NCBI RefSeq assembly: GCF_032362555.1 | Contig: NC_083511.1 | Coordinates: forward strand, 2,790,001-2,854,000 | Source: Amyelois transitella | Taxonomy: Eukaryota; Arthropoda; Insecta; Lepidoptera; Pyralidae | DNA length: 64,000 bases | Direction of reading: 5' to 3' | Position numbers and translations under genes: made by a program | Shown: in pieces, positions 1-64,000 of the stretch | Layout of the letters: every line of letters starts with the position of its first letter | Numbering within the stretch: the stretch's first letter is position 1 | Notes under the pieces: generated by a model | Seen by the model: the letters and a program-made list of their open reading frames with translations, nothing else | Told to the model about the DNA's origin: nothing | The model's database searches: none

Positions 1-183
1 AACGGGATCCCGCTTTTTACTGGACTACGGATCCAGTTTCTAGTGACAAAACCGAATGGCACAATTCGACCGGATCGGTTTTTTGCAGGATCCCGCATGC
101 GGGATGCTCGTGTGAACGCTAGCATATAAACACATTCGCCATCAAACGGGATCCTGTAGAAAACGGGATCCTGTAAAAAACTG
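1..183. mobile_element. right end of an unidentified DNA transposon
   Basis: AT/GC-mixed noncoding sequence in which the motif CGGGATCC recurs four or more times (near 3, 88, 148 and 166). It stops abruptly inside a Jockey ORF1 zinc-knuckle region, where GTGTGAAAGG meets the coding sequence near 183-200. The repeated subterminal motif and abrupt edge suggest a DNA transposon end whose other end lies left of the window. Superfamily not assignable. Confidence 0.35.
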
Positions 184-189
184 GACTGC

Positions 190-850
190 CGTGTGAAAGG
201 GGTGTTACAGTTCGCACACGTAGCGGGGGCGACGCGCGGGCGGGGGCATTCGCTAGCGAAATGCTCCTCTCCGCAGCGGACGCAGGCGGCGCGCCGGTGG
301 CAGTTGTGTGAGCTGTGCCTAAACTGCTGACAACGGTGGCATTGGGCTGGGCTTATCTCGCCAGACCTCCACTTTGATTCCGGGCATACAGAGGAACTCC
401 GTCAGCTCGAATATAGCCGGTGTGGTCTCTGGAGTCTTGCGAAGTTGCACGAAGAAGATGCAACCCGGTCGTCCCTGGCGCGCGCGAATAGGGCGCGCGT
501 ACTCGGGGTCGAAACCTAGGTTACACAGCTCCTCCATAATTGCATCGGGCGGCGTGTCTACCGGCAACCCGCGGATGGCGAACTTGAGGCTCCGCTCGGC
601 TGGAAGAGAATAGCAAAACCATTGTAGGCCCTGCTCCTTCTCTAGATTCGCCAGGTACCGCTGGATCGCGCAGAACTCCTCCGTGCGCGGCATGAAGCAC
701 ACACCCTTACCAAAGGGGTGCGCGTTCGGCGCGTGACCGAGCTTCTTTTTCAGTTCCCTGAAATGATGGGCCCAGTCCGGGAGTTGCTCCACGATCAACG
801 GCGGGTAACGGGCGCGCGGGGACGGCTTCGTCCCGGCCGCGGAGATATGT
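190..850 (-). pseudogene. Jockey-type ORF1 (gag-like) fragment, frameshifted
   Basis: The minus-strand reading frame resembles residues in the C-terminal half of the intact Jockey ORF1 at 46006-48768: a PPLIVEQLPDWAHHF segment, then FAIRGLPVDTPPDAI, then GRPGCIFFVQL. This is the zinc-knuckle-associated (PRE/C2HC) region. The zinc knuckles follow (CHRCQQFRHSSHNCH, CVRCGEEHFASEC, CANC) but in another frame, so a one-base frameshift lies near 350-356. The N-terminal part is missing because H1 begins at 857, and the third knuckle is cut off near 200. It is a different subfamily from the intact copy. Dead fragment of a non-LTR retrotransposon. Confidence 0.8.
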
Positions 851-1056
851 GTGTAAAGCCGCGGTTCCACTGCAGCGCACGCTGTGCACGGGCACGCTGC
901 GCACGTATTCATTTGTTTAACAACGTGGGTCAACGTTTCCACTGCAGCACACGCTATACACGAATAATATAACCTCACGACTATGTCCGACTATAGCACA
1001 GCACAGTCTTGACTCATACGCCTTGTGGATACCACGCATTTCGTGAATCTTGTAAA

Positions 1057-3214
1057 ATGACATTGGAACTGAGTTTGTTAGACAGTTCGTCAGACGATGA
1101 ATTCGAAAGTGAGATCGATGATCTATTAATAAGTGAATTGCGAAGGAAAAGAAAAAGAAAACACCGTTTTTGGATAGAAAATCATATTACATTCAGAAAT
1201 AATCACGGAGAATACAAGACGTTATTTATGACACTAAGTAATGAAAAATTTGAAGATTATTATCGACTATCACGACACCATTTTCAAATTATACATGAAA
1301 TGATTAAAGAAAAAATTGAAAAAATGGATACTACTTATCGAGAATGTATAAGTTCTGCTGAAAGGCTTGCCATCACCCTGAGGTAAGTCGTATCATATTT
1401 TAAAAAGTGATTTCAAACAGTTGTTAAGTGGCTGGCATCAGGCAAGGTGCTGGCTGTTATTATCGGTCAAGTGGCTGACATCATGCAAGATGCTGGCATC
1501 AGGCACGGTGCTGGCATCAGGTACGGTGCTGGCATCAGGCAGAGTGCTGGCATCAGGCAGTGTTCTGGTATCAGCCAGTGTGCTGACATCACGTAAGGTG
1601 CTGACATCGGGCAAGGGGCTAGCATCAGGTAAATTGGTGGTTTGATAATTTGTGGCACTTGTGTATCCATAAGAAGACGAGGTAGATGGCGTGGAGCAGT
1701 AGTAATTATTTACTGAGTCATAGGACAATGCTTCTTCTTCAGCACGAGTAATTGTTTCAAAAATTTCTCGTTGTACTCTCAATTGTAAATACTTTGGAAG
1801 ATCGCGTGTCTTTTGACAAAGACTAGCGAATAAATCAGTTAATGCATCTCGTGGTCGATTTGAATCAATTTGTCTCATTCTTTCTTCATTTCTTTCTATT
1901 CGTCTTTGCTCTCGATTTTTCTCGCGGATCCGAAGAATCTCTGTTATTTCCGTTTGCATGCTGTTCTTCTTTTCAGATTGAATTGTAGACGATGTTGCGA
2001 GTGGAGGATCAGGAGGCGGGGCAGGCGATTCAATAGAATCGTTATTCGTATTTGTATCCGAACTGTTTTGAGTATCTTGACTTGTCTCTTGTAACTGACT
2101 TGAGTAATTTGAAGAAGTTTCGTTATTTTCTTTTTGTGTCAGTAAAAATTCCATTAAAGCCTCGTACTTCCATGGCTTCAATTTTTGTGCTGCCTGGCCC
2201 GTGGAAGTTTTACGTCGACGCAGAGCTTCTCTATGGCTGTCTCTTAGTTTTTTCCAATGGGATTTCGCTTCTTTACCTTTAATATAAAAATATGTATGTT
2301 ACAGATACATGGCAACAGGAGATTCATACCAAACCATAGCTTATAGTTACAGAATCGGCAAAACCACTGTAGGAAGGATAATCAATGAAGTTACCGATGC
2401 TATATGGGATTGTTTAAAACCATTAGTTCTAGAAGAAATTAAAGATGAACATAAGTGGAGAAAAATTTCTGAAAATTTTCAAATTTCTTGTGACTTTCCT
2501 CATTGTGTTGGAGCTATTGACGGCAAACATGTGACAATAAAAGCACCTCCAAACTGTGGTTCAGATTACTTTAACTATCTTAAAGATCACTCGATTGTGC
2601 TTTTGGCGGTTGCTGACAGCAAAAAAAAATTCATAATGATAGATATTGGATCTAAAGGAAAATTTAGTGATGGGGGAATATTACGAGAAAGCAACTTTGG
2701 ACAGAAGTTATATGGTAATAATCTTAATCTTCCACCTGATGAACCACTTGTAGAAGGCGGCATCGAAGTTCCATATGTCTTTATCGGAGATGAAGCATTT
2801 CCTTTAATGTGTAATTTGATGAGACCATTTCCCCGAGAAAACAATATAACACAAAACAAAAGAATTTTTAATTACCGTCTTTGTCGAGCAAGACGAGTGG
2901 TAGAAAATGCATTTGGAATTCTGAGTGTGCGTTGGAGAGTTTACAAAAGACCCTTTGAGTGCAAAGTAGATACCGTCATAAGAGTAGTTAAGGCAACTTG
3001 TGTGCTACATAATTATCTAATGGAACATGGTCTCACCTATGATTCAGTAACAAATGCAGATATAACGGCAGCTTCAATTGAAAACCAACTTTTAGACATA
3101 AGACACTCGGGGTTTAGAAGTTTCAATGACAGTTTCTTTATAAGAGAAGAATTTTGTTATTATTTTAATCATATTAATGTTTTGAGCTGGCAACAAGCCC
3201 GTGTCACAATTTAA
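1057..3214 (+). CDS. Harbinger DDE_4 transposase, two exons (H1)
   Basis: Cut-and-paste transposase of the PIF/Harbinger superfamily, acting in the nucleus on the element's ends. Exon 1 is 1057-1382 (acidic and then basic N-terminus, helical region ending LAITLR), with donor AG|GTAAGT. Exon 2 is 2305-3214 after TTACAG. The splice joins R to YMATGDSYQ, matching the conserved LR|YLATG junction of the other Harbingers here. The catalytic triad is visible: D in GAIDGKH, D in IGDEAFPL, E in VVENAFG. The start was chosen at ATG 1057 because the homologous exons begin at a similar place. No stop or frameshift seen. The intron 1383-2304 contains most of the antisense MADF-BESS gene. Confidence 0.88.
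1432..1645 (-). repeat. 18-bp coding minisatellite in MADF tail of H1
   Basis: GTGCTGGCATCAGGCA-like units repeat about ten times with substitutions. On the minus strand each codes for P-D-(A/V)-S-T-(L/V). The repeat ends at the stop codon of the MADF-BESS gene. Confidence 0.85.
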
Positions 3215-3518
3215 AAAGTAATTTGTAAAATTAACTGTAAATTATTATATATTATTAAATAAAGTATTATATAATGTATGTATAATAAATATGTTACCAA
3301 CCATCTGCATAATCCGGTATGCATGTAAATATTTTATTTTATTATACACAAACAAAAATTTTACTCACCATTTGCCATTTCACATTCCTTGGCTATACGT
3401 GCCCAAATCAAATCCTTTTTACCGATATCTCTGTAGGATATATCGTTCATTTGATGAACTGAAATGATTGATTCCATGAACAGGGATGTAGTTTAACTTT
3501 TTCTATAAAGTACTCCAT
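1438..3518 (-). pseudogene. MADF-BESS partner protein of H1, exon 1 frameshifted
   Basis: Second Harbinger protein, presumed DNA-binding partner of the transposase. Exon 1 (3518-3369) begins MEYFIEKVKLHPC and continues YRDIGKKDLIWARIAKE in a different frame, so a frameshift or small insertion near 3445-3465 breaks the MADF domain. Its donor is GTGAGT. Exon 2 (2276-1438) completes the MADF domain (HWKKLRDSHREALRR), then a charged linker, a BESS-like motif (LTDLFASLCQKTRDLPKYLQ), and a tail of about 18-bp repeats coding for PDAST(L/V). The intron contains the whole transposase exon 2. The other Harbingers here keep exon 1 open, so this copy has probably lost function. Confidence 0.72.
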
Positions 3519-3873
3519 AATCAATCCAAAAGCTACGAATCTAAGGCTGATTAATAAAAAGGAACACAGTACTGTCAATACGTGCGTACGCAACAGAGAA
3601 CAGGAATCGACAAAATGGCGCGGACGTCGCTTCCCCGCCCGTCTCGTCCCCCACCCGACTATCCCGCCCCGCTTTCGTGTACCGCGTGTACAGCGTGCAT
3701 GGCGTTGCCAACGTTGAGCCACGAGCGCGCATATCCTAGCTAGCTACGCGTGTCAATTCGTGCGTAGCGTGTCCGTGGGTTGCAGTGGATACAATCACAT
3801 ATATTTTCTTGCAAAGCGAAGCTTGATGCACGTGCGTAGCCTCTCCGTGCGCTGCAGTGGAACCGCGGCTTAA

Positions 3874-4305
3874 CTGTTACACTGTAACATTATAATAAAG
3901 GTACTTCGATCATTTAGTAAAGGATGAGTCTTCCTACGCGTTCTACTCCGCCGAGGAAGTATGACCATTGTTTATATCCCACAACGTAGTGACACGACAT
4001 TTGTTTTTTGTGAACCGTATCAGTGTGCTAGTGTTGCGGTTTCTTCTAAGTGTGCGTTTGTAACAACAAAAATTATTTATATGTAGTAATACCCTGGGTC
4101 CGGAATGCCCCTCACCAACATAACAGAAAATTTTGTTAGAAGATTTGTCTGTAACTTATCCATTACTAAATAATCTAAGCAAAGGTACATTAGTCTGACT
4201 GCTATTTCAGAAAAGCAATGTATTTTATTTTATACGTGTATTCACTATTAAACTAAGAAGTCCCTTCCCTACTGTTGTGTCAATGAAGCTCAATTATTTA
4301 AAAAA
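3874..4305. other. unannotated interval
   Basis: I see no coding potential, terminal repeats or recognisable element. It starts directly after the right TAA duplication of H1. Confidence 0.5.
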
Positions 4306-4487
4306 CTAGCTGTTGCCCCGCAGCTTTGCCCGCGTGATTTTCCAAAAAAAAAGCAGCTTATGTGTGAACCCGGGTATTTAACTATTTCCATACCAAATTT
4401 CATCAAAATGGGTCCAGCGGTTTAGCTGTGAAGAGGGAACAGACAGACAGACTTTCGCGTTTATAATATTAAAATGCATAATATGGA
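4306..4487 (-). mobile_element. short non-autonomous Helitron
   Basis: On the minus strand the sequence starts TCCATATTATGC, runs through AAAGTCTGTCTGTCTG, and ends with a GC-rich hairpin stretch and CTAG at 4306-4309. A precedes the 5' end and T follows the 3' end, as for A|T insertion. The same end sequences recur at 59826-59958 and 60810-61001. About 180 bp, noncoding, and dependent on a Helitron replicase elsewhere. Confidence 0.75.
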
Positions 4488-4547
4488 TAGATATATAAAT
4501 GGGAAATTGGTAAAATGTTTATATGTGGGCTCCCCTATTTTACATAC

Positions 4548-4680
4548 CTGTCATGGCGGCCACCCTTTGGCGAACATTTGCAAAAGGAATTACAGGGCCA
4601 TTATTCTCTTTTTCACGCTCATAAAATGCACGAACTGCTAATAAAATATTTCTCCCACTACTCTGACTCCTTTTCGGCAT
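4548..4680 (-). pseudogene. isolated first exon of an IS630/Tc1-type (DDE_3) transposase
   Basis: The ATG at 4680 opens a 44-codon exon (MPKRSQSSGRNILLAVRAFYE...RVAAMTG) followed by a donor-like GTATGT. A basic start, a helical region and the R-x-AA-x-TG ending match the first exon of DDE_3 transposases. The rest of the gene should lie to the left on the minus strand and is not there, so this is an orphan exon. Confidence 0.4.
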
Positions 4681-4739
4681 GATTCCAGCTGAAATATCAC
4701 TCTGAATATGGAACATCACTTTGAACTGCTTACGCACGA

Positions 4740-5070
4740 CTCAATCAGGAGTACCAATATGCAGAAATGATAAAATGACATCTGTCAGAGGTAAAATAAC
4801 TGTGAACGGACTGTAAGTTGTCCCCTGACTTCTGAATTGGCATTTTTACACATGTATTTAGATACCCATTATCTAAACATGTATTTACCCACTAACAGAT
4901 TAATATCGTTTTACTTGCGTAATTTTAAATAAGACTTACCATCACGTCTATTTATCCGCAAAGAGGTAGGTAGAGGTGAGAAATCTCAGTCACTCTTTAA
5001 ATAACACACATTTATAAAACTAAGGAAATCGTAAATGAAGACACAGTTCTAAATTGAAATTATTTATTAT
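4740..5070. other. unannotated AT-rich interval
   Basis: No coding or repeat structure recognised. Confidence 0.4.
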
Positions 5071-5071
5071 T

Positions 5072-6095
5072 TTAATTTATTCTAACAGAGTAATTATGGT
5101 CCACAGGGACGATTCCAGACAAATCACTATCTGTCGCATCCGAATCTGTGCTGCTATCGTTTCCTACTTCAATTATGAAACTATCAGTAACATTGTCCAT
5201 ACAACTATCACGTTCACAAAATTTATCTTCTATATTTTTGACGTGTTGACACTGTTTTTGCCAATCATGGGGGGTTATAGATAAAAAAGCTTCTTTAGTT
5301 AGTTTTACAATATTCCCAGATTCTTGTCCGACATTATTAGAAGCTACTCGTCTCTTTAAGAGGCTCCACATAAACTCACTATCACTTGATGGCCGTGACT
5401 TATCAATAATTGGTCAGCATCATAAATTGGTGCTTCTTTGTGCTTTTTATAATTTGATAGAGTTCTGCTTTCAACATTGTTGGTAAATATGACAATCCCT
5501 TATTTGTAATCCAATTTTGCATTTGCAGTTTTGACGAACTCCTAGTAGGTGCTCTATTCACTTGTACGGTGAGATAGGGAGCATTATCCATGACGACTAA
5601 GGAGTTTGGAGGCAAATTAGGTATAAGTTTCTCTGAAGGCACTTCATGAAATTAGTTCTGTTCATATCGTCATGGTAATCTCCGGATTTACTCTGTGATT
5701 TCAAAATCTATTGAGCATTAGGAATAAATCCCATTTCTCTACCTGCATTAACAATAATCCATCGCGTTCCAGCAGAATCATTTGTTAGTACTCCGTCCTC
5801 GTCATCTTTTTGCCAACATTTTTTCACTGCATATGATGCATGAATGTATGTTTCGTCTAAGAAAACTATTGGCCGTCCGTCTATACGATATTTCCTCATG
5901 GTATCGATATATTTGCGTCTCCATGCAAATATGTCGTGTCTTTCCATTATTTTCCGCTTCGAACCAAATTTTTTGTACTGAAATCCAAGCTGTTTTAAAA
6001 TTTTCCACAAAGTCGTTCGGCCCCCTACAAAATTGATGTCATTCTTTAATTCTACAAGTAATTTATTTAAGGTAGGAACAACTTTTCACACAACA
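5072..6095 (-). pseudogene. IS630/Tc1-like DDE_3 transposase relic, copy 1
   Basis: Minus-strand pieces align in order to a Tc1/IS630-type transposase. There is a DNA-binding end (LVELKNDINFVGGRTTLWKIL), a core with FLDETYIHASY (first D), GTRWIIVNAG, then VVMDNAPYL (second D), APTRSSSKLQMQNW and YDADQLL, and an acidic C-terminus. Several frames are used: stops lie near 5642-5707 and a junction near 5371-5403. The LRLPPYHCDLNPIE box that carries the third acidic residue is deleted between YDADQLLISHGHQ and FMWSLLKRRV. Inactive. Terminal repeats not recognised. Confidence 0.75.
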
Positions 6096-6149
6096 TAAGG
6101 GGACAGAAAAGTACAGAGCTGCCAGTGAAAATCAAAGCGTAACATTTTT

Positions 6150-6400
6150 AAATTTTTAACGTTCTATGTAAAGAACAGATGTACTCTAGAGGAAATAGAT
6201 TTATTTTCAAAATTGGATACAAGGTATCACTTATTGACGATAACTTAAATCTAATTAACTACTACCGCTTCCAAAGCGCATGTGTAGAAGAAGCGGCGGA
6301 ACAAACTAAACTGCAGCATTTTCATCGGACGTCAATTTACAAATATAGATCTTTTAAATCTAAATCGTGGACGAATTCACATTGTCTACATTAAAAAACA
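6150..6400. repeat. dispersed repeat (copy A; copy B at 13083-13175)
   Basis: An ACT(A/G)CCGCTTCCAA(A/G)GCG block followed by AGAAGAAGCGG and CTGCAGCATTTTC occurs here at about 6262-6345 and again at 13095-13172. Both are preceded by AT-rich sequence and lack coding. Probably the 3' part of a SINE or other short element. Confidence 0.5.
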
Positions 6401-6534
6401 TGAATGAATGTAGAACCAATTATGTCAATACGAAAATTTCGTCAAAAAAATAAAAATAAAGATAAAATAAAATATGTACATACTGTACAAATTATGTCAA
6501 GATCATGTCAAAAATACACAAGCATTTAAGAGGC

Positions 6535-6745
6535 CATTATGTCAAGCTCGGGCCACACATGTTTATCATTAAAATAATCCTCCGTGCTGTATAGGCTTTC
6601 CTACAAAGCTCATCTTTAATATACTTTTTGAATTTTCTATCATTCATTTCAAGAACACTTTTTGGTAATTTATTATAAAAACTTTTACAATTAATCAGAA
6701 ATGATTTCCCTACTTTAGCCAGCCGATGTGTTGGGATCGACAACT
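6535..6745 (-). pseudogene. 3' end of a non-LTR retrotransposon (CR1/Jockey-like), family A
   Basis: The 68-residue minus-strand frame (HRLAKVGKSFLINCKSFYNKLPK, FKKYIKDELCRKAY) is the conserved C-terminus of a CR1/Jockey-type reverse-transcriptase polyprotein. It is closely similar to 52993-53214 (HRLSKVSKSFMGNC). Only the tail remains, as expected from 5' truncation during target-primed reverse transcription. Confidence 0.65.
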
Positions 6746-6779
6746 TATAATTGTTCCGCAGTGATCTACTACGAGGGCG

Positions 6780-7450
6780 GGGTGAAAAATTCTCGGCCTG
6801 ACAATGAAAAACTACGATTTCAATTAAAAAGTTATTTTATTTCTCTACATATTCTCCGTAGACTTCAACACACCTGGTCCAGCGTTTCTCTTACATCGTA
6901 ATTCCTTCTTGGAAGTGAGAATCTGGGAGCCCGAAAAAATACCCATCTACTGCCTCTTGAATTCTTCATTGGAAGAAAAACGCTTCCCAGAGACGAATTT
7001 TTTCAAGTTTGGGAATAAATGGAAGTCTGAGGGAGTCAAATCCGGAGAAAAGGGGGGATTATCGAGCAAGTCATACCCCAAATCACGGAGTTTTACCATC
7101 GCCAAAGCACATTTGTGGACGGGTGCATTGTTCTGATGGAAGATGATTTTTTTCTTCGCCAACGCAGGCCATTTTTCGCAAATTTTAGCATACAGCTGGT
7201 CAGGAAGGTTGGAGTAATATTGCCCAGTAATTGTTTTGCCTTTTTCAAGGTAATCAGTCAACAGAATTCCGTTCGCATCCCAGAAGACACTGACATGACC
7301 TTTTCAGCAGACACAATCGACTTCGCTTTCTTTGGCGCTGAACCACCGGCTTAAACCCACTGCTTCGACTGCTCTTTTGTTTCTGGCGTGAAGTGGTGGA
7401 CCCATGTTTCATCCATAGTTATATCTGTCCCAACAATGCTGGGAAAGTCG
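6780..7450 (-). pseudogene. mariner transposase relic
   Basis: The minus strand encodes the C-terminal half of a mariner transposase: WVHHFTPETKEQSKQW near 7400, FWDANGILLTDYL, then HQNNAPVH and PDLTPSDFHLFPNLK. Mariners use a D,D34D triad. The second position (usually HQDNAPVH) reads N here, and in-frame breaks occur near 7261-7360, so it is inactive. The 3' end lies near 6790-6830. The left half of the element was not found. Confidence 0.8.
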
Positions 7451-7469
7451 TTAGCGCATTTGCTTTTGA

Positions 7470-7820
7470 TCAGCAAAGAGATTGAAAGCAAAGAGAAATT
7501 AACAAAGAGATATTGTACGAAGCTCGAAGTCCTTCGTCATCTTGCTTAGCAGCCGCCGAAAATAGTTTTGCTACACTTGGCTGAGTATTATGCTTTTTCT
7601 CTAAGTCTTGAAAATATGCTACATTCTTGTCTTTCTTATCTGGATGCATTTTATTCAAATGATCTTGCAGCCTTCAGGGCTGGCGCTTCATTGCTTCATT
7701 CGAAAATGTTTTTAGACATAGAAGACACAAAGGCGACGATGGGTTTATGGGATTTTCAATAAATCCGAATTTGATATATTCCGCACTGTATTGCCGTCTC
7801 TTCTTTTTTACTTCCGACAT
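7470..7820 (-). pseudogene. BED zinc-finger N-terminus of a hAT/ZBED5-like transposase
   Basis: From ATG 7820 the minus strand reads MSEVKKKRRQYSAEYIKFGF, then CLLCLKTFSNEAM, a stop codon, and DHLNKMHP. This is the BED-type C2-H2 finger that opens ZBED5/SCAND3-like hAT proteins. An in-frame stop lies near 7672-7675 and the sequence ends near 7470 beside the mariner relic, so only the N-terminus is left. Confidence 0.6.
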
Positions 7821-7829
7821 TGTTTTGCT

Positions 7830-8590
7830 TTGAGAAATACATTCCACTTCGCGAGTAGTGTAAAGGAGGCGTAAGTACTACTCATCTAATGCGCGCGAAA
7901 CCACAAATGAAAATAAAATAAATATTACATTGTTTATATAGGAATGCTTAAGCAATACGCACCGACAGGAATAAAACAAACATGCATAAACTCGTTTATC
8001 TCATTCGACGCTCAATGGTACTCAACAAGTCCGAACAAGTATTCAATGAACCAGCCGACTGATACAGGAATGCACGTTTTTGTTAAATAACCCGAATTGT
8101 GCGCATTTTAATAGTTATTACCACCTATTAAAATGCGAAAGTGTGTCTGTTGCCTTTTCATTTGTTTGTTTGTGTCTACTTTCATTACGAAACGGAGCGA
8201 CCGATTGACATGATTTTAATTTTTTCTACATTCAATAAAATAGCACAGATATATGAACTACGGCGTACGTAGTTTATAATTATACTACGCTACGCGGAGA
8301 GAAATATAGAACCGAGTTTGAGCAATCTTTTAATTCATATTAGTTGATGTTCACAAGTTGTTGTTGTGAGTCGAGAGCTCTTGAATTCGTTGTTTAAGAG
8401 GCCTCCTAGCTAAATAAAATAACAAATCACTCCCCCCCGCCTCTACACAACGCCCCCATTTTCTTTCTGGGTCTCTTACCTTGAGACCCTTGAGACCTGC
8501 AGCGCCCACAAGGGGGCGTTATCGCCCACTTTGGGAAAGACTGATCTATAATGTGGTCACTTTTTACGTATTCTTCTACAGATTTGGTTT
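7830..8590. other. noncoding interval with a hAT-like terminal stretch
   Basis: No coding sequence. The block 8455-8545 (GAGACC(C)TTGAGACC, GCGCCCACAAGGGGGCG, GCCCACTTTGGG) resembles terminal sequence of the ZBED-type hAT whose first exon lies at 7470-7820. Assignment is tentative. Confidence 0.3.
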
Positions 8591-8594
8591 AATT

Positions 8595-9446
8595 ACGCAA
8601 AATCTCTCACTCTCTTGGTCCCATTAGATTAACTTTTTCTTTAACAAGCTCAATAGCATTATTAAGATTCCATTTAACGTTTTTACTACCCACATACTGT
8701 TCGATTATAGACCAAGCCATCACAATCGGATTGAGATCAGGGTGATACGGAGGCAGTCTCAGAATTTTGTGATATTTTCAGACAAAATCTTGTCAATAGA
8801 AAACTTTTTAAATTGTTCTTTGTGTTTTTATTAGCTGATATAACTGCGGTTTTAACATTTTTTCATCGTATTCAATACCTTTTTCAGACAGCCAGACTTG
8901 CATATCAGCGTTTGATGTGGGTGCAAGGTAGTACTGTTTATTATGATAGGAAGCGTTATCAACCAAGACAGCAGAATTAGGTGGAATCTTAGGGATAAGT
9001 TTGGTTCTTAACCATTTTTCGTAGTTGTCGTAGTTCATGTTGTTGTGATAGTCTCTTGATTTGCCTCCAGTTTTGAAAGTGAGCAACGCATTTGGAACAA
9101 AGCCCGCCACGGACCCAGCATGTGCGATGACCACGCGTTGTCCTTTAGAAATTGGCGTTTTAAGGCCCTTTGTTGAACCATCCGTCCAAGCTTTGAGGTT
9201 TGAGTGTGATGAATCCACGTATAATTCATCTTTGTAAATTATCGCATGCCATGCATAGGTACTCGATTCGCTTGAATCGAATGTTTGTAGTTTCTATCAA
9301 AACCTTTCTGTTATTTTCTGTTTTCTTCCATTTAAAACCCAATTCTTTTATTATCTGTCGAAGACTTGTTTTAGAGCCTTGAAAATTAAAATCTTCCTGT
9401 AATTTTTGTTTAAGTTTTTCAATTGTTGGAAGCTCTTTATTAGTTA
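8595..9446 (-). pseudogene. IS630/Tc1-like DDE_3 transposase relic, copy 2
   Basis: In order on the minus strand: ELPTIEKLKQKLQEDFNFQG (9430-9370), KELGFKWKK, YKDELYVDSSHS (first D region), VVIAHAGSVAGFVPNALL, AVLVDNASYH (second D), EYDEKMLKPQLYQ, and RLPPYHPDLNPIVMAWS near 8690-8760. The family has E after LNPI; V is found here, so the third catalytic residue is lost. Further frame breaks occur near 8790-8810 and 9229. The upstream side is cut by the Helitron end at 9447. Related to copy 1 at 5072-6095. Confidence 0.75.
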
Positions 9447-9726
9447 CTAGATGAAAACCCGGCTTCGCTCGGGTGAAATGTGACTCATAATAATACTAAT
9501 TAGGTGCAAAATGTAGGTAGATATTTCTGTAGTCATAGGTTCTCAAGTAATATCAAAGGTATAAGCAGGGCATAGATTCGTATAGCTTCGTTCATTGTGT
9601 AAACACAATGAATACCTATAGTAAATAAAAACTGCAAAAGTTTTTAAACAAATAATTATTATTTTAAATCAACATACAAAATAAACTAACATAACTTAAC
9701 AAAACATATAATTTTTAAGGTTTATT

Positions 9727-10565
9727 ATCTGTAAGCCTTTCTTTTTCTTTACTTTGGCAGGTAGATAAGTACCTACTTACTAATTTTAAAACTAAAAAAT
9801 GAAATTGTTGTCCTTTATTCAAATCGGCTAAATCAAAAATAAGATTAGGAAGTATGTAAATTGTTATCTGTAAGCCTTTCTTTTTCTTTACTTTGGCAGG
9901 TAGATAAGTACCTACTTACTAATTTTAAAACTAAAAAATGAAATTGTTGTCCTTTATTCAAATCGGCTAAATCAAAAATAAGATTAGGAAGTATGTAAAT
10001 TGTAATTTTACAATTTGTACTTATCCAAGAATTTGGCAAAGGTATAATAAACTAACATAACAAAACATATAATGTTTAAGGTTTAGTATAATAAACTAAC
10101 ATAACAAAACATATAATTTTTAAGGTTTATTATCTGTAAGCCTTTTGTTTTAAGCACTCAGTCTTTTTCTCTACTTTGGCAGGTAGATAAGTACCTACTT
10201 AGTAATTTTAAAACTAAAAAATGAAATTGTTGTTCTTTATTCAAACCGACTAAATCAAAAATATGATTAGGAAGTATGTAAATTGTAATTTTACAATGAG
10301 TACTTATCCAAGAATTTGGCAAAGGCAATAAACTAACATAACAAAACATATAATTTTTAAGGTTTATTATTTGTAAGCCTTTTTGTTTTAAGCACTCAGT
10401 CTTTTTCTCTACTTTGGCAGGTAGATAAGTACCTACATACTAATTTTAAAACTAAAAAATGAAATTGTTGTTCTTTATTCAAATCGGCTAAATCAAAAAT
10501 AAGATTAGGAAGTATGTAAATTGTAATTTTACAATGAGTACTTATCCAAGAATTTGGCAAAGGTA
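9727..10565. repeat. tandem repeat in Helitron 3' region
   Basis: Four copies of a unit containing TTTGGCAGGTAGATAAGTAC, a TGAAATTGTTGT stretch and AGATTAGGAAGTATGTAAA. Copies start near 9727, 9863, 10133 and 10374. The core is about 135 bp; later copies add a segment with ATAAACTAACATAACAAAAC. Confidence 0.85.
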
Positions 10566-10606
10566 CTTATAAAGGACTATTCTCTTTATACATCACAGGT
10601 TGATTA

Positions 10607-12061
10607 TCATAAAATTTCTCTATATATAATATTTTTCGTTAAATATTTATCACCATTCAAGCCTTGTTCAGTGGTATTGATAATTTGAATTTTTACATCA
10701 TCGAATCTTCGAACTCGAGAGAAGGCAACATAGAGCTGGCCATGGGTGAACACAGGATTAGGTAAAAATATACCGATTTTGTCGAAAGTTTGTCCTTGGC
10801 TTTTGTTTATTGTCATAGCGAATGCTATGCGAATGGGAAACTGAAGCCGACTAAATTTAAAAGGCAGTTGACTGTTAGATGGCTGGAGACGAATTCGAGG
10901 AATAAAAACTCTGGTTCCCACATGGCTACCACAAATAATTTCGGCATCAATGACACGTGAAGCTAACGCTCTAACAATAAGGCGGGTTCCGTTGCACAAC
11001 CCAATAGTCGGGTTTAAATTTCTCAAAAGCATTACTATACAACCAACTTTTAATTTTAGAATGTGTGGTGGTAGTCCTGCAGGCGTTATAGAATTTAGGT
11101 ATTCTACAGGATAGTTTAAAACATCATTATGATCGTCCTCAACCACAGCGTCAGAACTCTCATAAATTTTAAGCAGGCCGGGGATTTTTTCGACAACTTG
11201 GTCGTTCAATTGAAAACAATCATCGTTTTTGGGAGTAAGGATAGCTTTCATTGAATAACTTTTATAATCATTCATGTTAAGGGAAACACCAAAAATATGG
11301 TCTAAAATTGAATTATCTACAATGCATCGCTGAGGCAGTTCAATATGGTCGTCACCATCTACATTAGCTGATCCATCGCCTACCTTTAATACCCATTGAG
11401 CAAACTCTAAATCATCGTATGCTCTCATATTATGAGTCAATTGGAGTTGAGTAAAGTTTGGCCACATTGAAAAGTGCTTAATTGAAGCTTTTATAATATC
11501 ATTTCGTGATCCATTAACTACAACTGGTAAAATCTGTCGAAAATCTCCTGCAAATAACAATGTTTTGCCTCCAAAAGGTAATTTATTTTTCATTATATCT
11601 TGAAGGAGACGATCAACTACAACAATATCCTGACATTTAGTCATGGGTGCTTCATCCCAAATGATTAAATGAGTTTCCTTCAATAACTTAGCTGCTGGTG
11701 ACCCTAACGACATATGAGACGTAGAATCTGCATCTGAATTAATTGGAATTTTAAATCGCGAGTGAGCTGTTCTACCACCATCTAACAGAGTTGTAATGTC
11801 ATCTAAAAGTTCCTCCAATTTAAGTTTAAAAATTCTGGCAATTAAATCGGGTCTATGTTCTTTTTTAGTGCCTTGTAAATTATCTAAGATTTCCTGCCAA
11901 TTCGGATTGCACGTAAATGTTATAAATAGGTCTGGTTTACCATACTTGCACACAATCGCCATGGAATCCTGATAATTTTGCATCATATGCCGGGGACTTC
12001 CCACATAAGTTGACAATTCACACCTCAGAAAGAAAACATAACAAAATTCACTTAAAAACAC
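10607..12061 (-). pseudogene. Helitron Rep-helicase with Rep domain deleted
   Basis: A 484-codon open frame. The first 90 residues match the Helitron-like N-terminal domain (YVGSPRHMMQNYQDSMAIV, ITFTCNPNWQEI). The frame then jumps directly to the Pif1-type helicase from GRTAHSRFKIPI onward: Walker B LIIWDEAPM, FAGDFRQILPVV, TKNIIYREI-type end, and AMTINKSQGQTF with YVAFSRVR (motifs V and VI). The HUH/two-tyrosine Rep nuclease and the Walker A motif, which should lie between, are absent. The frame stays open across the deletion near 11780-11810. The product could not initiate rolling-circle transposition but might be a defective helicase. Confidence 0.85.
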
Positions 12062-12456
12062 AACCTGCCTACATACCTACTAAAATACTACTCACCATCT
12101 TTACGAAGAGCCCTTCGCTGTATCCACTTTCCACAATTGTGACAATGTTTACCAAATGCAAGGAGATTCGGCTGTTAACAAAATGATATAGGTATCAACA
12201 AAAACAAAAGACTAAACGAAGTCAAAAGACACGACCAATGACAGATTTTATGAAATACTTACGATTTTCGGCATGATGTATAATTCAAACAAAGTAAATC
12301 ACTATGAAATGCAGTTCAAATTACTTTAATTTCTTTGGCAATGCAACAGCAAAAATATATACATTACAAAGAGTACCTACCTATCATAAAAATGTGTCAA
12401 AAACAATATTTTCGCGAAACGTCAACGACTGAAGAAAACTATATTTTGATAAGATT

Positions 12457-12718
12457 CACTCCATTCCTAGCTTCATTCACTCAATGTTTCCGGCATGACG
12501 TTTCGTTTTACACTGTCCCATGAGTAGTAACAGTTCTTTGTATACTTCTTTGGCGCGACGATGCACGCGATGTGTTGAAGGCGAGGCGTATGAAACGGAA
12601 CGCATGACGTTTCGTTTTACACTGTCCCATGAGTAACAGTTCTTTGTGTAGGTTACTTCTTTGGCGCGACGACGCACGTGATGTGTTGAAGGCGAGGCGT
12701 ATGAAACGGAACGTTTAT
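12457..12718. repeat. two-copy tandem repeat, about 107-113 bp
   Basis: GCATGACGTTTCGTTTTACA begins two consecutive copies (near 12491 and 12602). Both run through CTTTGGCGCGACGA and end GCGTATGAAACGGAACG. Small indels separate them. No coding assigned. Confidence 0.85.
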
Positions 12719-12719
12719 T

Positions 12720-13182
12720 AACTACCCAAGATGGCGACTGTGGTTTATGGTTTGTTTATCAGTGCCATTAGAATTTAACGAAATACTCCATAATCCGAAT
12801 TTTGCGGATATGTGTTGTCGACTCGAAATCAATATTTTTTTATGTTTTGTTATTCATATAAGGTTTCGATCGAGTCTACCGTACCCCTTGACGAAATTAT
12901 TAATATAGATGTGAAAGTTATGAATGCACCTTTTAATAACTCCTTGGCCAAAGTTATCGATTTCAGTTATTGGTTTTGCACGCGGTATTTTTTCCCAGGA
13001 GTTATAGGATACCTCATATCGCTTAATAATTGTCAAAACATATGGTTTAACAACATTGGTTGACGTCAAATAAATTACTTAAAACTAAGTTTACTGCCGC
13101 TTCCAAGGCGTCAGTGCAGAAGAAGCGGTAACAAACTGCACTGCAGCATTTTCTACTACAACGTCAACTTCACAATATCAAT
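12720..13182. other. noncoding interval with dispersed repeat copy B
   Basis: No protein recognised in 12720-13080. 13083-13175 repeats the CCGCTTCCAAGGCG...CTGCAGCATTTTC block of 6262-6345. TTA at 13182-13184 is the left target duplication of H2. Confidence 0.5.
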
Positions 13183-13385
13183 TAAGGTACAGTTACACAT
13201 GCTCATTACTAGCATGCTAAAAAACGTGCTATTAGTATGCTTAATATGAGTATGCTTATGAACTGTTTACATTTGCTAGCAATAAGCATGCTAGTTTTAA
13301 GTATGCTACTAAATAAGCATGCTCAAAGCAAACACTCCAACACAAATGCGATTTTAGCATGCTCTTTGTTAGTTCAAACAAAACC

Positions 13386-15521
13386 ATGGACGATGAAACA
13401 ACCATCCGTACGGAGCTTAATAAAGTTATTCTTTTGCTATCGTTGCAATGCATCCGAAGACTTCTCTCAGGTAGAAAGAGAAAAAACCAATGTAAAAGGA
13501 ATAGGAAGATTTGGGTCCGTGATTGGCTAAGTAGAAGGGAACAACTTGGAGCAAGTACTCGATTGCTAGTAGAAATGCGAGAAGAAGATATTGATGGTTA
13601 CAAAAATCATTTGCGCATGTTACCGCATCAGTTTGACGAGTTACTATCTAAAGTTGAAAGCGCTATAAAGAAACAAGATACACACATGCGAAATGCTATT
13701 CCACCAAAAGTGAAACTGGAAGTGACATTGAGGTATCTAGCAACTGGAGATTCGTTATACACATTAGAAGCACTTCACAGAGTTGCAAGGTCTACTATAT
13801 CTCTATTTATACCTGAAGTGTGTGATGCAATATACAATGTTCTGAAGGATTATATGCGGGTAAGTAAAGTAAACCAGTGATTATTAGTTTAAATCAAGTA
13901 TTTATTGTTTAAAATCTAGATTAAAAACTTACTAAACTAAATTTAACTTTAACACATTTTCCATGCTTTGTTCAACAAATCTTCTTCAGAGACAGTAGAA
14001 TCTGATTGGGATAACGCGTAAGGAAGTGTGTAAGTGACTGTATTTGTGTTTGTACTGGGAGGTATGAAAGTCATTGTCTGTGTGTTTGTAGTAGGAGGAG
14101 TGTAAGTGACTGTATTTGTGTTTGTACTGGGAGGTATGAAAGTCATTGTCTGTGTGTTTGTAGTAGGAGGAGTGTAAGTGACTGTATTTGTGTTTGTACT
14201 GGGAGGTATGAAAGTCATTGTCTGTGTGTTTGTAGTAGGAGGTGTGTAAGTGACTGTATTTGTGTTTGTACTGGGAGGTATGAAAGTCATTGTTTGTGTA
14301 AAGGGAGACAAATTTGGGTACTGGCGTCGACGTCTTGCTGCAGTCAGAATTGTTTGGATCTCATGTTGTACATCTAATGCGTCGTACAATGGTAGAGTTC
14401 GCAATTGAGCTGCAACATTTTGAGCAAAATAATGGAATTCGTCGTAATTAGGCGGTGCATTTATAGCAGAACTAATATTTTGTAAACGATCGAGAGCATA
14501 TGTAATGGGTTCTTCTTGTAAGCTTCTTTTTCTACGTCGTGTTGATGAGTTATTAGATGAACGCGATTGTGATCGATCTTCTGTAGTTGGACTAGGAGAG
14601 GGTGATAACACATTCATCGATTGCGGCGTCAACGAGTTTGAATATGAAACAGCGTCACTTGGTTGTGAATCTTGCGATGGCTCGTCTCTGTCTTGTATCT
14701 GTAAAAAAAATATATTAAGTTTATAAAATACTTATTTGTTTTTTTTACAGATTCCCGGTTCTGAAGATTGGAAACGCATTGAACATGGATTTAGAACTAA
14801 ATGGAACTTTCCAGGTTGTGTCGGAGCGTTGGATGGCAAACATATAAATATATTCGCCCCTGATGATACTTCTGACTACTATAACTACAAGGGCGCTCAT
14901 AGCATCATACTTCTGGCACTAGTTGATGATGACTATTGTTTTTCATACGTAAATGTTGGGACTAATGGTAGAGCTTCTGATGGAGGTGTTTATCAAAAAT
15001 CTAATTTAGCACAAGCTTTGGAAAATAATTCTCTCAATTTTCCGGACCAATCAGTTATTGTGGCAGACGCTGCTTTTCCTCTAAAGTCATACCTTATGAA
15101 GCCCTATCGAACAACTCCAACGCGTAAAGAAAAAATATTTAACTACCGTTTATCGAGAGCCAGACGAATCGTTGAAAATGCGTTTGGTATTTTAGTGACA
15201 CGATTTCGAGTTTTTATGGATGCCATAGATATGGCCCCCAAAAATGTCGATAGAATTACATTAGCTGCCTGCTCTTTACACAATTGGCTTCGGAAAACAT
15301 CTGATATGTACATCACGCAAAGATGCGTCGACTTTGAAGATACACAACAACGTGTTGTGGTACCAGGATCATGGAGGGCACAACTACGGACTGCTTTGGA
15401 AGGCTTACCACCTACACGCTACGCTAACCACGCTTCTCGACAGGCAGGAGCGATAAGAGACACCTATGCGCAGCTCTTTGAAACTACAGAGGCGGTACCG
15501 TGGCAAGGTCATATGATTTAA
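13386..15521 (+). CDS. Harbinger DDE_4 transposase, intact, two exons (H2)
   Basis: Exon 1 is 13386-13859 (158 codons; starts MDDETTIRTELNK, basic stretch RKRKNQCKRNRK, helical DNA-binding part, ends YNVLKDYMR), donor GTAAGT. Exon 2 is 14751-15521, after TTTTTTACAG. The splice is phase 0 and gives 414 residues. The triad is D186 (GALDGKH), D264 (VADAAFPL) and E300 (RIVENAFG). The intron sits about 45 codons later than in H1, H5, H6, H7 and H8, which split at LR|YLATG; here LRYLATGDS is uninterrupted. No stops or frameshifts. The intron contains MADF exon 2 of the antisense gene. Confidence 0.93.
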
Positions 15522-15982
15522 ATTAATAACTAGATAGAAAATGCTGTACTACTTATTCTATGATATTAAATAATTGTGTGTTACTAACAGTTACGTGCAT
15601 TTTTATTTAAGTATTGTAAACCAAAACTCACCAATTCCATAGAAATAGGGTCCCTGTAATCGCCAGTGTCTCCAAGGAAAGAATGCATTTCGTGAAACCA
15701 GGACATAGATGGGTTGTCCACAGTAGCGGCACCAGAACCGGATCGCTTGGAATTCTCAATTTTTTTTAATTCGCTGTGGTAAACGGACCTCAAGTTCTTG
15801 ATTTTTGATTTTATAATTTTCACAGTCAAAGTAGGATCGTCCATGTTGGTTAATAAATCTTGATATGCATTATTTCTTGCAATATTGTTTTTGTACTGTG
15901 GTATATGCGGATTCCATAGGCACTCGTTGTTCCGATATAAAATTACAAATTTCAACGTTTTTTCATCGCCCCAGCGAGACAT
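13949..15982 (-). CDS. MADF-BESS partner protein, intact, two exons (H2)
   Basis: Exon 1 is 15982-15632 (117 codons, start MSRWGDEK). It carries the whole MADF domain (FVILYRNNECLWNPHI, NAYQDLL, KIIKSKIKNLRSVYHSELKK, SWFHEMHSFL). Donor GTGAGT. Exon 2 is 14698-13949, phase 0: Ser/Pro-rich linker, RRRKR cluster (possible nuclear signal), BESS-like segment (FHYFAQNVAAQLRTLPLYDALDVQHEI), then a 24-residue tandem repeat tail. About 366 residues. The intron contains the complete transposase exon 2. Likely binds the ends and/or imports the transposase, as the second proteins of other Harbingers do. Confidence 0.88.
14020..14300 (-). repeat. 72-bp coding minisatellite in H2 MADF tail
   Basis: Nearly four near-identical 72-bp units, each coding for TQTMTFIPPSTNTNT followed by VTYTPPTTN on the minus strand. 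Units differ by one or two bases, so expansion is recent. Confidence 0.9.
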
Positions 15983-16367
15983 TTTTGGCGAGAAATTGTG
16001 CACGCGCATCTACTGTGAACGACTGATCGCTACTAGCATGCTCAATAAGCAAACCTGTTTACACGCGCTAAAAGCACGCCCCCTTCCACCCGCGCCGCAG
16101 GTAGCATGCCCAAAAATCGCACGGCCGTCGATTTTTGAGCATACTCGTAATTAGCATGCTAATTATTAGCAATGTTTCGACACACATACCACTAAGTAGC
16201 AATTGCTCAATAGTGGCATGCTTTCGTGCTAGTAATGAGCATGTGTAACTGTAGCTTTAGTGCTTGTTCACGTAGCTACGCGCGGGCGCGGGAAACGTTG
16301 CGAGTTCGTGTTCACATTAACCGCCAGGCGTTCGCGCGAGTGTGACGTATTGTCAGAGGTCGTAAAT

Positions 16368-17726
16368 ATGGACGACGATCTTTTATTTTTAACCGAAAAT
16401 TCATACCTAAAATGGGAGATGCTAAAAATTAGAATTGGTGTCCACGAAATCAATAAAGAAAGAGAACGGTATGGTGAATTTCATACTTTATATGGTAATT
16501 TGAGAGAACATCCTTCAAGATTTTTTGGATATAGATAGATAGATAAAACTCTTTATTGCACCATAAGAGTAAAACATACAAAACAACACAAAGCAGATAT
16601 AGATGGTACAAAGGCGGACTTATCGCTAATGCAATCTCTTCCAGTCAACCTTTGGGTGGAAGGAAACCAAACAGGAGATCGGCGTTGGCGCAGAGCAAAA
16701 TAAATAAATGTTTGAATATAATAAAATACATACAGAATATATATCTATATATAATACATATAAATACATACAAATACGCATAAATACAGATAAATACATA
16801 ATAATAACATATACTTAGGATAGAGTAGAAAGATAATGAGACCTAACGAGATTTTTGAAACTATTAATAGTCTGGGCTTTCCTGATATCGACAGGGAGAG
16901 CATTCCATAGACGGACAGCTTGTACAGTAAAAGAGTGGGAGTAAAAATTGGTGTTGGATGTCGGTAGTCTTAGTCGTAGGGTAACCGTGCTACGCAGACT
17001 GCGGTTGACGCCTTGGGCATCGCTATAAAAATTGAAGCGCTCCTTTAAATAAGATGGAGAAAACGGATTAAATAAGACCGAATAGAGCATTGTCACAATA
17101 TGCAAATTGCGACGGAGTCGGATAGGAAGCCACTTCAGCTGCGAACGGAAAGAAGAAACGTGATCATATTTGCGAAGCCCAAATATGAAACGAATAGAAA
17201 GATTTTGAAGACGCTCGAGTTTGTTTAACTGTTCCTCAGTGACGTCGAGATAAGCAGTATCAGCGTAATCAAGGAGAGGGAGAAGAGATTGTGTCAGCGC
17301 AATTTTAGTATCAACAGGTAGGAAATTACGTAACCTTCTAAGCGAACTGAATGCTAAGAACATTTTCCTGCTCACGTCATTAATATGATGCGACCATGAC
17401 AAAGTTTTGTCGAATATTAAACCCAAATTTTTTACCTTGTCACTAAAAGGAATTACCACATTATCAAAATTAAGAGGAGGCACTAATCTCCAATCAATAC
17501 GAGAAACAAAATAAGGGCTACCGATTATGATTGCCTGCGTTTTAGACGGATTCACCTTAATTCCAAAAGATCTCCATCTCTCCATCCTCTCATCCAAAAG
17601 ATATACCAGGATGAGTGTCAAATGTTTTGATTACATACTGGATTCAATAAGGAGTGATATTTCAAAAGTAGACACAAATTTTCATAAAAGTATAAAGCCC
17701 GAAGAAAGACTATTTGTAACTATAAG
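16368..17726 (+). pseudogene. H3 transposase exon 1, interrupted by a retrotransposon
   Basis: Exon 1 runs 16368-16533 (MDDDLLFLTENSYLKW to SRFFGY) and resumes at 17606-17726 (RMSVKCFDYILDSI to LFVTIR, donor AG|GTGAGT). Between them is a 1,066-bp non-LTR insert flanked by the 6-bp duplication GATATA. Excluding the insert and one GATATA the exon is 287 nt, the same splice phase as the exons of H6 and H8. Confidence 0.85.
16534..17599 (-). mobile_element. 5'-truncated non-LTR retrotransposon (CR1/Daphne/Jockey-like)
   Basis: Minus-strand 16815-17621 reads a reverse-transcriptase C-terminus: KVNPSKTQAIIIGSP, VKNLGLIFDKTLSW, SLLPLLDYADTAYLDV, LERLQNLSIRFIFGLRK, SFTVQAVRLWNALP. Only the part after the catalytic motif remains. 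The 3' end carries a TAGA/TATC microsatellite tail (16531-16545), typical of CR1-like elements. The insert is flanked by GATATA at 16528-16533 and 17600-17605. Its apparent ATG lies in H3 sequence, so the ORF start there is artificial. Confidence 0.85.
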
Positions 17727-17869
17727 GTGAGTTTAAAAAAAGAATTTTCATAGTAAGTAAATTTATCATTTTTATCGGGGTACATATTGCAGTTATTCAA
17801 ATTCAAACAAAGTTCCTCTTTATTATTTTATTTAAGTAATTTACATTATCGTTATCAATAATACAAAGT

Positions 17870-18021
17870 TTAATTTCCATAATTAGTTGTGTTATAATCG
17901 TATGTATTGTATCCATGGTAGGACTGAGTCATGCCACTATTCATTTCATCCATAATAACTTGTGTTATATTGTTTCTAACACGTAGTTTTTGCATAGGAG
18001 ATAAGTCTTTCATGTACGGCA
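17870..18021 (-). pseudogene. C-terminal end of H3 MADF-BESS gene
   Basis: The minus strand reads MKDLSPMQKLRVRNNITQVI and then a short tail to a stop at 17870-17872. It is the second half of a BESS motif whose first half (EDLLFFKSLLPY) lies at 51075-51110. The gypsy insertion separates them exactly between Y and M, with TACGGCA on both sides. Confidence 0.85.
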
Positions 18022-18208
18022 TGCCGATGGTCCGGCAAGGAGATGTAGTGAAACACGTAATGGTTTAAAGTGTCTATTTTACATATATCGGTTGCTTATA
18101 TACTAATAAAGGACGTGCGTTTTGCTATCTAACTTAATCTCTAAACTTTATCTTATAGTGTGCCTTATCTGGTTATGTGCTGATTGTATGTACGACGATG
18201 TCGCTACA
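18022..18208 (-). repeat. 3' LTR of gypsy element
   Basis: 187 bp, essentially identical to 50887-51073 (one TTAAA/TTTAA difference). Bounded by TACGGCA outside and the polypurine tract inside. Confidence 0.93.
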
Positions 18209-18240
18209 TATACTCCCCCCTTGATAAAAAATGTTTGTTG

Positions 18241-18534
18241 TCACCCGATGCACTTATGCTGATTATTTTTTGTTGCTGATCGTATTCTTTTGTCTACCGT
18301 CTTCATTATTCCGTATAAGAGGGCGATTCCTAGAGAGATTATGATCTGTCCGATGGCGATGTTCCTCGTCCATCGTAGTTCTTCTAAGACGAGGCTCCTG
18401 AGCTGGTCTGCCTCGTTTTGGTTGAGGCAGTTGTCCGTGTTGTAAGTGATCTGGTCCTTGGAACTTTGTGTGCCCATTCTTGATTTGTTGACGGTGAATG
18501 ATGTTTTCCTTCTAATTGCCGTGAGTGATCTCAT
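18241..18534 (-). CDS. small membrane-protein ORF at the gypsy 3' end
   Basis: 97 codons between integrase and the 3' LTR. It has a polar N-terminal half with a possible coiled stretch (NQNEADQLRSLVLEELRW), one strong hydrophobic segment (residues about 60-80, IAIGQIIISLGIALLYGI) and a basic end (KRIRSATKNNQ). No signal peptide or glycoprotein features. Position fits a third ORF as in some gypsy lineages, but it is far too short for a full envelope gene, so it could be the remnant or membrane anchor of one. Function unknown. Confidence 0.5.
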   Translation of the reverse strand: MRSLTAIRRKTSFTVNKSRMGTQSSKDQITYNTDNCLNQNEADQLRSLVLEELRWTRNIAIGQIIISLGIALLYGIMKTVDKRIRSATKNNQHKCIG

Positions 18535-18576
18535 ATTTATATGGATGATTTGCTTGAATCAGCTATTTTTATCGTA

Positions 18577-19980
18577 CGACTGGCTTGACGGCTCGTCCTG
18601 TTCTCGTGATGTACGTGCTTGAATTGTTTTGTGCGTTCTCTGAGATTGGCACGTACATAGTTTCGCTATTCATCGTAAATGCGGGTTTTAATCGGTCTAT
18701 GGATATTGTATTTTCCTTATTTCCTATTTTAACTATAAATGCTTTGTCCGTTCTGCTGATTACTGGAATGGCCCTTCATAGGGCGGAGTCAGACTTTTCC
18801 TTAACCTATCGCATCGCACAAATACGTGCGAACATTTGTTCAATTCAGGGTGAATAAAAATGGTTGCACTATGTTTTTTGCGTTTTGGAATTGACGTCAT
18901 GTGTGTAATGTCCCGTTGGATACTTTTGATGAATTCTTCGTACGTTGAATTTTGGTGTGATGGTTCAAAAAATTCTCCAGGGAGAGTGATGGGTGTTCCG
19001 TCAATCATTTCCGCCGCACTGTATCCTGTGTCATCCCGTACACAGCTACGCAAACCGAGTAAGACGGAGGGAATTTCCTTCACCCAGTTAGCGTTGGCTT
19101 CCCTGGTTGTGAGGGCTGCTTTTAAAGTTCTATGGAACCTTTCTATCATTCCATTAGATTGTGGATGATAAGGCGTTGTCCTAATTCTATGTACTCCCAA
19201 AAATTGTGAAAGTGATTCGAATATTCTTGATTCGAACTGTCGTCCTTGGTCTGTAGTGATACGTACTGGACATCCGAATCTTGAAATCCATCCCTCATAT
19301 AGTGCGCGAGCCACCGTTTCGGCTGTAATGTCTTCCACGGGAAATACTTCCGGCCATGAGGTACAGCGATCTATAATTGTGATTAGATATCGTTTTCCTT
19401 GAGAAATAGGTAACGGTCCGACGATATCGATGTGTAGGTGTTCGAAACGCTGCGATGGCATGAATTTACCGACCGGTGATATTGTGTGGCGTTGTACTTT
19501 TGACTTTTGACAAGCTATGCATGATCTACACCAGTTGTTAATGTCTTTGTTCATATCTATGATGGCCATAAATATCTTTGCGTTATCAACTTTCTTGTAG
19601 TTTTCTTCCCAGGATGGCTTAGACCGTGGATGACATCAAAAACCTGTCTTCGAAATTTTTCCGGTAAATAAGGGCGATTTTTTCCAGTAGATACGTCGCA
19701 ACTGATGTTTTCCGTAGAACCCGGAAGTTTGATGTTTCTGAATAATGATTTCTTATTGTCACGAAGTCTTATTAATTCTTGGTCGCTGAGTTGACATTTT
19801 GCTAATTCAGCGTAATTGATTGGTGATGGCATATCTATCTGTTCTATACGTGATAATGTGTCCGCGACAATATTGTCACGTCCACTTATGTGTTGAATAT
19901 TGGTAGAATACTGTGAAATAAAATCTAATTGACGTATTCTTCGTGGTGTATCGTTAGGTGAAGATTTTCGAGAGAATACG
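18577..19980 (-). pseudogene. gypsy RNase H C-terminus and integrase, frameshifted
   Basis: In order on the minus strand: end of RNase H (YVFSRKSSPN, LDFISQYSTNIQHISGRDNIVADTLSR); integrase zinc finger (H..H in VIHGLSHPGKKTTRKLI, C..C in WCRSCIACQKSK); catalytic core (HIDIVGPLP with first D, ITTDQGRQFES with second D, HPQSNGMIERFHRTLK with E); C-terminal module (LTPPYEGPF, FIVKIGNKENTISIDRLKPAF) to a stop near 18577. Frameshifts occur near 19557-19620 (within the zinc finger) and near 18757 (one base lost after PPYEGPFQ). The N-terminal part of RNase H lies at 32828-33060 beyond the H4 insertion. Confidence 0.9.
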
Positions 19981-21143
19981 TAAGGGTTCATACAGACGAA
20001 CTGCAAGTTGTAAACGTCAGAGTCTACTTCAGCCGTCGCCATCTGTCGACGGCAGCCGACGACGCGTCGGCGGCAGCAGTCAATACATCGACGGCTGCCG
20101 CCGACAGGTGGCGATGTTTGCGGTTCTTGCGTGTTTCGTCCGCCATTTTGTCAGTCGACTGCAAATAGACGGAGAGTGCGCAAGCGTCACGCATCCACAA
20201 AATGAGCTACCTTAATGTCATGGCGAGTCTTTGCTCAGCTGGTATACTTTTCCGCATCACGGTGTCTTGGCGAGATATTGAGGCTTTCAAGATAGTTGTT
20301 AACTCATCAAAAGAAGCGATTGACATAGGGCGTGGACCCATGTCTACGGTGCGGCGCCGTTTGCCGTGCAACGGTACGGCACCGCCGCCGGCAGATGGCG
20401 CGGCGCCGTGCCGCGCCACGGCGTCGTGTACCGGCACGTACACGCTCAGCACTTATACCAAAATTAGTTTTGGCTTGTTATGGACCGCAAAAGACGTATC
20501 CTGCTCCTGTTGCTGTTAAGACGTCGACGAATGAAGAAAAAACGAAATCAAAGAAAATATTGGGTAAATCCATACCTTTCTATAATGAACCATGATGGAG
20601 ATCATTTTAAGAGGAAATATGAAGCGTTGAAAATATGTGGTGATGACAAATTTTACGAATATTTTAGAATGTCTATATCAAGTTTTGAAGAACTGCTAAC
20701 CAAAATAGCGCCTCGTATACAGAAGAAATACGTGTTCAGGAAACCTGTTGGGCCCATGGAAATGCTAGGCTTAACTATAAGGTAAAAAAAAGAAATTTAT
20801 TTCAACTTATTTACATATTCTAATCATAGAAATATTTTCTTTGATGTATTCATACGTATGTATTAGCTAGGTCTGTGTTTTGTGTCAATCCGCCAAGCCT
20901 TTTAAAATTGCTAACTCGTCAAGTGGTCCTTTTTGCAGAATTTAAATAAAACAATCAAGTTCACGCATTTAAACAAATGTATATTTTTTACTTCTTTTCG
21001 CAACCATAATATTGTAATCTTTGTATCAATAACAATCAAACAAAAAAAAATCAACAAAGAAGAAAATCAATAAAAAAACCGTTTTCTTACAAAATTATAA
21101 TATAAATCAGTAATAATGTAATCTTTTTCGTATTTATTATGAT

Positions 21144-24100
21144 TTAAGAAAAATCGTATTCGGATTCCAGTGTATCTGTGGTATTAGACATGATGTCTTC
21201 CAAAGTTGAGACTGGTGATGTTTCGCGACGATTTATACTAATTGGGTTTGATGAATTACAAGCTGTTTGATAGTTAGTTTCATAAGACATTGTAGCTTGT
21301 GGTTGTTGGGCAGTTTGGTTATAGTTAGCGTCGTAAGATGTTGCTGTCTGGTACCCGCTATATGACTGGAATGGTGATTGATGGAAATCTGTTAAAATCT
21401 TTAAAACCCCGCTTTGAAATAGCAAGGTCTGGTGGTCATTTAACTTGTTGAGAGACGGTAAAATGGCTTTAAAAAATGACAGGTGTCGATTTTCAGAAGC
21501 AGCTAAAGTTTCGACGATTTGCTTCTCAAATTCATCGCAACTTGGTTTTCGTTTTAGCGTAGTTTTTCTGTAGGGTTGATATCTTGACCTTGTGTTCGGA
21601 GTTTGAGATTCTTCTTCTATACTATCTTCAGTTAAATTTGGTGCATTTTTTTGTAAAAACATGAGTTGTCTATACAAATGATATTCTTTTATACGTTTAG
21701 CACCAGCTCCAGATTTCTTTGAAAGTTCTACCTTCTTTGTATATTTGAAAAAATTATCCTTAATGTTAGTCCATTTTTTTATGACGTCATTACCTGTAAC
21801 AATCGTTATAAAAATAGAACTGATAATAAAATTGCTTTTATAATGGTCTGTAAAATTTTAAGAAATGTTTCTTTTGCAGATTTTTGGCAACAGGGAATTC
21901 ATTCAGAGATATGGAATTCACAGATTATCGTGGAAAATCTACAATTGGAAAAATTGTACGAGATGTTTGTCGTGCTATATGGGACATTCTTTTAAGTGAA
22001 AGTATACCGAAAATATCCGAAGAGCGAATTGAAAAAATAGCTAAGGATTTTGACGTAAAAACAAATTTCCCGAATTGCATGGGGGCATTGGACGGGAAAC
22101 ACATCCGAATATGTAGTCCTGCCCACAGTGGGTCCCTTTTTTTTAACTATAAAAGTTTTAACTCTATAGTCTTGCTGGCACTGGTGGATTCTAAGTGAGT
22201 CGTGTAGGATCAAAATCGGCTATCTGAGTTATGGCTGAAAAGTGACAATATAAAAAATAAACCCTTTAGGACTGTTTTTCATTTTTACATCAAAATTTTT
22301 GTTTGCAAGACAAAATTATCATTAAAGAATTTACAATTTAACTCAAAGTCTGTATTAAAGTTGAATGTTTAGATACGGCAGGTGTTTATTTTGTGCAGAT
22401 AGCCACATTTGATACTGAACTTTGAAAATAACCGTATTTGAACCTGAGATATAGACAAATAGCCACCTTTGATTCCAAGCCAATGACAAATAGCCATGTT
22501 TGATACTAATAAAAAAAAAGTAAAATAAGGGTTGTCACTAAACAATATCATGAGTAAGTATTATTTTTATTTGACACCACTGGGGTATTGTTAGTGATAT
22601 TGTTACTCAAATAGTGGTTCGGATAACAATATCACTATCAATAAATGTTAACAAACAAGCAGTAAATTATATAATATTTAATTATCAACAAAATTAAAAC
22701 AAGTGAAATTTTAATTCCCAACAAAATTAAGTTTTTTTTTTGTATACATAAAAATGAAATTAGAATTTAATAACATAAAAATGAAATTAGAATTTTCAAC
22801 TGGATAAAATTAACGTAACAACAAAATTAGAAAGAAATGATATTTTAATTTTATACTTTATACTTAAGTTACAGTGAATTAAAATGAAATAGGTAGGTAC
22901 TTAGTTTTTTTTAAACATGAAAATGAAATAATGACTTTCTTAAACTTAATACAAAATTTAATGCAATGTTTTTTAAGTAATAAAATTAGATGGTACCGGT
23001 GACCTTCGTGCATTTTTATCACAGAGCAATGAACTTCGCGCGCGGCCGGACTAGAGACGAAAGTTAGTCAAGGGTCATTATCATTAAATTCCAAAATGCG
23101 ACGTTTGGCTGTCAGCTTAGACTATTCAGATGCATTACTTCTGTAATAATTAGTGTGGGTAAACGGTGACGCCCACTGAGACGTTGCTTTTTAAAGAATT
23201 TGTCGACAAAGGCGCCTCTAGTAGCGCGCGAGCGACACGGTGATTCAATGCTCTATGATTTTTATATACGAAGATCACAGGCATCATCTAATGGTTCTTC
23301 GCAATAATCTTGAATTTGCTCTTCTGGTGAAGCAATAAGAGACTCTTGTGACATAAATAAATTGTCATAAAAGGCCAAAGTTTGTAACTCCTTCCACGTA
23401 GGGCCAAAGTGTTTAACTAGCAACTTATTTACATCTTCCAGTTTATTTTTGTTTACAGGTACACCACTGAGTAAAGTTTGCGGCTCAATCATACTTATTT
23501 TCTTGCCCTTTTGGCATACATTGGCCGCTACTGCAACATCACTTTTATAGAAAAGTTCTCCTCGAACCAGGACACTGCCTGGCTTTTTCGACCGTTTTAA
23601 AATGAACCTTTTGCACTCCTTGAACTTCATAGGCCACGATGTTGTCTGTTTGACGACATTTTTAACGGACTTTCTCCAGTCCTTAACAGGACAATCTTTA
23701 CCGAATTCCACCAAAGTGGCCGTTTCAGTGATTATGTCTTTGATCTCGTTGGGGTGCAATATTACTTCAAGATTTTTCAGTTTTTTCTCAATCACTCCGA
23801 ATACTCTATCTGCTGGCATGTATGAGTGCCCCGTCACTGGAAACACTATTTCTATTTTTTTAATAGTATTGTTTTTTAGCAGCCAACTACAACACGTACC
23901 AACTAAAATACTATTTTTATTTTGGCCTCCGCAGCCGTCAGCAACCAATCGAATAGTGTCGATATTAGTTTTATCTGTTTCGGTTAAACGATGGTAGACT
24001 GCCGATGAAACTAGATTAGAATCCTTATTATGTTCGTTTTCAGTACATACATATGCAAAAATACGTTCTTTTGAAAATGGAAGAGTAGAAGATCCTTCCA

Positions 24101-27100
24101 CCATGGTGAAGTTGTATAAGTATAATTGCCGGCTGTAATACGTGCTCTGATCGGGCAATTTAGGTAGGGGCAGATTTTTTTGGCAATCAAAGGATATTAC
24201 TTTCAATCCATCAGATATTTCACGTAATTTCTCAAAAAATGCTTTTGCTCGCAACGTATGTACTCGTTTTTGAGTTATCAGTTCGTTCTTTTTTTGCGGG
24301 TCACTTTCATTTTTTAACTTCTCTGTTAGTTGTAAACACATTGAACAGACGTCTGTTTTTGGCGATCCAAAACCGATATTGTAAAATTTGTTAAAAATAC
24401 AACGAAAATACGACTTTTTTACCTTAGAATTTGCAAATTCACTGCTCTTATATATTATAAACAGTTTGTTAATATTGAGCTCTGATGGTAAATACTGTCT
24501 CTCTGCGAATTTGCTTTTTCTGCAGTAGTGTGACTCAACACACTTTAATTTTTGAATGAATGCGTGAATAGATTGTTTCTGAGCATAGTATTTATGTTCT
24601 TTGTGGTTCCCACCACGCTTTTCGGTAGGAAACTCGGATGTGTAATAAAATCTATTCATTACATATGCCACTCGGTGTTTCGTTACACCAAATATGGACA
24701 AAAAGAATTTTTTGCAAATCGGTATTTTTTTTCCTTTATCCAAAATGACGTGATATTTTGTGGCAGTTTGTCTTTGTCCTTTAAATCCTTGTCTTTTATA
24801 AGCTGTGCTTTGCACCGAACAATATTTTAAAATAAGTGCGTCTTGCTCTTTTTTTTCACTATGTGCATAAAAGTTGCGGTGCAGTTTCATGATTTGGTCC
24901 ATTGTCAACTTTGCACACTGTAGCGCTTTTGATAAATGGTTACAGACTCGTTCAGGCGCAGATTTAGAAGAATACCTAAAATAGATAAGTAAGTTCTTTA
25001 TCTCGATAAACAATACTTGGTAGATGATGTTTATGATATCCATTTTATTGTTATAGTAAAAATTATAAATTATTTAGCTAAAATTATAAATAGAAATCCA
25101 AATTCTTAATAAATAAAATATTAAATTACAATGAGATTGTGGCACAGCCCTAGTAACAATACTAACCTCATTCTTTTAGCAACATTTCTTTGCCATTTTT
25201 CGGGATTTCTGCGTCGTTTTCGAGAAAACTGATTAGTAACCAACCTAGGATTAGACTCCATTATTTCAATTTCAGTCAATATCTTTAGTAACACAAACTT
25301 AAACTGTAATAAATAAATAAAAATCACTCAACACTATTTGTGCAAAATACTGTGATCCGCCATAATGTCGCGCGGCAAATCGACGGCTGTGATTGGTTGA
25401 CGGATGAAGAAGGCCATGTTTGATTTTGAATCTTTACAGATAGCCGTATTTGAAAATGAACTCGGATTTGACGTGTATTTTGTATGAAAGATATCCATTT
25501 TTGATAGTAAATCAATGTATACGTTAGAAGCATTCAAAATTTTAAATGTTACCATAGTCAAAACTTATTTTTACCAAAATTTACAGATAGCCGCCTTTGA
25601 TTCTATACGACTCAAGTATAGATTTGTATATGTTGATATAGGATCGTATGGAAAGGAATGTGATTCCACCATTTTCCACAATTCAAAACTATACGAATTA
25701 TTATTGCAAAATCGACTTCCCATACCAGCGCCAAAGCCTTTACCGGGGCTCCAAAATTCAGTTCCCTATGTTTTTATCGCTGATGAAGGCCTACCGTTAC
25801 TTAACAATCTAATTCGTCCAGTGGCGTAGCGTGCATTGGCGGGACCCCGTATAAAAAATTGTTTGGGGGCCCTTGTATTGTTTGGGGGTAAAGATTTTTC
25901 ACAAAAGAAAAAAAATATTGTGAAAAGAAATATTTATTTATCATAACATAATTTAACCTTAATTTAAAAATTTAATTTTACAAATAAAAATCAAATTTTA
26001 AATATTCATTCGCCTTGCCTTTTTTTCGGCAAACTGATTTATTAAATCATTTATGGCTGATGATGATTTTAGTTTTTCTAAAGTTTCTACCTCTATGGAC
26101 AATAGTGAGAGGTCTGACAGCCGTTCTTGTCCCATCGAAGTTCTTAAGTAATTTTTTATCAGTTTTAATTTTGAAAAACTTCTTTCTGCAGTTGCGGTTG
26201 TAACTGGAAGGGTCAAGAATAAAAAGCATGCTGTGATTACCTCGGGAAAACTAGATGCAAGACTATTGAATTTTAGTAGCAATAATTCAATGAGTTCTTT
26301 AATGGAATAAATTTTTTGAATTTCAGATTTTAAGCATGTTTTTAGAGCCTTTAATTGGTCACAAAGATTAACTGAGATGTCTTTACTGTATTTAACCGAC
26401 AGTTTTTCGGAAGCGATTAATATCTCTTCGTTCGTTCTCCGGTTGTAATATTTCGAACATACTACTCAGGTCGCAAAGGCTCTGAAATCTTTCTTTAGTT
26501 TGAGAAATTAATATATCTAAACAGCAATAGTATACATTGACTTTGAAATAGGATTCCGGGTCGGAAATTCTCTCATCTTGTGATAACTCATCAAAAAAAC
26601 GCTTCGTTATCTTTCGCCTACTGTTTTTAAAAACAGTTGTTACCCCCCACTCTTTTGCTAAATCTTTGGACTCATTTAGCAAACTATTAAATGAAATCTG
26701 ATTTCTTAATTGGCACAGTCTATTTAAAAGATTACTTAATAAAATACTAGATTTCTGTAAGTCATTATTTTCATGCTGTAGAGCTTTAGAAATAGGATTA
26801 ATAATTTCAAATAGTGAAGAAAAAAATGTAACGAGCACTAAGAAATTATAACTCTCTAAAATATTAATTATATTTTTACATTCTTCACGTTCATCTTTTT
26901 TATTTGAAATTAAATTTAGTTGGTACAAAGTTTTCATGATAAGTAAAAAATTTTTCTTTACCGATAATAAAGCATCGTTCCTAGAAGACCATCTGGTTGG
27001 ACATACCTTTTTAAGGGTAATCAAATATTTTTCAGATGGATCGTCACTTAGCATAGCCCAGCGTTTTATACTATTGCCAAAAAAAGTATATATTTTTTCT

Positions 27101-29742
27101 AAATTATCGAAAAAAGTCGATACTTCACGAACGTGTCTCGCAACTAAGTTTAAAGCGTGCGCAGCACAATGAACATAATCGGCATTTGGAGCATGCTCTT
27201 TTATTAGGGTTTGTAATCCTCCATAAACACCCGACATAACATTTGCTCCATCGTAACCCTGTCCTCTACATTTAGTCAAATCAATTCCATATTCTTTAGT
27301 CAAATTTAAAATGTCAGTTTTCAGACCTGCAGCACTGCAATCGGTTACTGCTATAAATCCTAAAAAGGACTCACAGATTTTTATTTCTTTAGGCAAATTA
27401 TCATCATTTTCTGTAACCGAGATATATCGAAAAACTACAGAAAGTTGGTCAATTTTTGACAAGTCTTGTGTTGTATCCAGAATTATTGTCAGAAATGGAG
27501 CTTTTTTAATTTCTGAGATAATATTGTTCCTAACGGTGGTACCAAGCAAACTAATAATTTCGTTTTGAATCGTAGGGCTTAAATAATTTATTTCGCCTTT
27601 CGGTTTTAGAAGAAGTTCTTTTAAAGTTGCATCATAGTTAGATAGCAAACGTAAAATTGCCATAAAATTTCCAGAATCAGAATCATGCCCTCTCAAAGAT
27701 AGATTACAAGATGCTAAAGTAATTATAACATTAATAATACGATTCAGTACATCTCTCCAGAATGTAATTTTACTATTGATTTCACTTTGCAATAGAGTAT
27801 CGATGGTATTTCCTTGCAACCAATTATTATAAGAGAGTGAGGCATTCATATGCTGCTGTGACTTTTCATGGTCAAGTATAGTTTGCGTAAAATTGCTTCT
27901 AACCGAAACACCGTTAACCCAAGCAGAGGAGTTCGATTTGTTTTGACGATCTGCTAATAACCAACAGAAGTGACAGTACGGTTTGTTTAAAACGTTAGAA
28001 TAACATAACCATGGTCATTGGTCTTACAAGTTTTATGCCTGCCTGATTGAAATATGAATAATAATAGGCCGAAAAAGGTCGGTTACTTTCTGGATCTTTT
28101 GGAATTGGTCCTTGTGGTTTAAATGGACCCAATTTAAAAATTATTTTTCGTTCGCATTCAGATAAATTGTCACCGAAATTTCCTCTATCTGATGAAATTA
28201 TATTACAATCCTCAAATATATCAGAATCGTTGACTTGGTGTTCTTCAATTTCTGGATGGACATCCGATGAAGTATGTGCTTGACTTTCTTCTATTTCCGA
28301 ATGGATATTCGACGCAGAACGTGCTTCAGAAGAATCTAAAAATAAACTTTTTGTGACGGACAGATTGACAGACCGAAATTAAAAGATTTCCTTGTTAATC
28401 ACTACGAACCCCGAATAAATGGGTTGGGTAGTACTTACCTTTCCAATCTAAATCACTCACAGTATCTTGTCTCTGAAAAAATGAAGAAATTTTGGGCACT
28501 TTTTTTATAACCTCTTCCCTTTTCCGTTTACTTTTTCTTTTCTCACCACCGCTGGGATAATCTCTTTTCCTTTCACTCATTTCTTTTACAAATCGCTTCT
28601 AATATTGTTAAACCAGAAGAACAATATTGTTTGTACTGAATTACAATGTAGGTAATGCACAATTACATAAAACGCGTAAATAAACACTGCACTGCACTCC
28701 GTGGTTTAACATCAAATGTAGAGTATGGACGTACACGTACATCGTGATATCGATTTTATTATTGAGGGATTCCCCGCTGAGTTGCAGATGAAGTAAGTAA
28801 AACGGGGAAGTCCCGCAGCCCGCCATAACGATGTAGAGTGTTGCCAACTTTTGAACGCACGCTTAAGGCGGGATGAAAAGTTATTGCTTTATAGAATTTT
28901 GTCATTTGTAAAATAAAATAAATTAGGAAGTTTTTATTTCTTTTTCCTTACACACTTTGGGGCCCCCGTGGCTCGGGGGCCCCGTATAATTGATACGGCA
29001 GATACGGCGGTAGCTACGCCCCTGAATTCGTCCATACCCAGGGAAGCATCTCAGAGAAGAACAAAGGGTTTTCAACTATCGTTTGAGTCGAGCAAGAAGA
29101 TATGTCGAGTGTGCTTTTGGTATTTTCGCAAATAAATGGCGAGTATTTCATCGGCCCTTAAATGTTCAATATAATTTTGCGACCGACATTATCAAAGCAT
29201 GTTGTGTTTTACACAATTTTGTTGTAAGTCGAGATGGAGTTAGAAAATCAGAGGAGTTATATATTGACGACTGTTTTTTGAACCTTCCACAAACAGCAGA
29301 TGACGTTTCCTTAACAAATCCTGTCAATATAAGAGACGAATTTTGTAAATACTTTAATAGTGATGCCGGTGCGCTTAGTTGGCAACTAAGCAAAATATAA
29401 TTAAAGTTGGGTCACGGATCGAACCCACCAAATGTATTGAGTGTGTGTAAATGGCAAGTTCATAATAATACTAAGCATTAATGCATTGATTTCACTTTGA
29501 TGTTTATTGTATTCACTTTATTAAGTTAAAAAGATAAATAAATAGGTAGGTATATACTCACCGAGTTTCGTTTTTTCTTTATTGTCCATGCTGTCTAATG
29601 ATGGAAAAATATTTAGGCAGACATCTTTCCACCCTTCTGTTTTTAAATTTTTATTCTTATAATCCTCCTTTGACTTGTCCCAGAGAACGGGACGTGCTTC
29701 CACTAGTGAAATCAAAAAGTCTAAATCTAAATCGTCCGCCAT
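21144..29742 (-). CDS. MADF-BESS partner gene of H5, intron enlarged by insertions
   Basis: Exon 1 is 29742-29562 (MADDLDLDFLISLVEARPVLWD, first MADF helices), donor GTGAGT. Exon 2 is 21793-21144 after TTACAG: NDVIKKWTNIKDNFFKY completes MADF, SGAGAKRIKEYHLY, a BESS-like motif (HLSFFKAILPSLNKLNDHQTL), and a Gln/Tyr-rich repeat tail. The exons sum to 277 codons and remain open. The intron has grown to 7.8 kb because the DUF7869 and hAT elements landed in the transposase exon inside it. Splicing across it is uncertain. Confidence 0.75.
22375..22515. repeat. left subterminal repeat array of DUF7869 transposon
   Basis: ATAGCCACATTTGATAC, ATAACCGTATTTGAACC, ATAGCCACCTTTGATTCC and ATAGCCATGTTTGATAC recur at roughly 30-40 bp spacing. 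The same motif is in the right end (25410-25613) and the terminal repeat. Probably transposase binding sites. Confidence 0.75.
23262..25261 (-). CDS. DUF7869-family putative transposase, two exons, intact
   Basis: Exon 1 is 25261-25167 (MESNPRLVTNQFSRKRRRNPEK; basic), donor GTTAGT. Exon 2 is 24975-23262 after TATTTTAG. The lengths sum to 602 codons plus stop. Visible features: cysteine/histidine pairs (HYCRKSKFAERQYL; SPKTDVCSMC), candidate catalytic acid in KVISFDCQKNLPLPKL, and the family motif ADGCGGQNKNSI (second acid), followed by HSYMPADRVFGVIEKKL. The D-GGQNKN motif is what I recognise as DUF7869, common in dispersed multi-copy insect proteins. Presumed nuclear integrase-like enzyme; catalytic role inferred from position in an element with TIRs and target duplications. 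Confidence 0.8.
25405..25613. repeat. right subterminal repeat array of DUF7869 transposon
   Basis: GCCATGTTTGATTTTG, ATAGCCGTATTTGAAA, ATATCCATTTTTGATAG and ATAGCCGCCTTTGATTC match the left-end motif in direct orientation on the plus strand. Confidence 0.72.
25819..29024 (-). mobile_element. hAT transposon, degenerate (3,206 bp)
   Basis: The ends CAG(T/G)GGCGTAGC are inverted (25819; ending 29024) and flanked by the 8-bp duplication AATTCGTC (25811-25818 and 29025-29032), the hAT hallmark. Excision restores the H5 frame at LIRP-YPGK. G-rich runs (GGGGGCCCC) lie next to both ends. Confidence 0.93.
25998..28580 (-). pseudogene. hAT transposase with TTF-type zinc finger, frameshifted
   Basis: Exon 1 from ATG 28580 (MSERKRDYPSGGEKRKSKRK, donor GTAAGT). 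An acidic linker then begins after TTTTTAG near 28340. GPFKPQGPIPKD leads to a TTF-type finger (PYCHFCWLLAD, NGVSVRSNF, HEKSQQH), RNase H core (TIILDTTQDLS, CRGQGYDGANVMSG, HCAAHALNLVA) and hAT dimerisation end (PVTTATAERSFSKLKLIKNYLR). Frameshifts occur near 28010 (before the finger) and 26400 (SEKLSVKYSKD in a new frame). Resembles ZMYM/TTF-type hAT proteins. Inactive. Confidence 0.85.
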
Positions 29743-30009
29743 TTTATGCAAAAAAAATTACCACGTGCGCACTATGCAACTGACAACACAATAATGAGCA
29801 CGTCGGTACACGACGCCGTGGCGCGGCACGGCGCCGCGCCATCTGCCGGCGGCGGTGCCGTACGGGCCAGGCCACAACAGTGCGTTGCGGCGTCGCATCG
29901 TAAAAACAACATCGCACAGCTATGCGATGCGATGTCGCAACGCAAAAATTTCATCGGATACGACATCGTACGTAAAGACGCTAACCAACGTTTCAGTTTC
30001 TAGTGAGAC

Positions 30010-32030
30010 ATGGATCGCACTGCGCGTGTTCTACTTCTGCTTGCGTTAAGGCGTATTAAGAAAAAGAAACAGAAAAGAAAGTACTGGGTGCACCCATTAC
30101 TGACAATTATGAATAAAGATGGAAACCACTTCAAAAGGAAATATGAGGCGCTAAAAGTGGACGAGGTTAAATTTTTCGATTACTTTAGGATGAGTGTAGG
30201 AAGTTTTGAAGAGCTTCTTAGTTTGATAAAGCCTCATTTACAAAAGAAATACATATTTAGAAAACCCATCGAACCTCTGGAGATGCTGGGATTAACTATA
30301 AGGTAAGAAAAAAATAAACTATTTATACTATAATCATACTGTTTAATCATTTTCACAATTTAGTGTTATTCAAAACTCGTAATCCGATTGTGTGTCATTC
30401 GTCAAATTTGTTAGTTCCTCATCGAAATTAATTTGTTCTGGCTCATTTACATCATCATTCCTTGGCGTTTGTGGAGACGATTGCATAGGCGCCGGTGATG
30501 TTTCGCATCCGCTTTGGAAGGCACTGCGTTGAATGGATGTTTGGTAGCCACTCTGCATAGACATTTGAGCTGTTTGATAGCCAGTCTGAACAGTTGTTTG
30601 AGATGTTTGATAGTTTGCTTGGACGGATGTTTGTGAAGTTTGATAGTGGCTGGGATAGTATGATGGTTGGTGTAAATCAGTTAATATCTGTAGGACACGA
30701 CTTTGGAAAATTATTGTTTGATTATCATTCAATTTTTCCAATGATGGCAAAATTCCTTTAAAAAAAGATAAATGTCTACTTTCAGGTGTTTTTAAAGCAG
30801 CTATAATATTCTTCTCAAATTCGTCTTCGTCAATTTTTCTTTTACGCGATGCAGGCTGGTAACGTGGCATGACAGGTTGCTGGCTTTGTTGGGTTGAGGT
30901 GCTTGGTCTTATTTCTTCATCGTCAAGACTTGATGTTGTTTTATTTTGAAAATTCTTTTTCAGAAATAGGAGCTGGTCGTATAGATGATATTGTTTAATT
31001 TTTTTGGCCCCAGCTCCGGATTTACATTGCTCGTTTAATTTTTTTTCGTATTTTGTAAAATTATCCTTGATTCCTCTCCATTTTTTTATGACATCGTTAC
31101 CTAAAAAAATATGAAGAATAATGATTTATTTTGTTTTTTTTTTTCAGGTACCTGGCGACGGGAAATACTTTTAAAGATATGCATTTCACATATTATCGTG
31201 GAAAATCTACAATAACAGAAATAGTAAAATTTGTTTGTCGTATTTTATGGAACATTCTTAAAAGGTTGGAATTACCAAAAATTACAACAGAGCTGATGGA
31301 ACAAATTGCTCAAGAGTATGAAAAAAAGACCAACTTTCCTAATTGTATAGGAGCGCTAGATGGAAAACACATTCGTATATTGAGCCCGGATCACAGTGGA
31401 TCCCTATTTTTCAATTATAAAAATTATAATTCCATTGTTCTATTAGCACTTGTTGATACGAATTACAAATTTATATATGTCGATATAGGTGCATATGGTA
31501 AGGAATGTGACTCCACTGTTTTTCAAAATTCAAAACTATACGACTTATTAAAAAAAGGTCAATTATCTATACCTCCGCCAAAACCGTTACCTGGCTTTCA
31601 AAAAGAAATTCCTTTTGTCTTCGTGGCGGATGAAGGATTACCACTGACAAATAATATAATGCGCCCATATTCTGGGAAGTTTTTATCGATAGAAAAACGA
31701 GTTTTTAATTATCGTTTGAGCCGAGCCAGACGATATGTTGAGAGCGCTTTTGGCATTCTCGCAAATAAATGGCGCATATTTCACCGACCCATTAATGTTT
31801 CTTACGATTTCACAATAGACATTATAAAAGCATGCTGTGTATTACACAACTTTGTATTGAATCGAGATGGCGCACAAACGTTTGAAGAAATGATTATTGA
31901 CGATTCTTTGCAAATTTTACACGAAACAACACATGAAAGTAGAACGGAAGCTAACATAATCAGAAACGAATTTTGTAATTATTTTAATAGTAACATTGGA
32001 GCTCTAAGTTGGCAGTTAACGAAAATATAA
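30010..32030 (+). CDS. Harbinger DDE_4 transposase, intact, two exons (H6)
   Basis: Exon 1 is 30010-30302 (MDRTARVLLLLALRRIKKKK, HFKRKYEALKVDE, SFEELLSLIKPHL), donor AG|GTAAGA. Exon 2 is 31148-32030 after TTTTCAG. 391 residues. Triad D169 (GALDGKH), D259 (VADEGLPL), E296 (YVESAFG). The segment YRGKSTITEIVKFVC is the helix-turn-helix-like part before the core. The intron 30303-31147 contains antisense MADF exon 2. No defect seen. Confidence 0.94.
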
Positions 32031-32226
32031 ATGTTTATAAGTACTTACCGATTTTTGATTTTTCAACAGTATTTAACTCCTCAAAATTTGAATATAAACT
32101 TGTACACACTTCCCTCCATGCTTCTGTTTTTAAATTTTTGTCTTTGAATTGTGATATAGTTTTGTCCCAAAGGACGGGACGTTCGTAAATTAAAGATATC
32201 AGGTGGTCGACATCGTACTCCGCCAT
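30370..32226 (-). CDS. MADF-BESS partner protein, intact, two exons (H6)
   Basis: Exon 1 is 32226-32049 (MAEYDVDHLISLIYERPVLW, KTEAWREVCTSLY), donor GTAAGT. Exon 2 is 31100-30370 after TTTTTTTAG: NDVIKKWRGIKDNFTKYEKK finishes the MADF domain, SGAGAKKIKQYHLYDQLLF, KRKIDEDEFE, then BESS (HLSFFKGILPSLEKLNDNQT). The tail repeats a YQTS(Q/M)TSVQ-like unit. 302 residues, exon sum 909 nt, in frame. The intron contains all of transposase exon 2. Same layout as H5 and H2. Confidence 0.9.
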
Positions 32227-32827
32227 ATCGCTTAAAAAACACGTGCAGGTCGTTCAAAGTATGGACACCGACTAAACGGCAACGCGTTGTCGCATCGCAG
32301 ATTTGTACGTTGCGCAGCGCATCGGATTTTCCACGATGCGTTGTGCGGCGTCGTTGATTTTTGCGATGCGACGCCGCAACGCACAGTTGTGGCCTGGTCC
32401 TACCGTTGCACGGCAAACGGCGCCGCACCGTAGACATGGGTCCACGCCCATACGAAAGTAATTGAAAAATTTTTTTTCGTTCTCTCGTAAACGTGGATAG
32501 AGTGTATAAAAATCTCCCTCTTGTTCTCTATACATTAATATTTCTTCAACCCACACTGAACGTATCTTTCTTTTTCGTTGTTGTCGGCGACGGCGGCGGA
32601 GTAAAAGCAATAACAGTGTTTCTTCCTCGGAATCCATTTTGCAACTGGCTCCTATACCACGACTACTAGTACGCGGCATTCTAATACTGCAAACGTCGCC
32701 TGTCAACGGCAGCTGTTGCCGCCTATCGGCGGCAGCCGTCGACGTATTGACTGCTGCCGCCGACACGTCGACGGCTGCGGTGGTACCCTGCCGTCGACAC
32801 CATGCCGTTCGTCTGTATGCGCTCTTA

Positions 32828-33060
32828 GTCAAAGGTCGATGATCCGTAAAAATCGTGAATTCTCTTCCTTCGATCAATCTTTGAAAATGTTTGACTGCCA
32901 TATATATTCCGAGTAATTCTCTATCGAATGTTGAATATTTCTGTTGTGCATCACTTAAGTTTTCTTGAAAAAAATCCTAATGGTTCCCAAATGCGTCCCT
33001 TTTTTTGTTGTAGAACTGCGCCAACACAGGTAGCGCTGGCGTCCGTCATGAGTGCCAGTT
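32828..33060 (-). pseudogene. gypsy RNase H, N-terminal part
   Basis: Minus-strand pieces LALMTDASATCVGAVLQQ (first acidic residues of RNase H), RIWEPLGFFSRKL, then, after a one-base frameshift near 32950, DAQQKYSTFDRELL, MAVKHFQRLIEGREF and TIFTDHRPLT. The rest lies at 19557-19980 on the other side of H4. Confidence 0.88.
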
Positions 33061-33274
33061 GTCTTCCAGTGAGTCGGAAGTTGCTCGAAGTCCTAGTGAG
33101 TCAGGAGTGAGCCGTTGCGTTGCTCGTAGTCTGCGGTGAGTCGAGACAGTAGAGAGCGAAGTCGACTTGTTGGCGCCGGAAGATATCGTGCAGAGCTGCC
33201 ACGCTGGAGAGAAGAGCGGCCGTCGAAGAGATCCAGGCGTGGGCTGCGGTCGATGCGTCGGTCGCTGAAGTCGA
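33061..33274 (-). other. gypsy spacer between gag remnant and RNase H (left part)
   Basis: GC-rich gypsy internal sequence. It is continuous with 50075-50296 once H7 and H8 are removed at their TTA sites. In place of protease and reverse transcriptase there is only about 430 bp with no recognisable domain, so a large deletion preceded the nested insertions. Confidence 0.6.
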
Positions 33275-33548
33275 TTAAGGTCATAGCTCATTAGAGCCAC
33301 CCGGCACTCACTCCGCACCGCCTCGTCGCACGGCGTCAACTCGTTGTCGACAGGTGGTCCACGGGTGGACACCGTGTTATCACCAATAAACGTCGCGCGG
33401 TCAACCAGTGGACCTCGCATCGTCACCCAGTGGACCCCGCGCTGGCCGCTGGTGGACGCCGCGTGGTCTACGACTGGAGACCGGTTAGTCCAGGAATTTT
33501 CGTGTAGTCTGTTAACAATTGGCACTACGTCTACACGTGCGCTTCATA

Positions 33549-35794
33549 ATGTTAAATTTTACAAACCGTGAATTGGCACTCATAGCTGTAGCGCTTGATG
33601 CAGAAGAAAATGAAAGACCCAAGAGAAAAAGGAAAGCTTATTGGGTGCACGAAATGTTTAAACAAAGAAAAAAAGAGGGCGAATATTGGACAGCTCGTAG
33701 GCATTTGCTAGCCGACGAGAAAAAATTTTTTTCCTACTATCATATGCCGCAAAGTGTGTTTTATAACATACTGTCTCATATTGAAGACTCCATATCTAAG
33801 CAAAACACAAGATTCAGAGAAGCGATCACACCCGAAGAGAAATTGGCTGTGACTTTAAAGTAAGTAAATAAAGTTATTACTTTAGTTTTTTTTACCTCTT
33901 GGTATGCTCCATGTGTCATTTTAATAACAATTTAGTTTTTGACCGGTATATATGTAAGTATGTATGTGTGTATAAGTAAAACAATGTAAGAGTATCTTAA
34001 ATCAACCTTTATTTTCGTAATATTGACATCATTTTGTCACTAATTAAGTACTTACTAATCACATTTTTAAAAATTAGGTAAATCTTTTTCGGTATTTAAA
34101 AATCAGGTAAATCTTTTTCAGTATCAGTCAAGACCGGTGTGTTCACCTCTGTGGCATTCCTTTCTGTATCATAATTCGTTGTAGTACTGTATCCAGAAGG
34201 TCCTGGCGTTGAATAATTTCCAGAAGGTCCTGCAGTTGAATAATTATTACTGACGTAGTAATTATTTCCTTTTTCATTGATTTCTCGGAGTTCCATTTGC
34301 GAAACAATATTAAAAATTTGAGATTTCATAATTGCTTTGTTGTATTCATTAAATTTCTTCACCGTTGCAGCTATACCATAAAAAAATTTGTCAATATCAT
34401 CTTCATTTTTTTCATCTTTTTCTTTTAATATATATTTCATTAACAATGACGATGCAGAAGATCTGTCTTCGTCAAGTACTCTGGGCTTTTTTATGTTTGA
34501 AAACTTGGATTTCTTTGTAGAGGACTCAGATAATGTTGGACGATCTTCTATTATTGAAATATCCGATTGGCAATCGGGAGCAGACAACTGCGAATCTTCA
34601 TTGACGGTACTTTCTGTATCATCACTATCTCTGAGTAGTGAAGATACAGTTGCTCTTTCTTTATAAAAGGGTGTCAAAAAATTCATTTCATCCTCGAATT
34701 GCCATTTTTTAACTGAGACTGCTGCTTGACCGCTTTTGGTATTTTTTTTCTTAATAGCCCTACGATGAGCTTCCCTTAAATTGGACCACGTTTTCTTGCA
34801 CATTGGTACTGAAAAAAATAAATAGTCAATTAAATACAATTCACTTTTTTACAGCCTATTTTGTGTAATACAAAATTAAGAACTTCTTTGTTTCAGATAT
34901 TTGACGAGTGGCACTTCAGTCAGAAATTTATCTACAAGCTTTAGATTAGGCGAAACAACTATTAGGTCAATAATTAAGGAAGTGTGCAAAGCTGTTATTG
35001 ACAAAATGATGAGTGTTTATATGCCAACGCCTACAGCTGAAGATTGGGAAAAAATTACGGAAGGGTTTAATGACAGGTGGAATTTCCCAAACTGCATTGG
35101 TGCCATAGATGGCAAGCATATAAATATAATAGCTCCACCCAACAGCGGATCGCTCTACTACAACTATAAAAAACATTTTTCGATAGTTCTCTTGGCCATA
35201 GTCGATAATAGATACAGATTTACAGTTGTTGACATCGGTGCTTATGGCAAAAACAGCGACGGTGGTATTTTTGCATCTTCAAAAATTGGAAAACGAATTC
35301 AAAATAATAGGTTCAATATTCCAAGTGACAAAGCATTGCCCGGGACAAACGTAGCACTTCCACATGTTTTCGTGGGCGATGAGGCATTTCCGTTACAAAA
35401 GAACATAATGAGGCCATATTCTCGTTCTCAACAACTATCTCAGGACCAAAAAGAATTTAACAATCGCCTGTCACGCGCACGCAAAGTAGTCGAAGATGCA
35501 TTCGGAATATTATACCAAAAGTTTGAAATATACAATAAAAATATTCGTTTAAATCCAGACATGGTTGATAATGTTGTTTTGACAACATGTATATTGCATA
35601 ATGTAATGCGAACTTATAATATCGAAAGTAACGAAGAGTACTGTTCCAGACCCAGGCCAGCGCATCATAACCTGCATCAGGAGGCGTTCAATGATCTACG
35701 TCACATTGGTGGAAACACTACTGCTTTTAACATACGTGATTTGTTTGCTGCTTATTTCAAATCATCGGTTGGACAGCTTCCATGGAATACTTAA
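33549..35794 (+). CDS. Harbinger DDE_4 transposase, intact, two exons (H7)
   Basis: Exon 1 is 33549-33859 (MLNFTNRELALIAVALDAEE, RPKRKRKAYWVHEMFKQRKK, ends EEKLAVTLK), donor AA|GTAAGT. Exon 2 is 34897-35794 after TTTCAG. 402 residues. D in GAIDGKHIN, D in VGDEAFPL, E in VVEDAFG. The HTH-like region is STSFRLGETTIRSII. The start at MLNF was chosen because H8 begins MSNFTFTEL at the same place. The intron holds antisense MADF exon 2. Closest relative here is H8. Confidence 0.93.
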
Positions 35795-36237
35795 TTTGCT
35801 TACTCGTATTATCAATTTTTTTATGAATCACTAATCATCAAATGTCATATATGTGGATGTCTAGTTAATAACGAATTATGTGAAAGTACCTTGTTTCACA
35901 TAACAACGTTTGAAACAATATGGTCTCTTGTTTGATTTACATTGTAGGTTACATATCATTTTTGTCCATTACTAGCTTGCAATGTTACCAAATTAAAATT
36001 AGACTAAATGAACATTATGCAAAACAAGGGACAACCGAATTAAGCACCAATCTGTTGTACTATCTTTTATTTAATATTTTTAATACATAAATAATATCCG
36101 TTACCTGTTACCGCTAAGGTGTTGCTTATTTCTGTCCATGCTTCTTCCTTTTTTACATTGTCACTGTACTTCGAGTCACTTAGATCATATAATAAAGTAT
36201 ATTTACGAACTTCTTCGATAAGTTTTTCTTTATTCAT
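34096..36237 (-). CDS. MADF-BESS partner protein, intact, two exons (H7)
   Basis: Exon 1 is 36237-36105 (MNKEKLIEEVRKYTLLYDLS, KKEEAWTEISNTL), donor GTAACG; a second GTAACA lies 7 bp upstream. Exon 2 is 34808-34096 after TTTTTTCAG: CKKTWSNLREAHRRAIKKKN, KSGQAAVSVKKWQFEDEM, acidic linker, BESS-like DIDKFFYGIAATVKKFNEYN, and a repeat tail (NYSTAGPSG/NYSTPGPSG). 282 codons in total, in frame. The upstream ORF extension through ATG 36342 lies in terminal-repeat sequence and was not used. Confidence 0.87.
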
Positions 36238-36810
36238 TTTAAAAGTAAAAACGATACGTCCGCCTTGTTCGAAAGAAAGGCTGGGAATGATGGGAGGGTG
36301 GGGAGCGGCGCATTGCCAACGCATCGCCCTCGAGTGAATCACTGGCAGGCAGCGCGCGGTCCACTCGTCGGCAACGCGCGATCAACGTGCGGCAAGCATG
36401 CGAGTTGCGAGTTGTCACCGAGTGGTCCACTCGCCGCCCGCGCGTGGGCAACTTGCGAGCGAGGCGATCCGGAGTTGATGTAATGAGCGTATATCCATAG
36501 AAATCCATACAAACAATATCAACCGCACTAGTTGAGGCGGTGAGGGTCGGGTGCCGGGTGGCTCTAATGAGCTATGACCTTTAAGGTCTTCGCACATTAT
36601 AACAACTCCACGCCAACGCGGCAGCAACTCTACTCACACTCTAGATGAGTAGTCAACTAGTTGATCCACCCAATGGTCACTAGTGGACAACGCGGTGTCA
36701 AGGAGTGGCCAACGCGGTGCCAACGAGTGGGTAATGCGTATTCAACAGACAACTCGTCTAACCTCAGTTTTCGGTTAAATTTTGTCCAAAGAAGTCGTGT
36801 TGCTTATGAA

Positions 36811-38938
36811 ATGTCGAACTTTACATTCACTGAACTGGCGATTATAGCTATTATATTTGATAATGAAAATGAACGAAACAGCAGGAAAAGAAGATATTGG
36901 GTACATGATATGTTGCGACAAAGGAAATCAGAAGGGGAATATTGGAATATCCGGAAACGTCTGCTAGATGACGAAGAAAAATTCTATATCTATTTCCGTA
37001 TGCCGAGATACTTGTTTTATTATATACTTAATATTATTGAGGACGACATCTACAAAAGAAACACGCGATTTAGAGAAGCTGTATCACCGGAAGAAAAGCT
37101 GGCAGTGACATTAAGGTAAGCAATAAGAAACTTTTTTATAATTTATATGTATTTATTTATATATCAAGTTAAAGGATAAATCAAAGCAAAGCAATTTTAC
37201 TTTAATTGTGTTAAGAAGAACCATCAACCCTCGATTCTTCCATAGGCGTTGTATTTTGCTGTTGGGTGCTAGCGGTGCTACTACCGGTAGTACCTGCATT
37301 TAGGTTTTGAGTTGTGTAGCTACTACCGGTAGTACCTGCATTTAGGTTTTGAGTTGTGTAGCCAGAAGTTCCTGGTGCAAAAAAATCATCATAGTAACAG
37401 TTTCGATTATTTTGCAGTTCTTGTATTTCAGCTTCCGAAACTAAATTAAAAATTCTTGACTTTAAAAGTGCTTGATTATAGGTAGATAATTTTTTTACTG
37501 TGCTAGAAATACTTAAAAAAAATTTATCCATTTCGTCATTCTGCTTTCCATCTTCATCGTGTTTGTTTTTTAATAAATATTCCATTAAAACCGCCGATGC
37601 ACTTGTTTCTTGCAATTTCTTTCGTTTTGTCGTTTTTGGAATGTCAGGAAACACTGATCTAGATGAATTGTACATAGACACCGAAGATTCAGGACGCTCC
37701 GAGATAATTGACGAGTCTTGAGATTCTTCATTATTAGTCACATTGGCAAGAATTTCCGCAGCAGATAAGCTATTTTCATCATCACCATCATCTGTGTTGT
37801 CCACTGACGTCACTGTAGACCGTTCTTTATAATGTGGTAATAAAAAAGACATTTCAGTTTCAAATTGCCATTTTTTATTAGTATTAGCACTCTGACCACT
37901 TTTAGTTGCTTTCTTTTTAATGGCTCTTCTATGATATTCCCTTAAGTTTTGCCATATCTTCTTACATTCTGACGCTGTAACAAAATAATATAAATATAAA
38001 GAAAAATTGGTTGTTTCAGGTACTTGATTAGTGGCTGTTCATTTAGGACTATGAGTTCAACCTTTCGGTTAGGCGAAAGTACCATCCGGTCGATATTAAA
38101 AGATGTGTGCAATGCGATTATAAATACAATGAAGGGGAAGTTCATGCCCACACCTACTACCGAAGACTGGAAAAGAATCGCAGATGGTTTCAATAAAAAA
38201 TGGAATTTTCCAAACTGTATAGGTGCCATCGACGGCAAACATGTAAACATAATTGCCCCTCCTAGCAGCGGCTCGCTATTTTTTAATTATAAAAAACACT
38301 TCTCTATCGTCCTCATGGCTATCGTCGATGATAAATACAGATTTATAGCTGTCGATATAGGGGCCTATGGCAAGAATAGTGATGGCGGAATTTTGGCATC
38401 GTCAAGATTAGGAAGAGCGATTGAAATGAATACATTTAATATTCCAACTGCCACACCATTACCTGGTACTGAAATAATAATGCCACATGTTTTTGTAGCC
38501 GACGAAGCGTTTCCTTTAAAATGGAATTTATTGCGACCATATCCACGTTCAAGTGGCATTTCAGAAAAGGAAAGAATATACAATAATCGCTTATCGCGAG
38601 CTCGCAGAGTAGTTGAAAACGCGTTCGGCATCTTATATCAAAAATTTGGAATTTATAATAAGAATTTGCATTTACACCCAAAATATGTTGATATTGTGGT
38701 CTTTGCGACGTGTATTTTACACAATGTCATGCGGTGTTATAATATAACATCCGATGATGAACTCAACACAAGGCAGAGTTCGGCCAATAATGATGATGAA
38801 CAGAGATTACTAAGTAATCTAAGTACAATTCCAGAAGATATAAGTGAATCTTCGGCATCTGCTTTTGAAACTCGTGATATGTTTGCAACTTATTTTCAAT
38901 CTCCCGAAGGACGAGTTCCGTGGCAGCATTTAATATAG
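36811..38938 (+). CDS. Harbinger DDE_4 transposase, intact, two exons (H8)
   Basis: Exon 1 is 36811-37115 (MSNFTFTELAIIAIIFDNEN, RKRRYWVHDMLRQRK, ends EEKLAVTLR), donor AG|GTAAGC. Exon 2 is 38020-38938 after TTTCAG. 407 residues. D in GAIDGKHVN, D in VADEAFPL, E in VVENAFG. HTH-like STFRLGESTIRSIL. Sister of the H7 transposase by eye, with a longer acidic C-terminal stretch before the final FQSPEGRVPWQ. The intron contains antisense MADF exon 2. Confidence 0.93.
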
Positions 38939-39904
38939 ATCATGGATAATTAATATGTAATAATCGTAAGAAGTTGGTTATAATATTATTGGCTTATTAA
39001 GAATATTAAACAAGTTTCTATACTAAGGTGGGATTTTATTACTGATTACCTATATTAAATATACGTAAGGCACTTTATTATAACATACAGAAACCCAAAC
39101 TAAAAATAAAATATATATATGACGTAGATTTAATATTTTATATCAGTAAATTCTGGGATTTTATATTACTGTATGTGAAAAAAACTAATTTTTACGATAA
39201 ACCAAGATTTTTGGAGTGTCCAAGTAGAAAATCGTAGGTACTGTTAACTGTACAATAACCTACATACTTTTTGGATGTAACAGGTTGAATTAAATTTTCT
39301 CAACAATGTACTTTAATGAAATGACTTAAAAGTTTTAACATTATTTTTAATATCTATTAGAATCACACATATTTATTTGTTCGATAGTTGAATTTCTGTA
39401 GATTATGGCAAAATCAATAACTCAATATCAACACTGAAAACGTCACAAATAGAAATTAATTATGTTAATAGTATTTTATGCAATAGTTGTATAAGAGGGT
39501 TCAAAAATGGTGAGTGGCGTGGTGAGTGTTAATGCAACGTCGCATACAAAACTTTTTCTACGACTAGGGATTAAATATAACAAACACAGCAATACCGCAT
39601 AATTAAGAGCGGGAAGTTGTATAGTCACATATGACAGTTAGTTTTTGCAAAATTCAATTGCAAAAAAGACTAGATCGACTTTTTTGCAATTGAATAAGAC
39701 TAGCTTTTATATAGGTGTTCGGGACTATATAATTAACAGATAAATGTACCGGAGTAGAAAAAAATTCTTACCTGGTTGCGACAATACAATAGCGATTTCA
39801 TTCCATGCCTTTTCCTTCTTATGTACGTCACTATATTTCGGATCACTAAGGTCGTATAGTAGCGGATGTTTTCGCACTTCTTCTATCAACTTTTCTTTCT
39901 GCAT
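37211..39904 (-). CDS. MADF-BESS partner protein, intact, two exons (H8)
   Basis: Exon 1 is 39904-39772 (MQKEKLIEEVRKHPLLYDLS, KKEKAWNEIAIVL), donor GTAAGA. Exon 2 is 37974-37211 after TTACAG: CKKIWQNLREYHRRAIKKKA, then KSGQSANTNKKWQFETEM, an acidic linker, BESS-like MDKFFLSISSTVKKLSTYNQ, and a duplicated tail unit (YTTQNLNAGTTGSS twice, from a roughly 50-bp direct repeat at 37265-37365). 299 codons in frame. The intron contains transposase exon 2. Confidence 0.88.
38939..39765. other. noncoding part of H8
   Basis: AT-rich sequence between the transposase stop and MADF exon 1. It lies in the intron of the MADF gene. Nothing else recognised. Confidence 0.6.
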
Positions 39905-40245
39905 GATTTTCGAAAAATCACCGTGTACCGCCAAAGTGCACTCCGTCCTTCGATTCTATAGTGAATGATGGCGGGCGGGGGGAAGGCACGGGGCGGACGG
40001 GTGGGCTGGCAAATGGTTGCCCGTCACGCGTCAGTCGCAAACGCATAGTCGTTACGTGGACAACGTGTGGTCGTTGCGTGGACGACGTATGGTCATTGCG
40101 TGACAAACGTGTCGGGGTTGACCTCTAGTGTACGATGCGTAGGCCACTCGTTGTACACTACTTTATAATCATTTTTTGAAATTGAACCTTGAACATATGA
40201 TACAGGGCTTTAATTTCAATGTCTAGCATAGAGTCGAGTCGCCGC

Positions 40246-40690
40246 CACACTGGTTCGAAAATCGTATATGGTGGACTTAGGGATCAAAGTGCAGCTATCA
40301 CGCTGATTTTTTTTTTACATACTCCTTTTAACAATAGCTTTGACTTTTGTTAATAAGGTTTTTGCTAAAAAGTGCATTTTCATATTTAAAAAAAATACTG
40401 TTTATTTTTTTGTATGGAGAAAAAGTAATAATCATAAAAATCTTTGAAATGGTAATACTGTTAGGCAGGGCCTAGTAGGCGTTATAGTCCGCACAATTCT
40501 CAACATTTTATACCTTGAAGTCATATTCATATGTCTGCCGCTTTGGCGTCCACAGCGCTTGGAAATTTTCCTTATTAAATATATAGGCATCATAAACTAA
40601 ATTACCGTACCCATACTACGTGACCCGTTCAGAGGCGGATGGGGAGTCTTTTAAAATACCCGTACTTGATCATACGAAGGCTGGGGGGGA
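40246..40690. repeat. left long terminal inverted repeat of RAG1/Transib-like element
   Basis: Matches the reverse complement of 49600-50039 with few differences (for example GGTGGAC/GGTGAAC and GGATGGGGAGT/GGATGGGTCAGT). Begins CACACTGG. Confidence 0.93.
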
Positions 40691-40954
40691 GGTCAGGATT
40701 ACGATGAAATTTTTGATTGAGATGAAATTTCATACTATTAATGATGAAACGATTATCTTTTTAAAGCAAGACCTTTGCGACAAGCACACAAAATTTATAC
40801 CGTGCGAGAATTTTATACATTAGATATTGACTATGTTGCCCAAGAAATATGAAGATATAGATGGTAGCCCTGAAAAGAGCTTTTGTAGAGCTCTGAAAAG
40901 AGCTGTTGTAAAGCTCTGAAAAGAGCTGTGATATTGTGCACACTAAAGAGATGA

Positions 40955-43087
40955 TTATTCCAAAGGATTTGTCTTATCCACTGAAACTTCGTCGATCTCC
41001 ATTTCTGCTTCTTCCTCTACCGCTGATTCTAATAAGTCAATAGCTTCTGAAAATAATTTTAAATTATTGAATTTTGCATACTTTGGCCTGATGTGTGATA
41101 TATATGGATCCGAAGTTATTAAAAAGTTATGAAGAATGTCTTCATTATTCTGAATCCTTCCCATTTTCCGAGTGTGTTGCTCCCTTGTATTTCTAAATTC
41201 CTTATTTCTTGCTTCGGATGCTTCTTCCGACATTATTCCAATAGGCAGACAAGAGAAATGTCGGCAAATATCAGCCCCATGTATGAGCAGCTTGTGCACA
41301 CTTGCTGGCATATTGTACCATGGATAGAGGTGTACAAAAAGTTCAGCTGTCTCTCTGCAATATTCCCGGAATTTCTCGATGTTGATGGCATTCCCAGAGG
41401 ATATGACCTGCAAGATCACAGCGAAATGCCTAATGAGATTCTCATCAATCTTCGTAATCTGTGCACTCTTCTGGTATTCTCTGAAAAATTTTCTTGCAGT
41501 GTTGCCATCGTTCGTAGTTCCGAAGCCCTGTTTAACAATATCTATCAAGAGTCCCATCTGCTCTTTGAATTGTTGTTGCGTGAAATCCTTCCTTGCTTTC
41601 TTGAGGTTTTTATTTTCACCTCGTGCACACCACATCTCGAAGTCCATATTGTACGATATGTGCAATAGACACTCCATGCTTCTGATCCACATGTGAAGTG
41701 TAGAGAGTCCGTACTGGTACACCTCATCCCGAACTGGTCTTGAGAATACTTCTGGTAAGTTATTCATTTCACTGGGTTTTGCCAGACATATATTGCAAGT
41801 CGCTGCAGATGGAGTATCGGTGATGATTGTAGCTATCTTGCCATCAATCATCGTCATGTGCAGATCATGACTGATCTCGACTTCCCCGCATCTTGACACA
41901 GTCAGGTTTCGGATTTCTTCTTTCATCGCAGCTTCTTCTTGTTTGATGAATTCGCTGGTTTCCTTTGCGAACTGAAACTTCACTGGTCTACAGTAAAACG
42001 TGGAAGAAGGTTTTGGATTTTCCCAGATCAGCACATTGTCAGACTCAAGCTTTAATGGCACAAGACTCGTCATGAATACTGATGAATCATCGAAGTCAGG
42101 TTGCCCGCTTTTCTGTCTGTAATTACTTTGTGCTGAAGATCCGTCGAATCCCCATTTGCTGGTCATTTTTAGATGTCCATCTGGGAGATTTAGAGGTTCG
42201 CCAACAACTTGCAGGATCCTCTGTACAGTCAAATTCAGTAATGACTGCAATTTCACCTTTGCTCCATCTTCAGTTACTTCAATATCAGACGTATCCGGAT
42301 AGCATTTCTTCTTAGCTTTCAACAGTTTGTAGTACGAAGGAAGCTGTGCAGAACCTTCGTAGTTTGTCAAGAAAGCCCTTAGCGTCAAATATCTCCATTT
42401 TGACAAATCCAGTGAAGTAGCAAGGGCCAAAGCTTGATCTTCCTCGAGAGTTTCCTTCTTCTCCTTGTGAAACAAATATGTTTGAACTTCGTGTGCTCGT
42501 TCTGGGTTTTTCATAAGGTGCCCAATCACTTGGGCAAGGTCGATTTTTCCTTCCGATTTCAGGTTAGAGACGAGAGCAAAAGACAACTCATCTGCTGTAT
42601 AGTCAGTTAATGTACCTGACCGTCTTTTTTTTTGCTTGTTTCCCAGGTCAGAAAATGGTTTTCTGACCGGACTTTCTGTAGAAGTGCTCATATCCTTTGT
42701 AACAGAAGATGTGGATGGAGTGACGTAATCTGTAGGCTCTGGTAGCTGATTTTCTTCCTCTATGGTATCTTCAAAAATCTTCGCGAGATTCAGGTTATTG
42801 CACACAGGCCACTTGATTCTTTCCTCTAACCAGCCCATATGTTTATTCATAAATGTTTTCTGAGTTCTGTTTGCCGCGGTCCATCTGCGATTCAAGTTGA
42901 CAGTGATGGATCTTGAAAACTTTAATATTTCTTCAGAATCTTGGTCACAAACACTGAGTGGAATACCAGCCAAAATCGCTTGATGGAGCCTTTTATAATC
43001 CTTGAGGTCGCCTTCTCGTAGAAATATGTAGAAGTCCAAGTTGGTTTCAAATCGAGTCATGGTATGTAGATGATAATAGAGCGTCAC
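40955..43087 (-). CDS. RAG1/Transib-like transposase
   Basis: 710-codon open frame. RAG1-type features by residue: D315 in SKWGFDGSSAQSNY, D415 in MTMIDGKIATII followed by a zinc-binding-like TCNICLAKPSEMN (compare the CxxC after the second aspartate of RAG1), and E621/E622 in LPIGIMSEEASEARNKEFRN preceded by SVHKLLIHGADI and followed by TREQHTRKM. These match the DDE core of RAG1 and Transib transposases. The tail is acidic (AVEEEAEMEIDE). An in-frame stop lies just upstream, so either M10 (about 43060) is the start or an upstream exon was cut off by the Jockey insertion near 43139. No RAG2-like ORF seen. Confidence 0.85.
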   Translation of the reverse strand: MTLYYHLHTMTRFETNLDFYIFLREGDLKDYKRLHQAILAGIPLSVCDQDSEEILKFSRSITVNLNRRWTAANRTQKTFMNKHMGWLEERIKWPVCNNLNLAKIFEDTIEEENQLPEPTDYVTPSTSSVTKDMSTSTESPVRKPFSDLGNKQKKRRSGTLTDYTADELSFALVSNLKSEGKIDLAQVIGHLMKNPERAHEVQTYLFHKEKKETLEEDQALALATSLDLSKWRYLTLRAFLTNYEGSAQLPSYYKLLKAKKKCYPDTSDIEVTEDGAKVKLQSLLNLTVQRILQVVGEPLNLPDGHLKMTSKWGFDGSSAQSNYRQKSGQPDFDDSSVFMTSLVPLKLESDNVLIWENPKPSSTFYCRPVKFQFAKETSEFIKQEEAAMKEEIRNLTVSRCGEVEISHDLHMTMIDGKIATIITDTPSAATCNICLAKPSEMNNLPEVFSRPVRDEVYQYGLSTLHMWIRSMECLLHISYNMDFEMWCARGENKNLKKARKDFTQQQFKEQMGLLIDIVKQGFGTTNDGNTARKFFREYQKSAQITKIDENLIRHFAVILQVISSGNAINIEKFREYCRETAELFVHLYPWYNMPASVHKLLIHGADICRHFSCLPIGIMSEEASEARNKEFRNTREQHTRKMGRIQNNEDILHNFLITSDPYISHIRPKYAKFNNLKLFSEAIDLLESAVEEEAEMEIDEVSVDKTNPLE

Positions 43088-43270
43088 TGATTTTATGGAG
43101 ATGTATCTTCTTCAACAGTTCAATTGGTAGTGATTTTTCCATCCTGTCATCCTGCATTTCCGCCGTCAGGCGGAAATGTGGGGTGCTGTTCAGGGCTTGT
43201 GGCCCTCTTCAGCGACTTTCATCGCTGCCTGCAGCGGCAGGCAGGTCACTGAGCGTGGCCGTGGCGGCCA

Positions 43271-46003
43271 CTAATTTGGTCTTCCCGCGGGGTCAACAGG
43301 CGCTGCGGGTGCGGCGCCTGCAGTGGTGCTCGCTGTGATGACGGCTTCTCTGGGTGATGGCCAGTGTCTTCGGTCCGGCGGGCGAGCGTGCAGTGGCGCG
43401 ATGCCCACGAGATGCGGGTGCGCCGACCTGTCCGCCCTGCCGAACATGTCACTGGCCAGACGCGAGATGAATGCGTCCAGGCCCTCCCATTTAAGGTCCC
43501 GCTGGATCGTCGCGTTCCTCACGTACCGTGGGGCCCCGACGATGTCGCGGAGACTTTGGTTTTCTTGAGCACGGAGGCGACGCCTGTAGGTCTCCGCGAC
43601 ATAGGCGTACCACGCCGGGGCTGCGTACGTGAGGCGGGATCTGATGTACGTTTTGTAGATCCCGAGCTTCGTCTTCAGCGGGAGGCTGGAGGAGAGCACT
43701 GGACGGAGTCTTCCTTTGGCCGTCTTCACTGCTTGCACCACTGAGTCGACGTGGGTCTTCAGGCGAAGACCACGGTCGATCTTGACCCCGAGGTACGTGA
43801 CGTGTGGCTGCCACGCCACGTCCTTCCCGAAGAGCGTCAGGGGCGGCGGTGGGGCGGCGTTCCCGGAGATCAGAGCCTGCGTTTTCGCCACGTTCACCGA
43901 CAGTCTCCACTTGTGGAGCCAATCTGGCAGGGCGTCTAGCGCTTTTTGGACTTTCTTGGCGGCGTGCTTCGCGCTCATGGATACCGCGAAGTACGCCGCG
44001 TCGTCGGCGTAGAGGGCCAGCTTGGCTCCATCTGCGACCGGAATGTCGTCGGTGTACGCGGCGTAGCAGGCCGGGCTCAGGCAGCTACCCTGAGGAACGC
44101 CAGCCCGGACGGGTTTCTCCGTTGAGAGGGCGTCTTCGACCGCCACCCTGATCTTCCGCTCGTTCAGGAAGGAGGCCACAATCCTGATGATTCTTCTTGG
44201 AATGGGGCTCTTCGACAGTTTGTACAGCAACCCCTCGTGCCATACTCTGTCGAAGGCCTTTTCGTTGTCTAGGAGCACAACAGCCACGGTCTCCTTACGG
44301 TTGGCGGCGACTGAGATTTCGCCGAGGAGTCTGGCGATCTGGAGCGTCGTAGAATGTTCAGGCCGGAACCCGAACTGCTCGGCGCGCGGTGGAATGTGCG
44401 GCAGCATGAGGCCGAGCAGCAGTTTCTCAAACACCTTCGAGAGGGCGCTGAGGAGCGTGATGGGCCGGTAGCTTTCAGGCATGCGGAGGTCCTTCCCCGG
44501 CTTGGGCAAGAGGATCACCCTTCCGGTTTTCCATATGTTCGGGTAGTGGCCCGAGCGCAGAATGCCGTTGAAGAGGCGCGTCACCGCCGTGATGAATCCC
44601 GGCGGTAGGTGGCGAAGCGCCTCGTTCGTGACGTTGTCTGCGCCCGGGGCTTTCCTGGGCTTCAGCTTCAGGATGATCCTCTTGACCTGGCCGGGGGTGA
44701 AGAACACCGCGTCTTCATGCTCCGGCACTGGCTCCGCAAGGTACTCCCGAAGGTGCTCGACGACGCTGTCGTGGTGGGCCTGGTCCACGACCGGGTTCGG
44801 CGTGAACTGACGCTCCAGATGTTCGGCGAAGATCTCAGCCCTGTCTTCGGCCTTAAATCGTGGGAGGCCATCGGCTGCCAGCAGCGGCCGGACGGGTTGT
44901 GGCACACCCGACAACTGCCGGCAGAGGCGGTGAACGGAGGGGATATCACCGCCCACCGATATGAGGTGGTTCTCCCACGATCTGGCTGCGTGCTCCTGTA
45001 GTTTGTCCTTTACGGTCTCCACCAGCTTGTTGAGTTCGGCTTTGAGTGTTGGGCAGCGAGTACTCATCCACAGCCTCCGCATTCTTCGCTTCCGCTCCAG
45101 TAGCGCGGTGATGTGCGCCGGGAGCGGCTCGGGTTTGGCGGTGGCCGGAACGGGCATCCGTGCGGCATCGAGAGCGTGCTGGATGCTGTGGGTGATAGCA
45201 CTCGCCGCAAGCTCGACCTCTTCACTGGTGGAGACCCTCTTGAAGGCGACACTGGCCTTGTCGCCTTCAATTTCCTCTCCGTAGTAGTCCCAGTTGATTT
45301 TGGACGTTCTCCTCGGCAGCGAGACCCTCGCCGGAAGGTCCCGGAGGATGAGAAGAACCGGCCGGTGATCTGATGGCAAGTCCGGGTAGACGTGCAGTGT
45401 TGGCAGCGCTGTCAGCCCTCTGTGGGCCACGATGTCGATGATGTCGGAGCCTCCCCTGGTGTCGGTGTGAGTGGGTTCGTCCGGCCCCAACAGCTCGAAG
45501 TCGTGGTCCACAGCGGCCTGGTGAAGGCGTCTTCCGCATCGGTTGATCTTCGTGGAGTTCCAGGCTGTGTGCTTGGCGTTGAAGTCGCCAGCCACAAGCG
45601 TTGGCGTGGTGGTGTTCAAGAGGGACCACAGCTCGTTGGTTTTGAGTGTGATCCCTGGCGGAATATAGGTCGCAAACAGCCGCAGCTCGCGGCCGGCGAC
45701 GCTGACGAGCACACCAAGGGCGTACATCGTCTGGAACTCCACGTGTGGGATGGGCTGGTGGATAACGTTGCGCTTCACCAACACTGCAAGTCCCCGGTAG
45801 GCTTGTCCATTGACCGGGCTCTTCTCATCCTTTCGGTAAGTGATGAAGTTCGGGATGCCAAATTTTTGGTCATCCCGCAGGTGGGTCTCGCTGACGAGGA
45901 GGACGTCTATGCGCTGCTCCCGGAGGAAGTTGGTCAGCAGCAATTTTTTCCCCTGGAGCGATCCCGCGTTCCAATACACTATCCTCAGAGACGTACCATC
46001 CAT
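43271..46003 (-). CDS. Jockey ORF2: endonuclease and reverse transcriptase
   Basis: 910 residues. The apurinic-type endonuclease comes first (IVYWNAGSLQGKK, SETHLRDD, AGDFNAKHTAWNS, GGSDIIDIV, PSDHRPVL), then the reverse transcriptase (KLKPRKAPGADNVTNEAL, YRPITLLSALSKVFEK, EQFGFRPEHST, DNEKAFDRVWHEGL, GVPQGSCLSPACYAAY, catalytic YADD in KLALYADDAAYF, YLGVKID). The end (YAAPAWYAYVAETYRRRL) is typical of Jockey; there is no RNase H. Nicks target DNA and primes reverse transcription of its own RNA. The ATG follows the ORF1 stop after only two bases. Full length for the clade and uninterrupted. Confidence 0.94.
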   Translation of the reverse strand: MDGTSLRIVYWNAGSLQGKKLLLTNFLREQRIDVLLVSETHLRDDQKFGIPNFITYRKDEKSPVNGQAYRGLAVLVKRNVIHQPIPHVEFQTMYALGVLVSVAGRELRLFATYIPPGITLKTNELWSLLNTTTPTLVAGDFNAKHTAWNSTKINRCGRRLHQAAVDHDFELLGPDEPTHTDTRGGSDIIDIVAHRGLTALPTLHVYPDLPSDHRPVLLILRDLPARVSLPRRTSKINWDYYGEEIEGDKASVAFKRVSTSEEVELAASAITHSIQHALDAARMPVPATAKPEPLPAHITALLERKRRMRRLWMSTRCPTLKAELNKLVETVKDKLQEHAARSWENHLISVGGDIPSVHRLCRQLSGVPQPVRPLLAADGLPRFKAEDRAEIFAEHLERQFTPNPVVDQAHHDSVVEHLREYLAEPVPEHEDAVFFTPGQVKRIILKLKPRKAPGADNVTNEALRHLPPGFITAVTRLFNGILRSGHYPNIWKTGRVILLPKPGKDLRMPESYRPITLLSALSKVFEKLLLGLMLPHIPPRAEQFGFRPEHSTTLQIARLLGEISVAANRKETVAVVLLDNEKAFDRVWHEGLLYKLSKSPIPRRIIRIVASFLNERKIRVAVEDALSTEKPVRAGVPQGSCLSPACYAAYTDDIPVADGAKLALYADDAAYFAVSMSAKHAAKKVQKALDALPDWLHKWRLSVNVAKTQALISGNAAPPPPLTLFGKDVAWQPHVTYLGVKIDRGLRLKTHVDSVVQAVKTAKGRLRPVLSSSLPLKTKLGIYKTYIRSRLTYAAPAWYAYVAETYRRRLRAQENQSLRDIVGAPRYVRNATIQRDLKWEGLDAFISRLASDMFGRADRSAHPHLVGIAPLHARPPDRRHWPSPREAVITASTTAGAAPAAPVDPAGRPN

Positions 46004-46005
46004 AA

Positions 46006-48369
46006 TTAGAGGTTAGGGGTGGGTACGCCTCTGAGGGGGGCCGCGGGGACGAGGGCGGCCAGTAGTGCCTGCATCTGTTGCACCGACTGCACCAGCGCGT
46101 AAAAGTGCTCTGGTGGGATCGGTGCAGCCGGGGCAGGCGCGGGAGTGGGTTGCGGCGCCGGGGGAGTCGGCACGGCCGCTTCTTCTTCCGCCACGGGGGC
46201 AGAGCTCACGGCGGCGGCATTCTTCTTCTTCTTCTTCTTCCTTTTCTTTTTCGGGAGCTCTGCTCCCCTGACGGTCGGTGGGTTGGCGGGGGCCATCAAA
46301 GAACCCTCCGCTGCCTCGGTTGTGGTGTTTCGGGGCGTGGGGGCGGTACCGCTGCGAGCGACTGGGCCAGCCCGTCTGTTCCTTGCTTCGCGCCGCAGCA
46401 CCGGGCAGGACGAGTGGTTGGCCGGGTGCGGTCCTCCGCAGTTCGCACAGGTGGCGGGCTGGTCCAAGGGCCGCTCGCATTCCGTGGCCTTGTGGGGCCC
46501 GCCGCAGCGTACGCAGACGATTGATCGGTGGCAATTGACCGACGAATGCCGGAACAATTGACACCGGTGGCACTGGGCGGGTCCCTGTTTGCCCCTCCAC
46601 GCCTCGATCTTCAATGTTGGCCAGTGGAGAAGTTCCTTCACGGTGTACACCTCCTGGCAATTTGGAGTCCGTGCCAGGAGGGTGAAGAAAACGCATCCAG
46701 GGCGATCTCCCCTGCCCCGGATGGCTTTGATGGCCTCCACCTCATAGCCCTTCTCTTCCAGATCTTCTTTTAATGCGGCCTCCTCGGTGTCTGGCGGCAG
46801 CCCGCGGATGGCCACCTTCAACGGTCGGTCTGATGGCAACGAGTATGAGTGCCATTGCACGTCCAGCGTGTTCATGTAGCGCTGGACAACTCGATACTCG
46901 TTGCCGTCCCTCGGCGTGAAGTGGACGCCTCTTCCGCGCGCGACGGCGGCCGGCGAGCGTCCCAGAAGGCGGCTTATTTCCTTAAAGTGGGCCACCCAAT
47001 TGGGTAGGTGGTCCACACAGATACGAGGGTAGCGCGGCTCCCGGGGCGCTTGTGCCGACGGCGGGGCGGCTGAGGCGGCGGCGGCGGCGGTGAAGGCGGC
47101 TGCGGTGGCTGCAGCCGTGGTGGAGGCCGCAGCTGTGGCTGAAGTGGAGGCGGCGGGTGCCGAGGTGGTGGGCGGGGCGCGGGGCACTGCTCCCCGTTGT
47201 GCCCCTTTCCTTTGAGGCAGCGGGGCTCCGGTGCCGGCCGCTACCCGGGCAAATGATACCGCGGGAGCGGCCAGCGAGGGCGGCGCGCGTTGGGCGGATG
47301 CGTGGGCGGGGGCCTGGGCGGGCGCCTGGGCGAGCGCCTGGGCGGGCGGGCGAGCGGCTGCTTGAGCGGGCGCCTGGGCGGACGGGCGAGCGGCCGCTTG
47401 GGCGGGCGCCTGGTTGGGCGGGCGGGCGGCTGGTTGGGCGGCCGCTTGGATGGGCGGGCGGGCAGCTGGTTGGGCGGGCGCCTGGTTGGGCGGGCGGGCG
47501 GCCGGTTGGGCGGGCGCCTGGTTGGGCGGGCGGGCGGCTGGTTGGGCGGGCGCCTGGTTAGGCGGGCGGGCGTCTGCTTGGGCGGGCGGGCAGGCGGCTG
47601 CGTGGGCGGCCGCCTGTGTGGGCGCCTGGGCGGGCGCCTGGGCGGACGCGTGGGCGGGCGCGCGATTTGAGTCCGCCCCCGCTTGGGCGCGGCGCGGGTC
47701 CCGGGACTGCCATCTCGGGATCGCCGATCTCCCGGCCGGCGGAGGCTTCATCTTTGTTTCGGCGGCGGCGGCGGCGGCGGCGGCCTCCGAGCCGCGCTCC
47801 GACGCCATCGTAGCCGCGCGCTGCAGGGGGCGGCGGCTTGCTTCCGTCACCGTCAGGTCCGCCATAGACCCCGACGACGACGGCTCCTGTGTGGAGGAGC
47901 GGGACTCCTCCTCCCCCATGTTGATGGCGCGCGGCTTCTTCTTTTGGCCTTCTTCATCAGGGCTGGCCGGCCTCTTCAGGAGGGAGGTAATTACCCTCCC
48001 CCTCGGCGTTCCCATATCGACGGGGGGGAGTGCAATCACCCCCCGCCTCGCTGAGTCCAGCGCCGTCAGGTCGGCGACCGACGGGGCGACCCCCCGCACC
48101 TCATTCTCTTTGAGGCGCAGGTATACGGCCATCCATTGGGCCAGCCCCGGCGACAGCCAGTTCCCCTTCACTAGCCGGACGAGAATCTCCGCGTCCCTCT
48201 TCATCCATCCCTTTGGGGACAGGGACGCGAGGGGCGCGGGTGTGGATGCGGCGGCGAGGGCGGCGGTTGCGGCGAAGGCGGTCCTGACTGCCGCGGAGGC
48301 GGCGGTGGCCGGGGTGACGGCGCTGGCGGCGGCGGTGGTGGCGGCAGCGGCAGCGGCGGCGGAAGAAGT

Positions 48370-48404
<35 letters not shown>

Positions 48405-48768
48405 CGGCCGCGGTGGCGGCAACGGTGGTGGTGGCGGCGGTGACGGTGGTGGTGACGGCGGCGGTGACGGCGGCAGTTACATCAGATGCTGCTGCGGTCG
48501 TCGTCGTCGAAACTGCTGCGGCGGGGGCCGCGGCGGCGGCATCGGCGGCAGTTAGCGCCGCGGCGACAGCAGCGGCGGAGACGGCGGCGGCGGGCGCGTG
48601 AAAAACGCCCGTCGGCGTAGCATACGCCGCTGGTGGCGTATGCGCTAGGGCGATGTCGGGGGAGGGGTGCGGGGGACCCGCACCTACCCCTTCCCGGGGG
48701 GGGGGCTCCATTTCGGAGCCCGGACGACGCGCGGGAGTGGAGTCGCTCCCGTGCAGCCGAAGGAACAA
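46006..48768 (-). CDS. Jockey ORF1: RNA-binding gag-like protein with expanded Ala/Pro region
   Basis: 920 residues. The N-terminal third is extremely alanine-rich (runs of A/T/V). A repeated proline-rich segment follows (units like PAQPAARPPNQA, about 15 copies). The conserved part comes next: YPRICVDHLPNWVAHFKEIS, VAIRGLPPDTEEAAL, GRGDRPGCVFFTLL (zinc-knuckle-associated domain), then three knuckles (CHRCQLFRHSSVNCH, CVRCGGPHKATEC, CANCGGPHPANHSSC), and a Lys-rich run (PKKKRKKKKKKN) likely acting as nuclear signal. Binds the element RNA into RNP particles. Much longer than usual Jockey ORF1 because of the repeat expansion. No stop. Confidence 0.92.
47290..47670 (-). repeat. GC-rich coding tandem repeat in Jockey ORF1
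   Basis: Units of GGCGGGCGGGCGGC(T/C)GGTTG and GGGCGGGCGCCTGGTTGG recur in near-identical 36-48-bp blocks. They code for APAQPAARPPNQ on the minus strand and produce long spurious open frames on the plus strand. Confidence 0.85.
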
Positions 48769-49020
48769 CGGGGCCGACTACCCAACCCCTTTTCGCCGGT
48801 GAGACCCGCTGGTGGGAGGCCGGCTACTAGGGGGGTGCGAGCAAATCAGTCCCGCAGTCCTGGCAGTAGTTTTCGCCGGGAGCTATCCCCTCCTACGCAA
48901 TAAGAATTGCGGGGTGTTGGGGGGCGCGTGATGATCCGTTCCCCCAAACGATGCGAAAACTTGTGAGCGGCTCGTACACGTTCTTCACTGTGGAGCGACT
49001 GGCGAATCCCTTTGATTTTT

Positions 49021-49599
49021 TTATCGTACGCGCCTCTTTTATATAATTTCTACCTGTTCATGCATCACACTTTGGACGAGATTACGGGCTCGACCAATGA
49101 GAGTCGAGTATTTTTTTAGTGGAGGGGATGGAAGAGCGCTATGGAATCTAAGTAGTATAATTTTCAGTGGAGGGGAGGGCTCTGGTAATCTGTCTGGCAT
49201 TCAGTCACTTTTAATGTATGGTACTAAATAATAGACGTATAAGAATATTAAAAGTGGCCGAAGTTCTCTGTTGCATTTTTAATAATTTTTCTGTGACGAT
49301 ATATTATTAAAACATGCAAACATTTTTGTTTTGTCCATTTTTGTTTGAAATCTAGACAGTTTAACTAATATACTTGATCTACAAAATATAAAACAATGTT
49401 TCCTGTCTAGACTATTTTTATTATACTCGATCTAGAATATTTATATTTAATATATATATTATATTAATAAGATAAGGGAACGTACCCATACTACGTATAA
49501 AAGGATCCATTTTGTTATCCCCGCCCCTCCTCCTTTTCTGTGATCCTCTGATTCTCTCTGCGATATTGTGTACGTGATGATGAAATCCCCCCCCCCCCC
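49021..49599. other. noncoding part of RAG1/Transib-like element
   Basis: AT-rich, with two GTGGAGGGGA-type duplicates (about 49120 and 49165) and a run of about 20 C at 49591-49610. No exon recognised; the 5' UTR or promoter of the transposase would lie here. Confidence 0.5.
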
Positions 49600-50039
49600 C
49601 CCCCCCCTCCTATGGTCAAGTGCGGTATTTTAAAAGACTGACCCATCCGCCTCTGAACGGGTCACGTAGTATGGGTACGGTAATTTAGTTTATGATGCCT
49701 ATATATTTAATAAGGAAAATTTCCAAGCGCTGTGGACGCCAAAGCGGCAGACATATGAATATGACTTCAAGGTATAAAATGTTGAGAATTGTGCGGACTA
49801 TAACGCCTACTAGGCCCTGCCTAACAGTATTACCATTTCAAAGATTTTTATGATTATTACTTTTTCTCCATACAAAAAAATAAACAGTATTTTTTTTAAA
49901 TATGAAAATGCACTTTTTAGCAAAAACCTTATTAACAAAAGTCAAAGCTATTGTTAAAAGGAGTATGTAAAAAAAAAATCAGCGTGATAGCTGCACTTTG
50001 ATCCCTAAGTTCACCATATACGATTTTCGAACCAGTGTG
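49600..50039. repeat. right long terminal inverted repeat of RAG1/Transib-like element
   Basis: Reverse complement of 40246-40690; ends CCAGTGTG at 50039. Confidence 0.93.
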
Positions 50040-50074
50040 CGCCGGTGAGTTGTTATAATGTGCGAAGACCTTTA

Positions 50075-50296
50075 GAGTGAGTGCGGGTGGAGACAGGACC
50101 AGGAAGCTCGGTGAGTCGGCTGCGATGGACCTGCTGCGATACCCAGTTGCTGGCTTGCTGTGAGACTGCTTGCAGAGTGAGGAGTGATGGCTGAGGATTG
50201 GAGATGATGATGATGGAGAAGCGAGTGGCGTAGAGATGGCGCCACTGATTAATCGCTATATAATTAAAATTAATTAAATTAAACAGCGGATGCTTG
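50075..50296 (-). other. gypsy spacer, right part
   Basis: Gypsy internal sequence after the gag remnant, resuming at 33274 beyond H7 and H8. No protease or reverse-transcriptase motif. Confidence 0.55.
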
Positions 50297-50298
50297 AA

Positions 50299-50765
50299 TT
50301 AGTTTCCCTGATTTCCTGAGTTAGTTTCCTGTTTCCAATCACAAGGTTTTACGCATTTCTTCGCGTATTTTCTGAATTTTTCGTGATAGAAACAAAGGTG
50401 TCTTCTTTCCCGACTGTTTGTTCTTGGTCTTGACCTTAATGGATAATGCTGACGATTGTAATAATCTTGACCGCTGCGTCGATGACCTTGCTGAATTGCA
50501 TTCAGTTCTACTCGCATATTTGCTAATTGCGCTAATATGCACGTCATTGTGTCGTCATTTGTTTTGTTTTGATTCACGGCTGATACTTCTGTAATCTGTG
50601 AGTTTGCTAATATTTTGTCGGCGATCTCGCTCATTTTGTTGACGTCCATGTTTTCTGTGACAGCCAGGACCGTGGTTACGGATGGCGGTAAAAGCCTCAA
50701 CCATAGGAGTTTTATGGTGTCGTCGCCGATTTTTTCCTTACTCAGCACTCGCATCTTACGTAGAA
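50299..50765 (-). pseudogene. gypsy gag remnant, N-terminus missing
   Basis: The minus strand reads KPSHLLRKMRVLSKEKIGDD, LLWLRLLPPSVTTVLAVTEN, MSEIADKILANSQ (end of the capsid-like region), then a basic stretch and LCFYHEKFRKYAKKCVKPCDW, the variant nucleocapsid motif of many arthropod gypsy gags. The 5' two-thirds of gag is absent: only about 120 bp separates this from the primer-binding site. Structural protein of the particle in the intact family; not functional here. Confidence 0.82.
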
Positions 50766-50863
50766 GGTGTGAAGGTTTCTTGTGCGTTGTTGCTTGATTT
50801 GCAGGGTAATTGTGCCGAGGTGTACATTCTGTTTTGACGAATTTTCTTCTTGGTCAGTTGCTT

Positions 50864-50886
50864 GCTGTTCGTCGGGGTCACCAATT
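50864..50886 (-). promoter_or_regulatory. putative primer-binding site of gypsy element
   Basis: Minus-strand TGGTGACCCCGACGAACAG starts 4 bases inside the 5' LTR end. TGG at the start matches the complement of a tRNA CCA end. The tRNA was not identified. Confidence 0.5.
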
Positions 50887-51073
50887 TGCCGATGGTCCGG
50901 CAAGGAGATGTAGTGAAACACGTAATGGTTTTAAGTGTCTATTTTACATATATCGGTTGCTTATATACTAATAAAGGACGTGCGTTTTGCTATCTAACTT
51001 AATCTCTAAACTTTATCTTATAGTGTGCCTTATCTGGTTATGTGCTGATTGTATGTACGACGATGTCGCTACA
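50887..51073 (-). repeat. 5' LTR of gypsy element
   Basis: 187 bp; partner of 18022-18208. The outer flank TACGGCA (51074-51080) equals the flank before 18022. Confidence 0.93.
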
Positions 51074-51512
51074 TACGGCAACAAACTTTTAAAAAATAAC
51101 AGATCTTCGCAATCTTGTTCTTGTCTTTCGCTGCTTTGTGACAGTTTAATTTGTAATAATTCCAACTTTTTCTTCTCCAATTCCATAAATTCCTGTCTTA
51201 CATCTTGTGCACATTTACGTTTGGTGCTCGTATATTGTGTACTTGAAGATGCACCAGCTATGGATTGGGGAGTTGAGGACCGCTCATAATCATCATCATT
51301 ATTATTGCAGTTTTCATCAGTAGTTTCATCTAAATTGCCTTCATTTATTTCTGGGGTAATGTCATCTTTTATAAACAGCATCATTTGAAAATATGGCTAC
51401 ATTGACGTGTTTTGATCTGTTCCAGCATCACCAGAACGAGAAACTGGAATTTTCTTAAATTCTTTCATAAATTGGTCCCGAATGTTCTTCCATTTTTTCC
51501 TTAAAGCCTTTT
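51074..51512 (-). pseudogene. H3 MADF-BESS exon 2, N-terminal part, with nonsense codon
   Basis: After the acceptor TTTTACAG the frame reads KALRKKWKNIRDQFMKEFKK (end of MADF). A TAG follows SGDAGTDQNTSM where a tryptophan-type codon is likely. The frame resumes PYFQMMLFIKDD, an acidic linker and ELEKKKLELLQIKL, then EDLLFFKSLLPY, where the gypsy cuts the BESS motif; the rest is at 17870-18021. Confidence 0.8.
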
Positions 51513-51603
51513 CTGTAAAATCAGAAATATTGTTTAGTGTTGATGATTAGTGTAAATACATTTAAGTTTTACATTATAATTGTATTTTTTTATTATGTTT
51601 CAG

Positions 51604-52306
51604 ATATCTCTCCACTGGGTTGGCATTTCGATCTTTGGCATATAGCTTTCGTATGGGTGTTAGTACTGTTGCTGAGATTGTTTATGGTACCTGTGAAGCA
51701 ATTTGGAAAAAAAAAAATTGAATGTCCACATGCCACAGCCATCTGAAGACCAGCTTATGAATATTGCTTCAGATTTTAAGGAGATGTGGCACTTTCCTAA
51801 CTGCATTGGCAGTTTGGACGTATTGAAGTGGGAGGTAGAGGAAAGCAAAGCGACGGCGGTACATTTAATGCCTCGTCCCTGAACCGGTTACTCGAAAGAG
51901 GTGCATTTAATATTCCGGAACCAAGAACATTACCCAATTCTAACACTACAGCTCCATATGTTATAGTAGCCGATGAAGCTTATCCTCTTAAAGAATATAT
52001 AATGCGTCCATACCCACAAAGAACATTGAATCAAGAGAGAGAAAATTTTAATAATAGATTGTCAAGAGCGAGAAAAACCGTGGAGTGTGCATTTGGAATT
52101 TTATGCAATAAATGGCGAGTTTTGTTAAAACCTTTTGTAATTGATACAGATGGTTACGATTGTGATAATGAGTTCACAACTCCAACTCGACACCAAAGGC
52201 GACAAACTAGAACTGGAAGAAACAACAATCCATCAAATCGGGCTAAACAAGTTCGGAATCTATTCACAAAATATTTTTGGGAAAATAATCGTTTAATATA
52301 CACGTA
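51604..52306 (+). pseudogene. H3 transposase exon 2, internally deleted
   Basis: YLSTGLAFRSLAYSFRMGVS (HTH-like) follows TTTCAG. A frameshift in an A-run lies near 51710. FPNCIGSLD then breaks into VGGRGKQSDGGTF: the DGKH...VLLA segment is deleted near 51822-51835. The second D (VADEAYPL) and E (TVECAFG) regions remain, but a second deletion near 52150 removes the segment after LLKPFVIDTD. Inactive. Confidence 0.87.
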
Positions 52307-52399
52307 AGTCGCCTTTGTATAATGTATCTTTAGTAGCCTTCAGGAAATAAAAAGTTTAAAATACCTGCAAATAATAACATAAGTATTTCATTTACTCAC

Positions 52400-52541
52400 C
52401 CTCCATATCAGGAAACAATCCAGCAATTTCCTTCCATAGCTTATTGAGAACATTTCTGTTCATATGATGACTGTGTTTACTTTGCCAAATAGGAGTTCTA
52501 GCCTGAACAGCACTAATAAACTCTTCTGTATTGAACGACAT
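52400..52541 (-). pseudogene. H3 MADF exon 1
   Basis: ATG 52541 opens MSFNTEEFISAVQARTPIWQ and LNKLWKEIAGLFPDME, then donor GTGAGT. The exon itself is open; the gene is dead because of the gypsy insertion and the nonsense codon in exon 2. Confidence 0.8.
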
Positions 52542-52821
52542 GATTACGTGCTATCGTTTCTAGCGACAAGATCAAACTGGTTGAACTTACCTGACGTCGC
52601 GAGTGAATCGCGCGCGCCGCCGCCAGTTTGACATGAACACACACAAACGTCTCACGCGTCTGAAATTGCCGCGAGCGCGCCGCGCGTGCCAGTCGCTAGT
52701 TTGCTCGCTACTTAGACCGCACGTGCGTTTTGTACGTGAACACTCGGAAACACGTCATATGTTTGATATTTCGTGACCGCGCCCGCCACCGCGCCCGCGA
52801 GTCAACGTGGACAAGTACTTA

Positions 52822-52990
52822 AACTTAGAATAGAATGTTGGTGAGAGAATACATTGTTCAGATTAATATATTTACATATATGAGATTTTAATATTTAATA
52901 TATACAATTATACATATATTTATATTGGATTGCCAATTTTAAAAAGATTTATGTACAGAGTGTACTGAATTTTGATTTAAGTTCAAATTA
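52822..52990. other. AT-rich 3' sequence of non-LTR fragment
   Basis: Noncoding, directly after the right TTA of H3. Probably the 3' UTR of the retrotransposon fragment that follows. Confidence 0.4.
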
Positions 52991-52992
52991 AA

Positions 52993-53580
52993 CTACAATT
53001 CATTACGAGGTTCCTGTGCCAAGCTCAAGCCAGATGTTTTATCATTAAGGTAATCATCAGTCCTATAATAAGCCTTCTCACAAAGTACTTTCTTTACATA
53101 CTCTTTGAATTTTCGGTTGGGCATATCAAGAACAGACTCCGGCAACCTATTATAAAATCGTATACAGTTCCCCATAAATGATTTACTGACTTTGCTAAGC
53201 CTATGATACGGCATGACTAATTTATGTTTATTACGTAAATTTCTATCAGTTGTAGCACTAACTTTTTGAAAAAAAGAGGTATTTTTAATGTATAGGTATT
53301 TTTCCTAACATATTATAATGTATGTTAGGAAAAATACCTCTTTTGTCCCAGTACATTTTTGATCTTATAATGATTATAAGATCAAAAATGTACTGGGACG
53401 CTACTGTAGGTATGTTTATTTTCTTAAAGAGTTGTCTTAACGAGTCTCTTGGTCCTAAGCCGTAAATTGCGCGAACGGACCTTTTCTGAATTATAAAAAT
53501 AGTTTGTATATCAGCCGCGCTACCCCATAAAAGTAAACCATAAGATAGTTCTAAACACTTACCCACAATTTCATTAGTTT
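52993..53580 (-). pseudogene. non-LTR retrotransposon C-terminus (family A), rearranged
   Basis: Minus-strand 53566-53420 reads the end of a CR1/Jockey-type polyprotein (SYGLLLWGSAADIQTIFIIQ, VRAIYGLGPRDSLRQLFKKI, ASQYIFDLI). 53214-52993 reads HRLSKVSKSFMGNCIRFYNR and FKEYVKKVLCEKAY. The sequence between is replaced by two perfect hairpins (53294-53399). Same family as 6535-6745. Confidence 0.78.
53294..53399. repeat. two adjacent perfect inverted repeats
   Basis: Arms 53294-53312 and 53321-53339 (19 bp, 8-bp loop TTATAATG) and arms 53345-53370 and 53374-53399 (26 bp, 3-bp loop TGA) are perfect by eye. Each looks like a fold-back copy of retrotransposon coding sequence. Confidence 0.9.
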
Positions 53581-53589
53581 CCTTTTTAA

Positions 53590-56424
53590 CCCTTAAACAG
53601 GCCCCGATAAACCGCTACTGTATATTAAGTGTTATATATGGATTTAGGCTTCAAATAACGCCCTTTCCGATTCCTTATCAACAAGTTACTGAAAAAACAC
53701 TGAAATAGCTAAAAAAATGACGTAGGAAAACATAATCCCATTGCCTGGGTAGAGACAACTCTAATCTAGGTATATCTATATGTAAATAGTGAAGGCTAGT
53801 CTGTTCATAGATTATTTATTTTATATATTTAAGTATTTTATCTTACTTATTTACTCTTGTTTTGTAAAGAGTTTGAAATGAAACAACAACTTTATTACTT
53901 TGTACTATAATCATCAATCAAATCAAATGTAATTATTATATTTTTTTATGTATAAATGAAATATATTTATGCCCCAGAACCAGAAGAAGCTAGGAACGCT
54001 TTCATACATGGATCAACGCATAATGTAACTTTACAAACACACATGTAATTGGTACGCTTTTCTTGTTTTCGTGTACTGCAGAATCGGCAACGTTTGAAAG
54101 TCGACAATTTCAAAAAATGTCCTTGCGGGCTCAGTCTTATCTCGTCAGGCACACCAAAAACTCCGCCTTTTTTGTTTTTGAATATAACTTAATCTTGTTT
54201 TTTTAGTGTCAAATGTTGAGACTTCAAACTTCTAGCCAATCGCAATCTAAAATCCCTGTGAATGTTTTGGCGGGTTTCATTTATGTGTTTATACAAAATA
54301 TACGAATTAATCACAGCACTCTCAAAAAGGAACCAGAACAACCTAAACCAGGATTTATTAGATCTGCGACCTATGGAATACGAACTTCGGAAGTGATCAA
54401 AATGATCTACTCCACCCATATGTCTCGTATATTCTGCTATCGCAGATGGGCACAGCATGTTCTTTTTTTGCTCATTCTTTTGGATTCTTTGTATTGTTTC
54501 AGTTCTTTTAGGGCCAATAGCAGTAGTAATTACATAAACATCTTTTGTGTCTTTCCATTTTATTACAGCTGAAGGAGGGCAAACACGGAAGTAAACTCTT
54601 CAGGAGTTCGAGCTTTTTGAATAGCTAAATCCTTATTTTCGTTGCATCCGAACAGTTGCAATCGCGAAAATTCCTCTGTTATGAAGGCATTCCATAAGAG
54701 CTACAGAAGTAAAATAGTTATCAAAGGTCAATAGTGTATTCCTTGGTCATTTTATTTACAACTCTGTAACCCAGCCCTTCTTCGTTGGATTTATTATCTT
54801 TGCCTACGTATATGTCGCACAGATAGAGATATCCACTTTCAGTCACAACGGCACCATGCTTTAAACCTTCTTTTTATGGGCTTCATTGGCATGTATTGCT
54901 TTTTACTATCACGCCCCTTAAATTTTATCATACTCTCGGCTATTGACTGAGTTTGTGAATTGGTGGCATTGTCTTGAAAAGTCCTGTTTAGTATAGTAAG
55001 CATAGGTCTTATTTTTTGTAATTTATCGTGGTCACTGTGGTCACGGGGTAAATGGGTTGTAATACCACATGCGTGTATGTTCTCCAGAAGTTTTTTGAAT
55101 CTTTTGCAAGTCATGGTACCACTTATTTGTATATTGTTGTACAATGGATCTGAACTCCAATATAATTCAATGTCTGGCAAAGGGTTTAGGCCCATTAGAA
55201 TCGCGATAGCAAGAAACGCTATGACTTCATTTACGTCAGTATCTTTCCAAAACTTGCTACGTCTTGCATATTTATTAGTACATAATACAATCATTTCAAA
55301 AAGTTAATCTGGAAAAATATTATTGAAATACTGTATTGGAGTGCTCCTATGATTGTGTTCTTTTGTTGGGTGCAAACCTTCACTGAATTTAGGTTCTACC
55401 CAATTTTCAACTTCAGTTGTCTATATTCTGTTTCGGGACTGTAGCTGAGAATATGTCGGAAATACAGTAATATCATGTTCTACAGCATCAGCATGAGCAG
55501 GCATAGGAAGCAGAACCTCCTCATCGCCAGTAGAACTACCGACTTGAGAGGGAACAGGTAAAGACGGCAGCATCTCATTAGCAGCGGAACCACCGGCTTG
55601 AGGGGAAACAGGTAAAGATGGCAGCATCTCATTGGCAGTGGAGCCTCCGGCTTGAGGGGGAACAGGTAAATGTGGCAGCATCTCATTGGCAGCGGAACCA
55701 CCGGCTTGAGGGGGAACAGGTAAAGGCGGCAGCATTTCATTGGCAGCAGTACCATAGGCTGTGAGGGTTCAGGTAAAGATGGCAGTATCTCATTGGCAGC
55801 AGAATCACAGGCTTGAGAAGGAACATATAAGGGCAGTAGCATGTCCTGATCGGCAGCAGACCCATGGGCTAGTATCTCTTCATTGGAATCTTCTAATATT
55901 TGTAACAACTGGTTGGTTGATAGATCTTGTATTTGATCCAACAACGTATCCATTGATTTAGAAACATAGTCTAAAGCTGCACACTCTTCATTCTCTTTAT
56001 CTTCTTCTTCTGATAAAGAGACCCATTCTTCCAGAATAACTTCTATTTGTTTATCTTTGAGCGGCCTCTATATAAAAAAAACAGTAACAAATGCTAATTA
56101 TTAAAAGATATTTGAAAAAGTAAAAAAAAATATCCTACTGCAAATCTCAACTTCAGTTACATTTATGTAAAATAATCATAACCATGCGTATTTTCTAATT
56201 AAATTTTGCTTATGTTAAAACACACGAACATAGGAGGGTAAATAAGCTAGTATACAAAAAAATAAGGTAATTTGAACAGGCAAAGGAAATATAGTTCCCA
56301 CAAATAGTTCAACTCAACAGGTTATGGTCATATCTTCCCCACATATTATTTTACCCTTTTTTATTCTTTTTTATTCTATTCTATCAAAAAAATTCCACGA
56401 CTTACCTTTCTTGGTTTCGCCATA
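53590..56424 (-). pseudogene. piggyBac transposase relic with repeat-bearing N-terminus
   Basis: TTAA then CCCTTAAACAGG at 53586-53601 matches a piggyBac terminus. On the minus strand: exon 1 MAKPRK at 56424 with donor GTAAGT; RPLKDKQIEVILEEWVSLSE near 56070; a minisatellite region; then the core (FWKDTDVNEVIAFLAIAILM, ESMIKFKGRDSKKQYMPMKP); VTESGYLYLCDIYVGKDN; TFDNYFTSVALMECLHN; YTRHMGGVDHFDHFRSSY; and a Cys-rich end (KRCRFCSTRKQEKRTNYMC, VTLCVDPC). Frameshifts and stops occur near 55290-55420, 54845, 54740, 54590 and 54180. The right TTAA end was not found. Inactive. Confidence 0.85.
55500..55830 (-). repeat. about 60-bp coding minisatellite in piggyBac N-terminus
   Basis: Five to six units containing GGCAGCATCTCATTGGCAGC. 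In two frames they code LPVPPQAGGSAANEML-like or LYLFPLKPVVPLPMRCC-like repeats; the first is the likely original frame. Confidence 0.85.
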
Positions 56425-56429
56425 ATCGA

Positions 56430-57065
56430 AAAAAGTATTGCACAGTTACTGAAAATCACCTCTCCAACGGTAGTCAAAAATTCAACTGGCTGCAGTGTTG
56501 CCAACGACGTATCAAGCTCCCCACTAGAATCGACCTCTAAAACCACTAGAAATCCACTTAAAAAAAACGCACCATCAAAAAAAAAATACTAAATTTTCCA
56601 CTATTTAACTTTATTTATAGTATATGGTAGAATAGTAAAATCTATGTATGTACACATTAGTATAAGTGTGTGTATTGACCTATGGTGGGAGACATGAAGC
56701 TGAGCAGCCTAAACTCACTTTTTGTAACTACACTTCTCTCTGGAATCTAAAACTAATCAGAGAAACTCAGCAAAATATAAAACCTTAAAAGTCAAATAAG
56801 CAGCATTTATTATTATTTGAATTCAAAAGGAATCCTGTGTGTGACAATAGAATCCACATTACGTCCACTAGGAGGCATCGTAATCATCTAGTAACCTCAG
56901 GTATACATAACATTTCTGCCAGATTTGTGGTCATAACGAAAGAAAACATTATTTTTATGATAGATTTTATTAAAGAAATAACATTAAAATTACACATTAA
57001 GTAACAAAATACTTAATAATACTTATCTATTTTTTTAAAGACGTCAATGAAATTTTAAAAAATAA
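56430..57065. other. unannotated AT-rich interval
   Basis: No coding or terminal repeats recognised; may include the lost right end of the piggyBac. Confidence 0.4.
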
Positions 57066-57066
57066 A

Positions 57067-57420
57067 AATTATTGTAATACGTCATCTTCAGATGAGTCGT
57101 TTTCGTTCGTGTCATCATCGTTAATCTCCGATTGATATGACTCTCTGGTACCAATTAATTTTACAATGGTGTTAGGGATTTCATAGTCGTTGCAGCATTT
57201 CCCTTTAGTTCATTTCTACTAAGGGGTTGTCCATTAATCATGTGATCTTTTTTTACCCTTTTTTTAACCCCCCCTCCCCCATTGGTGATACGTAGTGAGG
57301 TTTAAGACCACCCCCCCTCCCCCTTCTCAACATCACGTGTATTTTAGTACCTACAAAAATCTTAAAATTTTCTGAATATTATCTTAATTTAAATACAGGT
57401 ACAAACTATAATCTTATTTT
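57067..57420. other. fragment of an unknown ORF and a transposon-like terminus
   Basis: The minus strand at 57235-57067 reads CCNDYEIPNTIVKLIGTRES followed by an acidic end (NDDDTNENDSSEDDVLQ) and a stop; source unknown. Next to it, 57224-57340 begins GGGGTTGTCCATTAATCATG and contains C-rich runs, resembling the end of a DNA transposon or MITE, but I could not find its partner. Confidence 0.3.
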
Positions 57421-57540
57421 ATTCTGAAATTAAGGACCATAATAAAAATGTCTACACCAGGTTGCAAGTTTTTTTTTTATTGCCATAACAATAATAGAAA
57501 TGAAGAGTGTAATCATTGGAAAAACATGTTATGAGTATGT

Positions 57541-60500
57541 TTAATGTATATTGTCCTCGGACCATGGATTAGCAAGACATTCTTCAACACTAACAACTGG
57601 ATAAGCATCTTGCAGGTCAGTTGTTGGTACTGTGCTTTGTTGAAAATCAACATCGGTTTCATCAAGCCACTCGGTGTCATCATTTTCGCGCACAACGCAC
57701 AGAATTTCTTTCGATCTGCCGATTGATCGTCGCGTGAGGATGCGTGAAGGACGAACATTGTGCATCTCTACGCTATTACTGCTGCTCGGATTAGGTTGCT
57801 TGTGACATGAATTTACATGTTCCTTAACTTTCTTCTTTGTACAGAAGTACAATCCACACCACTGGCACGTCCTTTCCAAAAGTTGCCGACGATCCTTTTG
57901 CAGACTAGGGCAATACAGGTCATACGGCAATTTGTTAAAGCCATCATGCGTTGGGGTGATTCCAAGAGACCGACGCAGAAGAAATGTAGCAAACGTCTTG
58001 CCATCATGCTCTTGAGGCTTCGGAATATATAGACCACTAGACGACTGCAAAATTGGGTAAGGAGGAATAACGAAGCGTTCAGGAAGAATAGATCGAAGAG
58101 AACTCCGCAAATCTCCACAGCAAGCGCGGTCATCACACTTTACCACCTGGTAATGATATTAAGATATCTTAATCATATTAGATAAGAAAAGTAAATGATA
58201 AAATAATAATAAATGAGATTTTACTAATGTACCTGAAGCAAATACTGGCTCTCTCGCACATGCTCGCTGTACCACTGCAGAGAAGGCAAGTCTGGAACAA
58301 AGCTTTCAGCAGTGTCATCGGGCTTAAGGTACTCTGCTACGACGTCATGGCCGTCGATAACCATATTATTCCATACTTCTGCGAGAACTTCTCCAGCCTT
58401 CTGAAAGTTCATTTTTTCGAGATCATGATCCTTTGTTCTCCCTTGTTCATCCAAATGAGTTCCATAAGAATCATGCGGAAGTATGAGTCCAGATAATTCC
58501 CGGCTTAAAGGCGCCATTCTTCTCTCAACACGGTTGAATGCGCTTCTGCCGGGTGCATTCGTAAAAATGAATATTGCATCTAAATCATGCTTGACAAAGT
58601 GGTGTATGGCATGGGAAATAACCTTTGGATATCTCGGGTTTTCATCGGGTCCTCCATCAGATGAAATCAGAACAACTGGTTTCAGGCGTCCTTCTTCATC
58701 CCGCATAATTTCCTTGAAATTGTTGAGTGTAGCAAGCTTATTGAAGTCCACAGCATGAGTGGAAGCTGTCGAAGAGGAATGTTTGCCACTTCTAATCGCC
58801 ACGTATGTTGGCCCTGAATAAGTAATTGCTTCAGCACGGCCCATGTCATTTCCTTTTATGATGCACCCAGCATATACACTAGGGATCAATTTGTGCCTTG
58901 TAGCAATCACCCAATCATGATCAGGCAATGAGACACGATATTCGACATGCATCAGGAGAGGAGCTTGTTTATTTGCCGCTGTCAAACCTATAGGTACCCG
59001 GGCTTTATCGTCTTGAGACAAAAAAAACACTTTTTTTGGCCCGAGAATAGATGCCAGCGTTTCCAAGGATCTTATTGTGGCGACACAAAAATGTTGATCG
59101 ACATGAGCCTTGTGGTGATCTGCCTCAGGGCGACTCAATTTGACAGGCACAGTGACTACATGCCTTTTACCCTCCAAGGTGGTATAATTTCTAGGGAGCA
59201 ATCGAAGATACGTGCCACTCTTCGAAATTTGAAATCCGTGCTCCTTTAGCTTTTCATGGAGGTCAGTAAGTGTTCGGCAACTGCGAACAATTTCTGAGCG
59301 ACGCCGTTCCTCCGCAGAAGCACCAAACATAGCCAAATCGACTATAGTTTTTAGCAATTGCGGTTGTTGCTCTTCTAGGCGTGGGCGACCTGGGGCAGAA
59401 CGCGCCTTAAGAAGATCAGCTACAATCGGACTCTGATTGCAAGCAAGTTTAATCTTTGATTTTATTGATAATCTATGTGACTGGGAGTGACGCATATGTT
59501 GTTCCTTCTTCCGTAGTTCTTTTGTGCATTTATCAATTTCTCGGCGCAGTTTCGTCACATCACGTGTCTCATTTTCGCCCAGAAAATCCCTACGACGAAC
59601 AGCTAAGTCCAATTCCATTTGAAGAAGAGAAATCTGATTCTTCAACTTATCCTGTGCAGGAGTAGCACGTACAGGCTGCAGTATAGAGCTGCTTGTACTT
59701 GGTGTATCGGGTGAATTCTCGTTGCTACAATCCAAATCTTCACCTTTACGTTTCCGAGCACCTGGAATGACCGACATTTAAACAACAAGAAAACATTGAA
59801 ATTCTTAATTAGAATTATAATAATACTAGCTTTTCGCCCGCGACTTCGTTCGCGTAGACTTCAGGTTATATCACGCTTGGAAAAATTTCGCGCATTAAAA
59901 TTTTGACGTCGAAAGCGTACCAGACAGACAGACTTTCGCATTTATAAGATTAGTAGGAATAAATAATTGGCTGCTTAAATAATTACTGATATTGCGAATT
60001 TGGTATGTTTATTACCTGTTGAGGTGCTTTTAGTAGTGACATTACCTTCGTCAGTAATTTCGGTACCGATCGGTAAGACGCATATCGCAGGCGTAGGAAG
60101 TTTTACAGGTAGATTTGGCTCATTGGATGTCATTGGCAAAACAGAATTATTTTCGCTGGCATTCTGAAAATTAATAATTTAATTAATATCGTGAAAGTAA
60201 AGATAATATCGTGCAAACAAATTAACCATGTCCAGTAATGTTATTTTTTCTTTTATTAAAATAAGAGTTCGAAACGGCACACAAACCATGCACAATCCTC
60301 GCATTTTCACTAGAATAATGTGTATATAATTATATGTAGGTATGATCCATAAATAGTTGTAAGTTTTCACAAAGCGACAAGATATTAGTATATAAACAGG
60401 CGCAAAATGTGTAACAATAGTAACATAACCTTCACCTTATAACCACCACCGCGACTTACGGTTTATTTTGTTTTTTTACGTTAGATAAACCCATGCCTCA

Positions 60501-61303
60501 TAGACATGGTTCTCAGCTCAATACACCTACTTCTTTAGAGTTCAGCGATCGGTGATATGTAGGCATATGGGCCACGTGATGTTTATTCAGCATTTTTTAT
60601 GGAATGACATTCCTGTGCGCCAATGACTAGCTAAAACTATTAAAAATCTAGAAATTTTTTGAATAACTTTTTTATAATGTAAAAATAAAAAAAAATCTTT
60701 TGGATTTAAGTAATACTTAAAGTACGCTATACATATTTTATCTATATTTTTTCCTTAAATTACCTATCTAAAATGTTGGAAGACTTAACAATAACATTTA
60801 TATTACAAATCCATACTAATATTATGAATGTGAAAGTCTGTCTGTCTGTCCGTTCTTCACGGCTAAACCGCTGGACCGATTTTTATGAAATTTGGTATGG
60901 AAATAGTTTGATACCCGGGGTCAAACATAGGCTACTTTTTTTTTCAAAAATGAAAGTTACTATGAAAAAAGTCGCGGGTGAAGCCGCGGGGCAACAGCTA
61001 GTAAACTATAGATGAAGTCGTATTTATTAGGACAACGCCCTTAAACAGACAAATACTAGTTTAATAGCTTACCTTTTTAGAATTAGAGCAATAATAGAGA
61101 ATATTGGAAGACTTCTTTGCTTGGTGCTTTCGGCGGTAATCTGCTAGAAGATCATTCGCCCACTTCACAAATTCTTGTTTTGTAGAATATTTTTGTTTTG
61201 CATTAGCCCACATCTCATTAAATTCTTTCTGAGCAATACTAGGTTTTTTTCCTTTCTTATACTCGGCGAAAAGGTCTTTATACAGATCACCTACTTTAAA
61301 CAT
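57541..61303 (-). CDS. four-exon unclassified DDE transposase-like protein
   Basis: Exons 61303-61073, 60163-60016, 59761-58233 and 58146-57541. Donors are GTAAGC, GTAATA and GTACAT; acceptors end CAG. All joins are in frame, giving about 837 residues. N-terminus: MFKVGDLYKDLFAEYKKGKK (helical). Exon 3: coiled-coil stretch, HTH-like AEERRRSEIVRSCRTLTDLH, then candidate catalytic D377 (FLSQDDKARVP), D495 (VLISSDGGPDENPRY) and E539 (SAFNRVERRMAPLS). Exon 4: a zinc finger (CQWCGLYFCTKKKVKEHVNSCH). The DGGPDENPR...APGRSAFNRVERRMAPLS signature recalls a dispersed, multi-copy eukaryotic protein family, probably a DNA transposon (Sola-type is one possibility). No terminal repeats identified, so a host gene cannot be excluded. 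Confidence 0.75.
59826..59958 (-). mobile_element. short non-autonomous Helitron in intron 2
   Basis: Minus strand TCCTACTAATCTTATAAATG, then AAAGTCTGTCTGTCTGG, ending with hairpin GCGAACGAAGTCGCGGGCG and CTAG at 59826-59829. About 133 bp, inside the intron between exons 2 and 3 of the gene at 57541-61303. Confidence 0.75.
60170..60805. other. intron sequence without recognised features
   Basis: Part of intron 1 of the gene at 57541-61303. AT-rich. No exon or transposon recognised. Confidence 0.5.
60810..61001 (+). mobile_element. short non-autonomous Helitron in intron 1
   Basis: Starts TCCATACTAATATTATGAAT after A and ends GTCGCGGGTGAAGCCGCGG hairpin, then CAACAGCTAG before T. 192 bp, complete, in intron 1 of the four-exon gene. 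Confidence 0.85.
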
Positions 61304-61942
61304 TGTTTTAATGAAAAACGGTAACGGTTTACGCATGTATTCGGCGCCAAAACAAGAGAATAACTGGCGGCCGGCGGCGGCGCGGCGCATGCGCGTGAGG
61401 CCTCCGTTCTATGTGCGTCAGAATGGCTGGTTGTCTGTGGCTTTGGTCTAAGAGAGTTGATCCAAAAATTGCTACATAATTGCTTATATTTGCTACATTT
61501 AATAAATAATTGCTACATACGATATATATCTAGAAATAAAATATTTTTTTTGACCAGCCATCCTGACGTTTGGTTGGCTGGTCACATCCTAGTTTAACGC
61601 CAAGCATGCACAGTTTCCTGAAATGTATTGCGTCAATAATTGCTACATATTTACTTCATTTATATTATTTAGCTGTAATTTCAAATATGTGTTAAATAAA
61701 CGATGTAGCAATTATTGAAATTATCCCAAGGAAAAGTGCCTGATAAAATAAAATAGGCAAATAGATGCAGTATTTTTTACTGAACAGCAGGCGGTTTGAA
61801 TTATTAAATGGCATGTTAAGTTAGTGGATAGTAAGAACATTATCGTAAATAAAAACAAAATGTGGGTTGTACTTATGTTTCAGTTTAATTATATTACAAT
61901 TAAAAAATATTAAATTTGGTATTGATTGATCTGATATTTACA
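61304..61942. other. intergenic interval with repeated ATTGCTACAT motif
   Basis: 61304-61440 is GC-rich (CGGCGGCGGCGCGGCGCATG) and could be promoter of the four-exon gene. 61455-61720 contains (A/T)TTGCTACAT at about 61463, 61483, 61505 and 61637, plus an inverted copy (GATGTAGCAATTAT) near 61700. CCAGCCATCCTGACG and GGTTGGCTGG flank it near 61553-61590. This looks like subterminal sequence of the element coding for the gene to the right. Confidence 0.45.
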
Positions 61943-64000
61943 TTATTTTTTCGCATATATTATACAATGTGGTATTAGCTTCTTTTTACTCTTCGTAATT
62001 TTTTTCGATTCGTCATCATAACATATCCATTTTAAATTTCGTCTACAATGAGCTTTATAGTGACCAATTAGCGCTCCACATATTGGAGGCACGAACTCTA
62101 TTATTGCTAGTAAATGGAACTCAGATCCTTCTAACAATAGAGATGTTGGTGGATCATCTATTGAAATAAATTGATCGGAATTGAATTCGAATGCTATAAG
62201 ATCTCGTAAAGATACACTAAATGATTTGACACCTTTACATTGACTACGCCGGCATTCTGTAAGTTCTTGAGCATTAATTAAAGTATTTGCGGATACTTGT
62301 AAATCATTAATGGATGACGCTATATCAACGTGTAGAACAGGTATCTTACGCTGAACTTTATTTATTACACAATCTGATTCTGTACAATGTTCACGTTCAT
62401 CTGCACTGTATATACAGTCTATCAAAATGCGCTCAAATATATTATTTACATTGCACTCACATCTGACTTCCACAGAGGATTCTTTTTCAACTTTTGAAAA
62501 ATAGATTAGAGCCATTTCAGATCTTATTTTGTACACTTCATCTGTATTCCTTCCACTCATGAGTCTGACTAGTTTACAGAATAAATTTTCACTTTTATGT
62601 ATTATTTGACTTATCCGATAGCCATCGATATATGCTATAGCTAACGCCTGACATACCGAGTCAATCGCGCATGTATTCCTCAATATAATATTTTTGTTAT
62701 CAATTTTTAGCTTGCTTCCGTTAGACAAAAAAATAACCGGTTTCAAAGTTTTTCTTCTTTTAGTAACATTTCCTTTCCCTTTCCAGTTTTCGATGAAGGT
62801 AGGATCCTCGGAAAAAATAGAATCTTCTGTAAACTCTTCCTTCGGCTCCTTGCTAGACTTCTGCGTAGACGTTTTTGAATCTCTTTTTATTTCCTTTTCC
62901 TTAGTATGAAAATCAGCTCCAGTATTTTTTTTTAGAGTAATGTTCGGCAGTATCGATTTTCTCGGTGCAACCTTGATCTCTCCTTTTAAAAATTCTAAAT
63001 GTTTCATAATGAATTCATCTGTTCTTAGTCTGTGTGATTTTGTGCTTAGGTGTAATAGCAGTCTTTTTATTGTTTTAAAGTATGATTCGACATTTGAAGA
63101 AGTAGGTGCCTCGATATCGGAATCATAAATATTCTTCATTACGTTTGACCACAAAGGAAAAAGATTCAGTAAACGTGATAGAGTTCCTATAAAAGCAGGA
63201 TAGTGGTACAAATTGTCGTGATTGCCTATATCTTCAGTATCCAGTGTAATTAATATTTTTTCTGTTTCAACTTTGTTGGTCAACCATTTAAAAAATCTGT
63301 TCTCTTCACTTAATTTGGTATCAGTTTTATTTTCGAATACTGACTTTTCAGCTTTAGGCACATCATTTATTCTGTCACTCTCTTGAATCTCTATCTCTGT
63401 ATCTAGAGTCTGAAACTGATTCAATGTCTTTAATCGATTCTTAGCCAACTCACATCTAGAAGGAGAATTGGATTTATTACTGCCGTCGTGTTCATTCAAA
63501 CAAACTGTAATGATATCAGTCAATATTTCTTTGGATTTTTCAAAATTTACGCACTCCTTCAAAGCTAACAGGCATTTAATATAAAATAATTTGACCCTAT
63601 TGTCGACGTGCTTAAAACACGTTAAATTAAAAATTATTTTCACAAAATGACTAGTGTCTATTCTAATGTAGCAATCGTCGCTTTTTTCGTCTTCTTCTAA
63701 TTTTCTGTAGGATTCAATAGCATAATCTTTAGTAGAGTTATGTTTCGTAAAGGCCTTTACGCAAGCACCAATCAGCGCAGATGACTCATCGACAATGATT
63801 TCGTCTGGTTTTGGATTGCTCACGTGCCATGATTCCAGCCATTTGTATATTGTGTCCATAGAATGGCTTTCTGATACCATTTGGGTTACTGGGATACTAC
63901 TGTGACCTTCATATGTTTTCATTACACATACATAAAACAATATGTGTTTGGTAATTGTAACATTATCTATAGGCCCAAATGTTTTGAAAATGCTTCCGGT
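61943..64000 (-). CDS. transposase-like protein with C-terminal USP (deubiquitinase)-like domain, 5' partial
   Basis: Open from the window edge to a stop at 61943. The true start is beyond 64000: the frame reads on upstream through TGSIFKTFGPIDNVT. Residues counted from FYVCVMKTY (about 63934). Transposase half: QMVSESHSMDTIYKWLESW, candidate acids D51 (EIIVDESSALIGACVKAF) and D95 (YIRIDTSHFVKI), then E285 in SSNVESYFKTIKRLL, a D-D-E-like order as in MULE-type enzymes. After a Lys/Ser-rich linker (345-405) the C-terminus carries a Cys box (NTCAIDSVCQALA, C424), cysteine pairs (C494/C496, C519/C524, C563/C568) and a His box (GHYKAHCRRNLKWICYDDES, H627, D642). These are the landmarks of C19 ubiquitin-specific proteases. 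No terminal repeats assigned. Confidence 0.72.
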   Translation of the reverse strand, partial: TGSIFKTFGPIDNVTITKHILFYVCVMKTYEGHSSIPVTQMVSESHSMDTIYKWLESWHVSNPKPDEIIVDESSALIGACVKAFTKHNSTKDYAIESYRKLEEDEKSDDCYIRIDTSHFVKIIFNLTCFKHVDNRVKLFYIKCLLALKECVNFEKSKEILTDIITVCLNEHDGSNKSNSPSRCELAKNRLKTLNQFQTLDTEIEIQESDRINDVPKAEKSVFENKTDTKLSEENRFFKWLTNKVETEKILITLDTEDIGNHDNLYHYPAFIGTLSRLLNLFPLWSNVMKNIYDSDIEAPTSSNVESYFKTIKRLLLHLSTKSHRLRTDEFIMKHLEFLKGEIKVAPRKSILPNITLKKNTGADFHTKEKEIKRDSKTSTQKSSKEPKEEFTEDSIFSEDPTFIENWKGKGNVTKRRKTLKPVIFLSNGSKLKIDNKNIILRNTCAIDSVCQALAIAYIDGYRISQIIHKSENLFCKLVRLMSGRNTDEVYKIRSEMALIYFSKVEKESSVEVRCECNVNNIFERILIDCIYSADEREHCTESDCVINKVQRKIPVLHVDIASSINDLQVSANTLINAQELTECRRSQCKGVKSFSVSLRDLIAFEFNSDQFISIDDPPTSLLLEGSEFHLLAIIEFVPPICGALIGHYKAHCRRNLKWICYDDESKKITKSKKKLIPHCIIYAKK

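Follow-up and report, generated by a model that had tools for sequence, protein, structure and literature searches.

Peptidases of the ubiquitin and SUMO systems are found in several types of transposons. As far as the available text of the papers cited here and below goes, Ulp1 peptidases occur in several MULEs and OTU or Ulp1 peptidases in Ginger1 (PMC2836005), and Helitrons carry VTD and OTU deubiquitinases, the VTD class being characterized by an Asp-x-His motif (PMC9741609). A transposase_11 domain fused to a Peptidase C19 domain was mentioned in 2010 for the Trichomonas protein XP_001314237.1 (PMC2836005).

On the transposase side, arthropod MULEs have spacings of 60-76 residues between the first two catalytic residues (D1-D2) and of 120-214 residues between D2 and E; their longest lepidopteran transposase has 518 aa, and the main text of that paper, in its available form, is free of the words ubiquitin, protease and peptidase (PMC13359780). 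Rehavkus, a sister group or family of Mutator with insect and annelid hosts, has one ORF, a 9-bp target site duplication (TSD) and terminal inverted repeats (TIRs) of 26-400 bp; the main text describing it contains none of the terms ubiquitin, protease, peptidase, OTU or Ulp1 (PMC6446971). Related publications deal with Tetris elements (PMC4079207), Pack-TIRs (PMC8277862), Tribolium satellites with Rehavkus-1_TC (PMC10218199) and balancers with FB/NOF (PMC7642927), each cited from its available part; in the Tm1 paper (PMC3169594) no relevant term was found. Our search of the open literature, with subscription journals and Repbase Reports mostly outside it, returned no description of an element of the NOF, Rehavkus or MULE type bearing a ubiquitin-specific protease (USP).

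We analyzed a stretch of 64,000 nucleotides (the window, G000:C7:2790001-2854000) and searched the 327-Mb assembly of 33 contigs to which it belongs. The element at its end is a variant of the theme of a transposase combined with a peptidase of the ubiquitin/SUMO system. A sequence-only reading of this DNA had taken no USP-type peptidase to be described in DNA transposons, which is not strictly right in view of the Trichomonas protein. The latter is likewise a transposase fused to a C19 peptidase, but its transposase is of another family, and it is a single protist protein for which the available text gives no element, copies or conservation. The 2010 mention lessens the novelty of the present element, which is still substantial. 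Ginger1 and Helitrons also have a C-terminal or added ubiquitin/SUMO peptidase in a transposon protein but differ in transposase type and peptidase class. That Helitrons, Ginger, MULEs and the present family carry unrelated peptidases of this kind suggests that the ubiquitin/SUMO system is a common limit on transposition.

The transposon and its copies

The same reading had proposed one uninterrupted minus-strand frame between positions 61943 and 64000, joining an RNase H-like transposase to a USP-type (C19-like) domain. A frame check confirmed the 685 codons, and the joining of the two domains was supported by the analyses below. The ORF to which this frame belongs encodes 1031 aa and starts past the window end, with its 3′ two thirds falling within the window; the full frame has 1050 codons, 1031 of them counted from the first Met, and the TTG at 63940 is just the earliest start codon that the window contains, not the true start. 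The main features of the locus are as follows.

61403..61410, no strand: target site duplication TCCGTTCT, with its second copy beyond the window
61411..61678, no strand: perfect terminal inverted repeat of 268 bp, starting ATGTGCGTC, with several GCTACAT and GGCTGGT motifs
61411..64000, minus strand: window part of the family A transposon, with borders from four near-identical copies
61943..64000, minus strand: single ORF, C-terminal 685 of 1031 residues and stop codon (frame check)
62969..64000, minus strand: RNase H-like part of the transposase, residues 347-690 with insertion helices, D345 lying outside (alignment and model)
63086-63088, minus strand: E651, third catalytic residue
63647-63649, minus strand: H464 of the DxxH motif
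63656-63658, minus strand: D461 of the DxxH motif
63788-63790, minus strand: D417, second catalytic Asp

Both the TIRs and the further copies that the sequence-only reading proposed to look for were found. The whole element (G000:C7:2851411-2855622, 4212 bp) runs about 1.6 kb past the window end, and its window part is identical letter for letter to the matching part of L009, which is the window copy. The four full copies of family A (L009, L010, L011 and L012) match along exactly 4212 bp, any two of them differing by 1-3 mismatches, and their flanks are unrelated. Each starts with ATGTGCGTC, their TIRs are perfect except for one mismatch in L010, and their TSDs measure 8, 8, 8 and 9 bp. Family B comprises six 5018-bp copies that differ by 0-2 mismatches, with TIRs that match over 664 bp with at most one base off and contain the motif CCAGCAGGGCCC three times per end. 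The ends of families C (L013, L020) and D (L019, L021, L023) are ATGTGTGTC and ATGTGCGTG, respectively. The repeated TIR motifs are possible, putative binding sites. Among the 16 copies with defined ends, the TSD has 8 bp in seven and 9 bp in seven, within the approximately 8-11 bp of Mutator; the exceptions are L015 and L024, an adjacent family B pair sharing 7 bp between them. This pair (G000:C32, ~5.641-5.651 Mb) is an identical tandem with only CACGGAG between its members and CACGGAGAC in the outer flanks.

Intact frames of ~1030-1060 aa are present in families A, B and C, and the two longer family D copies examined have broken or split frames. L022, an internally deleted family A copy of 1627 bp, has a TSD yet no Cys box. 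This indicates that a copy does not have to encode the USP itself, which may be supplied in trans. A family D deletion derivative of 2532 bp (L023 3156-5687) is flanked by a 9-bp TSD; it keeps only a C-terminal open frame of 317 codons, encompassing the linker and the complete USP domain, which looks like an intact stand-alone USP ORF. A copy of family C (L020 1386-8517) has grown to 7132 bp by an insert with a 400-codon open frame.

The transposase half and its affinities

Homologues of the window protein were collected by three overlapping protein searches (23, 26 and 101 hits, 136 distinct ids), and conservation was scored in an alignment of 45 sequences, 39 database proteins and six frames from the same genome. 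Of the catalytic residues proposed earlier as D51, D95 and E285, the last stood and corresponds to E651 (conserved in 37/39, the other two being gaps at truncated ends). D51 turned out to be the second Asp, D417 (42/42), rather than the first, and D95 corresponds to D461 in a DxxH motif, whose D461 and H464 are each conserved in 40/41 sequences. D345, in SIDATG, is the first catalytic Asp; it falls just outside the window and is invariant in the 37 sequences that cover it. A full-length model of P0001 (87% identical; mean pLDDT 81.6, pTM 0.52) predicts an RNase H order of strands and helices with a helical insertion ahead of the E. Foldseek searches with the two-domain model gave weak transposase matches ranking below the USPs, to the P element (2.2e-3, rmsd 18.7) and Transib (8.2e-3), with rmsd of 17-19; an unrelated complex followed close behind the P element at 3.9e-3.

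The family shares with MULEs a DDE core, long TIRs, an 8-9-bp TSD and a distance of 71 residues between D1 and D2. Unlike them, it has a D2-E spacing of 233 residues, beyond the 120-214 range, and a USP instead of Ulp1. No Pfam transposase family scored above cut-off for the window protein or the relatives examined, and Pfam MULE had no match to the family, although the same model found at least 100 places in the genome, none at these loci. An hhalign comparison with 15 MULE frames from this assembly scored 21.8 (hhalign's own P, 0.078), compared with a best of 21.5 and a mean of 13.6 in 60 column shuffles and 16.0 for the reversed alignment. D1 and D2 fell into register unprompted, and E was out of register. 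We read this as a distant, unproven affinity of the transposase half to Mutator. Many of the MULE matches in the genome are near-identical to one another, which suggests that several young MULE families reside beside the USP element.

FB-NOF (Foldback) of Drosophila, which is reportedly non-autonomous, resembles the family in protein size and in its long TIRs with internal repeats. A relative from Eumeta japonica, P0126, bears the label '120.7 kDa protein in NOF-FB transposable element'; as it ends short of both the third catalytic residue and the USP, the name ties the transposase half only, and the link to NOF comes from that name. With Rehavkus as described, the family shares an insect host, judged from the named relatives, and a single ORF, with a TSD of 8 or 9 bp and TIRs of 268-664 bp here. 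Rehavkus reportedly has a PHD finger in its transposase. Some relatives, which we take to be beetle proteins, have at that place, between the two halves, a Znf_SCAND3 zinc finger that may be its counterpart; the window copy is without this finger. A minisatellite before the 3′ TIR is a Rehavkus trait, and no tandem array was found in L009, L014 or L013 (families A, B and C).

A USP-type domain maintained among relatives

The C-terminal part of the protein yielded a confident USP-fold model, with the following predicted features.

61946..62731, minus strand: USP-fold domain, approximately residues 770-1031 (structure prediction and fold search)
62012..62017, minus strand: third residue of the predicted triad, Asp1008 or Asp1009, in CYDD (alignment)
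62060..62062, minus strand: predicted catalytic His993, in GHYKAH (alignment)
62237..62254, minus strand: second zinc-finger cysteine pair, C929 and C934 (conservation)
62369..62386, minus strand: first zinc-finger cysteine pair, C885 and C890 (conservation)
62669..62671, minus strand: predicted catalytic Cys790, in NTCAID (alignment)

The boxes NTCAID, GHYKAH and CYDD lie where the sequence-only reading had placed them, its C424, H627 and D642 being C790, H993 and D1008. Alignment with the corresponding boxes of USP5 and USP21 predicts a Cys-His-Asp/Asn triad. In the 45-sequence alignment, C790 is conserved in 25/26 sequences and H993 in all 18, and position 1008 is D in 16 and N in two of 18. 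The paired cysteines, likened earlier to a USP zinc finger, are conserved in the family as well: C885 in 21/21, C890 in 14/21 (six of the remainder being alignment gaps), C929 in 20/20 and C934 in 19/20. A chance origin of the boxes is ruled out by the homologues, the conservation and the confident model.

The papain-like fold assumed in that reading was borne out by the fold search, which returned USPs, with TM-scores of only 0.35-0.46 and rmsd of 7-14. The domain resembles host USPs (USP30, USP46/12, USP21) and USPL1 in its predicted fold, Cys and His boxes and zinc cysteines but shares only ~10-16% identity with them over the aligned structures. Pfam UCH gave 13.6 bits against the window protein, below the cut-off of 23.9, and matched 4 of 40 members at E up to 10 (best, 2.1e-4); in the genome it had 66 matches, none at element loci. 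A single-sequence PDB search returned no match, and an NCBIfam search yielded nothing. OTU and Ulp1 had no match in the Pfam searches and were absent from the fold matches listed, an absence that does not argue against them. Membership in the VTD class was rejected, since the His precedes the Asp by 15 residues, in contrast to the Asp-x-His of VTDs. We consider it likely that the domain is catalytically active.

The fusion is kept by most relatives. The Cys box, whose absence from most homologues would have spoken against the earlier reading, is retained in 41 of the 47 homologues extending as far as the linker that precedes it. Among the other six, P0047 ends just ahead of the box; P0005, P0007, P0087 and P0118 end 34-71 residues past the linker, with tails that are hard to judge; and the gene model of P0081, with a His/Asp-like end, is missing the Cys stretch. 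In a second set of 26 sequences, chosen for the Cys box so that this box is no test there, seven are without both end boxes, and P0056 and P0117, with unrelated tails under the end boxes, were set aside; in the remainder, the His and the Asp/Asn are each conserved in 17/17. Near-duplicates occur within the sets (L013/L020, L019/L021/P0024, A/P0001). The two halves diverge jointly in a Mantel test that ignores shared ancestry. The named relatives point to an insect host, closest to moths and butterflies; other relatives presumably come from beetles and thrips. As relatives in other insects keep the fusion, the peptidase probably contributes to the mobility or survival of the element. The assignment also provides a predicted function for part of insect proteins annotated only as SCAN-domain, NOF-FB or uncharacterised; one relative, P0064, was already auto-named 'USP domain-containing protein'. 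We hold the anatomy of the transposon protein as described to be nearly certain.

Some observations concern the range of the family. P0024, from JGI metagenome contigs, is identical at 710/714 residues to the family D frame of L019, reflecting either host DNA in the metagenome or a recent transfer. Among viral structures, the closest fold to the full-length model, ranking above viral USPs, is that of the uncharacterised O92526 of Bracoviriform inaniti (E, 7.7e-11), which may be a transposase relative in a bracovirus. Three stretches fitted the pattern in an IMG/VR scan with P0001, with no relative among them.

Possible roles of the peptidase, and the rest of the window

The N-terminal helical and zinc-finger-like part would bind the subterminal repeats, and the RNase H core would cut and join with an 8-9-bp stagger. 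Brought to the transposon ends by its fusion, the tethered USP would clear both the transposase and the proteins present there of ubiquitin (or SUMO), so that the transposase and its DNA complexes would be spared degradation or extraction until the reaction is complete. This protection in cis is the role that we favour, tentatively. The element is a complete DNA transposon. On balance, we lean towards reading it as an autonomous-type copy of a young, recently mobile cut-and-paste family in the NOF/Rehavkus-Mutator neighbourhood, with a DDE transposase and a C-terminal USP-type isopeptidase in one protein and the tethered USP protecting in cis. A broader proposal, about which we are more doubtful, concerns the whole insect lineage, NOF/Rehavkus-like and possibly its own superfamily beside Mutator. 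An active USP-class isopeptidase might have been fixed in its transposase since before the moth, beetle and thrips elements split, freeing the element's transpososome or silencing factors of ubiquitin or SUMO; this would be a fourth peptidase class, after Ulp1, OTU and VTD, that transposons have enlisted for one and the same task.

The domain could instead be a SUMO isopeptidase of the USPL1 type that strips SUMO marks needed for transposon silencing in insect germ cells, acting against silencing rather than in stabilisation. We find this unlikely: C98 matched in one of 40 members, against the four of UCH, and the fold ranks do not separate C98 from C19, i.e., SUMO-type USPL1 from USP. Equally unlikely in our view, the peptidase would edit the ubiquitin or SUMO modification of repair factors or histones where ends are excised or integrated and so steer repair or chromatin. 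The fusion would put the enzyme at the break, and such a role was proposed for the Ginger1 Ulp1 and OTU domains (Bao et al. 2010, PMC2836005, in its available text), but no feature distinguishes it from protection in cis.

PAN2 and the Sad1-type splicing factor contain catalytically dead USP-fold modules. The domain might similarly be a dead binding module, or a passenger being lost, as the fold matches include both PAN2 and the yeast splicing factor and the sequence has strongly diverged from Pfam UCH; the near-invariant Cys, His and Asp/Asn of the two sets argue against this, and we regard it as improbable. An amplified host gene fusion, in favour of which there is only the labelling of some relatives' gene models as ordinary proteins, is ruled out for the copies examined by their TIRs, TSDs and dispersed near-identical copies. 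Between protection in cis and the other roles, the fused enzyme, young intact copies and a single mutable catalytic Cys make the long-standing question of what a peptidase does for a transposon directly testable in insect cells.

Other ORFs of the window, all on the minus strand, were also inspected. A 710-aa ORF (40955-43087) has a weak Pfam RAG1 match (E, 6.7e-4; 18.3 bits against a cut-off of 25) and is perhaps a Transib-like element. Two long ORFs at 43271-48768, one with RVT_1 and endonuclease and a PRE_C2HC-like first ORF, look like a non-LTR retrotransposon. A 593-aa ORF (23262-25043) matches Pfam DUF7869 (E, 1.1e-13), and two ORFs of 201 and 517 aa (57541-59777) are without a Pfam family. 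Probabilities in hhalign comparisons of the USP element (A2) with the RAG1-like, DUF7869 and 517-aa ORFs were below 1%. A 109-aa ORF (61061-61390) has its start codon ~20 bp from the site where the transposon inserted, possibly within the 5′ region of a gene.
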